Shown here piece after piece: positions 1 to 64,000 of a DNA stretch of 64,000 bases. The notes beneath the pieces are model-generated. The model did no database searches, was not told the origin of the DNA, and saw only the letters and a list, made by a program, of their open reading frames with translations. The stretch comes from Antedon mediterranea. Taxonomy: Eukaryota > Echinodermata > Crinoidea > Comatulida > Antedonidae. Numbering within the stretch: the first letter of the stretch is position 1; every line of letters begins with the position of its first letter. The translations under genes and the position numbers were made by a program. The stretch lies in contig NC_092671.1 of assembly GCF_964355755.1 (NCBI RefSeq), positions 18,936,001 through 19,000,000 on the forward strand. The letters are read 5' to 3'.

Positions 1-1008
1 ACGATTTAATACTTTGTTAAAACTCTCACTGTCATAGTCGAATGAAATAGTAAAGTACATGTAACGATAGACCCTACGACGTTTATATATTTTTAAATTA
101 TTAATTAATACAAACGTTGAGAAGCAACTGTCAGTAATAACGTTTATTTATTTGTATATTATATGTTTATAATCTAACAGTAGGGCCTACCCACACTCAC
201 AGTAATACAGTTTATTTGTATATTTGTTTATATTATATCTAACAGTACCAACACTCACAGTAAGAAATTTGCGATTCAAATTGCGATCAAAAGTGGTTAA
301 TACCTTAACAGTATTGTACAGCATTGCAATACTATTTATGTTTATTCTCCAAGGGGGCCCATAAATCTAAATCTATACCTGTATGGTTAAACCAAATAAT
401 TTGGAATGTTCCATTCATCACAAATCAATACATTTGTAAAAACGTATATTACGTGTATCAAAATAGCATTTTTTAAAGAAAATCGGCCTGTCTTCAACAT
501 TATGATGCTGTACTCGAACTCTTCAACCGGTTTTCAGCTATTAAAAACAATTATCGCAGGAGGAGATAGGAAAATGCGAAGTGTCCTCGTATTATTGTGT
601 GCGGGTATTTTTCAAATTGACATCCATTAGACAGTGTATACCACGATCGGAAAACACCCCTATTTGGGGAAAATCGTTGAACCTAAATTCGTTTTATTTT
701 ATTTTATTTTATTTTTATTTTATTCAATCAAAACCAACAGCGATAAATACCGCCACTAACAGGTTTGAAACATAAAACAATACAACATCAAAAACGGTTA
801 ACAATAAAAAACAGATAAAATATATATATATACTTTAATCGTCAATAACTAATTATCGAACTCAATTTAATTAGTAAACAGGGTTACATCAGGTGGTTAA
901 AATCAGTACCGAAAGTACGAACCAACTTTATATACCATCGAGTGAACATTCTAGAAATAACGCACGATTTACCGAATTTTGCCCTTACGTAAATTTATAT
1001 ATAGATAA
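1..1008. repeat. Dispersed repeat, copy 1
   Basis: This stretch shares long near-identical blocks, in direct orientation, with 35075-36108: roughly 1-90 matches 35077-35160, and 396-1008 matches 35643-36108. Copy 1 carries an extra AT-rich insert at about 690-833 that includes an ATTTT run and a TA run. No coding potential is convincing; short open frames here are not conserved in the other copy. Its right edge coincides with the truncated end of the retrotransposon that follows. Family unknown. Confidence 0.75.
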
Positions 1009-2555
1009 AGGGCCTAACACGCTGCCTTGAGGGACTCCGCTTTTAACCGTAGACCATTCAGAAAATGCTGCGGCCACTCTAACTCTTTGTCTCCTCCCTG
1101 TCAAAAATTGATGTATCCATCTCAGTATTTTTTTTCTTTTATTCCATACGCTTCTAATTTTGTTATTAATCTCTGGTGGGGGATAGAATCGAACGCCTTA
1201 CTGAAATCCAAATATACCGCATCAAAGTTTTCCACTGCATCCAGCAATTTTGTCCATTCTTCCATCACCTCCAGCAATTGTGTGACGCAAGATCTACCTT
1301 TCCGAAACCCATGCTGTGCTTTTATAATAAGGTTTCTATCATTTAGAAACGATATAATCTTGTCTCTCACAATTGATTCCAAAAGTTTGCATACGACAGA
1401 TGTCAAACTTACTGGCCTGTAGTTTCCAACCTCCGTCTTGTCCCCTTTCTTAAATATTGGTACTACATTGGCACATTTCCAGCACTCCGGTAACTGTCCA
1501 GTCGATAGTGATTTGTTGTATATTGACGTCAATGGAGTTGCAACAATCTCTTTAAGTTCCTTCAGTACTCTTGGATGCACATCATCTGGTCCAGCTGATT
1601 TATTTGAGTTCATCTGCTGAAGACATGTAAGCACTTCCTCCTTTGTCACTTCAATTGAATCCAAATGGTCATCCACGTCAACTCTTGGTGTAACTTTTGG
1701 CAATGACTCGAGGTCTTCATTTATGAATACACTTGTGAAAAATGCGTTGAAAATTTCAGCTTTATGCTGATTGTTATCAGCCATATTACCTTTTCCATCC
1801 TTCACCAATCCAATAGATTGAGTTGTTTTGGTTTTCTCTCTTACATTTTATTTCCAGAAACTTTTAGGATTGGTTTTTACTTCATTGCATATTTTCCGCT
1901 CAAATGCAATCTTTGCTGCCCTTTTTTCACCCGTTACTATATTTCTTGCCTTTTTGTAACAGTCATAATCTTTCTGTTGTCGAGACCTTGTAAACTTTTT
2001 CCATGCATTGTGTTTCATTTTAATTTTCCTCTGAACGTCACCAGTCATCCAGATAGGTTTATTTTCTTTTTTTATGTTTGACTTGGGAATACAGATCTGA
2101 ACACCATTTCTTATTGATTGATTTAAAGCTTCACAGGCCTCTTCAACATTTGTATTTTCAAATTGGTAGTCCACCTCAGTAATAAATTTTTTCATATTAA
2201 TATAGTCACCCTTGTTGAAATTTAGCTTGTATTCCATTTCCTCTTGTATTTTAGATACACAGTCGTGTGAAAACAAGATTGTTACATGGTCGCTTTTTCC
2301 TAATGGTGGACCTATCTAAATATCACTTATTTTGGTTTCATCCATGGTGATTACTAAGTCGAGTATGTTAGGTGTTTGACCATCTCGAAATCGTGTTGGT
2401 TGCTGTATACACTGGCATAGAAAATTATCTCTAAGGCATTCTATAAACCGATTACTGTTATGTGTTTCATTTTTATTTGTACTCCAAGAAATCCAATCAA
2501 TTTCAGGAAAATTGAAATCTCCTATCATGATTTGTTTCACACCATTCACTCAAAT
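1009..2555 (-). mobile_element. CR1-like non-LTR retrotransposon fragment
   Basis: Read on the minus strand, pieces of a non-LTR retrotransposon polyprotein follow in order. The end of an apurinic-type endonuclease comes first (2316-2549, with GDFNFPEIDW), then the endonuclease-RT linker (1848-2276), then reverse transcriptase (1122-1808, with FKKGD, NYRPVSLTSV, QHGFRKGRS and YLDFSKAFD). The motif GVPQGSVLGP can be read at 1010-1039 in another frame. The element stops there, so the catalytic F/YADD block and the rest are missing. It is also 5' truncated and carries frameshifts. CR1-type clade is my judgement from motif style. The element is dead. Confidence 0.85.
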
Positions 2556-3183
2556 TATCAAATGAACTCTGCAAGTTAGACCTTGAGCCAGATTTGATAA
2601 TCTCACCCAATGTCAAATCGTCAACAACTTACAAACAACCCATGAGAACATTTTCAATTTAAGCATAAAACATGATAGGTTTTATGAAAATCATACACAA
2701 TTTACACCATGTTTTAACAGATGATACAAAATTATAAAATTCCGGCATTTATTTGTCTAAAAATTAAAAAAACACTAAGCTTATGTATAAATACTGTTTC
2801 AACTATCACTTTTCGTTTAAAAAAAATTGTGATTTTCAACCTGTTTTTGCCTGTGTATACAAAACTACCTATGCGACTTATGTCTGATTTCGATTGAGTA
2901 TGCCACGCAACGATGACATTTTAACTGGTAAAATACTTTTATTGCAACTTTTGGGTTGAATTATACAAAATATATACTTAAATAAATATATATTATCCAT
3001 CAACAATAAAAATCAAATTAAACAAAACATCGAAGAACAGACAAAACAGAAGTCAGGGAAAGATAAGACCGTGCAGGGATATTTATGCCTACCACTTGTG
3101 AAAGAGACCAAAGTTTACAATGAAATTTTTTGATCGTTCCGTTTTTACTTTTGTAATGCAAAATTCTTTAACTTGTTTTAAAT
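2556..3183. other. AT-rich spacer, no gene seen
   Basis: No open frame with recognisable protein similarity, no RNA gene and no clear repeat structure were seen on either strand. Base composition is AT-rich, like the flanks. Confidence 0.5.
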
Positions 3184-4440
3184 TCTATCTAGATTTAGGC
3201 GCTTTTGGCAGAAGGTGATGTAGTCTATGGGAAGGGTTTTTAAGTTTCTGATAGTAATCCTTGCACAGTCTAGTTCGACGTTCACATAGCACAGACACAT
3301 TACATTGATCCATTGCTTTGTTGTAACTGAGCTCTGGGAACGTGATTCTAAGCGCCCTACGTTGGATACTTTCCAGTTGGTCAGACTGCAATTTAGTTAA
3401 GCACGTTCCCCGAACGGGGACGGCGTATTCTAGAACAGGCCTGACACAACAATAGAAGTAGCATAGCCATTCAGAAAGACTATCACCAATTTTAACACGT
3501 TGTTGTCAGTTATACAGGAAGGCATTAACCCATCGGATCAGGTGACCAACAACCCCCAGCGCAATGAGTTTGTTTAAGTGAATTTTGTGGACAATCAAAT
3601 CGTAGGCCTTTTTAAAATCCAATAATAAAACTCTAACCTCTTCGCCCGCCTCCTTTGCAAGGAAACAAACATTGAGAAATTCAATTAGGCGTCAACCGTA
3701 GACACACCTTTACCACAACCAAAATGTTTTAGGTTTATCTTATCCTTAACTTGGTACCAGATCATTTCGCCCACTAGGCTCTCAATTACCTTTGCCATGT
3801 GTTAAAGCTATAGGGCGGAGATCACTTTCGGCCAACTTTGGAGAAACACTTCTGGGATTGGGACAATATTGACTTGTTTCCATTCTTGGGGAACCCATCC
3901 GTTTCTAACACTTGAGTTAGCAATAGCACATAAAGGACCACTAAGAATCTCAGCACCCTCTTTAAACACCAAGGGGGAAAGGCCAGGGGTTTTATTAAAT
4001 TAAATTTGATTAAGTTTAATCCTGACGGTTTCCAGCTCTATGATAAGATGACTAGGGCTTATCAATATCTAATAGTGGATCTAGAGGAGGGAGAGGGTTA
4101 AATTCCGAGGTGAATGAGGTAAAAAATTGATTAATTTTATTGGAAAGCGAGGTATTGTCGCCGTTACACACCAAATTTGACATTCCTACAAGAGAAGGAT
4201 TATCTTTGCATCCTAGATTGAAAAACCTCTTGGTGTGCTTCCACCAGGATCGGGAATACAAGAGCTTAGCTACATTTTTTGGGTAAAAAGATTTACGAAG
4301 GGATTTTGACATCCGGCTAACTTTGTTTCTCGGTGAGCGGAACTCAGTAAGATTTCCTTCCTTAAAAGCAATTTGACGTTTACGAATAAGATTCTTATAT
4401 TTGGAAGTAACCCAGGGTTTATCCATCACATACTGTGTTA
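3184..4440 (-). mobile_element. Degraded non-LTR retrotransposon with internal deletion
   Basis: Minus-strand reading gives an endonuclease-RT linker (4052-4429, beginning DKPWVTSKYKNLIRKRQ), RT finger and palm pieces around 3590-3900 (including LLLDFKKAYD), and then a C-terminal thumb tail at 3185-3391 (LESIQRRALRITFPELS). Between them the palm block with the YADD catalytic pair is absent. The reading passes from a KIGDSLSEW motif near 3480 almost directly into the LEYAVPVRGTCL tail near 3410. Several frameshifts and stops are present. Jockey/CR1 superfamily, clade not resolved. Not functional. Confidence 0.75.
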
Positions 4441-4950
4441 AGGGAACAAAGGGAAAATGATGGTTATATAAAGATTGTAACTTATCATTAAAAAACTGAC
4501 ATGTGGTAGTGCTTTCTTTGTGTTCAATTGATTACCGGTAGTTTTGTTCTGCTTCAATTCCATACAAAAGCTGTATGAATCATGAGTGTCAGTTTAATTT
4601 GAGAAAATAGTCAACCTTGTGAATTGTTTCCATTAATATGCTAACATAGAACAAAACCTTGTATGTTATATTAGGCCTACTATATAGAATATGGTTCAAT
4701 AGGAACGTTATTTCTTTTAATCATTACAATAAAAAGGCATACTCTACAATTTAGTTCTTTCAACAACTGCAATAAATTTGTAGGCCTATTGTTTTTTTTT
4801 TTCATTGTTGTGATTAATAAGTTTCTTATTATGGTTCAATATAATGTACTGGAGTTCTAATAAGCAATTTAATATATTTTTGTTTTGGGTATAAAAGCAA
4901 AATTAAAAATAATAGTTCAATTTTAGAAATTTACTCGATACGACTTATTC
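4441..4950. other. AT-rich spacer, no gene seen
   Basis: Nothing recognisable. In particular I looked on the minus strand for the missing downstream actin exons and did not find them here. Confidence 0.5.
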
Positions 4951-4976
4951 AATTAAAACACTATTAGCCTACATAC

Positions 4977-5510
4977 CTGTGTCATTTTCTGTCGGTTCGC
5001 TGTAGGGTTAAGTGGCACTTCTGTCAGTAGTATCGGATGTTTATTAGGCTCAACCCGAAGTTCATTTTGAAAACAATGGTGCCATATTTTTTCCATGTCG
5101 TCCCAATTCGTTACAATACCATGTTCTATTGGACATTGCAGAGTAAGCCTACTTCGATTTGATTGTGCTTCGTTGCCAATATATAATATGTCTTCATTTC
5201 GTGCCATCCGTGCCATTTGTGACTTACCAAAATGAAAAAAAAAAAACATAAACAATCAGAAAAAGCAATTGTTCAATGTTGTAAACATGTTAAAAGACAC
5301 TATTATGGTATAATCTAATCAGAAAATTACATAAACAAATGTTCTTTATCTTATAAGACTTATTTGCGATACCTCTTTGCTTTGTCTTCCAGTTAAAGTT
5401 GGGAACACGACCTTTGGGGCATCATCGCCTGCAAACCCCGCTTTGCACATGTCTGAACCAATGTCGATAACAAGTGGTTTTAGCTCTTCGTGGTAATCAT
5501 TGGTGATCAT
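4977..5510 (-). pseudogene. Actin-like gene fragment (first two coding exons)
   Basis: Two exons on the minus strand encode an actin N-terminal region. Exon 1 (5510 down to 5373, 46 codons) starts at ATG 5510 and reads [19 protein letters not shown]. It ends at a GT donor in phase 0. Exon 2 (about 5222 down to 4977, 82 codons) contains [38 protein letters not shown] and [17 protein letters not shown], then a GTATGT donor. This covers roughly actin residues 1-128 of about 375. The residues expected next, from later exons, are not seen at lower coordinates, where retrotransposon debris lies. Odd changes: the first phosphate loop, normally DNGSG, is DIGSD; several invariant surface residues differ. 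It could be a truncated pseudogene or the 5' end of a divergent actin-related gene with distant exons. Identity is secure; function is doubtful. Confidence 0.85.
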
Positions 5511-6687
5511 TTTTATTATTATAACGTATCTGAACTTTCTGAAAAAAGTTTGTAAAAATAATTTTTAAATAAAATAAATACAAATACAAATATTATATGC
5601 CTAGAAGTCAATATAATTCAATTTCACTATCAACATGTGTAATAAGGAATGTAAGTTTCTTTCGTATTTTTTCGTCCATTACAAGTATGTATAGTACTGT
5701 GCAACTCAAATGTTTCAAATAATAATAAAGGTAAACTACATTACTGAATAATAACAATATAGCCTAGCGAGGCATGTGTGTCTCATGTGCATGGTACACG
5801 CACATTATAAACACAAGTGTGTGCACATTGTATGTGAGCGTGATATGCATAATGCTAATAAATAATGTACAATTCCAAATAAAAGAGTGATCTACTAATT
5901 GATTGGTATGGGTGTTGTTGTAATAGCTGGTCTTTGCACGTACCTGAAGTCATAATGTCCACCTCCGGCACAACCCAAGCTTATCGTAAGTCTTAAGTAC
6001 GTTGTGTGGGGTTGGCAGGGCGGATTTAGTGGGTGGGGGTGTCATTCAACAAAGTTCGCTTCGCCACAGGTCATGTCGACGGCCGTGGCACTTTTTTCCG
6101 CCATGTTCAAACGCTGACTTGCGTGAAGCGCCCTGTTGTGACGCTTTTATTTAAAATAGGCCTATGGGGGGAAATTTCACATTTTAATAGGCTACTGCCT
6201 CAGTTTTCATATTTAAAACATCCATTGTTAATACATTTATAATAACGTGAGAGTGCAATTTCCGACCATCTTGGGGTGCCATATTTTCAACATCGCCTCA
6301 ACTCTCTCTCTATAGTTTTTTTTTTTTCTCTTTTGTGGCGCAAACACCACTTTTATTCACATTCATATTATCTCATATTACATAAAATCGTATTATTTAA
6401 CTTGTAAATGTCGTTACAGTTCATAAGTAACATTTTTACATATATGAATTCTGTATTACTCCTTTTTTCATTAATTTTCGTATATTTTGTTATACACTTG
6501 ACAGGATCATCATTGTCATCTATCCCGTTTTAAAATAGTTCACACATTTTCATTTGTTTGTTTTCATTTTACAACCCGGATTATACAATATATTTATATA
6601 CATGATAAAAAAAACAATAATAACTCAGTACCACCAGTAACCCGTATCACTGTAATTCTTTTTCGGTTAATCGTATCAAATTAGAAA
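5511..6687. other. Spacer, no gene seen
   Basis: This region lies upstream of the actin-like exon and could hold its promoter, but no TATA box or other element is convincing. A poly-T run lies near 6315-6328. A 69-codon open frame at 6033-6242 resembles nothing I know and is ignored. Confidence 0.4.
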
Positions 6688-6996
6688 TTATATTATCATA
6701 ATCTTATTTCTTAAAGCTACCCATTTTTCTATACTTGTTTCTTTATTGTTATATGTTTCACATTCAATGTTATATAACATATTGCTTTTAAATGAATTCC
6801 ATAAAGATTTACCCACTGGCTTATTTAGTGCAGATAACATTTTTATTCTATAAATAGTAAATGCTGCAAAGGTGTAAATATAATCTATTAGCTCTCTATA
6901 GTTGTTAATTTTTTTACCATGCCCCATTGAAAGCCTAGTAAACATTTGTTTTATATACCGGACCACGCAATTCGGCAGTAGGCTAGGCCGAACCAA
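6688..6996 (-). mobile_element. Possible 3' tail of a non-LTR retrotransposon
   Basis: A 102-codon open frame of hydrophobic/basic composition ends in EKWVALRNKIMII. In style it resembles the region downstream of the zinc-knuckle tail of Tx1/L1-type retrotransposons, like that recognised at 18989-19312. There is no catalytic motif, so the call rests on general resemblance only. It could equally be a chance frame. Confidence 0.3.
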
Positions 6997-8558
6997 ACGA
7001 ATAACATGGACTTGGTTGGTGTAGGCCTAGCTAGAAGACTGCATTTGATAATTCGTCGCTTCGAGATATACAATAGATATTCCCAATTTGTTGGTTTCTT
7101 CATATTTTAACTGGTACCGGTACTCCATAAAAAGTGGACATAAATCGAATGAAAAATATATTACTCTTACTTTGTGTTTAGGCGTAGGCTCAGGCTAGTT
7201 GCTCGTTCAGGTTTTAATATTATTAGGTTCGTTATTAGCTCTCTAAATCCCCTCCATAATACTCCTCAACAAAGGATAAACTAAAAGTGAACACCACAGT
7301 AAGAACACTTGCTAATCCCATCGGGGCAAAGTTCGCCGCCTCGTATGAGTAGGTTCAACGTCTTAAATCGGTTAAATAAAAACGCTACAGCGATCTGCTA
7401 ATGCTATTATTTAGTGATATTCATTTTGATTCTTTGCAACTTTAAACAGTACAGTAATGACAAATAATCTACCTAAATTGTGTTCGGGTATTTCCAATGA
7501 TAGATATTATAGCTACTAACAATTCTGTTATGTCCGGAAGTTTGACAATAAAAAGGATATGAAGGTATTAGGCCTACTTAGTATTTCTCTAATTATGTGT
7601 AACTACTGAAATCAGCCCAAGGCTATCAATAGTCTTGATCAGCCATACAACATATCATGCATAATACCATGGTTAGCAAAACCATGACAAAAAAGGAACC
7701 ATTCTGAAAAAATAAAATGCAATTGTAGCAAATCCACAGAAGACAAAGTATTGTATGGATAGTCAAGTGAAATGTACGTTTAATACCCAACTATTCAATT
7801 CAAATATTCTTGTTAAAGTGAATTACCTGATCAAAAAGGATTTATAATAAATATAATTATAAAAGTTTAAGTCAATGATCACGCATGTTGTGTCTGTGTA
7901 ATGTGCCATTTAAATAATATTTGATTAAAATGTAAAATACATTTGGGCTGTGAAAACCCTGGATGGAGACTTGTATCGACTTCTCATAACAAAATATACA
8001 TTATCCAATGAAAAAAGTAGATGAATAAACATTTCTAAATATTATTGCCTCTTTTGAAAATCAGCTCACCGTTAAGATTTTCAATACATGCGAGTTTATA
8101 TCTTTCCCGAGGTGTTCATTTAATCCTAGTGATTAGATGTCGGAAGGTGTAGCGGATATAACCGGGATGTTACATTTGATTTTGGTATACCACCATCCAT
8201 GGAGGAAATAAATCATGTTGTTCTCAACAGGAATCCAGGACAAAAAAAACCTGGATGGAATATGTATTAAATGAATAAATAAACGTACTGAATATATAAT
8301 GTAAACCTAATGTAATAACAATAAAGTCAATTATTGATGTTACATCCGTACCAAGTTGCACATGCATTGTGAGGTACCATTAAGGATGGGGTAAATATGT
8401 TGTTAGGACAAGACAGATTAAACAAGTAATTCACCTTTTGGTAATGTTTCAGTATTGACAGTTGGAGATTTCTCTTAATTACCCCCTGTAAAAGGCAGTA
8501 TATTATATAAAGAGTCGCTTCAAAATGTATTATGGATAGATAATTTCTCTGTTACAAC
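6997..8558. other. AT-rich spacer, no gene seen
   Basis: No coding exon, RNA gene or clear repeat array was recognised. Scattered TAGGCCTA-type octamers occur (for example near 7025 and 7570). Confidence 0.45.
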
Positions 8559-8758
8559 CGCTAAAGTAGAAAACGCCAGCTAATGTCGAAACAATCCACC
8601 GCTAATGTAGTAAAACCTCCAGCTAATGTAGAAACACCAACAGCTTATGTAGTAAATACAAATTAACACCAGCTAATGTAGAAACGGTCAACAGCTTATG
8701 TAGTAACGAAAATTGCCTCCCAGCTTATGTAGTTACTATCGCTAGCTAATGTAGAAAA
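8559..8758. repeat. Irregularly spaced short repeat (CAGCTAATGTAGAAAC type)
   Basis: About nine copies of a 14-16 bp motif, CAGCT(A/T)ATGTAG(A/T)AAC, occur in 200 bp, separated by 4-15 bp of variable sequence. Copies fall into two versions, CTAATGTAGAAA and CTTATGTAGTAA, in which two A/T positions largely change together. There is no coding potential. Probably a decayed minisatellite or the subterminal part of a transposon. Confidence 0.7.
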
Positions 8759-8819
8759 TGTTATATATTTCACAAAAATGTCTAAATCATGTGCAAATGC
8801 ATCGATACTGTATTTACTT

Positions 8820-9215
8820 AACTATCAGTCTTTCCACCTTGCGTAAGCAACACACTTTTTAAAACGACCACACATCGTAAGAAACCATCTCTGTTTAAGG
8901 GACCGCTTCTCATAATCGACCACCACCTCTCGTAAGCGACCACCTCTTTTAACGACCACACCTCTCGTAAATTACCACCTCTTTTAACCACGACCTCTTT
9001 CTCACCGTTTCTCATAATCGACCATCCATACCATTACAACGACCTCTCGAAAATGACCGCCTCTATTGAACGACCATGGTCGATTATGAGAAGTGGTCCC
9101 TTAACAGAGACGGTGGTCGTTCAATCGAGGTGGTAATTTTCGAGAGGGTGCTGTGACGAAAGATGGTCGATTATGAGAAGCGGTCCTTTAACAGAGGTGG
9201 GGCGGATTGCAATAT
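8820..9215. repeat. Array of CGACCACCTCTCGTAA-like repeats with inverted arms
   Basis: Degenerate 17-22 bp repeats built around CGACCACCTCT run to about 9060. From there the same sequence appears in inverted form (TGGTCGATTATGAGAAG, GGTGGTCGTTCAA). The block therefore folds back on itself around 9075. A related block in the inverted sense lies at 17150-17290. This is consistent with subterminal repeats of a DNA transposon or a dispersed palindromic repeat. Confidence 0.7.
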
Positions 9216-9221
9216 AAAGAC

Positions 9222-9243
9222 TTAGGCTTAGATCTAAGCCTAA
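9222..9243. repeat. Perfect 22-bp palindrome
   Basis: TTAGGCTTAGATCTAAGCC followed by TAA is its own reverse complement over 22 bases. Similar but imperfect dyads (GGTCTTAAATCTAAGACC, 7-bp arms) lie at 17082-17099 in the matching block on the other side of the BEL element. Confidence 0.85.
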
Positions 9244-9472
9244 TCCCCTCGCGAAAGTCTTAGTCAAGCCTCTCAGCAAAGTCGATTGTAATATAGCGGT
9301 CTTAACTGAGACTTTATTAGTAAATAATTTCAAACAATCAAACCAGCCTATAGTTACCGACAAATGAGGGAGCTATACCAACAAGTGCAAATAGAGTAAT
9401 TTAAACAATAAGGAGTAGCGACAAGCTCCTCAGTAGGACATATTAAGGCCATTTTAATGCATGAATGGACAC

Positions 9473-10308
9473 TGTACTGATTTCTAATCAGTAGGTTAAG
9501 TTGTATAGCGCCATCGTGCGGGTCCTTTTGGACAGATATGAGAACGTGATAATTAATTGTTTGTTTAGAGGACATAATAATCAACAAAGTTGTTATGTTG
9601 AATTTGAGCTACGATACCGGAACCGGTAATGCTTTGTTATAGATGTATTTAGCTTTAGTTATGATACAGTTAATATTCGTGACTCCTTCTTGCTTAGGCA
9701 GATTGGCATTATTTAGATGGCGAGGTCGTTTAGACTCGCCGCCTAGAGCATGGAGGGTTGGAGTGGCATGGCCGGAGCAGGTTGTCATGGGTGTCGCTGT
9801 TCTGTGGAGCCCACTTTTATGCCCTCAGTTGTTTGTTTACATTGTTTATTTAAATTGTTATTTACTGATTATTATCATTACGTTTACTGATAGCAGAATG
9901 ATTGTAGAAGTTATGATGTGAACTTTAAGATTACTTTATAGTTATTTAGTCTATTTAAGACATGCAGATTTGCATCATGTATCACACAGTTAGCTGCACG
10001 TCATGGTGTGTTGTGCACATCTGAGCGGTCGTTCCGCTTGACGAAGCATAGATTACGTCATATACAGTATGGTTGAGATACGTCATTGTTCTCTTCCTAA
10101 GATTTAATGTTGTATTTACCTCAGTTTGAGGTTGTATTTGCTGATTGCTATTACTTGTTTGTTTTCAGTAATTTACGGCTAGAGGCTAGGAGGCTAGAGG
10201 CTAGAGATTAGAGGTTAGAGATAAATGAAGAAATAAAGGCTGTAATACAGCATAAATGAGCCAGTAAATTCGTCGGTAGCGTTTCATTCTTAAGTACGTG
10301 TACTTACA
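9473..10308 (+). repeat. 5' LTR of BEL/Pao element (836 bp)
   Basis: TGT...ACA ends; near-identical to 15723-16551. It contains a GC-richer segment around 9710-9830 and a GCTAGAG/GTTAGAG mini-array near 10188-10220, where one extra 7-bp unit relative to the 3' LTR explains the length difference. A 92-codon open frame inside it (9643-9921) is present identically in both LTRs and is not considered a gene. Confidence 0.95.
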
Positions 10309-10352
10309 GTAAATTACGGAGGTATTTCAACCAATCCTGAAAGTGAAGCAAG

Positions 10353-11438
10353 ATGCCCGCTAGCACATCTGATCAAAAGGACAAGCTGAAACACTCCAGA
10401 AGAGTAAAAAGGGGAGCATTCACTAGAGCCTTAAATGTATTAAAAGCAGCGACAGCTGAAGAAAATGAGAAGGAAGTAGTAGAGAATGCTCTTGAAAGAC
10501 TGCTAAATGCGTCTAATGGAGTAGAACAAGTTCATGATGCACTCGTTGCAATACTTGACACTGAACCTGAATTAGAAGAAGCAGAAACGTATATTGAAAT
10601 TGTGTTATTAGAGTTCACACAAGGTCTGCAAATAGGGAAAAAATATTTAGCAGATATCAAGGCAAGGGAGACATCAGTGGTGGATACTACTACCAGCAAC
10701 AGGGAGGATGATGACCGAAACGTAAGCAGCAATGCAATTGCGAAATTCCTAATGAAGAAAGATTTGATCAGCAATGGTTTGATTAAATTTGATGACAGTC
10801 CATTAAATTACAGATCATGGATGGGTACGTTTAAGGCAATTGTCAAAGAGCTATCCTTGAGTGCACGAGAAGAGTGTGATTTGATGATTAAATGGCTAGG
10901 TCCTGAATCGAGGAAAATAGTAATGAGGTTAAGGGCGGTTCATCTAGACAACCCTGAAAATGGCCTAAAGGACATGTGGAAACGCTTGAATGAAGAGTAT
11001 GGTGCCCCAGAGTTGATTGAGAGTGTTCTATTAAAGAAATTAGAAACCTTCCCGAGGATCAAAGATGACCATCAGCTGAAGGAAATGTCAGACCTGTTAA
11101 GGGAAATTGAAGTAGCGAAATCAGATAAAAGACTACCAGGATTGGCCTGCTTTGATACCGCAAGGGGTGTCAATATGGTGACAGAAAAACTATCATACCA
11201 ACTACAAGACCGGTGGCGTACAACCGGAGCAAGGTATAAAGCCGATAAAGATGTGTCGTTCCCGCCATTCAATGTTTTTGTAGAGTTTGTTGCAAAAGAG
11301 GCCAAGGTACGTAACGACCCGTCATTTCAGATTACATCTGCATCAAAAAGCCGTGATAGCCATAAGGGAAATAAATCTGGTGATTCTGCAAGAGCTTATA
11401 GTACTCAGTCCAAGCAGAAAAAGGTGTTTTTGTTGTGA
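10353..11438 (+). CDS. gag: BEL/Pao gag (361 aa)
   Basis: First ORF of the LTR element, starting 45 bp after the 5' LTR. Basic N-terminus, then helical acidic segments. From about residue 145 comes a capsid-like stretch typical of BEL/Pao Gag (FDDSPLNYRSWMGTFKAIV, then KMWKRLNEEYG-type spacing: LKDMWKRLNEEYGAPELIE). The expected CCHC knuckles are not in this frame: at codons AAA AAG near 11422 the protein runs to a TGA at 11436-11438, while the knuckles continue in the +1 frame. Either a programmed +1 shift or a one-base indel in the A run separates Gag from Pol. Gag would form virus-like particles carrying the element's RNA. Confidence 0.85.
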   Translation: MPASTSDQKDKLKHSRRVKRGAFTRALNVLKAATAEENEKEVVENALERLLNASNGVEQVHDALVAILDTEPELEEAETYIEIVLLEFTQGLQIGKKYLADIKARETSVVDTTTSNREDDDRNVSSNAIAKFLMKKDLISNGLIKFDDSPLNYRSWMGTFKAIVKELSLSAREECDLMIKWLGPESRKIVMRLRAVHLDNPENGLKDMWKRLNEEYGAPELIESVLLKKLETFPRIKDDHQLKEMSDLLREIEVAKSDKRLPGLACFDTARGVNMVTEKLSYQLQDRWRTTGARYKADKDVSFPPFNVFVEFVAKEAKVRNDPSFQITSASKSRDSHKGNKSGDSARAYSTQSKQKKVFLL

Positions 11439-14307
11439 CGGAAATCACACAGTGGAAGGATGTGATAAATTTAAGGGTTTAGAATTGAAACAGCGAGAAG
11501 AGCTAATAAGAAGGAAAGGATTATGTAGAGGTTGCTTGAAAAAAGGGCACATATGGAGAGAATGTAAGTGCCGAAGGATTTGTGATATATGTAAAGGCGA
11601 GCACCCCACTATCATGCATAGATTTTCAAACAGTACTGCTGAACCACCTGTAGTATCTTCGAACAGTGCAGCTGAACCACCTGTAGTATCTTCAAACAGC
11701 GCAGATAAACCACCTGTAGTATCTTCAAACAATTTGTGCAGCAATACATGTGACAATGAACAGTGTTGCTCTTCAATAGTGCCTGTGTGGATTGAATATG
11801 AGAAACAGGAAAGCATAACATACGCCCTCCTTGATGAGCAGTCAGACTCCTGTTTTATCTCAGCAAAACTTGCACAAGAATTAAAAACCAAGGGTGTCCG
11901 CATACAACTGGAAATATCAACAGTACTTACAAAGGGATGTGTTACTTCGGAGAAGATAAATGGTTTGAAGGTGAGAGGACTTAAAGAAGGGAAAACTATA
12001 AGTTTACCAGCAGCCTATACTCGGGATTCCATACCTGTATCAAGACACCAGATTCCTACTCCAAACTCAGTGAATGGTTGGCAACATCTACAGAAAATAA
12101 AAAATGACTTAAGTCCACTTCTTGATATTGAAGTTGGTCTAATAATAGGCCACAATTGTTCTAGTGCACTGATGCCAAGGGAAGTGGTACAAGGTAATCA
12201 TGACGAAGATCCGTATGCGATTAAGACCTTATTAGGATGGGGTGTGGTAGGTGTCATTAAGGCACGGAAGGGAGAACCCACCAACAATGTGAAGCAATTC
12301 TCCTTCAAAACAACTACTAAAGAAGTAATAAAGGTGCTGGAAAGAGATTTCTTGGATGATCGTATAAATGGAAAAATGATATCAGTCGAGGACACAAAAT
12401 TCTTGAACGCTATGCAAAAAGGATGCAGAACAGAAAATGGACATATCCAACTGCCATTACCATTTAAATTGGAAATTCCCAAGTTGCCTAACAACAAAGT
12501 AGCTGTTGGTAAGAGGTTAATTCAGCTGAGACACAAAATGATAAAACAGCCATCATTCGCTGCAAAATATAAAGAGTTTATGACTAGTATCATAGACAAA
12601 GGTCAGGCAGAAAAGGTACCTACAGAAGAACTTGTGTGTGGGTGTGAAAACGTATGGTATATTCCACATCATGGAATATTTCACCCTAAAAAGCCAGAAA
12701 AATTGAGGGTAGTTATGGACTGTGCATCACGCTACCAAGGTATATCCCTAAACGATATGTTACTCACTGGTCCAAATTTAACTAACAATCTAGTGGGTGT
12801 GATGCTAAGGTTCAGACAAGATCGCATAGCAGTCGTTGGCGATGTTGAAGGAATGTTCCATCGGGTCTTAGTGGCGCCGGAGCATCGAAACTTTTTGAGG
12901 TTCTTGTGGTGGCAACATGGTCATTTAAATGAAGAGCCCACTGATTACCGAATGCTCGTTCACGTTTTTGGAGCGGCTTCATCTCCTGGCTGTGCCAACT
13001 ATGGATTTAAAAAAGTAGCAGATTTGTATGAAAACGAGTATGGGACTGATGCTGCTGAATTCGTCCGCAGAGGATTCTACGTGGATGATGGCTTAAAGGC
13101 TGTTCCAACGATCGATGCTGCTATCAGTTTGATAAAGAGAACTGTGGATATGCTTAGCAGAGGCGGCTTTAGGTTGCACAAATTTCTCTCTAATTCTCCA
13201 GAGGTATTGAAGTCCTTACCCGCCACGTCAATTGCTTCCAAAGTAAACCAGTTGGACTTGAGTGATCTTCCTACAGAGCGGACGTTGGGTATATTGTGGA
13301 ATGCAGCGGAAGATACCTTTACATTTGAAGCCAATTTGAGAAATAAGCCATCAACTAGAAGAGGTATTCTGTCTACGGTGAGTGCTATATTTGACCCTCT
13401 TGGGTTTGTTGGTCCTTACGTTCTGTTGGGTAAACGCATATTGCAGGAGATTTGTGCTGGTGGTGCTGAATGGGATCATCCGGTTGGTGAAGAAACCCTT
13501 AGATCATGGGAAGAATGGAAAAAGCAATTGGTGTACTTGAAAGACGTCAGTATTGAAAGATGTTATAAGCCAATAAGCAATAGAAATTCAGAAATTGTAT
13601 CCACCGAGCTACACCATTTTAGTGATGCGAGCGAGAAAGGATACGGTCAGTGTTCATACTTACGACTTGTTGATAAAGAAGGTAAAGTGAAGACATCACT
13701 CTTAATTAGCAAATGCCGTGTAGCTCCTAAGAGAATGATAACTATACCAAGGTTGGAACTGGCAGCTGCAGTGGTATCGGTTAAGGTTGCATCCATGCTG
13801 AAAGAAGAGATAGAGTATCCGAACGTCACTGAGTATTTCTGGACTGACAGCCAAGTAGTCATTGGATATATTAATAATGAAGCGAAAAGGTTTAACACCT
13901 TTGTAGCTAATAGGGTGCAACAAATTCACGATGCGAGCACTAGTGGTCAGTGGCACTACGTAAGCAGTGAGGATAATCCCGCTGATATTGCATCACGTGG
14001 AATGGATGCTGAGAAATTGAGAGATTGCGAGAGGTGGTGGCATGGACCAGCTTTCTTAAACCGTGAAAAATATACAATCAACCAGTTACATATTGAAATA
14101 AAAGATGACGATGTGGAAGTAAGGCAAGCTAAGGTGTTTGCAACACAAGTGAAAACTGAACTGATCCCAGACATGTTAAGAAGAACTTCCAGTTGGCACA
14201 AGGTACGACAAATACTTGCAAGGTGTTTAATCTTTATTTATAAATTAAGAGGATGGAAGCGATCCGGAGAAGTTACGGTAGAAGACCTAACTAGAAGTGA
14301 AAATTGA
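11287..14307 (+). CDS. pol: BEL/Pao pol: knuckles, protease, RT, RNase H
   Basis: The open frame spans 1006 codons; meaningful similarity starts near 11424. In order it has two zinc knuckles (CFCCDGNHTVEGC and CRGCLKKGHIWREC); a three-fold 16-codon repeat rich in EPPVVSSNS (11641-11730); and an A17-type aspartic protease with ALLDEQSDSCFI in place of the usual DTG/DS-G loop. Then come RT (GDVEGMFHRVLV, FGAASSPGCANYGF, catalytic FYVDDGL) and RNase H (HHFSDASEKGYGQ, RLELAAAVV, TDSQVVIGYI, NPADIASRG). The frame ends at TGA 14305-14307, before the integrase. No host function is implied. Confidence 0.9.
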   Translation: MLQKRPRYVTTRHFRLHLHQKAVIAIREINLVILQELIVLSPSRKRCFCCDGNHTVEGCDKFKGLELKQREELIRRKGLCRGCLKKGHIWRECKCRRICDICKGEHPTIMHRFSNSTAEPPVVSSNSAAEPPVVSSNSADKPPVVSSNNLCSNTCDNEQCCSSIVPVWIEYEKQESITYALLDEQSDSCFISAKLAQELKTKGVRIQLEISTVLTKGCVTSEKINGLKVRGLKEGKTISLPAAYTRDSIPVSRHQIPTPNSVNGWQHLQKIKNDLSPLLDIEVGLIIGHNCSSALMPREVVQGNHDEDPYAIKTLLGWGVVGVIKARKGEPTNNVKQFSFKTTTKEVIKVLERDFLDDRINGKMISVEDTKFLNAMQKGCRTENGHIQLPLPFKLEIPKLPNNKVAVGKRLIQLRHKMIKQPSFAAKYKEFMTSIIDKGQAEKVPTEELVCGCENVWYIPHHGIFHPKKPEKLRVVMDCASRYQGISLNDMLLTGPNLTNNLVGVMLRFRQDRIAVVGDVEGMFHRVLVAPEHRNFLRFLWWQHGHLNEEPTDYRMLVHVFGAASSPGCANYGFKKVADLYENEYGTDAAEFVRRGFYVDDGLKAVPTIDAAISLIKRTVDMLSRGGFRLHKFLSNSPEVLKSLPATSIASKVNQLDLSDLPTERTLGILWNAAEDTFTFEANLRNKPSTRRGILSTVSAIFDPLGFVGPYVLLGKRILQEICAGGAEWDHPVGEETLRSWEEWKKQLVYLKDVSIERCYKPISNRNSEIVSTELHHFSDASEKGYGQCSYLRLVDKEGKVKTSLLISKCRVAPKRMITIPRLELAAAVVSVKVASMLKEEIEYPNVTEYFWTDSQVVIGYINNEAKRFNTFVANRVQQIHDASTSGQWHYVSSEDNPADIASRGMDAEKLRDCERWWHGPAFLNREKYTINQLHIEIKDDDVEVRQAKVFATQVKTELIPDMLRRTSSWHKVRQILARCLIFIYKLRGWKRSGEVTVEDLTRSEN

Positions 14308-15600
14308 TAATTAAAGCTGTGCAATACAATGAATGGAAGGATTTGAATGCGCTGGTGAAGTTAGACCCAGTCGTAGACAACGATGGATTGCTGCGTGTAG
14401 GAGGTCGTTTAAAGAAAACTAATCTACCAGAAGAAATTAAACATCCAGTAATCATCCCTGCAAAAAGTGATTTAACCCGATTAATAGTCAGTCATTACCA
14501 TAATCAAGTGTACCACCAAGGTAGAGGGATTACTCTTAATGCGGTGCGAGTTGCTGGGTTCTGGATGATAGGTGGCGTGGCATCTGTCTCAAGATATATT
14601 CACGACTGCACAGTATGTCGTCGACTTAGACGACCTACAGAACTCCAGCGTATGGCAGATCTACCAGTCGAAAGAGCCGAGGCAGGTCCTGCCTTTAGTT
14701 ACTGCGGCGTAGACTTCTTTGGGCCGATCATTGTATAAAATGGTAGAAAGGAACTTAAGCGCTATGGTGTGCTATTTACATGTTTGGTGTCTCGAAGTGT
14801 GCACCTGGAGATAGCCAGCTCGTTATCGACAGATTCCTTTATGAATGCCTTTCGGCGATTTTTATGTAGGAGAGGACCCGTCAGACAAATGAGGTCCGAC
14901 CAAGGAACCAATTTTATTGGTGCCACAAGAGAGCTGAAGGAAGCAGTAAAGGAGATGGATCAAGAGGCAATTCGCATAAATATGCTAAGGTTAAATTGTG
15001 ATTGGAAATTTAACACACCCACTGCAAGCCATCACGGAGGAGCTTGAGAGCGTATGATCAGAACAACCAGAAACATTTTAGATAGCTTAATGCTTCAGCA
15101 TAAGGCGTTATTGAATGATGACATGCTGAGCACATTTATGACAGAAGCAGAAGCAATAATTAACAGCAGACCTTTATGTGCTACTAACGATGCATCTTTA
15201 GAACCGTTGACACCATTTCACTTGTTAACGATGAAAAGCAGTGCGGTGTATGCTCCGCCAGGAAACTTCAAAAGGGACGGGAAGTTTAGCCGGAAGCTCT
15301 GGAGAAGAGTCCAGCATCTGGCGGATACGTTTTGGAGTAGATGGCGAAAAGAATATATTATCAATTTACAGCAAAGACAGAAGTGGACTAAGAAGAAAAG
15401 AAACATAAGCATTGGAGATATTGTACTTTTGTATGAAGAAGGTGTCCCGAGAAATCATTGGGAGCTTGCTCGAGTTACCAATACCAAGCCGAGTGATGAT
15501 GGTTTAGTGAGAAGCGTCACTGTCTTCGTTGGATGAAGAAGAACAACATTGGATAGGCCAGTAACCAAGATTGTGTTGTTGGTTCCTAAAGATCAGTAAT
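14308..15600 (+). pseudogene. BEL/Pao integrase region, broken by frameshift and stops
   Basis: Shifted in frame relative to the preceding pol, this part encodes an integrase: zinc-binding H..H and CTVCRRL motif (14500-14640), catalytic core with VDFFGP and RSDQGTNFIGA, and the glutamate region near 15048. In-frame stops interrupt it at 14736-14738 (TAA), 15045-15047 (TGA) and 15534-15536 (TGA). Such a copy cannot make a complete integrase by normal translation, so it probably moved with proteins supplied by another copy, or decayed very recently. Confidence 0.85.
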
Positions 15601-15722
15601 CTAACACTGCATTTGTAGAAATTATATAATTTAGTAATTGTTTGAATGTTACTTTATTTATTATTGATAATTACCATTGTTTAATTTGTTTGTTAGAAAT
15701 TGTAGTCAATTTATGGGAGGCC

Positions 15723-16551
15723 TGTACTGATTTCTAATCAGTAGGTTAATTTGTATAGCGCCATCGTGCGGGTCCTTTTGGACAGATATGAGAACGTGAT
15801 AATTAATTGTTTGTTTAGAGGACATAATAATCAACAAAGTTGTTATGTTGAATTTGAGCTACGATACCGGAACCGGTAATGCTTTGTTATAGATGTATTT
15901 AGCTTTAGTTATGATACAGTTAATATTCGTGACTCCTTCTTGCTTAGGCAGATTGGCATTATTTAGATGGCGAGGTCGTTTAGACTCGCCGCCTAGAGCA
16001 TGGAGGGTTGGAGTGGCATGGCCGGAGCAGGTTGTCATGGGTGTCGCTGTTCTGTGGAGCCCACTTTTATGCCCTCAGTTGTTTGTTTACATTGTTTATT
16101 TAAATTGTTATTTACTGATTATTATCATTACGTTTACTGATAGCAGAATGATTGTAGAAGTTATGATGTGAACTTTAAGATTACTTTATAGTTATTTAGT
16201 CTATTTAAGACATGCAGATTTGCATCATGTATCACACAGTTAGCTGCACGTCATGGTGTGTTGTGCACATCTGAGCGGTCGTTCCGCTTGACGAAGCATA
16301 GATTACGTCATATACAGTATGGTTGAGATACGTCATTGTTCTCTTCCTAAGATTTAATGTTGTATTTACCTCAGTTTGAGGTTGTATTTGCTGATTGCTA
16401 TTACTTGTTTGTTTTCAGTAATTTACGGCTAGAGGCTAGGAGGCTAGAGATTAGAGGTTAGAGATAAATGAAGAAATAAAGGCTGTAATACAGCATAAAT
16501 GAGCCAGTAAATTCGTCGGTAGCGTTTCATTCTTAAGTACGTGTACTTACA
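15723..16551 (+). repeat. 3' LTR of BEL/Pao element (829 bp)
   Basis: Direct copy of the 5' LTR, one 7-bp GCTAGAG unit shorter, ending ...GTACTTACA and followed by the target duplication GACAC. Confidence 0.95.
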
Positions 16552-16969
16552 GACACACTGCCTATTCAATAGCGTTAAGATTACGTAAATACTAGCAGAT
16601 TTTAGCAAATAATTAAAAATATTGGCAACAAAATTGTATGTAATTTGATAGTAAATATTGGTTAATTAATACATTCTTAAAGTTTACAAACAAATATTTT
16701 AAAAAAATAAATTTTAAATATGCTACTATATGCAGTCTTTTCTTGGTCAAAATAGTGTAGCGCTAGGCCGCGTATGGACAATATGCGTACAGCTTGTTGG
16801 TGCGGTTGTGGACCGCTAATAGTAATTGATCGTCAGGTAGGTGTGGGCCTATATAGATTTTATCTATTGTCTTATAGTTCAATACCCTTTTTCTACACTA
16901 GTATCATAAAATCAATTCACATCAGTATTTAAAGAAGTTAATTTCGCCATGATATTACTAGCTAGCCTA

Positions 16970-17290
16970 GGAGCGCTCGCGTCGCGCGGTTAGCGCAAGC
17001 CTGCCCGGAGGAGGCTTAGAATCTAAGACCACGGCGCTGAAATTCTAAGACTAGGACTTCTTATTGCAATGGTCTTAAATCTAAGACCATCGTTGCTAAG
17101 GGTTTCATCTTGGGCTTAAGTCTAAGACCGCGGTTAAGACCTTTATTGCAATCCTCCCCTGGTCGCTTACGAGAGGTGGGCAATGATAAGAAGCGGTCTA
17201 TTAACAGAGACGGTGGTCGTTCAATAGAGGCGGTCACTTTCGAGAGGTCGTTGTGATGGGAGATGGTCGATTATGAGAAGCAGTCCCTTA
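16970..17290. repeat. Palindromic repeat block matching 8820-9340 in inverse
   Basis: Contains several CTTAGA/TCTAAG dyads spaced with TTGCAAT motifs (17020-17150), then GGTCGCTTACGAGAGGTGG-like units and ATGGTCGATTATGAGAAG. These match, in opposite orientation, the block left of the BEL insertion. Most simply, one element with inverted ends was split by the BEL element. Confidence 0.6.
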
Positions 17291-17394
17291 CTAAATAAGC
17301 TGTTGGTGTACTTACAAACCTTGAAATTACGTGAAACTGGTGAAGATTGTGAAGAAGCTATTCATATTTATTCATATATCAAATATGTTTTCGC

Positions 17395-19590
17395 ATGAAA
17401 TAAACAAATGTGGCACAAACAATGCACAGATATAATATGTATTTTAGCAGACGATACCGAAATGAATCCTAGAATAAAAACTATTCGTGAAAAACCAATA
17501 AAGAAGATTTTAAAAAATACAATAGAATACAATATTTCCTAGGGATGGAAAAATACAACGGTGAAAAAATTCAATGATTAGTGTTATTGATAAGAATGGA
17601 ATAGAATTACATGATGAAAATGATATTATAAGAGAACAAGTTAAATATTATAAGTCCATGTATAGCTCGTCTACTAGTTATGAAGAAATATCGGAACAAT
17701 TTGATAATTTTTCTTATGATATTCAAATTCCTACAGTACAGTTAGTAATACCTTTGCAGAGCACTGCTAAGGGAAATTCAAATCAAATCAATAGAATGTA
17801 AAAAGGCACTAGACGACATGGTCTTAAATAAGAGTCCGGGAATAGACGGACTGTCTGTTGAATTTTACACGTTTTTTTTGGAACGAAATAAGTCACCTTC
17901 TAATTAACAGCCTCAATGAAGCTTAAATTCATGGTGAACTATCACAAACACAAACACGTGGCGTCATTGTGCAGATATTCAAAGGAAAGGGAGACAGTAG
18001 AGACTGTAAAAATTGGCGTCCCCTGACACTCCTCAACATAGACTACAAAATTGCAGTCAAAGCATTAACTAATAGACTACAATACGGGATAAGTGACATA
18101 ATTAGCTCAGATTAAAAAGGATTTATGAAGGGACGCTATATTGGGGACAAAATTGGACGAAGCGAATAGAAAAACTACACAAAATTACCTACCTATGGGA
18201 AAAAGATATCTGTCGTTGAAAGTTAAAGTGGTAATTATTAAATCACTGCTGATATCCCAAATTTTATTTACAATTATGGTCCTCGATGTACCGCAATGGG
18301 TTAATAAAGCTATAAAAAATACTATATACATTTGTATGGGGATGAAAAAAGAAAAAAGTTAAACGGACTACGGTTATTGGAAACAACATACATATAGGTC
18401 TAGATATAGTCCATGTACCTACTATAATAACTATCTTTAAAATCAATTGGATCAAAAGAATTGTTAACGATTAAATAGCAGCATGGAAAACCATACCACT
18501 GTCAATAATATCAGGTATTGCACCGAATCTCGTCTTTCTATTTCAATTCCTTTGCATCACAACTCTATATAACTTTAGAGACGCAAAGAAAAGAATTTTA
18601 TGTTAAGTGTTTGTTATGTTGGTATGAACTTTAAACTCCCAAGAATACAATTGAAGTTGGTATGCCTGCAAACGAGATTATTTGGTGCAATTCTTGCATT
18701 ACATGAAAATAGGAAACTGTATTTTAAAAAGGATAGAAAACGGGATTGTTTATGTCAAAGATCTTTTTAATAAAGATGCAACATTAATTTAAGTCTTTTT
18801 CACAACCTAAAGAAGTGGTGCAAAGAAAAGAATCTTTCACCATAGAATACTTTATGCTTTTAAGGCAATTCCAAAAGAGTGGATAACTATAACCAAAATT
18901 GTGACCAAGTACTTAATTCCCCTAGAGTCACTAACTAATTTATTAATAAGGTATGAATATATAAATATTTCAAACCACAAGCAGTCAAATGTACTGGCAT
19001 CACCGCTTCAAATTTTACGAATTTAATTGGGATGATATTTGGAACAATCTATGCATAGTCTCCCAATACCCTAGAGTATTCTCTACAAACTGGGAAATCC
19101 TGAATAAATGTTACAAACATTTTACTGAAATAATGGGAATAATTGAAGATCATTTTTGTAACTTCTGTAATGCACAATTGATAGACAATATAGAACATTA
19201 TTTATATCCCAGAGTCTCCTGTTTATGGGATGAACTTAGACGAAATATAATGATAAATATAGAGTTAGAAACATGTTATGTTTGGATTTTACGCACAAAG
19301 AATGAATTGTAAATATATAAATAAAATTATATTTATTGCAAAATTCTCAATATGTAATAATAATAATTGAAGATCATTTTTGTAACTTCCGTAATGCACA
19401 CTTGATAGACAATATAGAACATTATTTATATCCCAGAGTCTCCTGTTTATGGGATGAACTTAGACGAAATATAATGATAAATATAGAGTTAGAAACATGT
19501 TATGTTTGGATTTTACGCACAAAGAATGAATTGTAAATATATAAATAAAATTATATTTATTGCAAAATTCTCAATATGTAAATTTAAACA
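17395..19590 (+). mobile_element. Tx1/L1-like non-LTR retrotransposon relic
   Basis: Plus-strand pieces in L1/Tx1 order. A linker at 17574-17801 (VIDKNGIELHDENDIIREQV) is followed by RT fingers around 17815-18120 (LNKSPGIDGLSVEFY, IFKGKGDSRDCKNWRPLTLL). A gap removes the YADD block. The thumb follows at 18141-18360 (LPMGKRYLSLKVKVVIIKSL), then the C-terminal zinc motif FCNFCNAQLIDNIEHYLYPRV at 19150-19215. Many stops and frameshifts are present. The 3' tail is duplicated in tandem (see the next entry). Not functional. Confidence 0.75.
19142..19589 (+). repeat. 224-bp tandem duplication of the retrotransposon 3' tail
   Basis: The sequence beginning ATTGAAGATCATTTTTGTAA at 19142 recurs at 19366, with only a few substitutions over about 220 bp. 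The same zinc-motif peptide therefore appears twice (19150s and 19375s). Confidence 0.9.
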
Positions 19591-20240
19591 CAATAACCAT
19601 AAAAACAATCTTATTAATGTCTTCATAATGAACTAATCACAAAGATTGGTAACATAATATACGACATTTTATGTCGTTAAATATTTTAGGCTTTTTATCA
19701 TATGGGGTTTTTTTTTCTTTGATTCACTTAAAATTCATGCAACATTCGCTATGTTTCATGTAAATTTTATGTAACAATAAAGCAAAAGAAACTCTGTTGA
19801 AAAGTGGATTTATTTAAAATAAAAAGCAATGTTAAATGAAAACATTTTGTTAGTTTAAATAGCTAGTAAGTAGTAATTTTTAGTTAAAAGAGTATGCATT
19901 GTTAATTGAATATATGTTTGATCGAAACAAATGCAACTGTAATAGTGAATGGGAATGTGTGGAGAGATAAGAAGAGATTATATGTATAAAAAGAGGAAAT
20001 CAGTACTTACTTTTTTTTTTTTATTATATAAGAATAGATAAAAACAAAAAAATAATGATAATATGTTACGAAATGAATACAACTAATTGTTTTAATCAGA
20101 TGAAAAAAAGCAAACATTGTTAATAGAATATTAGATGTTAATTTGGATGGATTTATTGAAAATAAAATGTATTAATAGAAAAATAAATGTAAAACTACTG
20201 AGAAACGGAAATTTAACAAATAAAGAAGTCTAATCAATGT
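19590..20240. other. Very AT-rich spacer
   Basis: No gene or clear repeat. Runs of T (20010-20022) and A are common. Confidence 0.5.
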
Positions 20241-20261
20241 TCACTTCCAAGTTACTTATGG

Positions 20262-21240
20262 GTTGCACCTAATTCCAGAGTAATGTTAATTAAAAATGTT
20301 GATGTAAGTAAGAGAATGACAAATGGATGTATGGGAAATGTTACAGAAATAACTCAACCTGATGAACATTCTAAACCAACATCAATAAAAAATTTAAAAT
20401 AAAACAATTTAATAACCAAGTTGATATACAGCCTATTGAAATGTACCAAGAATCTAAGGGACAAAATATAATCGCCAAAAATTTCCGTGCACAAAGTACA
20501 GAGAATGACAATGAATAAGACTGTTTTCAATCTTAAAAATACATTTTTGTCTGGACAAGCTTATGTAGGTTTAAGTCGTGTTACATCTTTAACGGGTCTC
20601 TATATTGAAAACTTTGATCCCAAACATATACGTTGTGACCCAACAATCAAAACATGCTTTAAGCAATATGACATTTTGACAACCGAATGAACATTTATTG
20701 TACTGTAAATTTCAATGTTGCATAACATACATGGCTTGAGACAAAATTTAGCCGACTTAAAATGTAATACATATTTCGCCAATTCAGATTTTATTTGTTT
20801 TACATACACCTGGATTAATGACAACGATATCAGTAATATTTGTAAGGATATTTCAAATTGTATCACCAGCCAAGGTGTCCATCATATGCTAATGACAACA
20901 CAATCACTTCGGAATTAAAAAATAAGTAACAAGGTGGTACTGTATACCAAAAATAAATATTGTAGTAATAGTAATTTTAAAAATATTGAATTCATTTCCT
21001 TTATGGTAACATCCCCAATGTCTGTTATTATTAGGCCTACAGTTATCAAGAAATTCTGTAACGTTCTTGAAAACCTATTGGAAGCAATACATGGGTACAA
21101 AATGCATTATAATGGGTGATTTCAATGAAGATTTGTTGAAAGGTACATCCCATGTTAATAACCTACTGGCTAAACACAATTATCTACAGCTAATACAATC
21201 CAGAGTTTTTCGGAACTAGAGATAAATGCAATGTATTGCG
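20262..21240 (+). mobile_element. Helentron relic: Pif1-like helicase end plus endonuclease
   Basis: At 20265-20690 the C-terminal part of a Pif1/Helitron helicase can be read across stops: VMLIKNVDVSKRMTNGCMGN, VHKVQRMTMNKTVF, and motif VI GQAYVGLSRVTSLTGLYI. About 25 bp on, at 20715-21240, an apurinic-type endonuclease begins (NIHGLRQNLADLKC, DFICF.TWI) and continues in other frames to GDFNEDLL at 21116-21140. A helicase directly followed by such an endonuclease is the hallmark of Helentron-type Helitrons. Neither domain is intact. The Rep nuclease part is not seen. Confidence 0.75.
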
Positions 21241-21925
21241 TCTGGTCAGATGAAAGGGGATACCCGTACATTTATAGATAATTAAAAGATAAAGGTGTTA
21301 GCAAAATGAACAGGTACAATTACTTTGGCTAACATGCAGTGCTTGTTGAAGGCATGGCCTGATGAAGGAATTTCAATGTATTGGTGTACATGTTTCGAGA
21401 TGTTTTGATGTTGCACATAATGTTGTGTTATGTTCCTCCTGTGCTTGGATGATGGCTGTTGTTGATGAAGGATTCTGGTGGTGAGAGGATGCATTACCCA
21501 TACGGGGAATGCATCCTCTCACCTACTGATTTTGATGTTGGAAGTGAATGTTTAGGATAGTGTATGTACTCACATTGGTCATGTATGTGGCATCGTTGTT
21601 TAGTCTAATAGTGCATCTATCTGTCTGACGGCTTAGTTTTATCAACTATGAACTTGTCTTGATAAAAACATAAGTAAAAGCACTCGTCCTAAAAACCTAA
21701 CCCTTTAAATAATCTCTCTCAAACTAAAAAAAAATATTTTAAAAGATTGTCCAGTAGAGAATGTTCACAACCCCCTGTGCAATACCCTCAATACAAGCTC
21801 AATGAGCCATCCAGCTTGTCGATTCAATCGAGTTTTACTTTATATATGAATGAATAAAACATATTATACGTGACGTCACACAGGTACTTTTTGGCTCAGA
21901 TATATACTGATTCGTGTGGTTTCAG
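21241..21925. other. Spacer with a strong hairpin, no gene seen
   Basis: Apart from the hairpin at 21480-21523, nothing recognisable. The end of this spacer supplies the TTTCAG acceptor for the LDLa-CUB exon. Confidence 0.45.
21480..21523. repeat. Perfect 16-bp stem, 12-nt loop hairpin
   Basis: GGTGAGAGGATGCATT (21480-21495) pairs completely with AATGCATCCTCTCACC (21508-21523). It lies about 240 bp downstream of the Helentron endonuclease relic, and Helitron-type elements carry a stem-loop near their 3' end. A transposon terminus is therefore possible, but no diagnostic terminal bases were confirmed. Confidence 0.8.
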
Positions 21926-22251
21926 GGGTTACATTCGTTTTCCTGCATATCCGCCGCCACACACAAGAAAAAGAATGCTTATCTGACATAAGGAAATGCG
22001 ATACTGTCAAAGAGTGTTCAGACGGGCGCGATGAAGAGAGCTGCGGCAAGTGCATGAACTATCTGGAAGACAACCCGGGTTATTTCATTTCTCCGAATTT
22101 CCCAATGAATTATGGGAATAACCTAGACTGCCAATTGAAGATCATCGTGTCCGAGGGGAACACTATCCAGCTACAGTTTGTGGAGTTTGAGCTGGATGCT
22201 ATGTTGAATACGGATTATATCTGGTTTTACGACGGCGGCAGCGAATATGCA
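21926..22251 (+). CDS. Single exon: LDLa repeat end plus start of a CUB domain
   Basis: An isolated exon of an extracellular or membrane protein. It is bounded by a TTTCAG acceptor before 21926 and a GTAAGT donor at 22252. The exon enters with one codon base supplied by an upstream exon and leaves in phase 0. It encodes the second half of an LDL-receptor class A repeat (CLSDIRKCDTVKECSDGRDE, then ESC). This runs into the first two-thirds of a CUB domain: NYLEDNPGYFISPNFPMNYG, the LDCQL core and DYIWFYDGGS. Both are secreted, disulphide-bonded modules found in receptors and proteases. The rest of the gene is not found: a 3.3-kb retrotransposon follows in what would be the next intron. Upstream exons are not recognised either. 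It may be an exon of a large gene or an orphaned fragment. Confidence 0.75.
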
Positions 22252-22275
22252 GTAAGTCAGCAAGAAAATATCATA

Positions 22276-22375
22276 AAGCTCTGTCCACACTATCAAAATA
22301 GTTTGACAAAAAAAATGTGATATCATCTTGTCACATATTCTTGTCACATAAAGTTTGATAGTGTAGACAAGGCTT
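22276..22375. mobile_element. MITE copy (AAGCTCTGTCTACAC family), short
   Basis: Inverted ends AAGCTCTGTCCACACTATCAA and TTTGATAGTGTAGACAAGGC with an internally deleted middle. Same family as 22376-22515, 44329-44409, 47100-47229, 53671-53930 and 58652-58780. Confidence 0.75.
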
Positions 22376-22515
22376 AAGGCTCTGTCTACACTTTCAAATT
22401 AGTTTGACAAAAAAAGGGTGTGATGTGCCCAAATATAGTAGTGATATGACATCATCATGTCATATATGGGCACATCACATTTTATTGTCGCATAAAGTTT
22501 TGTTTATTGTAGACA
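22376..22515. mobile_element. MITE copy (same family), fuller length
   Basis: Starts AAGGCTCTGTCTACACTTTC directly abutting the previous copy. The core reads GTGATGTGCCCAAATAT, then a dyad around GACATCATCATGTCATATAT, then GGGCACATCACATTTTATTG. Non-coding, fold-back. Confidence 0.75.
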
Positions 22516-22707
22516 ATTTTTAAGATTCTAAAATATATACACATATATTATTATTAGCAGTTGGTGTATTCATTTTTATTTTTATAGTTAAAATTGACGG
22601 GGAGCTAATGTACAGATATAGCAAATAAGGTTATATTTATTATCAAATATTTCTTTTGTCATTAGGCCCTATAATTAACTGATATTTATTTATATTAACG
22701 AAATTAT

Positions 22708-25700
22708 ATGTTTTCAATTCTAAATATTGATAATTTTAATTATGAAGACGAAAATACAACCGCATTTAACTATAAGGAAAACTATTACTTTAGTATTGAT
22801 ACATTTAAATCCACGTTCAGTCAAACGTCAACTAATAGTTTTTCTATGTTTGCATTAAACTGTAGAAGTATTGTTAACAAATTTGAAGAATTTAAAAATT
22901 ATGTATCCTCTCTCGATTTTGAATTTAATGTAATAGGACTTACTGAAACTTGGCTTTCAAGCAAACATCACCTTGGTTTATATACACTTCCAAACTATAC
23001 ACCTATCTTTAAAAACAGAGAAACCCAGACAGGGGGATGTGTAGCATTGTACATACACTCAAATATATCATATCAAATAAGAAATGACTTGTCTGCTATG
23101 ATAAACGAGGGAGAGTGCATTATAATTGAATTAAAAAATAATGATAAATCAATTATATGTGGAATAATCTACAGGCCCCCTAAAGCCCATATTCCAACAT
23201 TTAATAATCAACTTAGTGAATTAATGCACATGATAAACAATGAAAATAAAAAGGCATACCTTATGGGTGACTTTAACCTAGATCTACAAAAATATAACTG
23301 TGACAATAATGTTCAAACTCACGTAGACAACATGCTAACAGAATCTTTCATTCCACTAGTTAATAAACCCACCCGAATCACAAAAGATACCGCAACAGTA
23401 ATTGACAATATTTATACAAATTATCAGGAATTCCAAAATATTAACACAGGGATATTAGTTAACGACATATCTGACCACTTTGCAGTTTTCTGCATGGATG
23501 ATTCAGAAAATTATTCATTACCACGATCAGAAAAATTTATAATAAAAAGAAGCTATACTGATCAACAAAAACGGCAATTTAGACTTGAATTACAGGGCTA
23601 TGATTGGCAATATGTAACTAGCATTGAAAATTCGAATGAATCATATAAATGTTTCTCAGATTCTTTAAAAACAATGATAGATAAGCATTTCCCACTAAAA
23701 AGAGTTAGGTTAAAAGTAGATACAATTAAATCCCCGTGGATAACATATGGAATTCAAAAATCTCTTTGTACCAAAAATAAATTATACATCAAATATAAAC
23801 AGAAACCAACAGATATAAATAAATCTAAATATAAGAAATATAAGAATAAGTTAACATCAATAATAAGAGAAAGGAAAACTACTTATTACAAAAATGAATT
23901 TGAAAAGCACAAGAGTAATATAAAGAAAACATGGGGTGTCATAAACTCATTATTAGGTAGGATGAAACATCAAGACATGCCTCAAAAAATGAAAATCAAC
24001 TCCCATCAACTTAATGACCCAACATCCATAGCGAATGCGTTTAACACATACTTTATAAATATAGGTGACCAAATGACAGGTGATGATAACCGTAATAGTA
24101 ACACCGAATATAAAATACAACATGACATTTTGAATTCAATGTTTTTTAGAGCTGTATCCGAGTCCGATATCATTAAATACATTAATGACTTAAATGTAAA
24201 TAAGTCAAGTGGTTGTGATGACATAGGTACCATTTATATAAAAAATAACTCAGATATACTGGCTAAACCGTTATCTCATATAATCAATGTATCCCTTCAA
24301 TCGGGTGTATTTCCTTGTCAACTAAAAATTGCTAAAACAATTCCTGTGTATAAAAAAGGAGCAAGGGAGAACATAGAAAATTATAGACCGATATCGATAT
24401 TACCATGTATATCTAAGGTATTTGAAAGGGTCGTATATGACCAAACAATCGCTTTTTTGTGTAAATATGATATGTTACATGAATCTCAATATGGATTCAG
24501 GGCAGGTCATTCAACTAACCACGCCCTCCTACAAGTCCTTGATAAAATAACAACAGCCGTTGACAACAAGCAATTTATGATTGGCGTATTTTTGGATTTA
24601 TCCAAGGCGTTCGATTCGATAGATCATGAATTATTGCTCACAAAATTGCCCCATTATGGAATAAGAGGCGTGGTTCTTGATTGGTACCGAAGCTACCTTA
24701 GAGAAAGACAACAATTCGTACAAATTGGGAAGTGTCAGTCTGTAACCAAAATAATAAAACAAGGCGTTCCACAAGGGTCAATCCTTGGACCCCTGCTGTT
24801 TTTGATTTTCATAAATGACATGTTTTCTGTAAGTAATGTCGTTGATTTAATAATGTTTGCAGATGATACGAATATGTTTTTACAACACAATGATATCGTC
24901 ACTGCCTTTACAATAATGACAAATGAACTAAATAAAATTGAGAAATGGTGTAAAACTAATAGATTAACTATTAATACAACCAAGACTACGTATATGTTAT
25001 TTAGTGGAAAGAATACCAACATTGACACATCCCAATTTGTACTTTCAATAAATAGAGTTTCAATAGACAGAGTACCATATACTAAATTTCTCGGTGTCGT
25101 CATTGATGAGAAACTGAACTTTAGACACCATACAAATGCAGTTTCTTGTAAAGCATCCTCAATAATTGGTGCCATGTGTCATATAAAAAAATTAGTATCT
25201 ACTGAAGTGTTACTTACCATATACAAGACACTTATATTACCAGTGTTGACATATGGTATTATTGTATGGGGTGCGGGGAACAAAGACAATTTGGATCGCC
25301 TTCTATTGCTTCAAAAAAAAGCTCTTAGGATCATTTGTAAGGTAGACTTTCATCATCCCTCTTCTCAGCTCTTTGTGAAAACGGGCACATTTAATATATT
25401 TGATTTGTATAAAAACAGTGTTTTAAATTTTATGTTTAAATACCAAAAAGGACAACTTCCAAAATGTTTTAATTCTTTATTCAATTTATTTGATAATTAT
25501 CATACATATAACACTCGAAATAAAGACAATTATTGTATAAAATTAAAATCAACTAATATGGGTCAGCAAAGTATAGCATATAGAGGACCTAAGCTATGGA
25601 ATCAACTTATAAGAAATATAAGAGAGAGTGAAAATATATCAATATTTAAAAAACTATTACTAAATAAGTGCATTAATAGTTATAAAGAAACAATATATCT

Positions 25701-25743
25701 ATGCGAAAACAACATTTGTAAAATATGTCTAACTTTAACTTAA
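22708..25743 (+). CDS. Intact non-LTR retrotransposon endonuclease/RT (1011 aa)
   Basis: An uninterrupted 1011-residue polyprotein. Residues about 45-265 form an apurinic-type endonuclease: ALNCRSIVNK, GLTETWL, GIIYRPP, MGDFNLDL and the catalytic ISDHFAVF. A linker follows (SPWITYGIQKSL; KKTWGVINSLLG). Reverse transcriptase spans about 500-790: IPVYKKGARENIENYRPISI, YGFRAGHSTNHALL, VFLDLSKAFDSIDHELL, GVPQGSILGPLLFLIFINDM and catalytic FADDTN, with the thumb ending PVLTYGIIVWG. Jockey/CR1/L2 superfamily by motif style. No ORF1 is seen upstream. About 240 bp beyond the stop, the DNA ends in ATCA-rich short repeats (near 25990-26030), which looks like the element's 3' tail. The open frame suggests a recent insertion and possible activity. 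It lies in the presumed intron after the LDLa-CUB exon. Confidence 0.9.
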   Translation: MFSILNIDNFNYEDENTTAFNYKENYYFSIDTFKSTFSQTSTNSFSMFALNCRSIVNKFEEFKNYVSSLDFEFNVIGLTETWLSSKHHLGLYTLPNYTPIFKNRETQTGGCVALYIHSNISYQIRNDLSAMINEGECIIIELKNNDKSIICGIIYRPPKAHIPTFNNQLSELMHMINNENKKAYLMGDFNLDLQKYNCDNNVQTHVDNMLTESFIPLVNKPTRITKDTATVIDNIYTNYQEFQNINTGILVNDISDHFAVFCMDDSENYSLPRSEKFIIKRSYTDQQKRQFRLELQGYDWQYVTSIENSNESYKCFSDSLKTMIDKHFPLKRVRLKVDTIKSPWITYGIQKSLCTKNKLYIKYKQKPTDINKSKYKKYKNKLTSIIRERKTTYYKNEFEKHKSNIKKTWGVINSLLGRMKHQDMPQKMKINSHQLNDPTSIANAFNTYFINIGDQMTGDDNRNSNTEYKIQHDILNSMFFRAVSESDIIKYINDLNVNKSSGCDDIGTIYIKNNSDILAKPLSHIINVSLQSGVFPCQLKIAKTIPVYKKGARENIENYRPISILPCISKVFERVVYDQTIAFLCKYDMLHESQYGFRAGHSTNHALLQVLDKITTAVDNKQFMIGVFLDLSKAFDSIDHELLLTKLPHYGIRGVVLDWYRSYLRERQQFVQIGKCQSVTKIIKQGVPQGSILGPLLFLIFINDMFSVSNVVDLIMFADDTNMFLQHNDIVTAFTIMTNELNKIEKWCKTNRLTINTTKTTYMLFSGKNTNIDTSQFVLSINRVSIDRVPYTKFLGVVIDEKLNFRHHTNAVSCKASSIIGAMCHIKKLVSTEVLLTIYKTLILPVLTYGIIVWGAGNKDNLDRLLLLQKKALRIICKVDFHHPSSQLFVKTGTFNIFDLYKNSVLNFMFKYQKGQLPKCFNSLFNLFDNYHTYNTRNKDNYCIKLKSTNMGQQSIAYRGPKLWNQLIRNIRESENISIFKKLLLNKCINSYKETIYLCENNICKICLTLT

Positions 25744-25984
25744 TTAATTACATTTTTGTATATATTCTGAGACTGATGTATATATATATGTTATATTATA
25801 GTACGTTGTATTTTCCTTCATTTATTTACTACATGAAAACATTTTTTGTAATATATTTGTAAATTTATATTTTAAGTTAGGGTGCCACAGATTAAAAGCT
25901 TTGCTTGCTTGTGGTTATCCTGTTTTTCACACTTTATTGTACTTAATCTTTTATTTATATTTTTAAGAATGTTGTGTGAAAAAT

Positions 25985-26035
25985 AAAAGAATCAATCAAT
26001 CAAAAAAAATCAATCAAATTGATTTGTGGATAATA
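25985..26035 (+). repeat. ATCA-type 3' tail of the non-LTR element
   Basis: AATCAATCAATCAAAAAAAA followed by further TCAATCAA units marks the probable 3' terminus of the retrotransposon above. Confidence 0.7.
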
Positions 26036-26119
26036 TATCAACTAATGCTGTCTACAGCAAACATTTGTTTATTTATTTATTTGTGGTAATCTAAATCTGT
26101 TTGTTTACATCCTGTAGGA

Positions 26120-26570
26120 TCGGTTTGGACCTTATTTTGGAGCAAAATCAATCCTCTTGAATCCATTCTAAGGCGTTCCATGCGATACAATGTCAAAATG
26201 TTGGCTACAACATACATATCTGGGACATTTTGTAGGTCATTACCTGGTCAGAAAATGAGTCTGGATTTTGTAAGCTATGCAGCAATCAGGTAATTGAAAC
26301 TACAGACCATTTTCTATTTGAATGTTCAAACCCTAAGCATGTAAGAGATAACTTACTAAACAATGATTTATTGTATTGTGGTTATGATAGGCCTATATAC
26401 TGGGAGAATTTTAGAAGTTGTATTGTTGAATACCAACATCATATTTTACTTGATGACGTTTATTTAGAATTTCCATTTTGAGAAAATATGTGAAATTGTT
26501 GACTATCACTTTAAACAATACTTAACTGCTGCATTGAGACATAGAAAGACTACACTTATATAATATATAA
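26120..26570 (+). mobile_element. 3' fragment of another non-LTR element (RT zinc motif)
   Basis: A plus-strand frame near 26270-26400 encodes CKLCSNQVIETTDHFLFECS followed by NPKHVRDNLL. This matches the C-terminal zinc-binding motif (C..C...H...C) that follows the RT domain in Tx1/L1/I-type elements. Frames before and after it are broken. Confidence 0.6.
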
Positions 26571-26615
26571 ATATTTACCGCCCACCATTTTATCTACTAA
26601 CTTTTATTTTACCAT

Positions 26616-28190
26616 TTAATTAATTGATTGTCTTATCCGAAAAATGCGGCCAGTTTGGTTCCTTTTAAATTTTTCAGTAGAATCAACCAATGAACAAGAT
26701 TTTCCGCAAAGGTGACTGCCCAAATTGTGGCTGTCATGAGAGTTAATTTCACTCTTAAATTGGGATCTGACTAATATATCACGAAGGTTGGGAGGTCTAC
26801 GAAATGCAATAATGGGTGGTTCCGGAAAAACAGTCCTGAGACGTTCTGTGGACTGTAGAATGGGCGTATGTTTCTCAATAATAGCCCGTAATGGAGGCAA
26901 CCCAGGGTGATAGGTTGTGACCAATGGCACTCTGGTCGAATTTGGCTGACGTGGTTTGCACGTCAGTGTTTGACTTTTGGCTTTCTTTATAGCACTTTCG
27001 ATGTATTCCTTCTTGTAATTTCTATTCCGGAGAGGTCCGGTTAGTTCTTCGGTACGATTCTGAAAATCTAAATCTGAAGAAGAGATACGTCTGATACGTA
27101 ATGCTTGACTGTACGGTATGTTTTTAGTACAGTGTCGGGGATGACAACTGCTAGGGAGCAGGTACATATTTTTATCCGTGGGTTTACGGAATGGGTCAGT
27201 TTTGAGTGTACCATTTTCTATGGTCACTGTAGTATCCAAAAAATCAACGCTACTTGTGGATTTGGTAGCTGTAAATTTGATAGTTGGGTGTGCTGAATAA
27301 ATATTGAGATGAAAAAATTCAAAATTATCTTCACCATGGGTCCAGATCATGAAGATGTCGTCAATGTATCTAAACCAAACAAGTGGTTTATTAGGTTGGA
27401 GGGACAGAAAATTGGCCTCAAATTGTCCCATAAATAAATTTGCAAAAGTTGGCGCCATGTTTGTGCCCATCGACGTGCCTTGAATTTGAAGGTAATGGTC
27501 ATTTCCAAAAATAACATTGTTGTTGGTTAAAATCAACATGACCAGTTCTGGTACATGAGCTTTAGTATTGGTTAATTTTGCGGATAAAGTCCGTGGAGTC
27601 CTGAATGTATGAAGGGAGATCAGTCACATATGGTCTTAGTAAATCATCCACATATTCAGAAATTTTCTCTGTAGCAGTGCCATTGCCCGAAATAATGTGT
27701 CTACCAGGATTGCCTGCTTTGTGGATTTTAGGTAGGAAATCTGCCTGGAACTGGATTGACCTGTGCCAAATGAGGTCCAATCTTAGGATCGATGGAGTGT
27801 TTTTTTACCATCACAGAAACAGATTTGGCTACCTTATCCGCAATTTCCGGGGTGGGATCCGTTGTAATGAAGAGGATTGTTTAGCTTTCTTAAGGACTCC
27901 TCTTCATAAAATTTGATGTTTATAGAAACAGCGGGTTTAATGATGATATCATTACGCTGACGCAATGGCCTGCCTCTCTTGTTTTGAGAGATTGTCACGT
28001 TTATCAGAACTCGGGACAACGATTTTTAGATGGATTCCATGAAATTTTTGGTTTAAATTTGTTAACGTTGCCTTCGTTTTGCGTGGTGCTGCTGTCTGAA
28101 TCAGCAAAAAAATTACGTAATAGTAATCTTCTGGAGAAAGAAGAAAGAAATCTCTCATAATCGCGTCGAGCATAGCTCATTGGCGAAAGT
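26616..28190 (-). mobile_element. Penelope-like element, frameshifted and truncated
   Basis: Minus-strand reading gives an N-terminal region (28004-28240 and 27834-28019) and finger motifs at 27562-27780 ([38 protein letters not shown]). The main RT frame (26616-27539, 307 codons) carries QIQGTSMGTNMAPTFANLFM, catalytic WFRYIDDIFMIW, and the Penelope signature YLLPSSCHPRHCTKNIPYSQ, then ALRIRR. It ends shortly after HLCGKSC, so the GIY-YIG endonuclease of full-length Penelope elements is missing. At least two frameshifts separate the pieces. Not functional. Confidence 0.88.
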
Positions 28191-28217
28191 TCCGTATTTT
28201 TTAATTGTATGAAAAAA

Positions 28218-28285
28218 TGTCTCTGACGGGATTCGAACAACCTCTCGCTTACAGGACGAGTATCATACCACTAGACCACAGAGCT
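28218..28285 (-). pseudogene. tRNA-like sequence (degenerate, Thr-UGU-like)
   Basis: On the minus strand this segment has a perfect box A (TGGTCTAGTGG) and a 10/11 box B (TGTTCGAATCC). It also has a five-pair anticodon stem (CTCGT/GCGAG) around loop CCTGTAA, giving anticodon UGU but with C instead of U at position 33. The acceptor strands are partly complementary (5 of 7 pairs). The T stem cannot form: about four bases are missing before the TTCGAAT loop. It is therefore a tRNA pseudogene or tRNA-derived SINE head rather than a working tRNA. The foldback element begins at the very next base. Confidence 0.55.
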
Positions 28286-28639
28286 ATGGCAAGCCAAGTC
28301 CGCCAAAAGTCCTCAATCCATACCATTCAACAACAATACATTCATGTAAACAATCAACGTGAACCTACATCATTCACCGTCCAGCCACACCATTTGTTAT
28401 CATTTCATTCAATTCATTGTCAAGTAAAACCATTCATTGTCAAGCCATGCATTGTCATGTGAAATCATTCATCGTCAAACCAACCCATTCATCGTGAAGT
28501 CACATCGGTCGCCGTCAAGTCAAACGATTCATCCAAAAATCATTCATCGTGAAGCCAGATCGTTCATCGCGAAACCAAACCCTTCACCATGAAGTCAAAT
28601 TGTTCATCGCCAGACCAATCACCGTGAAGCCAAACCAAT

Positions 28640-29485
28640 CATTATGAATCTATTTGTTTCATGACCAAGCCAAACCGTTCGTCTTCAAGTCATTCATCGT
28701 TACGTCATTCATCATTAAGTCGTTCGTCCACGAGTCATTCGTCTCTAAGTCGTTTTTCGTTACGTTATTCGTCTTCAAGTCGTTCGTGCTTAAGTCGTTC
28801 ATCTTCAAGTCGCTCGTCCTAGTCATTCATCATTTAAGTCAGTCATCAGTAAGTCAGTCATCATTAAGTCATTCATCATTAAGTCATTCATCATTAAGTC
28901 GTTCGTCCTCAAGTCAGTCATCATTAAGTCATTCATCCTCAAGTCGTTCATTCTCAAGTCGTTCGTCCTAAAGTCATTCATCATTAAGTCATTCATCATT
29001 AAATCATTCATCATTAAGTCGTTCGTCCTCAAGTCGTTCGTCCTCAAGTCATTCATCATTAAGTCGTTCATCATTAAGTCATTCATCATTAAGTCGTTCG
29101 TCCTCAAGTCGTTCGTCCTCAAGTCATTCATTATTAAGTCATTCATCATTAAGTCGTTCGTCCTCAAGTCATTCGTTCTCAAGTCGTTCATCATTAAGTC
29201 GTTCATCATTAAGTCATTCATAATTAAGTCGTTCGTCCTAAAGTTGTTCATCATCAAGTCGTTGGTCCTCAAGTTGTTCATCATAAAGTAGTTTGTCCTC
29301 AAGTTGTTCATCATCAAGTCGTTCGTCTTTAAGTCATTCGTCTTCAAGTCATTCGGCCTAAAGTTGTTCATCATCAAGTCGTTCGTCTTCAAGTCGTCCG
29401 CCCTCAAGTCATTCATCATAAAGTCGTTTGTCCTCAAGTTGTTCATCATAAAGTCGTTTGTCCCCAAGTCGTTCATCGTCATGCA
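28640..29485. repeat. 15-bp tandem array, left arm
   Basis: More than 50 degenerate 15-bp units beginning AAGTC, mixing CATTCATCATT and CGTTCGTCCTC endings. Because the unit is five codons long, long stop-free frames appear on both strands; they are not evidence of a protein. Confidence 0.9.
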
Positions 29486-29875
29486 CCAATGATTGCACTA
29501 CCGATTTGAAGATTTGGACGATTCTATTATTGATAGGGCAGCGAAAATAATCGTACTGCATTTATTTTTATGTAACTCATTGATGTATGTAACTCTTCAC
29601 AAAATAATAACAATAATAACTTAAAGCCAGGATCTCAATTTTAGCTACAAAATCGATGAAAGACAGAATTTCAATACAAAATGCTTGTATTATAGCACAA
29701 TTGCTTACTTTAAAAACTCAATACTGTACTAACTCCACGTCAGATCTGACTCATCTATCCAATTTTACAGTATTCCTAGATAACACAGGCTATAAAACTT
29801 TCTTATTCCACACCACAAAACCCACAAAATGGACCATTTGTTATGGAAACCTAGATAAAGGAGGTACAGTCTTAA

Positions 29876-30860
29876 TTAATTAAGATATTAATTAATCAAC
29901 ATTGCGCCTATGTGCAATTTTTTTTCGCGACCCAAACAATGTATTATTGATAAAAAGTTTCACCATCGGAGAAGATTTTACGACCCATCAATTTTTTGTT
30001 GACCCAAACGGCGCCATAGACCACCACTGTGGATTTCATTTTCATTATAGAGACTCTTCACTCTCAGCGTAGGAGAAAAGAAAAATATCTCCCCTAATAA
30101 TATTCCATAGAGATAAAAACAACTTTATATCAAAAGACATAAGGACTTTAAATTTATACAATAAAGGTTTTGTGATAGTCAAGATGTACCTGCACAAATC
30201 CTTATTGTGCGTTTTTGCAAATAAATATTACTAATTTGTGTTACTTCAGGACTTTTCTAGGGAATATGTTAGTTGTATGTTAAAGTGTTATAATGATGGT
30301 AAAATATGTTGAGAAAGATAAATACTTTAATTTACTTTTACAACAACATAGAAACAATATTAGAAATGCTATTCGTTGAGGCTGTCGACATAAGATAATA
30401 TAATACTAAACGAAATTTATTTTTATTTTTACATGTTTAATTAAATCCATGTTTAATTAAATCCTTATCAATTTTAATTGTTAGGGATTTATAAAGTATA
30501 TTGTTTTAAAAACGTTTAGTGACAATTAACTTGAACCATGTCGTGTACATATTATTTTCCAATTCATTATTGATAATTGTTGTTGTTATTTTTTGTATGT
30601 GAAACAAAAGGAGAAATTGAGGTCATTATAACAAGAAACACATTGCTTTCTGTCATCAAGGTATAATTTAGGTTGATACCATAAAGTTTATATGATCCCT
30701 AGTCAAAAATCTCACATGGGCACCCAATTGTTGCCTTTAGTTACATGTAGCGATACTCTAAAAGCAGTATTATTATCTTATTGTATTTAAGTTCATATTT
30801 ACTAGTAGCTTGTATATCCTCAATGATCATATCATTAGATTTTACACATTCCACACTCTG
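29876..30860. other. Unique centre of the foldback element
   Basis: About 1 kb between the inverted arms, AT-rich. No open frame or known domain was found. Two GACCCAAAC motifs occur near 29930 and 30001. Confidence 0.6.
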
Positions 30861-31244
30861 AATTAATCTCCTCTATCTAGGTTTCCATAATAACTGGTCC
30901 ATTTTGTGGGTTTGTGGTGGGGAATAAGAAATGTTTATAGCCTGACGTGTTATCTAGGAATACTGTGAAATTGGATAAATGAGTCAGATCTGTGTAGTTA
31001 GTATTGAGTTTTAAAGTAAGCAGTTGTGTTATAATTAATAAAAGCATTTTGTATTGGAATTCTGTGTTTCATCGATTTTGTAGCTAAAACTGAAAATCTG
31101 GGCTTAAGTTATTATTATTTTTTTAAGAGCTACATGCATCAATGAGTTACATAAAAATAAATGCAGTACGATTATTTTTGCTACCCTATCAATAATGGAA
31201 TCTTCAATCGGTAAACAAAGTCGGTAGTGCAATCATTGGTGCAT

Positions 31245-32130
31245 GACGATGAACGACTTGGGGACAAATGACTTGGGGACAACCGACTTGATGATGAACA
31301 ACTTTAGGACGAATGACTGAATGATAAACGACCTTATGATGAATGACTTGAGGGCGATCGACTTGAAGGCGATCGACTTGAGGGCGAACGACTTGATGAT
31401 GAACGACTTGGAGATAAACAACTTCAAGACGAACGAATTAAGTCTGTATTGCAATCATTATGACGATGAACGACTTGGGGACAAACGACTTGACGATGAA
31501 CAACTTTAGGACAAATGACTTGAGGACAAACGACCTTATGATGAATGACTTGAGGGCGAACGACTTGAAGACGAACGACTTGATGATGAACAACTTGAGG
31601 ACAAATGACTTGACGATGAACAACTTTAGGACGAACGACTTGAAGACGAACGACTTGGGGACGAACGACTTGATGGTGAACAACTTGAAGACAAACGACT
31701 TTATGATGAACCACTTGACGACCAACGACTTGATGATGAACAACTTTAGGACGAACGACTTAATGATGAATGACTTGAGGACGAACGACTTCATGATGAA
31801 TGATTTAATGATGAACGACTTAATGATGAATGACTTTAGGACGAACGACTTAATGATGAATGACGTAACGATAAATGACTTGAGTACGAACGACTTAATG
31901 ATGAATGACTTAATGATGACTGACTTAATGATGAACGACTTGAGGACGAACGACTTGAGGACGAACGACTTGAAGACGAACGACTTAAGGACGAACGACT
32001 TGAAGACGAATGACTTGAGGACGAACGACTAGAAGTCGAACGACTTTGAGACGAACGACTCGAGGACAAACGACTTAATGATGAATGACGTAACGACGAA
32101 TGACTTGAAGACGAACGAGTTGGCTTGGTC
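31245..32130. repeat. 15-bp tandem array, right arm
   Basis: Mirror image of the left array (GACTTGATGATGAACGACTT-like units). Unit order is not identical to the left arm, so the arms have diverged by unit gain and loss. Confidence 0.9.
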
Positions 32131-32595
32131 ATGAAACAAATAGATTCATGGTGATTGGTTTGGCTTCACGGTGATTGGTCTGGCGATGAACAATTTGACT
32201 TTGTGGTGAAGGGTTTGGTTTCGCGATGAACGATCTGGCTTCACGATGAATGATTTTTCGATGAATCGTTTGACTTGACGGCGACCGATGTGACTTCACG
32301 ATGAATGGGTTGGTTTGACAATGAATGATTTCACATGACTATGCATGGCTTGACAATGACTGGTTTTACTTGACAATGAATTGAATGAAATGATAACAAA
32401 TGGTGTGGCTGGACGGTGAATGATGTAGGTTCACGTTGATTGTTTACATGAATGTATTGTTGTTGAATGGTATGGATTGAGGAGTTTTGGCGGATTTGGC
32501 TTGCCATACAGAGCCATATGGTATTTTCACAGATTTTTACCCACCAGATACATTCTCTCATACAACAAACTCCCTCACCATCAGGGGAGGCTTAA

Positions 32596-34427
32596 CAAGT
32601 CAGAATAAATTCCAACTTTAATTCGCAACGGTTTTAAAAATAATATCGTGTATAATATGTAAATCATTGTGTGATCATAGATAAGTTTTTCAAGAATCTT
32701 TGAAAAGAAAGTAAGAACAGAAATTGGTCGATAATTGTTGGGATCAGATTTGTTACCTTTTTTGTATATAGGAGTGACCTTTGCTGTTTTCATGCTTTTA
32801 GGGAAGGATCCTGTGGATAAAGATAAGTTGCAAATATTAGTAAGTGGAGAAAGAATAAGGTCTATTGATTTTTTAACAACATTGCCACATATATCATCAA
32901 TTCAAGCAGCCTTGTTGTTTTTGAAAGAGTTGACAATTTTTTTAAAAAAAAGAACCTCATGTTCCGAAACTGGAGATAAAAAAAGGGAATTTGGAGTAGG
33001 AGGACTAAGATAGTGACGGAAACTATTGATAGAACTAGTGTCGATTTCTTTTGCTAATTCAGGCCCTATATTGGTAAAATGGTTATTTAATAAGTTGGAC
33101 ACCATTTTCAGGTCTTTTGTTAGATTTCCATTACTCATTATCTCAATGTTAGGAATTGTGTTGTTTGATGGTTTAAGTATAGAGTTTATAGTACGCCAAG
33201 TAGCTTTAATATTGGATTTGTTTTCATTAAAAAAGTTTTTATAATAATCCACTTTAACACTTTTTAGAAGATTATTAATTTTTAACTCATTACGATACTT
33301 TTTGTATTTCAATATATTAGCGTTGGAAGGGTGCCGAATGCTCTTGAGATAAAGTTTTTGTTTGTATGAGATGGAGGTTAAAAGCCCGTTGGTCATCCAA
33401 GGTTTTAATTTCTTTTTAGTTTTAGGTGGATCTAACAAAGGGAAGTTCCTATCATATAGGGCTTTGTACTTTACGAAAAAGTATCATACGCTTCGTCAGG
33501 GTCTAATTTATCTAAGACATCATTCCACGATGTTATTGACAGATCATTTCGAAAGTGATGAATATTGTTTTCATTAAATTTTCTAAATTTACGCTTCACT
33601 TTGTCTGTAGACTTACTTGAATTAGTAATGTTCACAGTGAAAACGGGAAGGTGATCAGTTGCGTCACTAATGACAATGCCGCTCGTTGAAGAGTCTAGAC
33701 TGTTTGAGAAAATGTTATCAAGAAGAGTGGCAGAACTGGGAGTTATTCTTGTGGGTCTGTGGATAAGAGGATAAAAGGAATTGTTAAATAGACAATGGAC
33801 AAAATCATTTACATTATTATTTGAATCAAATTTTAAAATATCGACATTAAAATCACCTAAAAGGTGTAAAAAAAGGCATATTAATTTCTTGAGGTCTATA
33901 TATAGTACCTATTAGAATAGATTCTTTGTCTGTATGCACTTCAATAAATTGTGATTCACTATTGAGTAGAAGTTAAATCATCTCTGGTTGAATAATAGCG
34001 TGTATTATCATTTACAAAAATTCCAGTTCCTCCACATTTATATGAACGAGGATTGCAAAGAAATGTATAGTTGGGTATCTGAATAAGTGGGCTTGGGTGA
34101 TCCATCCATGTTTCTGTAATTGAAATAATATTGAAATTAAAGTTTAAAGATTGAATGCAATCATAGATAGAATCTATTTAGATAGAAATTGTTTTGCAGG
34201 CTTCTGGCATTAAAATGGACACAAGAAAAGTTAAATTGGGTTTTGTCAATAAACTGAGTGTTAAATTCATTTGGCAGGTAATAATTTGAGATATTTATGT
34301 CATTAAAAAAATTATCTGGGTCTATATCGTCGAATTGTCTACTGTGTGTAGAGGGGTTAAAAACTAAATTAGAGAGTCGGTCATGGTTATTATTTTGGTT
34401 TTGTGCTTCCATATTATTAACAAACAA
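32596..34427 (-). mobile_element. Non-LTR retrotransposon relic (endonuclease to early RT)
   Basis: Minus strand. A 5' region at 34161-34427 reads FNFSCVHFNARSLQNNF, the endonuclease start. Broken endonuclease frames run through 33500-34100. The linker and RT entry are at 32902-33438 (KPWMTNGLLTSISYKQKLYL, KATWRTINSILK). RT fingers are at 32596-32793 (KTAKVTPIYKKGNKSDPNNY, RPISVLTFFSKILEKLIYDH). It stops before the catalytic block, close to the foldback element's right edge. It resembles the intact element at 22708-25743, so the same or a sister family. Dead. Confidence 0.8.
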
Positions 34428-34653
34428 ATAAAAATAGTTAGATTTGAATAATAAAAAACTAAAAGCTTAGAGCTTGAATTACAGTACACAACATAACTCA
34501 CAAGTCTATTAACTATCAACATTAAGAAGTGAGTAACTTTGAAAAACAACATTTGAGAATAGCAACTTTTCTCTTATATATACATATATACACATTATAT
34601 CACATGGAATAGGTTATACAGCAGTATGGTGCTGTTGGGTAAAATTGTATCAA

Positions 34654-34690
34654 CTAGATGGTACGCTCGCTTCGCTCGCGTACCATCTAG
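34654..34690. repeat. 13-bp stem hairpin
   Basis: CTAGATGGTACGC (34654-34666) pairs perfectly with GCGTACCATCTAG (34678-34690) across an 11-nt loop rich in CGC/TCG. GC-rich against an AT-rich background. Possibly a transposon end; no second copy was noted in the window. Confidence 0.7.
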
Positions 34691-35074
34691 GTCGTGCCCA
34701 CAGATGGTTCTCGAATACATAATAATTTCGGCGTTAAAAAACTGGCGATTTCAAATGTACGTACCGCAGGACAATAATACATGTCGTTTACAGGAACGAA
34801 TAAATAGACACTGTGATTTATGTACTGAACTAAAATTAGCACCCTGGGAATTACTTCCGAAAGAGAAACTTGTCACAAAATGAGACCAATTGTTTAAGTC
34901 AAATTTAAACCAACTTAATTTGTGTTTTGTATGTAACATTAGGGTTGAGGGATGGGAAAGAGGATGGGTGCAAAGAGGAACAATTTTTAAATATATTCTT
35001 TATCCATGTAGTAACGAAATATTAATTGTTTTCATGTTTTACAAATAATATACCACTAAACACAGTAAAACATT

Positions 35075-36108
35075 GCGATGTAATACTTTGTTGAAACTAT
35101 CACCGTCCTAGTCGATTGAAATAGTATAGTACATGTAACGATACATCACTACGACGTGTATAATATGTTTATATAATGTAAAACAATTTGTGAAAACCAC
35201 CCCTATTCGTGGCAAATCATAAATTCGATTTAATCGTCAATAAATATTAAATTATCTAACTCAACTTAATTAGTAGGCCTAATGGTTTTCAATTGTTTCT
35301 TAGAGCCAATTCATACTTAAGTTGGTTCCTAACCCTACCCGCCAAAGTTGTTCTGCGTTTAGGGCATGTGATGCACCGTAGGCCTATCCTCTACTGGCTT
35401 TACAACGCTACTCATGCCAGTGAAGGAAGGGTGATTATGTCACGTGGGTGGTTTAACTGCAATAATAAAGATTTGTACATAATATACGGCGACTGAAAAC
35501 GCTAGCTCATTATCCGTTAAAAAAAAAATCTATATCCAACCTCTGCAGCACAGATTGAAAAAAAAATGGATCGAATTTCTGTTATGAGTATACAGTACTT
35601 GCCTTTACGACGCCTGAGGGAATAGACACTTGTGGAACAGAGATTGGAATGTTCCATTCATTTCAAATCAATACATTTGCATAAACGTATATTAAATCTA
35701 TCAAAATAGTATTTTTTTAAGAAAATCGGCCTATCTTCAACATTATGATACTGTACTCGAGCTTTTCAACCGGTTTTCAGCTATTAAAAACAATTATCGT
35801 AGGAGGAGATAGGAAAATGCGAAGCCTCCTCGCATTTTTGTGGCGGGTATTTTTCAAGATGGACATCCATTAGACAGTGTATACCACGATCGGAAAACAC
35901 CCCTATTTGGGGCAAATCGTTGAACCTAAATTCGTTTTAATCGTCAATAACTAATTATCGAACTCAACTTAATTAGTAAACAGGGTTACATCAGGCGGTT
36001 AAAATCAGTACCGAAAGTACGAACCAACTTCATATACCATCGAGTAAACATTCTATAAATAACGCGCGATTTACCGAATTTTGCCCTTACGTAAATTTAT
36101 ATATAGAT
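35075..36108. repeat. Dispersed repeat, copy 2
   Basis: Same family and orientation as 1-1008; the best-matching blocks are 35643-36108 against 396-1008. This copy lacks the 690-833 insert of copy 1. A GT-type gene is not evident. Confidence 0.75.
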
Positions 36109-36970
36109 AATAATTGAGTTGATTAGGGCCTATCTAAGTTTAAATTAATACAATTTGGATTAATTTAATTTTTATTTTTTTTCTGTTATTGTTATACTGT
36201 AAATATATATTAATGCATTATTTGTAATTCGATTACTTGCATAAATTTTAATCTAATAGTGGATGAATCGTATTACAAAGTGTTAAACGTTAATAAACAG
36301 AAGGTGGGAGCGGTATTGTTAATTGTTAATCAGAAAAGGAACAGCATTGCACAATGGTTGGTAGTTTGATACTTACCTGACTGAACGTTGAATACTGAAC
36401 GTCGAACGTGTCTCACCATACCGGCGAGAGACGGCAAAAATACAAACGAATGTAATAGCATGTGAAATGGCGTGGGCTCGTTTACCTTGTGAATAAAATG
36501 TATTTGATTGAAACATTAAAACGCTTTAAAAATTAAATCAAACATCTTTACTTACAGTGATTTTTAGACGAGTTTTACAATAACAAACCTGTTTACCCTT
36601 ACTCAAATTATAATATTATTATATATATATAAATTACAAATTTAGTAATCATAAATAGGACTTTTACATTGTATAACATTTTTTATTATATATTATTACA
36701 TATAGTGTTCTAATACTTTCACATAATGAAGGGTTCTCCTCCATGGTAAGAGCATTAGTTGGTCTCCCGAGTAAACATCTGGTTTATGAATGGGTAACAT
36801 GTAGGGTGCTATCATCTTGGTCAATTTAAATTCTTCGGCAATCAATTTCAAAGGAGGCCGGACTCAAGTGAGTGCTTCTGTGTTTAACCATCCCCCTAAC
36901 ATTCTAATTAAATGACATAGGATCAACTATTTCTAGATCAGATGGTTCTGGTGTTAGATCAAGATGTGGT
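36109..36970. other. AT-rich spacer, no gene seen
   Basis: No recognisable coding or RNA gene. Confidence 0.45.
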
Positions 36971-38945
36971 GCCAGTGGTAGCGCCAACGGGGGGGGGGGC
37001 TACGGGGGCTGTAGCCCCCTCGTCGGGGAGCCTAGCCCCCATGTCGGGGAACGCGAGTACTTTTCTTCGGGGAATATAATATAAAGTAAAAATCATTCGC
37101 GTTCACTTCGTAGCTTCAGCGACTAGAAACCCACGAAGTTCCATTGTTGTTAAGTACGTCGGGGGGCTATTACACTTTATTATGCATGCATTATTACCAG
37201 CGATCTAATAAACAATAGGTATGCACTTGTCTGGCGGTGTCCCTTTGTACGAATCGTTTAACATTGGGCCCGGCCCATTGCGGTTTACGCGTGATATCAT
37301 GTTCCACCCAGGGACGACCAGAATGTGTACTGTAGTTACTTTCCAGGCGAAGTTTACTGACGCGTTACGTCGTGTACTACTGTGTATTGACAGTACAGCA
37401 AAAGGGTACGAATTATCTTCGCGATCTATTTTATTGTTCGTATGTTCAATTTTTTAATTTACGATTACCGTGGGGTACCTGAACCTGAAATAGACGTTTT
37501 TCACTGTAGGCTCGGCCTACATTACTAAACAAAAAACATGCCATCTTATTATAGCTAAGTTATTACATTTCCGATGTCCTGTATGTCATGAACTGCTCGT
37601 ACATCGAAATTCCAGATTAACATCTGGGAAATAAACTGATTTCCCCGACGGAAAATGGTCTACGCTTGTGGACACATTCCCCTCCAAATAAAAGGTAAAA
37701 AGGGTAACTTGTTTAGGCCTCTATGTCTGAATTTTTTTTAAGTATAGGTGTAATTTTTGAAGACCTGCATCTCTAGTTTTCAAAATTGTCTTAGCTCAAC
37801 CGTCCCCAATTATAGAGCTGGTCATGTATACTTACCGTACATTTTGTTTCATATTTCGATGTACAATATACAGTCAGTGCATTGAACCTAGAGCTCTATT
37901 TTTTCAATTTTTTTTATATCCATGGTAGGGCTGGTTCTGGAGACGTACCGGTATATATCTTGTTTTATGCTTCGAAGTAAGTTAAATTTCCGGGCACCTA
38001 GTAACTCTATTTTTCAGAATGTTCTTAGCTCCACCCCAACCATGGTGGGCTAGACCTATAATTTCGTTTCATATTTCAATGTTTTGCAGGGACCTAGCAG
38101 CTCTATTTTTGACAATTTCCTTAGCTCTGGTTCTGTAGACTTATAATTTCGTTTCATTTATCAATATGGGCCTATAGGCCTATAAGTGCAATTTCCAGGT
38201 ACCTGCAGGTCTATTTTTCACAATTTTCTTAGCAGCTCAACCCTAATGGTAGGGCTGGTCCTGGAGCCTTATATATTTTGTTTCTTTTTTCCGAAATACT
38301 ATAATCCAATATCCGGGGACCTAACAACTCTAGTTGTTTAAATGTCCTTAGCTCCATCTCAACCTCGGTGGGCTTGTTCTCTGATAGACTTGTAATTTCG
38401 TTTTATATATCAATGTATAATTGCAATTTCCGGGGACCTAGCAGCTCTATTTTTCAAAATTTTCTTACAGATCAGACCATGAATATCTTGCGCATTTACA
38501 ATTTTCGCACCCCCAGACAGCAACCTGCCTACGTCTCTGCGATTATAACGATATACCTCTTGGCCCGTGGGTAGGTTTTACGTTCGCGTATATTTTCTAT
38601 GATAGGCATATTGAACTTTAAAAACTTCATTTTTAAATTTGAAAGAATGGATTTACACAGTCATCGTACCGGACCTCTTGTTTTTCACACAGTATTTTAT
38701 TTCTGTACCATACAAAATTGAAAAAATTGGCTACCCTAAATCTGATTAAAACGGCCTCAAATTACGCTATAACGCGTTGCTTCCGGGGGCTTCCCCCCCC
38801 CCCTTCTGGACCCCCACCAGACCCCCACCAGGGGCCCTTGGCGGCCCCTGGCCCCCAGCCAAGTGATGCTCGGTTCACTCGCATAGCACCCCCCGTCGGG
38901 GAATTTAGCCCCCGCGTCGGAAAGATCCTGGCGCCACCCCTATGT
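36970..38945. repeat. Repeat region with GC-rich edges and a 110-bp satellite
   Basis: The left edge (36975-37050) has a G-run and CCCCCTCGTCGGGG / CCCCCATGTCGGGG motifs. The right edge (38785-38940) has C-runs and CCCCCGTCGGGGAATTTAGCC / CCCCCGCGTCGG motifs, with GGTAGCGCCA at the left facing TGGCGCCACC at the right. Between them, 37760-38470 contains seven degenerate copies of a unit of about 95-117 bp. The unit core is GGGGACCTAGCAGCTCTATT, then TTTCAAAATTTTCTTAGCTC. It may be one non-autonomous transposon enclosing a minisatellite. No protein is evident. Confidence 0.6.
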
Positions 38946-39767
38946 GGTGCTATGGTCTATTATGTTTGTCATTACTGAACCAAATGGACGCTGAGGCAAA
39001 AGAATTTCACTTCTGGTAAGCAAAACAAATATTCACCTCAATTTTCAACACAATTTTAAAAGGAATCACAAGATCTTCTGTGCAAAATCAATGAATTATT
39101 TTCTGCTTGATTTCGGCTAGTATCTTTTCCAGGGTATAGTTTATGTGTCACCGTGTGGCTGTACTTTACGGTACATAATTATGATAATCGTTGATATGTG
39201 CCTTTTAGACTCGTATAACCAGGGAAGAGTACTCGTCCCTGGTATAACCATGAAATAATATACACAACTGCGATTGCTAAATATTTTAAGAAATTGCATA
39301 AATTTAATTGGGAATAAAATGTTATGAGTATAAATGTCGACAGTTCTATTCAATGAAATAGAGCCTCCCTATTCAATTTCGCAAACAATTAAAATTAATT
39401 TGTTAACTAATATTTGTTTTAAATTAGTTTATATGATGTACAGTATTTTTTTTTTACTCAGCAAGCTCTTGTTTTGTGTGTGTGTGGTTTTTCTTATGTG
39501 TTTTTGAAGAGGAACAAAACATTTTTTTTCTAACAACCTTACCATTCGAAAATAAATGTTTATTCAATTAATCTAACGCTTCCAACTTTAATTGAATGTC
39601 GAAGACTAGGGCATTCAACATGGTTAGAACTTTACTGAACTTACTTACAAAATTATTAATGGCACGTGATATACAACATTAACCAATCAAATGTAAATGG
39701 TAAACCCGTTTCATGGGTTATAATTAATACGGAATCACTTCCGCAAAGAGAGAATCAGTTATTCAGA
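38946..39767. other. Region upstream of the HOIP-like gene
   Basis: No coding exon was recognised. It should hold the 5' UTR and promoter of the gene starting at 39768, but I see no decisive TATA, initiator or CpG signal. The open frame containing the ATG also has an upstream in-frame start codon (ATG-like at 39666); the downstream methionine fits the HOIP family better. Confidence 0.4.
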
Positions 39768-42336
39768 ATGGAGGAGGAAACCAAAACTGCACGATTGGGA
39801 ATTATGAACATTCTGCGAGAAGAGCAGAATGGTATTTCGTTGATTAAGATATTTTTTAAATATCCGAGAAGAAGGCAGGCGATGTCAATTGCTGTTGACA
39901 TTTTAAGAAACGACAGTTCATTTCTGGGACATTATGCTGTCATCGATATTGGCCGATTGCTGGGGAATAACCTTGGTGGAAAGGTATGAATATTATGTTT
40001 ATTTAACAACATCGACAACTCAATTTTAAAACAATCAATATAATTTAAATTTTAATCTGTACAATCACACTCAAATTGACTCCTTGTAACTAAAGCAATC
40101 ATATCATTTGAAGGTGTTTACATATGTTTTTAGTTGGAACGTCACGTCACTGCTCTTTATTCATTATTATGTAATATCCTTTATTTTTCCCTTTAACAAA
40201 AATCAGAATTACCTAATGTAAACAATTCCATTGCCATTAACAATGTTTAGTTGACTGAACATTTTCTTTTATTGTTAACGTTAACAAAAATGGTAAACTA
40301 GTGGTTCTATAAACATTTAGAACGTTGTACTCTTTAGATAATGGAACTACATTGTTTTCAGTTTGATGATGTAGACGCTTTATATAAGTAAATACAAATT
40401 CGATAATGCAACTGATTAGATACTATATAAAAGAATTCGGTATTGTCTCAGTTCTGATAACATCTGTCAGCATTGTGTTTAATATTTAGTTTTTGGATGA
40501 TTATGAATTCTAGTAGATATATTTGTATACCTTTGCATGTACTACATTATTAACTCAATCGCTAATTCTTCTGCAGTAAATATTATACTAATCAATAAAA
40601 TATATCTACACTCGGCAACTTATCAGTCACCTAAACTCTTTGCCCAATTACATGTTCTAAGAATTCATTTTCCAAAAACCAATGTAACATTTAGATTTTT
40701 GCTATTTTCAACCTTTTGAGCACCTCTTTTAGTTTGGAAATATGTTCCTCGTGATTTTGTGTGTCAACATCATCATTATGAGCATTAGGCTTATCTGTTA
40801 TGTATAAATCAATCAGGTTTTCGACCATCATACTCAACATCTACTGCACTTACAAAAGTGACGGAAGACTGGTATAGTGCAATAGAAGAGGGTAAGCTGG
40901 TCGGAATCTGTTTACTAGATTTTAAAAAGGCCTTTGATACGGTAAACCATAACATACTATTAAGCAAATTGAGACTTTATGGTTTAAGTAAATATGTTTT
41001 AAAATGGTTCGAGAGCTATCTTTCTGAGCGAAAGCAATTCACAAATGTAAATAATACATTGTCTGACTATACACACATCCAATGTGGAGTGCCTCAGGGG
41101 TCAATCGTTGGCCCACTTGCTTTCCTCTTATATATCAATGACCTATCGAAAGTTGCAAACAAATGTAAAATAAGTATGTATGCTGACGATACTATAATTT
41201 ATTGTTCTTCAAAAAATGAAAATGAAATATACCAAAGTATAAATGTCTCTAAATCCGAGTTCATGTTGATCGGATCGACAAACCGATTGGCAACCACCAA
41301 AGAAAAAAATAGATCAGTAAATATAGATAACGATGTTGTACCACGCGTTCGATATTGCAAACATCTCGGTATCATAATAGACGAACATTTATCATGGAAA
41401 AATCAGATTGAATACATTCGAGGTAAAGCTCTAAATGGATTGGGTATGCTCAGACGATGTAGCTATTATTTTCCACAAAACATATTAAAACATATTGCAA
41501 ACTATTGTAATACCTTACTTGAGCTATTGTAACATAATTTGGGGAAATAGTAGTCAAACTCTAATGAAAAGAGTTCAAACTATCCAAAACAGAACAGCTC
41601 GAATCGTGTGTGGTCTAACATGGGACACACCTAGTAGTGAGGCACTAAGACAAATTAATTGGTCACCTTTATTTTATCAAGATAGATATGAATGTTGTAT
41701 GGTTATATATAAGGTTTTGACAGATAATGCCCCACCTTACCTAATTAATGTATTTACATACAATGATATAAATTATAATCTAAGGCACAGTGATACACAT
41801 CTAGTCATCCTGAAGCCAAAAACCGATTTTTAAAAACGAAGTCTGTCTTATCGTGGAGCAATTATATGGAATAGTCTCAATGTTGATACCCTTCCAAATT
41901 CAGTTAAGTTGTTTAAAACGTATCTAAAAAATGCATTGTAAAACATAATGGTATGGTAATCTACGATGGTGTACATCCAACTTTTAAAATGGCTAAATAC
42001 CATGAAAAATGATGATGATGATAAGATGTTCTATCACTATTATTTTAAGGTAAATGAAATCAAAAAGATTTATTATGTATTACAGTAGAATCCCCATAAA
42101 TTATACACTTCGATAAGGGTTCCCGTTTACACGGGAAGTACCGGTATGGTGTACCCTAAATAGAGGTGTCAGATGAAGGGGATTCTGCTGTAATTTTGTT
42201 TCTTTTCAATTTCAATTTTTTTCGTTTCTGTCGTATTTATATGGTGTTGGTTTTTTTGTAATATCACGAACTTGTGTAAAAACAATCAATATTGATTGAA
42301 CGAGTTGTACTGTATATCAGTCTCGTGTCTAAATAA

Positions 42337-42367
<31 letters not shown>

Positions 42368-45300
42368 CCAATCCGTCCTGTCACTGGCAATACGACATAC
42401 ATTCCACTGGCTTCATATAAAATAACTTATTATATTTAAGGTAATGCTAAATACATACCAATCATCATCATGTATAATAATAACAACCATTATTACCAAT
42501 TATTATCATGAAATGGCTGTAAAATGGTATAAAAATATTCACAGTATTGATACATATATATCAACTAGGCCTTATGGAAGTGAAAAAACAACGGATAATC
42601 TTGTGTAATTATGTCTTAGAAAAAAAGTGAAGCTCTTCAATTGATTAAAACTGCTTTTGAAAAATTGGAAAACTACGGACGCATGCTATTAAACCCTGTA
42701 GCAAGACGACCACCAACATGGAAGATAATTTCATTTTCAGATGAAATATATAAAAACGAAATTGAAGTTGTTGAGGTAACGTAAGCTTGTTTTAGTAATT
42801 TTATTTTAAGACTTTGTTTAGAATATTACTTTAACGTGTTTTTCACTTTGTTGTTCTCTGTGGATATTATATAAACTTAGATAAAATATTTAAAATTAAA
42901 CACTGTTTAATACAATGTTTCAGAAATTATATTTCCTCTACTTACGCTAGCCATATTTGAAATAAACAGTAACTGGATACTAATACTGTAATGATAAAAT
43001 AGAGCATATAACATGAATGCTAATTTGAATAATAAGCATAATTGTTGAGTTTCAACTTCAACACTATGTTCCCATTTTCTAAGTTTCCAACATCTAGAAA
43101 TTATTTGAAATTAGCCAGATTGGCATGCGAATGACCGTGCGTTTAACGTTAAAGTCTCCTTTTTCATCGTACACATACAAGTTAGTACGTGATCTTATGT
43201 GAAAGAACCATGAGTAAAAATCTGGTTATGTAATGCAGGTAAAAGATTCCAAATTAAAGCCATATTTATATTACTTGACATAACCACAATGAGGAATCGT
43301 GCAATATTGTGTTATTATTTGTATTTTGACTGTTTAGGGATCAAAAGCAGTACTTTTTCAGCTTGGATATACCGTATCAAATTATGATGGGTTATCTTTC
43401 CCCCTTGATGTCAACCACCCTGACGAAGATCGTGTCCTAAATATAGTTACAGACCTTATGATAGCTCAAGTTGAAATTAAAACATACCTGGACAATAAGC
43501 ATCCTAACCCTAAAGAACTTCACACTATTATTCACGGCTACAGTTACATTACCTCAGTACATACGGATCATAGATTTGAAGATCCGGAACCAACTGCCAT
43601 AACAGTTCCAGAGAGTAATAGTAGGCCTAATATGGAACACCTAAAATTGGCTTCTGTTGTAAATGAAACTACACAGGCATCAGTGGTTATTCCTTCTGAC
43701 AACACTCAAAGCATTGGATGGGAATGTCCACATTGTACCTTCTGTAATGTGGACACAGGTTCTTCCATCTGTGGTGCGTGTTCAAAAACATCGTACAGGA
43801 CTACTCAAGCGCCTTCTCAAGGTGGTAGAAAAAGATGCGGTATGTGTAATAAGGATTATTCAATGACGCAGGTACAGTTGGTGATTTTATTTCAAATTAT
43901 TTATAAATACGTAAATATCCGGTGTTTTTGTACATACATATACCTGTGGAAGTGGCGCCTCTAATGGGTATGCCGTATAGAGCTATTTATTATTGTTTTA
44001 GTCACAACGATTATTAGGCAACATCTTATATCAAAGAGTCAAAAAGTCAAAGATGCTCTCCAGGTGGAATGTCATCCAGAGATGAGTAGTAGTAATTAGT
44101 ACAATCTTGTTTATTTTTAATTATTTATATGTAATTTTTTCTTTATATGGACCAGAGATTCCGAAATAAAAGATTGAATCAATAAATGACTGAATATCAT
44201 TATATTATTCAATAAATCAATGAGAGTAAATTCTTAATATTTAAATTGGTAAAAAGCAGAGATAATGCAAATAAATAATGAACTTAGAACTACACATAAA
44301 ACCCTAATCACCTCCATATTTATTAACTGCTCTGTCTACATTATCTAACTTTATGTGAATAAAAAATGTGATGTGCCCAAATATGGACATGATGATGTAT
44401 AGACAGCTTTACAACCAAAATTTCATCGTCACTTACAAATTGCACTTACAATTATTACAACCAAATTTACAATTTTTTTTAGATTCGACAGTCTCCATAT
44501 TGTTCCCAAGACAAGCAGTGTTGGTTTTGTGAAGAATGCCTTACTAAACACTATACAAATTGCATCAAAGACAAGAATATTGTTGATGTCTCATGTCCTT
44601 CTTGTAGTCTCCCAAAACTTAAAGACATGGAAAAAGCTGAACTTTCCGATTATTTTGCAAAAATTGACCCTATGGTAAGTTACAGTACCTTACAGTAGAA
44701 ATTGTATCTGGACAATCGGTGGCAATACTCACAATAATTTTTATCTGGCAGGAAAAACAGTGAGTTTCACTAAATGTCTATTTGCCTAGTAAACTCAAAA
44801 CGTACACACTTACCTATTTTCAGCATTTCCTCGAAACTATAGCTACACTAATGGCTTATATTCTTTTTTTTTATTTTATCACTGTACTTTTCATACTTTC
44901 CACTTTCTTTTTTAAAGTTGCAAAGTTTGCTCGAGAGAGATATTTTTGACCTTCTTCATCGAAAATTAAGAGACATATCATTAATGGATGATGAAAGATT
45001 CAGATGGTGTTCACACGTAAGCAGTTGATATTGAAATATGGTGCTCCAGCGCGCTTCACAATGGCTACACATTGCCACTATCTAAGCAAGCCTCATTAGA
45101 CGAATTGGTAGTGGTACGGTATTAGGCAGCCGAAAATCTTAATGCTTTAATTTAATTTCACTTTGTCAGTGCTATTCTGCTATATTTTATAGGTCTTGTT
45201 TCCGAAAATTGTCTTAATTCCCCCCAACAGAAATATCGTTTTGCTTTCTTCTAGTGTGGTTATGGTTTTATTAATGAGAGAATTGGATGTAAAATGCAGT

Positions 45301-48300
45301 GTTCAGAATGTAAAAAGTACACATGCTTTGAATGTAAAGAGAAGGTAAACTTAAGAACACAGACTAAACACAGGATAATCCAGTGACAAATGACATAACA
45401 TCTGTTTTTATAGTGATCATTTTATTCTGATTGTAAAGCTAATGCTATTTTGTGTTATATATTCTAAACATACTATTACGAAGTTATAGTTATATTACTA
45501 TGATAATTTGCTTTTCAAAGAAGTCAAACTTGTTTTAATGTGATTGTCATAATAATAATTATTATTTATTATTACTATAATTTTGTTTTATTATTCTTTC
45601 TAAAGTGGGAAGCACATTATGATGGACTGACATGTGAACTATTTCAGCAATGGAAACTAGACAATGACAATAGAAAAGATTGCTCTATATGTTTCACTGA
45701 TTTTCCAATGACTCAGGTATTTATTTATAACATAGCTCATTATGTGCACAATAGTTGAGAATGACACCCACCATGTTGCCTGTTAAATTCATTTATTATA
45801 ATACAAAAGCAAAACAACACACAATTAGTTTAAAATTCTTAAATACATGTGTATCGGAAATTGACAATATTGATGTGCCCGTAAACCGATTGAAAGCACC
45901 CACCGGCTTCTTACAAGTTCCTTGGCCCTAGCCTGGTTTACTTCCGTCACTCACAAAGTCACCCTCAAAATCGTCCTATATCCGCTTTTGCACACACTAC
46001 TGCACTTACAATCAAATTGACATTTTTTTCAGATTCGGCAGTCTCCATATTGTTCCAAAGACAAGCAGTGTTGGTTTTGTGAAGAATGCCTTTCTAAACA
46101 CTATACAACTTGCATCAAAGACAAGAATGTTGTTGATGTTTCATGTCCTTCTTGTCGTCTCCCACATCTTAAAGACATGGACAAAGCTGAACTTTCTGAT
46201 TATTTTGCAGAAATTGACCCTATGGTAAGTAAAGTAGAAATCGTACCTGGACGATCCAACCGGATGGTATTTTACAATTGGCCTATAACTCCCAGTAATA
46301 ATTAACTTTCCCTGAGTCTTGCTACCTTGTAAAACTCACAGTCAAACAGTGTGAATGCTGTCACTCGGTGATTTTAAGAAACTAAGTATATAGGAATTAT
46401 TAAACCATATCATTACTATTTCTTTAATGTCGGCCCCCCATGTTTGCCATTCTCCATCCCAGTTTGAGTTTCGTTATAGCATCTATTCTATTAGTAACCT
46501 CATTTCCCTAAAACACGTAACCTGTATTCAATCAAATGATTTGTTTTATTTAATTATAATTATACAATATCCTATTTCCAGCATTCCCTCTCTGCAAAAC
46601 CAACATAGATTGCCTTAAATTGACATGGTTCCTTTTCTTTTTAAAGTTAAAAAATTTGCTCGAAAAAGATGTTTTTGATCTACTCCATCGAAAATTAAGA
46701 GATAGAATATTAGAAATAGATGAAGAAAGATTCAGATGGTGTTCACATGTAAGTAAATTACAGAAAATAATGGTTTGAACCTATTAGAACATTTTGACTG
46801 GTGGTCTAGACAGATAGAATGTTTTAATTTAATGATAAGTAGGTTTCGATTTTCAGGTCATATAATATATGACCTAAAAAGTCAGTCATCTTAATTCACA
46901 ATAAAATTAAAGCGTTGCTGCTTTCTTCTAGTGTCATAATGGTTTTATTAATGAAAGAATTGGATGTAAAATGCAGTGCCCAGAATGTAAAGAGTACACA
47001 TGCTTTGAATGTAAAGAGAAGGTAAACTTAAGAACTTAGAGAATTTATATTTCTGTCTGCAATATGTATTCCTGTTTGTTTTTATATTTGTCTGTTAGCA
47101 GGCTCTACCTACTCTATCAAACTAGTAAAAAAGTGTGATGTTTCCAAATATGGCAGGGAAATGACATCATCATGTCTGTATATATCTCATATTTTTGTCA
47201 CATAAAGTTTAATAGTGTAGACAGAGCTTAAAAGAAGGATCTTTACCACATTTAAACCACAATGAGATATGGTCACGGAAGACTCTATTCCATCTTGGAG
47301 GAAATCCGGATTAGGATGAACACATTTTAAATATTCTGCTAATTTAAGCGGATCCTTACCAAACTCAAACAAATACAAATAACGCTATTACATTCGAGGC
47401 AATGTTCCGGACCAGAATCCAAATTCTGCACCACGATTTTGTTTTTAGTAATTTCAGACCATAGGGATATCTTTACCAAATTCAAACCCCTGAACGTTAT
47501 TAGCCAAAGACTCCATTATATTTTAGAGGAAATATTCCGGACCAGGATCCTAATTCTGGACCACTTTTAGGCTGTGGGATGATGGTCAACTTCAGACTCT
47601 TTGTGGCCACCAACTGAAAACAAAAATTTTCATATAACAATTATAAACACAACATACTATCCTTGCTTGGCCAACACAAAACGGGTCTTAATCATTTGTA
47701 ATTTTCGATATCAGGCGAAGGTTTTCTCTTAATCTCAAATGTAATTATAATGCTTTGTGCTATGCCTAATCGCAATGTGTTGTAAATGCAGAATTAAGAT
47801 GGAAGGCAAGGACGTTGCCGTATTAGCTAATATTTCTTTTCTTTCCATCAATCTAAAGTGGGAGGTACAACATGACGGACTGACATGTGAACAATTTAAG
47901 AAATGGAAACAAGACAATAACCCTGATGTCCAAGTTGACAGATATCTAGCGATACATGGAATAGGTAGAACTCTTTTGTTGTGTTTGCATAACAAATAAC
48001 CACATATTTTAACTTTCTGATACATAAAAGTAAACTTTCTGAACAATGATATCAGCATTTATATTGATATATTAAGAGTAAAAGTCGGCAAAAATCTGAC
48101 TTATAATAACTATTGTTATCATAATCATAAATGGTATATGTTTTTGTGTATGAATTATTGTGTTTATAATTATTACTGTTAATAATTCAACCTTTAGATT
48201 GTCCTAAATGTAACGCAAGATATGATCTTGCTAGAGGGGGCTGTTTGCACTTTACGTGTACAAATTGTAAATACGGATTCTGTAGTGGCTGCAACCAGGA

Positions 48301-49998
48301 ATTTTCTTCGGTAAGTACAGTATATAAATGTGTGCTTATTTTGATTCCAAACATTATTTAGGTTAATTATTAATAATTACCATTTTAGTTTTGTTATGCA
48401 ATTTTAACCGTTTTAAATATGTCATATGTTATACAGTTTGACAGTAGCTAAATTACTGTTTGTAATTTTAATGTTTTTCTTAATTTTATATAAGGATTTC
48501 CCTGTGGAGTCTATCGATTTTTATTTTAGGTAATCCAGCCTCATTGATTTACTTTTGTCTTTTTTTGTTCAGTTTGATTGCTCGATATATTATAGCTTGT
48601 GTGTATCATTTTACTCACTACCACACAAGGCATCCCAGCATATCAAACAATGTACAGCATTTTCTTTTTAGTACATACTAATTTATTTTTTTTACAAATT
48701 GATCAAAAATACATTGTTTTTATTTGAAAATTAACATTTTATGAGGGTTTATGTCAGAGTTGTAGGAAATACAAATCTTGTGCCAAGACAGGAATGCATA
48801 CACATCATCCTAGACATTGCTTGTTTTATCTAAGAGATCAAAATGTTCATGAACTACAGCAGTTACTGCAGGTATGATCATAGATTGGTACACATTCGAG
48901 TTTTGAGTTTGAAATTTGTTTCAATTCACTATAGGCCTATTAGTGTTCGTAGTGAAAAATGTACTGTGTATATCCGTTATACTGTAAAGTAATCAATTCT
49001 ATATTTTATTTGATATTCAATGTTATCTACAGAATGGGGAAGTAGAATTTGACATAGAACCAAGGAATGGCAACCAAAATGATATATGTACTGTTCAAGA
49101 GCAAAAGGAAACCGGTACAGGTCTAGTAGATCAAATGTGTGGAAAGGATGTGAAAGCTCAACATGCGGGATTGTGCGAGTATGTTTAAATGTTCTATATT
49201 TAATTTTCATTCAAGAACAGTACAGCATGTTCAATTTTCTACAAAACAAATATCGATAATGTACTATTTTAATCAAGCATACTACCATTAGTATCAAAGA
49301 GATTGTAATTGGTTTGTTTGGGGTTTTTCAGAGTGCATTACAAGGAGTATCTTGTCAGTTTGATTAATAAAAATCATATTGATCCAGCTGAAATTTTAAC
49401 TGTTGAAAAGTTGAGAATATGTATCGAACGTCATGACATGAAAGTACCCGAGAAACATCAAATTGAACATGAAGACGTTTACAGACAACGTCTTGTGCAA
49501 GTGAGTATAATGTACAAATCACTATTTTATTATTTTTAAGATAAGATATAGGTTTTAATTACGTCATTTTAATGTCACATTACAGTTATTCACATTGAAT
49601 AAAAAGTTGATCGAAAACTAATCATTCAAAGCAAACAAATAGTCAAATTGTCTGCCAGCCAATGGGTGGGTATTTTGATTGAATTTAACCATTTAGTTTC
49701 TCATTTCCAGGGTTCTTTTTTTCTACGGAACTGTTAACTAAGCTAAAACTACAAAATTGTGATTTTATTAATCTTCAATTTTCATGTTTTTGGAGGACAA
49801 TACAGTACATCTTTAAGTCCAAAGTCATTCCTACAACTACTTTGCGTCAGTCAAACGCAAGAAGTGTCTGGTTCATGTTACGCAATTTATATTGGTACCT
49901 GCTATAATTTAAGAATGTATATCGAATGTATTACTTAAATATTTTAATGTTATTATTCTTCTTTCCAGATGGTGCAGACAAAGTTTCCTATCAATTAA
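39768..49998 (+). CDS. RNF31: HOIP-type RBR E3 ligase with duplicated RING1-IBR
   Basis: Catalytic subunit type of the linear (Met1) ubiquitin ligase. Sixteen exons join in frame into about 819 aa: 39768-39983, 42620-42775, 43338-43871, 44483-44674, 44918-45016, 45255-45344, 45606-45716, 46033-46224, 46647-46748, 46932-47021, 47859-47964, 48198-48310, 48758-48871, 49033-49178, 49332-49500, 49969-49998 (TAA). All borders are AG/GT. Domains: PUB 1-165; NZF 252-276 ([12 protein letters not shown]); RING1a 291-366; IBRa about 395-451; RING1b 455-530; IBRb about 560-611; RING2 631-667 ([10 protein letters not shown], catalytic Cys645, His647); LDD to 819 ([17 protein letters not shown]). Human HOIP is about 1070 aa with one RING1-IBR plus extra zinc fingers and a UBA. 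None of those extras is seen here. Start chosen because [11 protein letters not shown] aligns with the family N-terminus. Confidence 0.93.
40795..41960 (+). mobile_element. Non-LTR retrotransposon fragment in intron 1
   Basis: 5'-truncated RT on the same strand as the host gene: [56 protein letters not shown], catalytic YADDTI, and the thumb [15 protein letters not shown]. About 25 residues are missing between YQSIN and KSEFMLIG, and a frameshift lies near 41500. Jockey/CR1 superfamily. Inactive. It lengthens intron 1 but does not touch exons. Confidence 0.85.
42080..42193. mobile_element. Small TA-flanked MITE in intron 1
   Basis: Inverted ends CAGTAGAATCCCC and GGGGATTCTGCTG, flanked on both sides by TA, which fits a Tc1/mariner-type non-autonomous element of about 110 bp. 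Non-coding. Confidence 0.75.
42340..42367. repeat. TA dinucleotide microsatellite
   Basis: An uninterrupted TA run follows AATAAAGTT, near the 3' side of the intron 1 retroelement. Confidence 0.9.
43338..43871 (+). other. Exon 3: PUB end, NZF and RING1a head, no UBA
   Basis: One continuous 178-codon exon carries the end of PUB, an acidic/Ser-rich spacer, one NZF finger (43719-43793) and then, after only about 14 residues, the first two RING1 cysteines (CGMC at 43836-43847). HOIP normally has about 180 residues with a UBA domain between its last NZF and RING1. Because the exon is continuous, no hidden exon can supply it at this place. Confidence 0.9.
43836..45671 (+). repeat. RING1-IBR module a (exons 3 end to 7)
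   Basis: First copy. RING1 ligands CGMC, YC, QC, FCEEC and SCPSC come from exons 3-4. The linker [17 protein letters not shown] is in exon 5. IBR ligands WCSHC, QCSEC, TCFEC and H.DGLTC come from exons 5-7. All expected zinc ligands are present. Exon 4 differs from exon 8 at 12 of 192 bases and 8 of 64 residues by my hand count. Confidence 0.9.
44329..44409. mobile_element. MITE copy in intron 3 (internally deleted)
   Basis: Ends GCTCTGTCTACATTATCTAA and TATAGACAGCTT; core GTGATGTGCCCAAATATGG. Same family as 22376-22515. There is no matching copy in the paralogous intron 7, so it arrived after the exon duplication or was lost from intron 7. Confidence 0.7.
45606..45716 (+). other. Exon 7: hybrid exon joining IBR tail to RING1 head
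   Basis: The first 22 codons ([22 protein letters not shown]) match exon 11, the end of an IBR. The last 15 ([15 protein letters not shown]) match the end of exon 3, the start of a RING1. The join is in frame and inside an exon, so the duplication breakpoint lies here, near 45670. Confidence 0.92.
47100..47229. mobile_element. MITE copy in intron 10
   Basis: Ends GGCTCTACCTACTCTATCAA and AATAGTGTAGACAGAGCTT, with core GTGTGATGTTTCCAAATATG and a GACATCATCATGTC dyad. Confidence 0.75.
47240..47565. repeat. Imperfect repeats of about 100-130 bp in intron 10
   Basis: Three loose copies of GAGGAAAT(ATT)CCGGACCAGGA with following AATTCTGGACCAC, near 47297, 47396 and 47524. Non-coding. Confidence 0.5.
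47859..49998 (+). other. RING2 and LDD exons of the HOIP-like gene
   Basis: Exons 11-16 encode the catalytic RING2 ([20 protein letters not shown]) and the linear-chain-determining domain, with its inserted zinc finger ([20 protein letters not shown]) and the acceptor-positioning helix region ([20 protein letters not shown]). The last exon adds MVQTKFPIN before TAA. A polyadenylation-like AATAAA lies at 50199. Confidence 0.9.
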
Positions 49999-49999
49999 A

Positions 50000-52240
50000 A
50001 AGCAGTGATACAGGAATACCGAAAACCTCGAAAAGAAGCCCAGGAAAAGAGCCCATCTCAAAAAGAATCTCCCCTTCCCCCTTTTGGTCTTCAAAAGTAC
50101 CCAAGAGTACTAAAAAGGAAGAACCCGGTTTGAACCGAGGTTTTACTGTAATTTACAACCGATTTTGTTTTCCTTTAAAAAAATATATATATACATATAA
50201 TAAACGACAATATTTAATATTTCAACTTTCAAAACTAGATATTAAAAAATAAATAATTGACTTCAGCTTCTATTAATTAGTGACAATCTTTTTAATGTAA
50301 AATAATTATTGTATTTTTTTCCAATCTAACTTGTTTTAATTATGAATGTGTAATATTATATAGGCTAAAATATCAATAAATAGTTGAAATTAGGAAAATC
50401 AAAACATAACACAATAAAAACTATAATACAACTCATAAGTTACAATATTACCTAGTCGTTTTTAAATTACAAGAGGCAGAAAGGAATCTTTGTGTTATTG
50501 AATAATTGGTGTTTTTTTTTCGTTTTTTTTGTGCAATATCATTGCACAAAATTAATAAATAACAAAATTATGCAAAATTCATTCATTCATATACTGTATT
50601 CTGCTTGATATTTTACATCTATGGGTTTTCTTTTTTCACATATACTTAATTTTACAATATTTGTAAATAAAAAGACTATGATTAGATATTGGTAAAGAAA
50701 TCAAAAATTGAATCGGTTAAAGTTCAAAGTTCAAAAAACATTTATTTATTCAACAATGGCATTATACAGTATGATATAATTATAGGTGTGTACATAATGA
50801 AAACATAGTAATAAGATTTAAGAGAACCCATGGATTTTTACAAAACGGGTTTTTTATTTATATAATTTTATCCCAATTGAATAAGAACTCACAATTAAAA
50901 TTCTCAAATGTGCTTTTAACTATGCAAACATCTGACCAATTGACTTAGCTCACTGAAGCGAAGCTACTTAGTTATTGAAATTGAGGTGGGAAAGCTAAAT
51001 ATAAATTTTTACATTTCTGATTAAAATAAAGCAAATTATAACTGTCATATTTTTATTAATGTTGCTTAACACGTAACTGTACAGACGAAATACATTTATT
51101 GCAATTGTTATTATTCCTTATGGTTCATAGTTTGCATATAAAACTACTTATAATATTGGAATGTCTCCATCACTACTATGTCGTTATTGTCCAACATTGT
51201 TATAATTATGTTTGACAGTGGCTAAATGTTTAAATAGACTATCATGTCGCTCTGTTGAGTTGAGACGTGTGTATCTATATTATAAGTGAGAGAGTTTGTA
51301 CGTTTGTCTGTTACTGCGCGCATCTACACCATGGAGTATCAAAATTACCGCAATTGTACTAGATACAAGGTCATTACGTCATACGTTCACTGGCACGTCA
51401 ACGTAAATGTCCACTTAATCTAAATGTTCACATCTGTCGACGACTAACAGTCAACTATGACCCACGTGGACGTGACTCAAATGTGAGTCCACGTGCCAGT
51501 AGCCTAGCCATGCTGAGATCAGAAACATGCCGTAATAGGGTAGCTGTCGACGTGAACATCTAGAAGTCCCTACTGTTGTTGTCTGGCCGTGTATAAGCCA
51601 TCTCTCACTCTGCACCCGTAAAATAAGTCATAGTACTTGGTTTGAGTAATATGTTGTATTACACAGTACTTATGATAGATACCGGAATACTGTGATTAAT
51701 ACACACATATCAAATATTGAATATTAAAATCACCCCACCGTTCCAGATCAAGTCTTGTCTGGGCAGCGATCTTTTCCGTTTCCCTATTCCATGACTTAAA
51801 ACATTGTCACTATAATGATAGCTTCTGCACTCTCTTCGGTTGTTAGTCGCGTGCAAAGGCGACTCTACTGCTTACTATGTCGGTTGGTCGGTTGGTTGGT
51901 CGGTCGGTCGGTAAACACTAACTTCCAAGGATATGTGATGATGACTATACTCACTCTCCTCTTTCTGTTTACACGTTCTTTTATTTGAAACGAGAGCATT
52001 TTGGTATTCTAATAACTCATCATAGTAACCTGATTTTAGTTTCTATACCATTAGATTTCCCCCTTTTAGGTCACCTGATTTATTGAAGCTTTGAATAAAC
52101 TATTGTAACCAATTTCTGTACAGAGTTCTCTGTTTAATTTGCTTTACTGTTTCATGCTTAACTGTGGCCTAAATTGTTGCATCTCCGTCTATGTTGCATG
52201 CTGAAAATTGAATTAAAATATATTATATTAGTTAAAGATT
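50000..52240. other. Intergenic, no gene seen
   Basis: 3' flank of the HOIP-like gene and 5' flank of the GPCR pair. It contains an inverted pair of CACGTG E-boxes (51463 and 51490, arms CACGTGGAC / GTCCACGTG) and a GGTC/GGTT microsatellite at 51880-51912. No exon was recognised. Confidence 0.45.
51880..51912. repeat. GGTC/GGTT tetranucleotide microsatellite
   Basis: About eight 4-bp units, CGGTTGGTCGGTTGGTTGGT, then CGGTCGGTCGGT. Confidence 0.9.
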
Positions 52241-52463
52241 AGAATCAAGTTAAGTAACGATTTTAACTTCATATATGCCCATAAATTAGTGTCAAAGATA
52301 AATTACTGATAATAATCAATTGTTTAAACTTATACATTTTCGTTCTTCTATTTTTAGTACCACAAAAATATCATTTTATCATGAACCCTCTATCTAACCT
52401 GATGATATTTACCTTGTTTCAAAATTTAATTATTTATATTGTACACGATATGGTTGTTCTGTA

Positions 52464-52512
52464 TCACGTTTTATGATCATTGTCTTACGATATCACGCCC
52501 CCATGAGTTGAT
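52464..52512 (+). promoter_or_regulatory. Conserved upstream block of the GPCR genes (copy A)
   Basis: CACGTTTTATGAT..., then ATATCACGCCCCCATGAGTT, recurs at 55807-55853 with few changes at nearly the same distance from the ATG. The CACGCCCCC core resembles a KLF/EGR-type site. It may be conserved merely because the duplication is recent. Confidence 0.35.
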
Positions 52513-52672
52513 TTTTATTGTGCCATCCATCCAATCAACGGAAAGAATGATGGATGGAAATCGGATTATAACATTCCATATTTAATTATAATTCCCGTAT
52601 ACACACAGAACTGGAAGTTGTTTTTCGCTGATAAGAAACCCTAAGTAAAACTTTTGTTGGCTTTTGTTGACA

Positions 52673-53593
52673 ATGAATTCTACCGAAATAGAATCATCAA
52701 CCACAGTGACAATAATATTCAGAACAGTCATTTTTGTCATCATTATGCTGTTTGCAATTATTGGTAATTCTATAACTCTTGCTGTAATCTACACAGTCGA
52801 ATCACTTCACACAAAAACGTATGTCTTTGTCGCAAAGCTAGCAATCGCAGATCTTTCAGTCGGACTATTCGTAATTCCTATTGTTCTTACTGCTTCTATA
52901 TGTGATGGATGGCCATTTCTACAAGACTGGATCTGCGAGTTTTCTTCTTCTATTACTGGACAGTGCTACTTAACAAGCATTGCCACTCTATGTGCAATAT
53001 CAATTGAAAGATACCATTCTATAATCAACCCTTTACATTACGATTTAAAAATGAGCAAACGGAATGTTATCATTTTGTTATGTTGGACGTGGATTCAACC
53101 TTTTATATTTGTCATCATAGGATTGGGGAAGAACAGATATGACCCTTATTCATTTAATTGTCTGATCAAGTGGGAAGAGAACATTATGTTTTCGATGACT
53201 ATATCTGCTTTATGCATGTTCATTCCGGTTTCAATAACAGTCAAATCATATTACCACATTGGTAAGTTAACTTTTCAGCAACTAAATCGTATTCATAATG
53301 TTACAACACTGGCGTCAAATTCAACAAATATGATAAGGCCCAAGATCAAATCAGCCTTTGTGTTTGGACTTGTCATTGGCACTTTTATGATATTGTGGTT
53401 GCCGTACCAAGTTGTAGTGAATTGTCAGTTATGGAAGGTGCGTTTACCAGATGGGTTTAAAACTATTTCAATGTGGTTAGCGTTATCGACCTCGTCATGT
53501 AACCCAGTAATTTACTCTCTGATGAATAGGACATTTAGACACGGACTTCACCAATTATTCGTCAAAATCTTCGATCGACCATGGTTAAATTAA
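52673..53593 (+). CDS. Rhodopsin-class GPCR, intronless (306 aa)
   Basis: Seven-transmembrane receptor of the plasma membrane with class A hallmarks. TM1 has AIIGNS, TM2 has LAIADLSVG and the first extracellular loop has GWPF. TM3 carries the loop cysteine (WICEF) and an ERY motif (SIERYHSIINPL). TM4 has WTW, extracellular loop 2 has FNCLI, TM6 has LWLPYQ and TM7 has NPVIY. N-terminus MNSTEIESS has an N-glycosylation site. Loops are short. Position 3.32, aspartate in amine receptors, is Thr by my count, so a classic amine ligand is unlikely; the ligand is unknown. ATG 52673 is preferred because the frame's earlier starts are TTG and the paralogue begins at the same MNSTEI. It is the intact member of a tandem pair with 55987-56903. 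Confidence 0.9.
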   Translation: MNSTEIESSTTVTIIFRTVIFVIIMLFAIIGNSITLAVIYTVESLHTKTYVFVAKLAIADLSVGLFVIPIVLTASICDGWPFLQDWICEFSSSITGQCYLTSIATLCAISIERYHSIINPLHYDLKMSKRNVIILLCWTWIQPFIFVIIGLGKNRYDPYSFNCLIKWEENIMFSMTISALCMFIPVSITVKSYYHIGKLTFQQLNRIHNVTTLASNSTNMIRPKIKSAFVFGLVIGTFMILWLPYQVVVNCQLWKVRLPDGFKTISMWLALSTSSCNPVIYSLMNRTFRHGLHQLFVKIFDRPWLN

Positions 53594-53670
53594 CTGTAAT
53601 TGATTGCCTACTTCATTACAGTTCTATAATTGGCTGTTACAATTTGCTTTGCATATTATGTTAATTCAAT

Positions 53671-53930
53671 AAAGCTCTAAATAGTTTGGCCAAAAAGTGT
53701 AATGTGCCCATATGGTAGTGATATACCCAAATATGGTAGTGATTATGACATCATCGTGTTCATTAAGGGTCCCCACCGATAGTGATTTAGTTCACTTTTG
53801 GAGGGCCCTGTCATCTCATTTTCTGCTGTTATGTATTCTGTTTGTGCATTTTATTGTTTTGAGACGAATAAATGAAATGAAATGAAATATATGAGAACAT
53901 CACATTTTGTTGCCACATAGTTTGTACAGT
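53671..53930. mobile_element. MITE copy with a nested retrotransposon tail
   Basis: Core GTGTAATGTGCCCATATGG ... GATTATGACATCATCGTGT, then ACATCACATTTTGTTGCCAC. It is split at about 53763-53885 by a segment ending GAATAAATGAAATGAAATGA, typical of a non-LTR 3' end. It interrupts the 3' flank shared by the two GPCR copies. Confidence 0.65.
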
Positions 53931-53975
53931 AATAGTTTCTCTTTATTCTAGTAGGTTCTTTCTCATGCGTTTATC

Positions 53976-54473
53976 TGTAATAAATTACCATTCCTAACAC
54001 AGTATCATAGTGGCTACATGAACATTCTAGAATAAGATGTTATTGTTTAGATTTAAGAAACCATGTATAATTAATAAGAACAATCAGAAAAATTCCAGAA
54101 GTGCTATTAATAGAAACTGTAATCCAATAGAATAAGAAGTATAAGGAATGATCTAGAAGGTTATGACCATAATGTATATAAGGGGAAGTATGACAATTGT
54201 AAGAGGGAGAAGGATTTTTGATTGAGGCATTTATTTTGAAGAAGGTTGGATATTAGAGGTGGTTGGATATTAGAGGTTGGATATTATATTGTAAAGGTTA
54301 TTGTGAAGCTGTTGTTTAAAGTGCTTACTGGAAAGTTGAAGTTGATTGAAATTAAAGCTGTTTTTTAGTTTTTTTACAACTTTGTGGATTTTGTATTTAT
54401 ACTTTTATGTCACAAGGGAGTTCCTAAAGTGTTTTCAACCGCTCGGAAACATACGTAAGAGGAGTTCGTGACA
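53976..54473 (+). mobile_element. Probable solo LTR (Ty3/gypsy-like)
   Basis: A segment starting about TGTAATAAATTACC and ending GAGTTCGTGACA contains TATATAAGGGGAAG (near 54176), a TTGGATATTAGAGG mini-repeat and an AATTAAAGC poly(A)-like signal. This layout is typical of a solo LTR. It lies where the GPCR-copy 3' flanks stop matching. No clean target duplication was found, so the 5' boundary is uncertain. Confidence 0.45.
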
Positions 54474-54882
54474 TAATTATACTGCTAAAAATGTGTTTAT
54501 TAATAATTCATGTATGTAGAAAAGCTACTTTGTTTTATAAACTTGTGGGAATTACTACTACTTATATTATTGCCTACGTCCATCCTTATGATGTCCGACT
54601 TCCTTTCTCAAACTTTCTATCATGTTAAAGTCTAATAATTGTATTTATGTATGGTATAAATAACATACCGTACAAACCAGCAGACAATAGCAGAGAACTT
54701 TGGCTTACATGAAGTCAGGGAAGAGTGAATTTACCCTTTTCCCTGATGAAATATACAAACAAAAGTACATAAAAATATGTAAAAGCTGATTGAAATTGCA
54801 GTACACCAAACATTTAAATCAGGTCTAGATCCTTTTTACTATATCTAAATATTTTCCAAATCTTGAGTGAGATAAGCGTCAC

Positions 54883-55325
54883 ATGTTTTATTTATCAAGT
54901 CTTTATCGCACGTTGCCCTGTTTTCATCCTAACCTTTAAAATAACTGATACGGTACAGAAGGCACGGTGCCGGAGATTGAGTGAAATAACTATTCTCAAG
55001 TTCTGTTAATTGCGATTGTCCAAAAAAGAAACGTTTATAGGAACAATACAAAACAACGACTTGATATGTTTTTTAATAAGCCAGAATTCAGAAATACATT
55101 AAGAGATACTTGAAATACATAAAGAGGGAATTGAAGTACATACAAGAGAATTGAAATACATTAAAATAATTGAAATACAGATTGAGGAATGATAAAAGAT
55201 GGCAATGAAAATCTACTAAAATAAGTATATTTACAATAAAGGCCATGCGTTATATAGAATATTATTTGCAATGTACAGCATAGTACAGTTTGTTTATGAT
55301 ATTGGCGTGTTACGATGAGAGAATA
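54883..55325. repeat. Left arm of a large inverted repeat pair
   Basis: Reverse-complementary to 58125-58637 with moderate divergence. Matching blocks include TTAATTGCGATTGTCCAAA, AAATACATTAAGAG and ACATAAAGAGGGAATTGAAG. The outer ends are ATGTTTTATTTATC and GATAAATAAAAACAT. The spacer between the arms holds the broken GPCR copy. Confidence 0.75.
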
Positions 55326-55806
55326 CTTATACTTAAATATTGCTAAACTGTTTCACCGTATAAGTCATTAAAGGTAATGTACATGATACTAAAGTATGTA
55401 TAGCAACCACATTCATGTCTACCTTGTAATCTGCCATTTGGTAGATCTTCTTTCTAAGTTCTCTATTGTTCTTCTTTTAGTTCAGAATAAAGTATTACGG
55501 TTTGTAATCTTTCATCTATCATTTTCTTTTCTCTTCTTCACAATTTTCAACAGTCCTTGAATTATATTTTATATCGGTTCGAGTAACGTTAAGTAACGAG
55601 TTTATCCTTATATAATTTAGTGTCAAAGACACTTATGTTATTACAAATACTATTGACTGATATTCATCACTTGTTTAATCTTTTATAATTTTGTTTTTTT
55701 ATTACCAACAAAAACTATTTTATCATGAATCCTCTATATCTAACCTGGTAATATTTACCTTGTTTCAAAAGTAATTATTTATAACGTACACGATATTGAA
55801 TCCGTC

Positions 55807-55853
55807 TCACGTTTTATGATAATCTTCTTACAATATCACGCCCCCATAAGTTG
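55807..55853 (+). promoter_or_regulatory. Conserved upstream block of the GPCR genes (copy B)
   Basis: CACGTTTTATGATAATCTTC, then CAATATCACGCCCCCATAAG, matching 52464-52512. Confidence 0.35.
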
Positions 55854-55986
55854 AATTTCGTGCACATTCATTCAATCAGCGAAAGCAATGCTGAAGTCAG
55901 ATTAAACATATTCTATATCATGTTTCTGGTATACACGTATAGAAAGTAAAGTAAAGTGAAGTTGTTTTCGTTTGATATTGTTGGCA

Positions 55987-56903
55987 ATGAATTCTACCGA
56001 AATAGAATCATCAACCACAGTGACAATAATATTCAGAACAGTAATTTTTGTCATCATTATGCTTTTTGCAATTATTGGTAATTCTTTAACTCTTGCTGTA
56101 ATCTACACAGTCGAATCACTTCACACAAAAACGTATGTCTTTGTCGCAAATCTAGCAATCGCAGATCTTTCAGTCGGACTATTCGTTATGCCTATTGTTC
56201 TTACTGCTTCTATATGTGAGATAGATGGCCATTTTTACAAGACTGGATCTGTGAGTTATCTTCTTCTTTGATTGGACAGTGTTACTTAACAAGCATTGCT
56301 GCCTTATGTGCAATATCAGTTGAAAGATACCATTCTATAATCAACCCTTTACTTTATGAATCAAAAAAGAGCAAACGGAATGTTATCATTTTGTTATGTT
56401 GGACGTGGATTCAACCTTTTATATTTGTCATACGTTTGGGGAAGAACAGTTATGATCCTTATTCATTTATTTGTGCACTCAAATTGGAAGACAACATTAT
56501 TCTTGCAATGTCTATATCTGCTTTGTGTATGTTCATTCCTGTTTCATTAACAGTCAAATCATATTACCACATTGGTAAGTTAACTTTCCAGCAACTAAAT
56601 CGTATTCAGAATGTTACAACAGTCGCATCGAATTCGACAAATATGATTAGGCCCAAATCAGCAGTTGTGTTTGCAATTGTCATTGGTACTTTTATGGTAT
56701 TGTGGTTGCCGTACCAAGTTGTAGTGAATTGCCGGTTATGGAAGGTGCGTTTACCAGATGGGTTTAAAACTATTTCAATGTGGTTGGCGTTATCGACCTC
56801 GTCATGTAACCCAGTAATATACTGTCTGATGAATAGGGCATTTAGAGACGGACTTAACAAATTAATCCTCAAAACGTTCGATCGCTATAGACCATGGTCA
56901 TAA
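55987..56903 (+). pseudogene. Second GPCR copy, broken by a 2-bp insertion
   Basis: Close paralogue of 52673-53593, with ATG 55987 in the same context. After ...LTASIC the sequence reads TGTGAGATAGATGG where the intact copy has TGTGATGGATGG. The extra two bases shift the frame to a TGA at 56269-56271. The rest (56268-56903) is open in the shifted frame for 211 codons, with SVERY, WTW, LWLPYQ and NPVIY intact. Other differences from the intact copy are in-frame (loss of one and two codons). This suggests function until a recent break, or a sequencing error at this point. It sits between the inverted repeats at 54883-55325 and 58125-58637. Confidence 0.85.
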
Positions 56904-57079
56904 TTGACTTCTGGGCTACTTAAAAGAAATACGTTGATTGATTAATTCATTACTGTTCTATAATTGACTTCTAACATTTCCAGTGCATATGTTAATCAAT
57001 TAGCTGAAGACAGTAGCAGTTTCTCTTTATTCTAGGACGTTCTCTTTCATTTTGTTAAATGCGTTTATTATTATGCCTG

Positions 57080-58124
57080 TGTGTTATTTACTTAATTTGT
57101 TTTATAGACATCTCCCGTTTGGTAATAACGCATCAACAATGTACAATCAACAAAATAGAATCTATTCAACAATGTTTCGCTCTATATTATGTGTCTCAGG
57201 ATAATTTTAATCTACAGTATTATTCCTAGCTCCTTCCATTATATTTATGATGTTTAATATTGAATAATGTTTAAATTCTTTAAAATGAAATTCGTTATTA
57301 AATTTCACTTCTTAGATGCTCTGGTTGTGGTAAATAATAAATTTGTTTTTAGACACGTCCTCCGGTACCAACGCATTTTCCACTCTACTTTTATTTATTT
57401 TTTCTTAGCTTGTGGGAAACCCATCCAATTAAAGTCACATATTTTATGTTTTTTTATTTTAACTGTTCTGTCACAGAATGGTACCGTACTTATAGTGAAT
57501 GCATTTTGTTGCTATTCTTCTACAATCCTACTGGTGCCAGTAACATTTTATTTGTATCCAAAGTATGTTTGTATGTGTAAATGAGTTATTAAATTGTTTT
57601 AAACATTCACCGAGCGTGTACTCTTTAGGCGAACATCATAGATAAGTCGTTGTTAATAAAGCATTTACACATAAGAAATATACAGGATGAACGCCTCCGA
57701 GCGGGAGGAATATGTAAACAATATACTCAACACAGAGAATGAATGAGGACATCTTGATTGAGATTAAGAGAGGCAAATAATGAAAACAATAGCGGACAAA
57801 AACAATGGATGGGACATAGAATTAGAAGAATCTTTAGAGGAAGATGTGAAAGCAAGAAGAGGAAAGAAAGGGAGCTATGAAAGACAGATTAAAACCCCGT
57901 AATTATTCTGAACTAAAAAATAACCACCAAATAGAAAACTAAGGAAGAAAACAACCAAATAGCAGATTACAAGAGAAGGAGGCAGACATACAGTACATTA
58001 GTACCATAAATAAAGTGTATCAGTGAAAAAAAAACAGTTTAACAATATTTCAAATGTTGTATTATTATATCGCCAGATTCAGAATATAATTTTGTTATTG
58101 CTTTCATTGTACAAAAAGGTTTCT
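57080..58124. other. Spacer, no gene seen
   Basis: A 41-codon open frame (57781-57903, MKTIADKNNGWDIELEE...) is not recognised. Otherwise AT-rich and featureless. Confidence 0.4.
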
Positions 58125-58637
58125 GTCATTATTAACATTTATCGTAACAAGATCATAAACAAATTGTAGTATGTACATTACATTGTAAAGAATGTTATGC
58201 TTTACAATGTAGGCCTACTGGCCATTATTGTAAATGTGCTTATTTCAGTAGTTTTTCATTGCCAACTGTTATCGTTCTTTTTCCATTTTCAATTATTTTA
58301 ATGCAGACCTACTGTATTTCAATTCTCTCTTATGTACTTCAATTCCCTCTTTATGTACTTCAAGTATAACTCTTAATGTATTTCTGAATTTTGTCTTATC
58401 AAACCATATCAATTTTGTTTTATTTTTCCTATAAATGTTTCTTCTTTGGACAATCGCAATTAACCGAACGTGAAAATAGTGATTTCACTCAATCTTCGGC
58501 AGTGTCTGCTGTACGTACGAATATAGCATTGTTTTCCAGCATCATACCATGTCTCCGTGATCCTGTATCATTGAACTAATTTAAGGTTAGGGTGAAAATA
58601 GGGTAACGTGCGATAGAGACGTGATAAATAAAAACAT
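58125..58637. repeat. Right arm of the large inverted repeat pair
   Basis: Inverse of 54883-55325 (CTCTTATGTACTTCAATTCC, TTTGGACAATCGCAATTAA). Outer end GATAAATAAAAACAT. Confidence 0.75.
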
Positions 58638-58651
58638 TATTAAAAATGTAA

Positions 58652-58780
58652 AAGCCTACACTCTCAAACTAGTTTGACGACAAAAGAAAGTATGATGTGG
58701 CCAAATATGGTAGTGACGTGGCATCATCGTGTCCATATTATGGGCATATTACATTTTCTTTGTCACATAAAATTGTTTAT
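58652..58780. mobile_element. MITE copy (AAGCTCTGTCTACAC family)
   Basis: CCTACACTCTCAAACTAGTT ... GTGGCCAAATATGGTAGTGA, then a GGCATCATCGTGTCC dyad and a TTTGTCACATAAAATTGTTT end. Confidence 0.7.
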
Positions 58781-58789
58781 ATTTTGAAT

Positions 58790-59530
58790 AAATGAAATGT
58801 ATTAATGTTTACAGTATCTAATTAAGCAGTTAGGTTTTCTTTGATATGACCTATACAGTTTATATGAGTTTAAAGGGAGTCAATTATGTATTTCATTTTT
58901 TTTCATTTATCTTTTTATTTCGGAATATCATGGTGACATAATATTATATCCATAGCAAAAAAGAGAAAAAAAAATCTTAATCTAACAGCTCATAGAACAA
59001 AAACAAAGATATGTAAATATATAAAGTCAATGCAACAAAGCATTCCATTGTATGTGTATTCTTGACTGTCGTTACATTGTATAATGTATGAATAAGGGAG
59101 AACAATGGATATAGGTAGGTTACTCCCACACTGTATGTTACCTTTTAAAAGAAATTAACTTTCCTCTCATCTAATATTCGTATCCGTCAGCCTCGTAGTC
59201 GTAACTACGGTATAACAAGTCTTTCGTTCCTCAATCAATTGCTACTTGTAATAACCATGTTTCAAGATAATCTGCTTCTGATGGAGAGAACACTTGGATC
59301 ATAATTTTGAAATAGACATTTGATGTATACTTTCAAATTTGTTTTTATTGTATATACAAAGTATTGTTCTGTACTTTTTTTTTTAATGTTTTCAGCATTG
59401 TTGATGTACTTTAAACTGCAGTGTATTAACAAAGATTTTGGATTTCTAATTTGTTTAAATTAGACCAATAAAAGATGGATTGAATAAAATCCCCAAAATT
59501 ATAAAACATAGGGAAAATATGCAAAGTTAA
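58790..59530. other. AT-rich spacer, no gene seen
   Basis: Nothing recognised on either strand. Confidence 0.45.
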
Positions 59531-59539
59531 AGTTAGAAG

Positions 59540-61220
59540 AAGGGACAAACTAGTTGTAAGATTTGACATGACATGCATCCCAGATGCATACAGAGTAGAT
59601 ATTGCAAACCGTTATGAGGCATTAATAGCAGTAGCAGATGAACTGACTGAGTTGTGGGAAGAAACAAAAGATACAACCTTATCTGTGGCAAAGAAACATA
59701 TTCCAAAAAGAAGGCGGAAACAGTCAAAGTGGATGACAGAAGAAACCTTAAAACTCATAGAAGAGAGAAGGAAGATGAAGAAAGGCGGTATTAGTATAGC
59801 CTGTGCAGAATACAGGGAGGCAACAGCTGAAATCCAAAGGGCCAGTAGGAGGGACAAGAAGCAACATTTACTGGAGAAGTGTGACACAATAGAATCACAC
59901 CATAGAGCAGGTAACAGCAAGGCAATGTATGCAGAGATTAAGCAATTGACTAGAAAGTTCACTCCCCAATTATCTGTCATCAAGAACAAACAAGGAAACA
60001 CCTTCACTGAAACAGCTGACTGATATATGAAACATCGTGGCACTTGTGATCACATCTTCAACCTTCAAATGCTGATTCGCAAATGTCTGGAAATGCAGCA
60101 AGATTTGTTCATCTGTTTTGTAGATTACTTAAAAGCTTTTGACAATGCCAGATATAACCAACTCTGGTCCATTATGATGAAGATGGGGTTTCCAGCACAT
60201 GTGATAGAGTTAATTAGAAAACTTTACCAAGGTCAGCAATCAGCAGTCAGTCTTGAGTGTGGAACAACTGATTGGTTTAACATTGAGAAGGGCGTCCGAC
60301 AGGGCTGCATTCTTTCTCCAGCTCTGTTCAACATTTATACAGAAGACATAATGCGAGAAGCTATGACAGAAGAACGGTCTGAAAGTTACGATCTGCTACA
60401 CGTTGGAGGGAAAACTTTGGGTGACCTAAGATATGCAGACGATGCTGCATTGATGTCAAAGTCAAGACCTGGCCTCAGCAGATTTGTTGACTCAGTGAAT
60501 GAAGAAGGCGTATCTCATGGTCTAAAAATGAATGCGAAAAAGACCAAAGTCATGACTGCTTCTTAGCAAGTGGCAAATGAAAACAAGCAGAGCATAGAAA
60601 TAAGAGGATCCGCATTGGAGGAGGTTGATAATTCCATGTACCTTGGCGCCAGGATACAAGGAGATGGAGATAACACCAAAGAAATCAGAAGCAGATTGGC
60701 CATGGGATTGCAAGCTCTCACTGGGATGAAAAAGATGTGGCGTGGACAAGACAAAGTGACCAAGTTGCGCATTCTCAAACCATGTGTCTTTCTAGTGGCC
60801 ACATATGCCTGCAAGACCTGGGTACTGCGCAAGAGGGATGAAAAATTCATCACAGCCTTTGAAAACAAATGCTACCGAAGGATCTTGAGAGTCCCATGGA
60901 CTTAACACCGCACAAATGATAGCATAAGAAAGGAGCTTAGAGTATCAAATGATTGGTTGCTGCAGTATGTTAAAAAACAGAAATTGTGCTATTTTGGTCA
61001 CATTAAGCGGCAAGATGGAATGGAGAAGAGAGTGTTGGAGGCTTATATTCCAGGGAAGAGAAGAAGAGGAAGACCAAGATGCAAATGGGAAAAGACTATA
61101 ACAGATGTGTTTGGCTCTATGGAGCAAGCAGGTAGATGACAGAGAACAGGAGACGGTCTCAGAATGCTGTTAGAGAAGCCACGCTCTGATCAGAGTTTGC
61201 TTTGACGACGACGACGAGGG
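59540..61220 (+). mobile_element. RTE-like non-LTR retrotransposon, partly deleted
   Basis: Plus strand. The endonuclease-RT linker is at 59568-60023 (HIPKRRRKQSKWMTEETLKL), followed by a deletion of the RT fingers at about 60020-60030. RT palm and thumb lie at 60027-60566 (FVDYLKAFDNARYNQLW, GVRQGCILSPALFNIYTED, catalytic RYADDAALM). The remainder is at 60570-60905 and 60957-61139 (GHIKRQDGMEKRVLEAYIPG, RRRGRPRCKWEKTI). Stops at 60021, 60564, 60903 and 61137 break it. It ends in GACGACGACGAC (61205-61216), a short microsatellite tail as in RTE elements. Confidence 0.8.
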
Positions 61221-61419
61221 AAAATATAGATCGATAATTATTGGAATGTACGTATGATCAATCACCTGACTTTTTTTATTTGTTTACTCTAATTTAAAAT
61301 GGGGGAACACTCTCTGTATTCAATAGTTTTATATAGATACGAAAGATTCACAATTACAATAACACAAATTCTATTTCATATTATACTTACAGGTATCATT
61401 TAATACACATACTATCCTC

Positions 61420-61720
61420 CTATTGTCTTCCATAATGTCTAGTCTATAAAAGCATGCTCCTTTTATACTACTGTGTAAATTGTTGGTTATAAAAGTTGCC
61501 AAATGGAAAATGTTTAAGGGCGCTCAATTAATTTAACGTGTTGAATTCATTTCAATCTTGTTGAAAATCTAACCTCTATACGTTTTGACGTAATAAATGT
61601 GGCCTCACACCTATTGTCTTCCATAATGTCTAGTCTATAAAAGCAAGCTCTTTTATTATTTTACTGTGTAATTGTTGGTTATAAAAGTTGCCAAATTGAA
61701 ATGTTTGAGGGCGCTCCATA
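61420..61720. repeat. Partial tandem duplication upstream of the UBE2Z-like exon
   Basis: CTATTGTCTTCCATAATGTC begins at 61420 and again at 61611 (period 191 bp), with about 110 bp of good similarity ending in GTTTGAGGGCGCTC-like sequence. It lies just before the presumed promoter. Confidence 0.85.
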
Positions 61721-61737
61721 AGGAAAAAGTTTATTAG

Positions 61738-61748
61738 ACGCATGCGCA
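61738..61748. promoter_or_regulatory. NRF1-like site
   Basis: ACGCATGCGCA, about 95 bp before the ATG at 61842, is close to the NRF1 consensus that marks many housekeeping promoters. Confidence 0.45.
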
Positions 61749-61841
61749 GCAGCATGATATGTGTGATGCATGGATGAATTGATGTTGCGGGAAACAGTGC
61801 TTGTTGTTCCGCATAAAATCTGGCAAATAAAAACATAAACA

Positions 61842-61972
61842 GACATGGCTGAGGCTCCATTGGAAACGGTAAGCACGGCTCAAAAACACGTTTCTCGCCC
61901 TTGGGATCCTTCTGCAAGTAAGGACTGGGATGATGAGCCAGTGTCATCGCAATGTATTATGCGGATTAAACG
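61842..61972 (+). CDS. UBE2Z: Probable first coding exon of UBE2Z
   Basis: ATG at 61842 opens a frame reading MAEAPLETV, then HVSRPWDPSASKDWDDEP and QCIMRIKR, with a GTTAGT donor at 61973 splitting the last Arg codon. The WDP...W...QCI/LLRIKR pattern fits the segment just before the catalytic core of UBE2Z (USE1), a ubiquitin/FAT10-conjugating E2 charged by UBA6. The catalytic domain itself is not in the window to 64000, so the first intron must be at least 2 kb. The short N-terminus is shorter than in vertebrates. Moderately sure of the identity: the evidence is one short peptide. Confidence 0.6.
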
Positions 61973-62018
61973 GTTAGTAGGCCCTAAGAAGTGTAATTCA
62001 TTTTGATCGCCTCTTCTA

Positions 62019-62135
62019 GCTAGGCCTAGCCTACCTAGCCTAGTAGGCCTAGCCAAGCCTAGCCTAGCTACTACTAGGCCTACTAGGCCTAGGGCTACTA
62101 CCTTAGTGATAGGCCTAGTAGCCTAGTAGGCCTAG
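62019..62135. repeat. TAGGCCTAGCC array
   Basis: A dense cluster of TAGGCCTA / TAGCCTA units in the presumed first intron, the densest occurrence of the octamer scattered through the whole window. Confidence 0.9.
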
Positions 62136-62334
62136 CTTGCCACTGCTGCTAGGGCTGGAAGGCATAGCTAGTAAGTCCGGGAGCCCATGAAGATTTGTTT
62201 AGCATTGCAAGTACAAAAGGTCTGAGTGAGGCATAGAATATGTCAAGTAGGGTCCAGGGACCATCAAACGGCCGTTCTTAAGTTCCCGCCCCTGTACCAA
62301 CTCTAGGAAGGGGCGCTAAAAATACCCCAAAATT

Positions 62335-62905
62335 TGATTTAATTAGCATAATCGAGTACATAAATGAAACCAATGTTAAAATGTTTATTTTTAGCGTCTA
62401 ATTGAAGATCCGTAATTCTTAAGTGTCAACTCCTGTACCTAGTCCACTTAAGAAAGCCACTAATTAGCGCTAATTAGCATTTTAATTAGCATGGTCGAGT
62501 ACATCGATGAAACCTTGGGCAATACAATAAGTACATTTACCCAACTGAGAAAACGTAGTTCTTAAGTGCCAAATCCTGTACCATGGCCCCTTAAGAAAAG
62601 GTCAAAGGTCAGTATATGTCTCACCTATACTTAATTAACATAATGAGTACACCTGTAAATCCAATGCAAAAATGTTTATTTTTAGAGTCTAATTGAAGAT
62701 CCGTCCTTCTTAAGTGTCAACTCCTGTACCTAGTCCACTTAAGAAAGCCATTAATTAGCGCTAATTAACATTTTAATTAGCACAATCGAGTACATCAATA
62801 GAACCTTCGGCAATACAATAAGTACGTTTGCCCAACCAAGAAAACGTAGTTCAAAAGTGTTAAATCATGTACCATGACCCCTTAAGAAAGGGTCAAAGGT
62901 CCGTT
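62335..62905. repeat. Two-copy 291-bp tandem repeat with internal half-repeats
   Basis: ATGTTTATTTTTAG at 62381 recurs at 62672, and sequence is shared over nearly the whole 291 bp. Each unit contains two related halves, each with CTTAAGTG..AA.TCCTGTACC and CTTAAGAAAG. TTAATTAGC-type dyads are frequent. Non-coding. Confidence 0.85.
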
Positions 62906-64000
62906 TCTGTTTTAAAAAAAACTTGATTATGCATACTGAAGAAAATTATAAAATATTTACATTGAATAAATTCATCTGGTTCCAAATAATATTTTTGTGG
63001 ATTTTTACTTTTATGTTAAACCAAAACAACGAAAAGGAATAAAATTACCTTCGTGACGTTTCGCCGACAATCTGTCAGCTGCTTCAGACTAATGCCTGGG
63101 TTGGAATGGTCTGGTTTTTTGTAAGTGACGCTGAACAGCGCCACCAGCCGTCTGGTTGGTATTGACGGTAGAGCGTCTCCGCTGGCCCCCCTCCTGCTTC
63201 AACTTTTTCCAGCAAACTATCATATCATATCTACGGTTTTTCTTCCAACATCTAACCACGCTGATACATCAGGATGACTGCAATATCAGTACCTGATGCC
63301 TCGTTTCACTCTTTACATCGCTGAGATGTTCACCGCGCTCGATTCTCAAAATTAATTTTTCGTTACGCGGATGCATACCACTGTATGAAAACATTCAAAC
63401 TCTTTTGACACCTTTAATACTAATTATACTGTAATAATGTTATCTTCTTGTCCCACTACTTTGCTCCTAACAAATTCTCCCTCAACCCAATCATAACATC
63501 TTATTTTATAATAATGATGTGTCCATACTTAAAACTTTATTGAAAACCATGAAATCCCATCAGTTAAATCTATTAAATTTCATTGGGTTATCAATAATAA
63601 CAGCCTCTCATCATGGAAACTCTCTAAGAAAATAAGAAAAAAGTGTGTCTTGGAATCCTATCTAAGTTATCTTCCTTCCTCCCCTCTAGTATTCTTAAAA
63701 CCTATTATCCTTAACTCATCCTTCCTTATTCGAGCTATCGTAATATTGTCTTGGCCAACCCAACAAACATCCGTAATTTCATATTCTGCAAAAATGCTTC
63801 GAATTATATATCTGGCGCCCATCCACTGTCGCATTACTCCCATTTATTTTTCCTTCCTTTACTTCTAAAACTCAAATGATCACGGACATTAATTCTTTTA
63901 CCAGCAAGGACAAGGTGTATCTTTTTGCTACTAATAACACCATTCAATCCTGCAACAAGATCTTCACCTTTTTGGGATTCCGTCTTCGTCCATTAATATT
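62906..64000. other. Uncharacterised sequence at the window end
   Basis: 63045-63085 reads, on the minus strand, CTGAAGCAGCTGACAGATTG followed by TCGGCGAAACGTCACGAAGG. This resembles the terminal hairpin/ribozyme-like sequence often found with Penelope-like elements. What follows up to 64000 gives no recognisable protein, only broken short frames. Confidence 0.3.

Follow-up and report, generated by a model that had tools for sequence, protein, structure and literature searches.

RBR ubiquitin ligases are described as carrying a single set of RING1, IBR and RING2, and the activity of HOIP is regarded as gated by partners bound to its UBA. The window analysed here, a stretch of 64,000 nucleotides of Antedon mediterranea DNA (C2:18936001-19000000, in a searched genome of 354 Mb and 18 contigs), contains a HOIP-like gene in which two RING1-IBR units precede a single RING2. 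This locus raises the question whether the doubled unit is real, and what an additional unit might do in a ligase with only one active site.

The HOIP-like gene extends over 39768-49998 on the forward strand and consists of 16 exons, which together give 819 codons from ATG to stop without an internal stop; GT/AG ends are present in 15 of the 15 introns. The encoded order is PUB, NZF-like finger, RING1-1, IBR-1, RING1-2, IBR-2, RING2 and LDD. An earlier note, made from the letters of the window, had read the exons in the order RING1-IBR-RING1-IBR-RING2-LDD and had assigned the number 645 to a single catalytic cysteine. Both the order, with the exon positions, and the numbering hold in the one open frame. 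The exons are given below, C8 being the contig which carries a second HOIP gene of the same genome.

39768-39983, forward strand: exon 1 (N1), residues 1-72, with ATG start and GT donor; matched by tblastn with exon 1 of the C8 gene (E 2e-10)
42620-42775, forward strand: exon 2 (P1), first part of PUB; 63% identity to C8, aligns with HOIP PUB chains, e.g. 4oyj
43338-43871, forward strand: exon 3 (A1), remainder of PUB, NZF-like finger and first CxxC of RING1-1
44483-44674, forward strand: exon 4 (B1), body of RING1-1
44918-45016, forward strand: exon 5 (C1), RING1-IBR helices and start of IBR-1
45255-45344, forward strand: exon 6 (D1), core of IBR-1, with Glu407 (allosteric Glu) in INER
45606-45716, forward strand: exon 7 (E1), fusion exon in which the last part of IBR-1 (without the canonical His) is joined to the start of RING1-2 (CSIC)
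46033-46224, forward strand: exon 8 (B2), body of RING1-2
46647-46748, forward strand: exon 9 (C2), RING1-IBR helices and start of IBR-2
46932-47021, forward strand: exon 10 (D2), core of IBR-2, with Glu572 in INER
47859-47964, forward strand: exon 11 (E2), last part of IBR-2 with an intact QHDGLTC, followed by the linker to RING2
48198-48310, forward strand: exon 12 (R2), RING2, with catalytic Cys645 in GGCLHF
48758-48871, 49033-49178, 49332-49500 and 49969-49998, forward strand: exons 13-16, end of RING2, LDD and stop; covered by PF18091 and the 5edv alignment

The best solved-structure matches of the RBR core were RBR-LDD chains of HOIP (5edv, E 5.9e-92; also 6sc5), the alignment to 5edv extending to residue 746 of the 747-residue query, and unit 1 alone was matched to HOIP by phmmer with an E value of 6.8e-31. 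The LDD following RING2 was recognised by PF18091, the HOIP C-terminal Pfam domain (E 1.2e-31). In RING2, the motif with Cys645 aligns with GGCMHF of HOIP, and the Cys, the next His and the LDD are all kept. The PUB label rests on the HOIP PUB chains (E 4e-17), while the Pfam PUB match (E 0.07) lies under its cut-off. The finger following PUB was identified by eye from its motif (...CGAC) and by alignment with C8, and is thus called NZF-like; Pfam NZF had no match in the window protein or in the C8 protein, and the finger exceeds the consensus of PMC3940038 by one residue. Unit 2 and RING2 form a complete RING1-IBR-RING2 set, and as an additional RING1-IBR precedes it, the rule of exactly one set does not hold for this gene.

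The second HOIP gene was found on contig C8 (27712500-27724000) and has one RING1-IBR-RING2-LDD in the 11.5 kb fetched. It has an NZF-like finger, a B-box-like zinc finger (recognised by eye from the translation) and exons matching both HOIP UBA Pfam families (PF16678, E 2.5e-9; PF25163, E 7e-8), for which a search of solved structures (PDB) gave no match at E up to 1. Across RBR and LDD the two genes are divided into exons at the same places, and the matched pieces are about 42-79% identical (49-73% in the genome search). The end of PUB, the NZF-like finger and the start of RING1 are in three separate exons in C8, whereas in the window gene they are in the one exon A1 and the UBA region is missing. 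No UBA family was among the Pfam matches of the window protein, and the UBA exons of C8 reached at best E 0.33 in the window, at another place. Because a single-RBR HOIP with UBA domains exists on C8, the window gene can be described as a paralogue that lacks the UBA and has a block of four exons in duplicate. As a UBA is found in both human HOIP and C8, its loss from the window paralogue through in-exon deletions would be the simplest account. To judge from these comparisons, the window gene is a trimmed and derived HOIP (RNF31) paralogue and not the sole HOIP of the genome. At the RING2 position aligned with what we take to be Gln896 of human HOIP, the window gene has Gly (48198-48310) and C8 has Glu (L007:8059-8171).

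The two units have equal exon lengths (192, 99/102 and 90 nucleotides), and the introns inside and between them are in phase 0. The unit proteins are alike in 126 of 160 aligned residues. Exons 4 and 8 differ in 12 of 192 bases (44483-44674 compared to 46033-46224), in agreement with the identity of about 94% counted earlier by hand. Exon 7 (E1) starts like the last IBR exon and finishes like the first RING1 exon, with the join in frame, which places the break points of the duplication inside two exons. When the intron pairs of the two units were compared, the best local match exceeded all 200 shuffles in three of the four pairs, with a similarity of only 27 to 47 columns adjoining an exon; the fourth pair was not outstanding, as 15 of the 200 shuffles reached its best local match.

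These features bear on the explanation that the second unit is an assembly artefact or consists of allelic copies set in tandem. We consider this very improbable, because the join lies inside exon E1, where it is also in frame. The units differ in 54 of 477 aligned bases and their introns are unlike. When the genome was searched at the DNA level with unit 1 (4 candidates scored), the matches listed were units 1 and 2 on C2, the C8 gene and one 38-base match on C1, C8 being the only other locus that covered the exons of the unit. Assembly error was rejected on the divergence of the units and the in-exon join. What the DNA encodes is two RING1-IBR copies ahead of a single catalytic cysteine. IBR family matches numbered 17 and 15 in two family searches of the genome, and these lists leave room for a further doubled RBR, since the intron-split IBRs of the window gene and of C8 are themselves missing from the PF01485 list.

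The similarity of exons 4 and 8 had led to the view that the second unit is recent. This view did not survive the comparison of the whole units, as the low divergence is limited to exons 4/8 and 6/10. Between the units, dS was 0.44 over the start of RING1, C and E5', compared to 0.11 over B and D, and a recent duplication was rejected on this difference. For the same three blocks, dS to C8 was 0.46 and 0.51 for the two units, and over PUB, RING2 and LDD the window gene and C8 differ with a dS of 0.55. The between-unit difference, expressed relative to the mean difference to C8, was 0.85 for the start of RING1, 0.32 for B, 0.85 for C, 0.52 for D and 0.95 for E5'. Heterogeneity among the five blocks had a chi-square p of 0.02, and the silent sites of start, C and E5' compared to those of B and D gave a Fisher p of 0.006, with small samples and with the grouping of B with D picked after the data were seen. 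Since the remaining blocks show dS near that of the paralogue split, exons B and D have probably been homogenised, and the simplest account would be that the unit was duplicated long ago, at about the time when the paralogues split, and that exons B and D underwent gene conversion afterwards. With human HOIP as the outgroup, five residues join unit 1 with unit 2, compared to 0 and 1 for the alternatives, by which the order of the unit duplication and the paralogue split is only weakly rooted.

Unit 1 is not a plain copy of unit 2. The earlier note had stated that every zinc-binding Cys and His is kept in both units. This is correct for the cysteines, all 17 of which are present in each unit, and incorrect for the canonical His of IBR-1, which is Tyr. 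A His stands one place earlier, giving H-X5-C in unit 1 compared to H-X4-C in unit 2, and the QH pair is kept in unit 2 (QHDGLTC), in C8 (WEGQHDGLTC) and in human HOIP (WEEQHRGRSC). The IBR formula given for soybean RBRs ends C-X2-C-X4-H-X4-C (PMC3904995), and from this formula and the alignment we read the lost His as a presumptive zinc ligand of HOIP. The RING places of RING1-1 are occupied by eight Cys, the same as in RING1-2. Its first loop, CGMCNKDYS, differs from C8 in 15 of 36 bases, compared to 11 of 36 for CSICFTDFP of unit 2, and phmmer aligned unit 1 with HOIP only from beyond this loop; unit 2 was not searched alone. Pfam zf-RING_2 matched unit 2 weakly (E 0.018) and had no match in unit 1, but this says little about the units, as C8 has no match either. 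No donor-ubiquitin helix follows IBR-1, the chain running directly into RING1-2. The linker from IBR-2 to RING2 is three residues shorter in the window gene than in C8 (MQAAGLARHLEEHGIDC) and in human HOIP, and as this gap sits where the donor-ubiquitin helix is expected, catalysis may be altered. The central RING1 helices of the two units are nearly identical, and both units have the allosteric Glu in the INER motif.

It could be argued that the duplicated block is a neutral relic, which has been tolerated while unit 1 slowly decays. The lost His of IBR-1 and the diverged loop of RING1-1 are in line with this, and so is dN/dS to C8, for which unit 1 had 0.48 and unit 2 had 0.54, similar to the 0.41 of PUB, RING2 and LDD. 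Fisher tests of synonymous and nonsynonymous sites gave p values of 0.006, 0.022 and 5e-8 for the same three parts. The simulations of evolution without selection were partly weak. Between the units, the silent excess had P 0.095 and the absence of stops P 0.055, and on the unit 1 branch compared to C8 the absence of stops had P 0.0945. However, the rate of unit 1 does not exceed that of unit 2, with 9 and 10 unique residue changes, respectively. The 17 Cys of unit 1 are all Cys in unit 2 and vice versa, and the 16 Cys of C8 are all kept in unit 1; only 0.25% of 2000 runs between the units kept all unit Cys (P 0.0025), and on the unit 1 branch 1.5% of 20000 runs kept all those of C8 (P 0.015). 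Unit 1 has no stop and no frameshift at a dS of about 0.44, the sole length difference being one codon in exons 5/9, whereas the introns keep at most short similarity next to exons. We therefore regard a neutral relic as improbable. Constraint on units 1 and 2 appears to be moderately supported, and is likely rather than certain as the P values for the silent excess and the absence of stops are weaker.

Constraint on each unit would also be found if the units were used one at a time. As every intron inside the units or between them is in phase 0, single-unit splice forms are possible, and both single-unit joins (A1-B1-C1-D1-E2 and A1-B2-C2-D2-E2) are open through the RBR. In such a splicing cassette most transcripts would have one unit and the double form would be rare, and dN/dS near 0.5 to C8 for each unit would agree with it. 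Exon E1 would then be useless, yet it keeps both Cys of the CxxC of RING1-2, its splice sites and an open frame. Its make-up would be meaningful only where an IBR is followed by another RING1, which speaks for a product with both units. By a small matrix derived from the same 24 sites, the donors of E1 and A1 score 7.9 and 8.4, which is inside the span of the gene's donors (3.7-9.2). We thus consider a cassette of this kind possible but rather doubtful.

What the additional unit would do can be approached from what is known of HOIP and other RBRs. For RING1 fragments of RBRs including the linker helix, binding to UbcH7 and UbcH7-Ub was reported to be about equal to that of the whole RBRs, and in the same report binding of such fragments to UbcH5A-Ub was not detected (PMC5758712). 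Isolated HOIP is described there as being autoinhibited by its own UBA, with HOIL and SHARPIN relieving the inhibition (PMC5758712). An allosteric ubiquitin is bound on the RING1-IBR helix and the IBR, and E809 of HOIP has been reported to be critical for the activation (PMC9834252). It is thus sound to suppose that unit 1 may provide an extra E2 dock or an extra allosteric ubiquitin site, and such an E2/ubiquitin accessory is favoured here because both units keep the Glu of INER and have near-identical RING1 helices.

The reading we consider best, with about even confidence, is that the main product of the window gene contains both units, that catalysis is carried out by the RBR formed of unit 2, RING2 and LDD, and that unit 1 is a non-catalytic accessory module which binds a UbcH7-type E2(~Ub) via RING1-1 and/or ubiquitin via the RING1-IBR helix and the Glu site. 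The sequence comparisons indicate that the window paralogue goes back to an old gene duplication, after which its B-box-like and UBA regions were lost and the coding pieces on either side came to lie in one exon. They also indicate that the RING1-IBR block was duplicated in tandem, with breaks within two exons, producing the fusion exon that reads from IBR-1 straight into RING1-2. Unit 1 would occupy the former place of the autoinhibitory UBA, and could concentrate E2~Ub or product chains by the sole Cys645. The resulting ligase would need neither HOIL-1L nor SHARPIN for being switched on. The binding, the transfer in cis and the independence of LUBAC are all put forward as predictions for the window protein. 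The lost His, the diverged RING1-1 loop, the gap in the linker and the lack of detected UbcH5A-Ub binding by RING1 fragments count against the accessory role.

Some of these features would also suit a brake or decoy, in which unit 1 keeps E2~Ub or ubiquitin off RING2 and the paralogue acts as a weak or dominant-negative regulator of the C8 HOIP. The shortened linker, the altered zinc site of IBR-1 and the lack of a donor-ubiquitin helix after it could reflect such a role, and the reported high affinity of RING1 for UbcH7 could serve to hold the E2 (PMC5758712). On the other hand, the catalytic Cys, the next His and the LDD are kept, and PUB, RING2 and LDD are constrained, which makes a brake unlikely. 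It is likewise unlikely, though conceivable, that the accessory unit is a second port, either with RING1-1 and RING1-2 both loading E2~Ub for the one RING2 or with IBR-1 holding the growing Met1 chain. The acceptor-ubiquitin and E2 sites are reported to overlap on RING2, which limits processivity (PMC5413910). If the protein had two ports, one E2 could unload while the next is already docked, and the clash of E2 and acceptor would be bypassed with the UBA autoinhibition gone.

Compared to HOIP, the catalytic subunit of LUBAC, the window gene has PUB, an NZF-like finger, RING1, IBR, RING2 with its Cys and LDD in common. It differs in having two RING1-IBR units, one NZF-like finger, a shorter linker to RING2 and an altered IBR-1 His, and in that the UBA region and the B-box-like zinc finger were not found; unlike it, the C8 paralogue has a single RING1-IBR, the B-box-like finger and both UBA families. 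In CUL9 and the ARIH-CRL assemblies the extra RING is part of a cullin-RING ligase and not a second RING1-IBR in the same chain. As E3-E3 assemblies in which an extra RING works with one RBR, they may nevertheless be regarded as analogous (PMC11257990, PMC8460447). LUBEL of Drosophila also combines an RBR-LDD of the HOIP type with a re-arranged N-terminal part, but is described as having one RBR-LDD, a B-box, an NZF and two UBAs, with no PUB in that description (PMC5413910). Among the matches listed in the open-licence literature, no title or abstract start described an RBR with two RING1-IBR units. A search of the genome for the OTULIN family gave no match, and none was obtained in the controls of that search either.

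The unusual domain architecture of this HOIP paralogue is real, as read from the DNA, and its function is putative. A natural protein without the UBA and with a doubled E2- and ubiquitin-binding half would be a test case for the number of docking sites that can serve a single RBR active site, and also for whether allosteric ubiquitin sites can be stacked and whether HOIP can work outside LUBAC.

Some further features were observed around the gene. The introns flanking the doubled block contain an inverted repeat (44329-44385 and 47171-47227), which could favour exon skipping or circular RNA. It was set aside as a splicing or circularisation device since its left arm is a dispersed repeat, with at least 42 genome matches, its own place included (40 scored of 2304 first-look candidates). 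In the first intron of the gene, the reading frames at 40789-41833 resemble, by eye, the reverse transcriptase of a retroelement, and long retroelement-like reading frames (by eye, from the list) were also seen at 10347-15536. Repetitive DNA at 28794-29497 and 31438-32032 is open on both strands and codes on paper for repeats of the KSFIIKSFVLKSF type or the MMNDLRTND type. Downstream of the gene, two alike open reading frames in tandem, at 52649-53593 and 56220-56903, are GPCR-like by eye.
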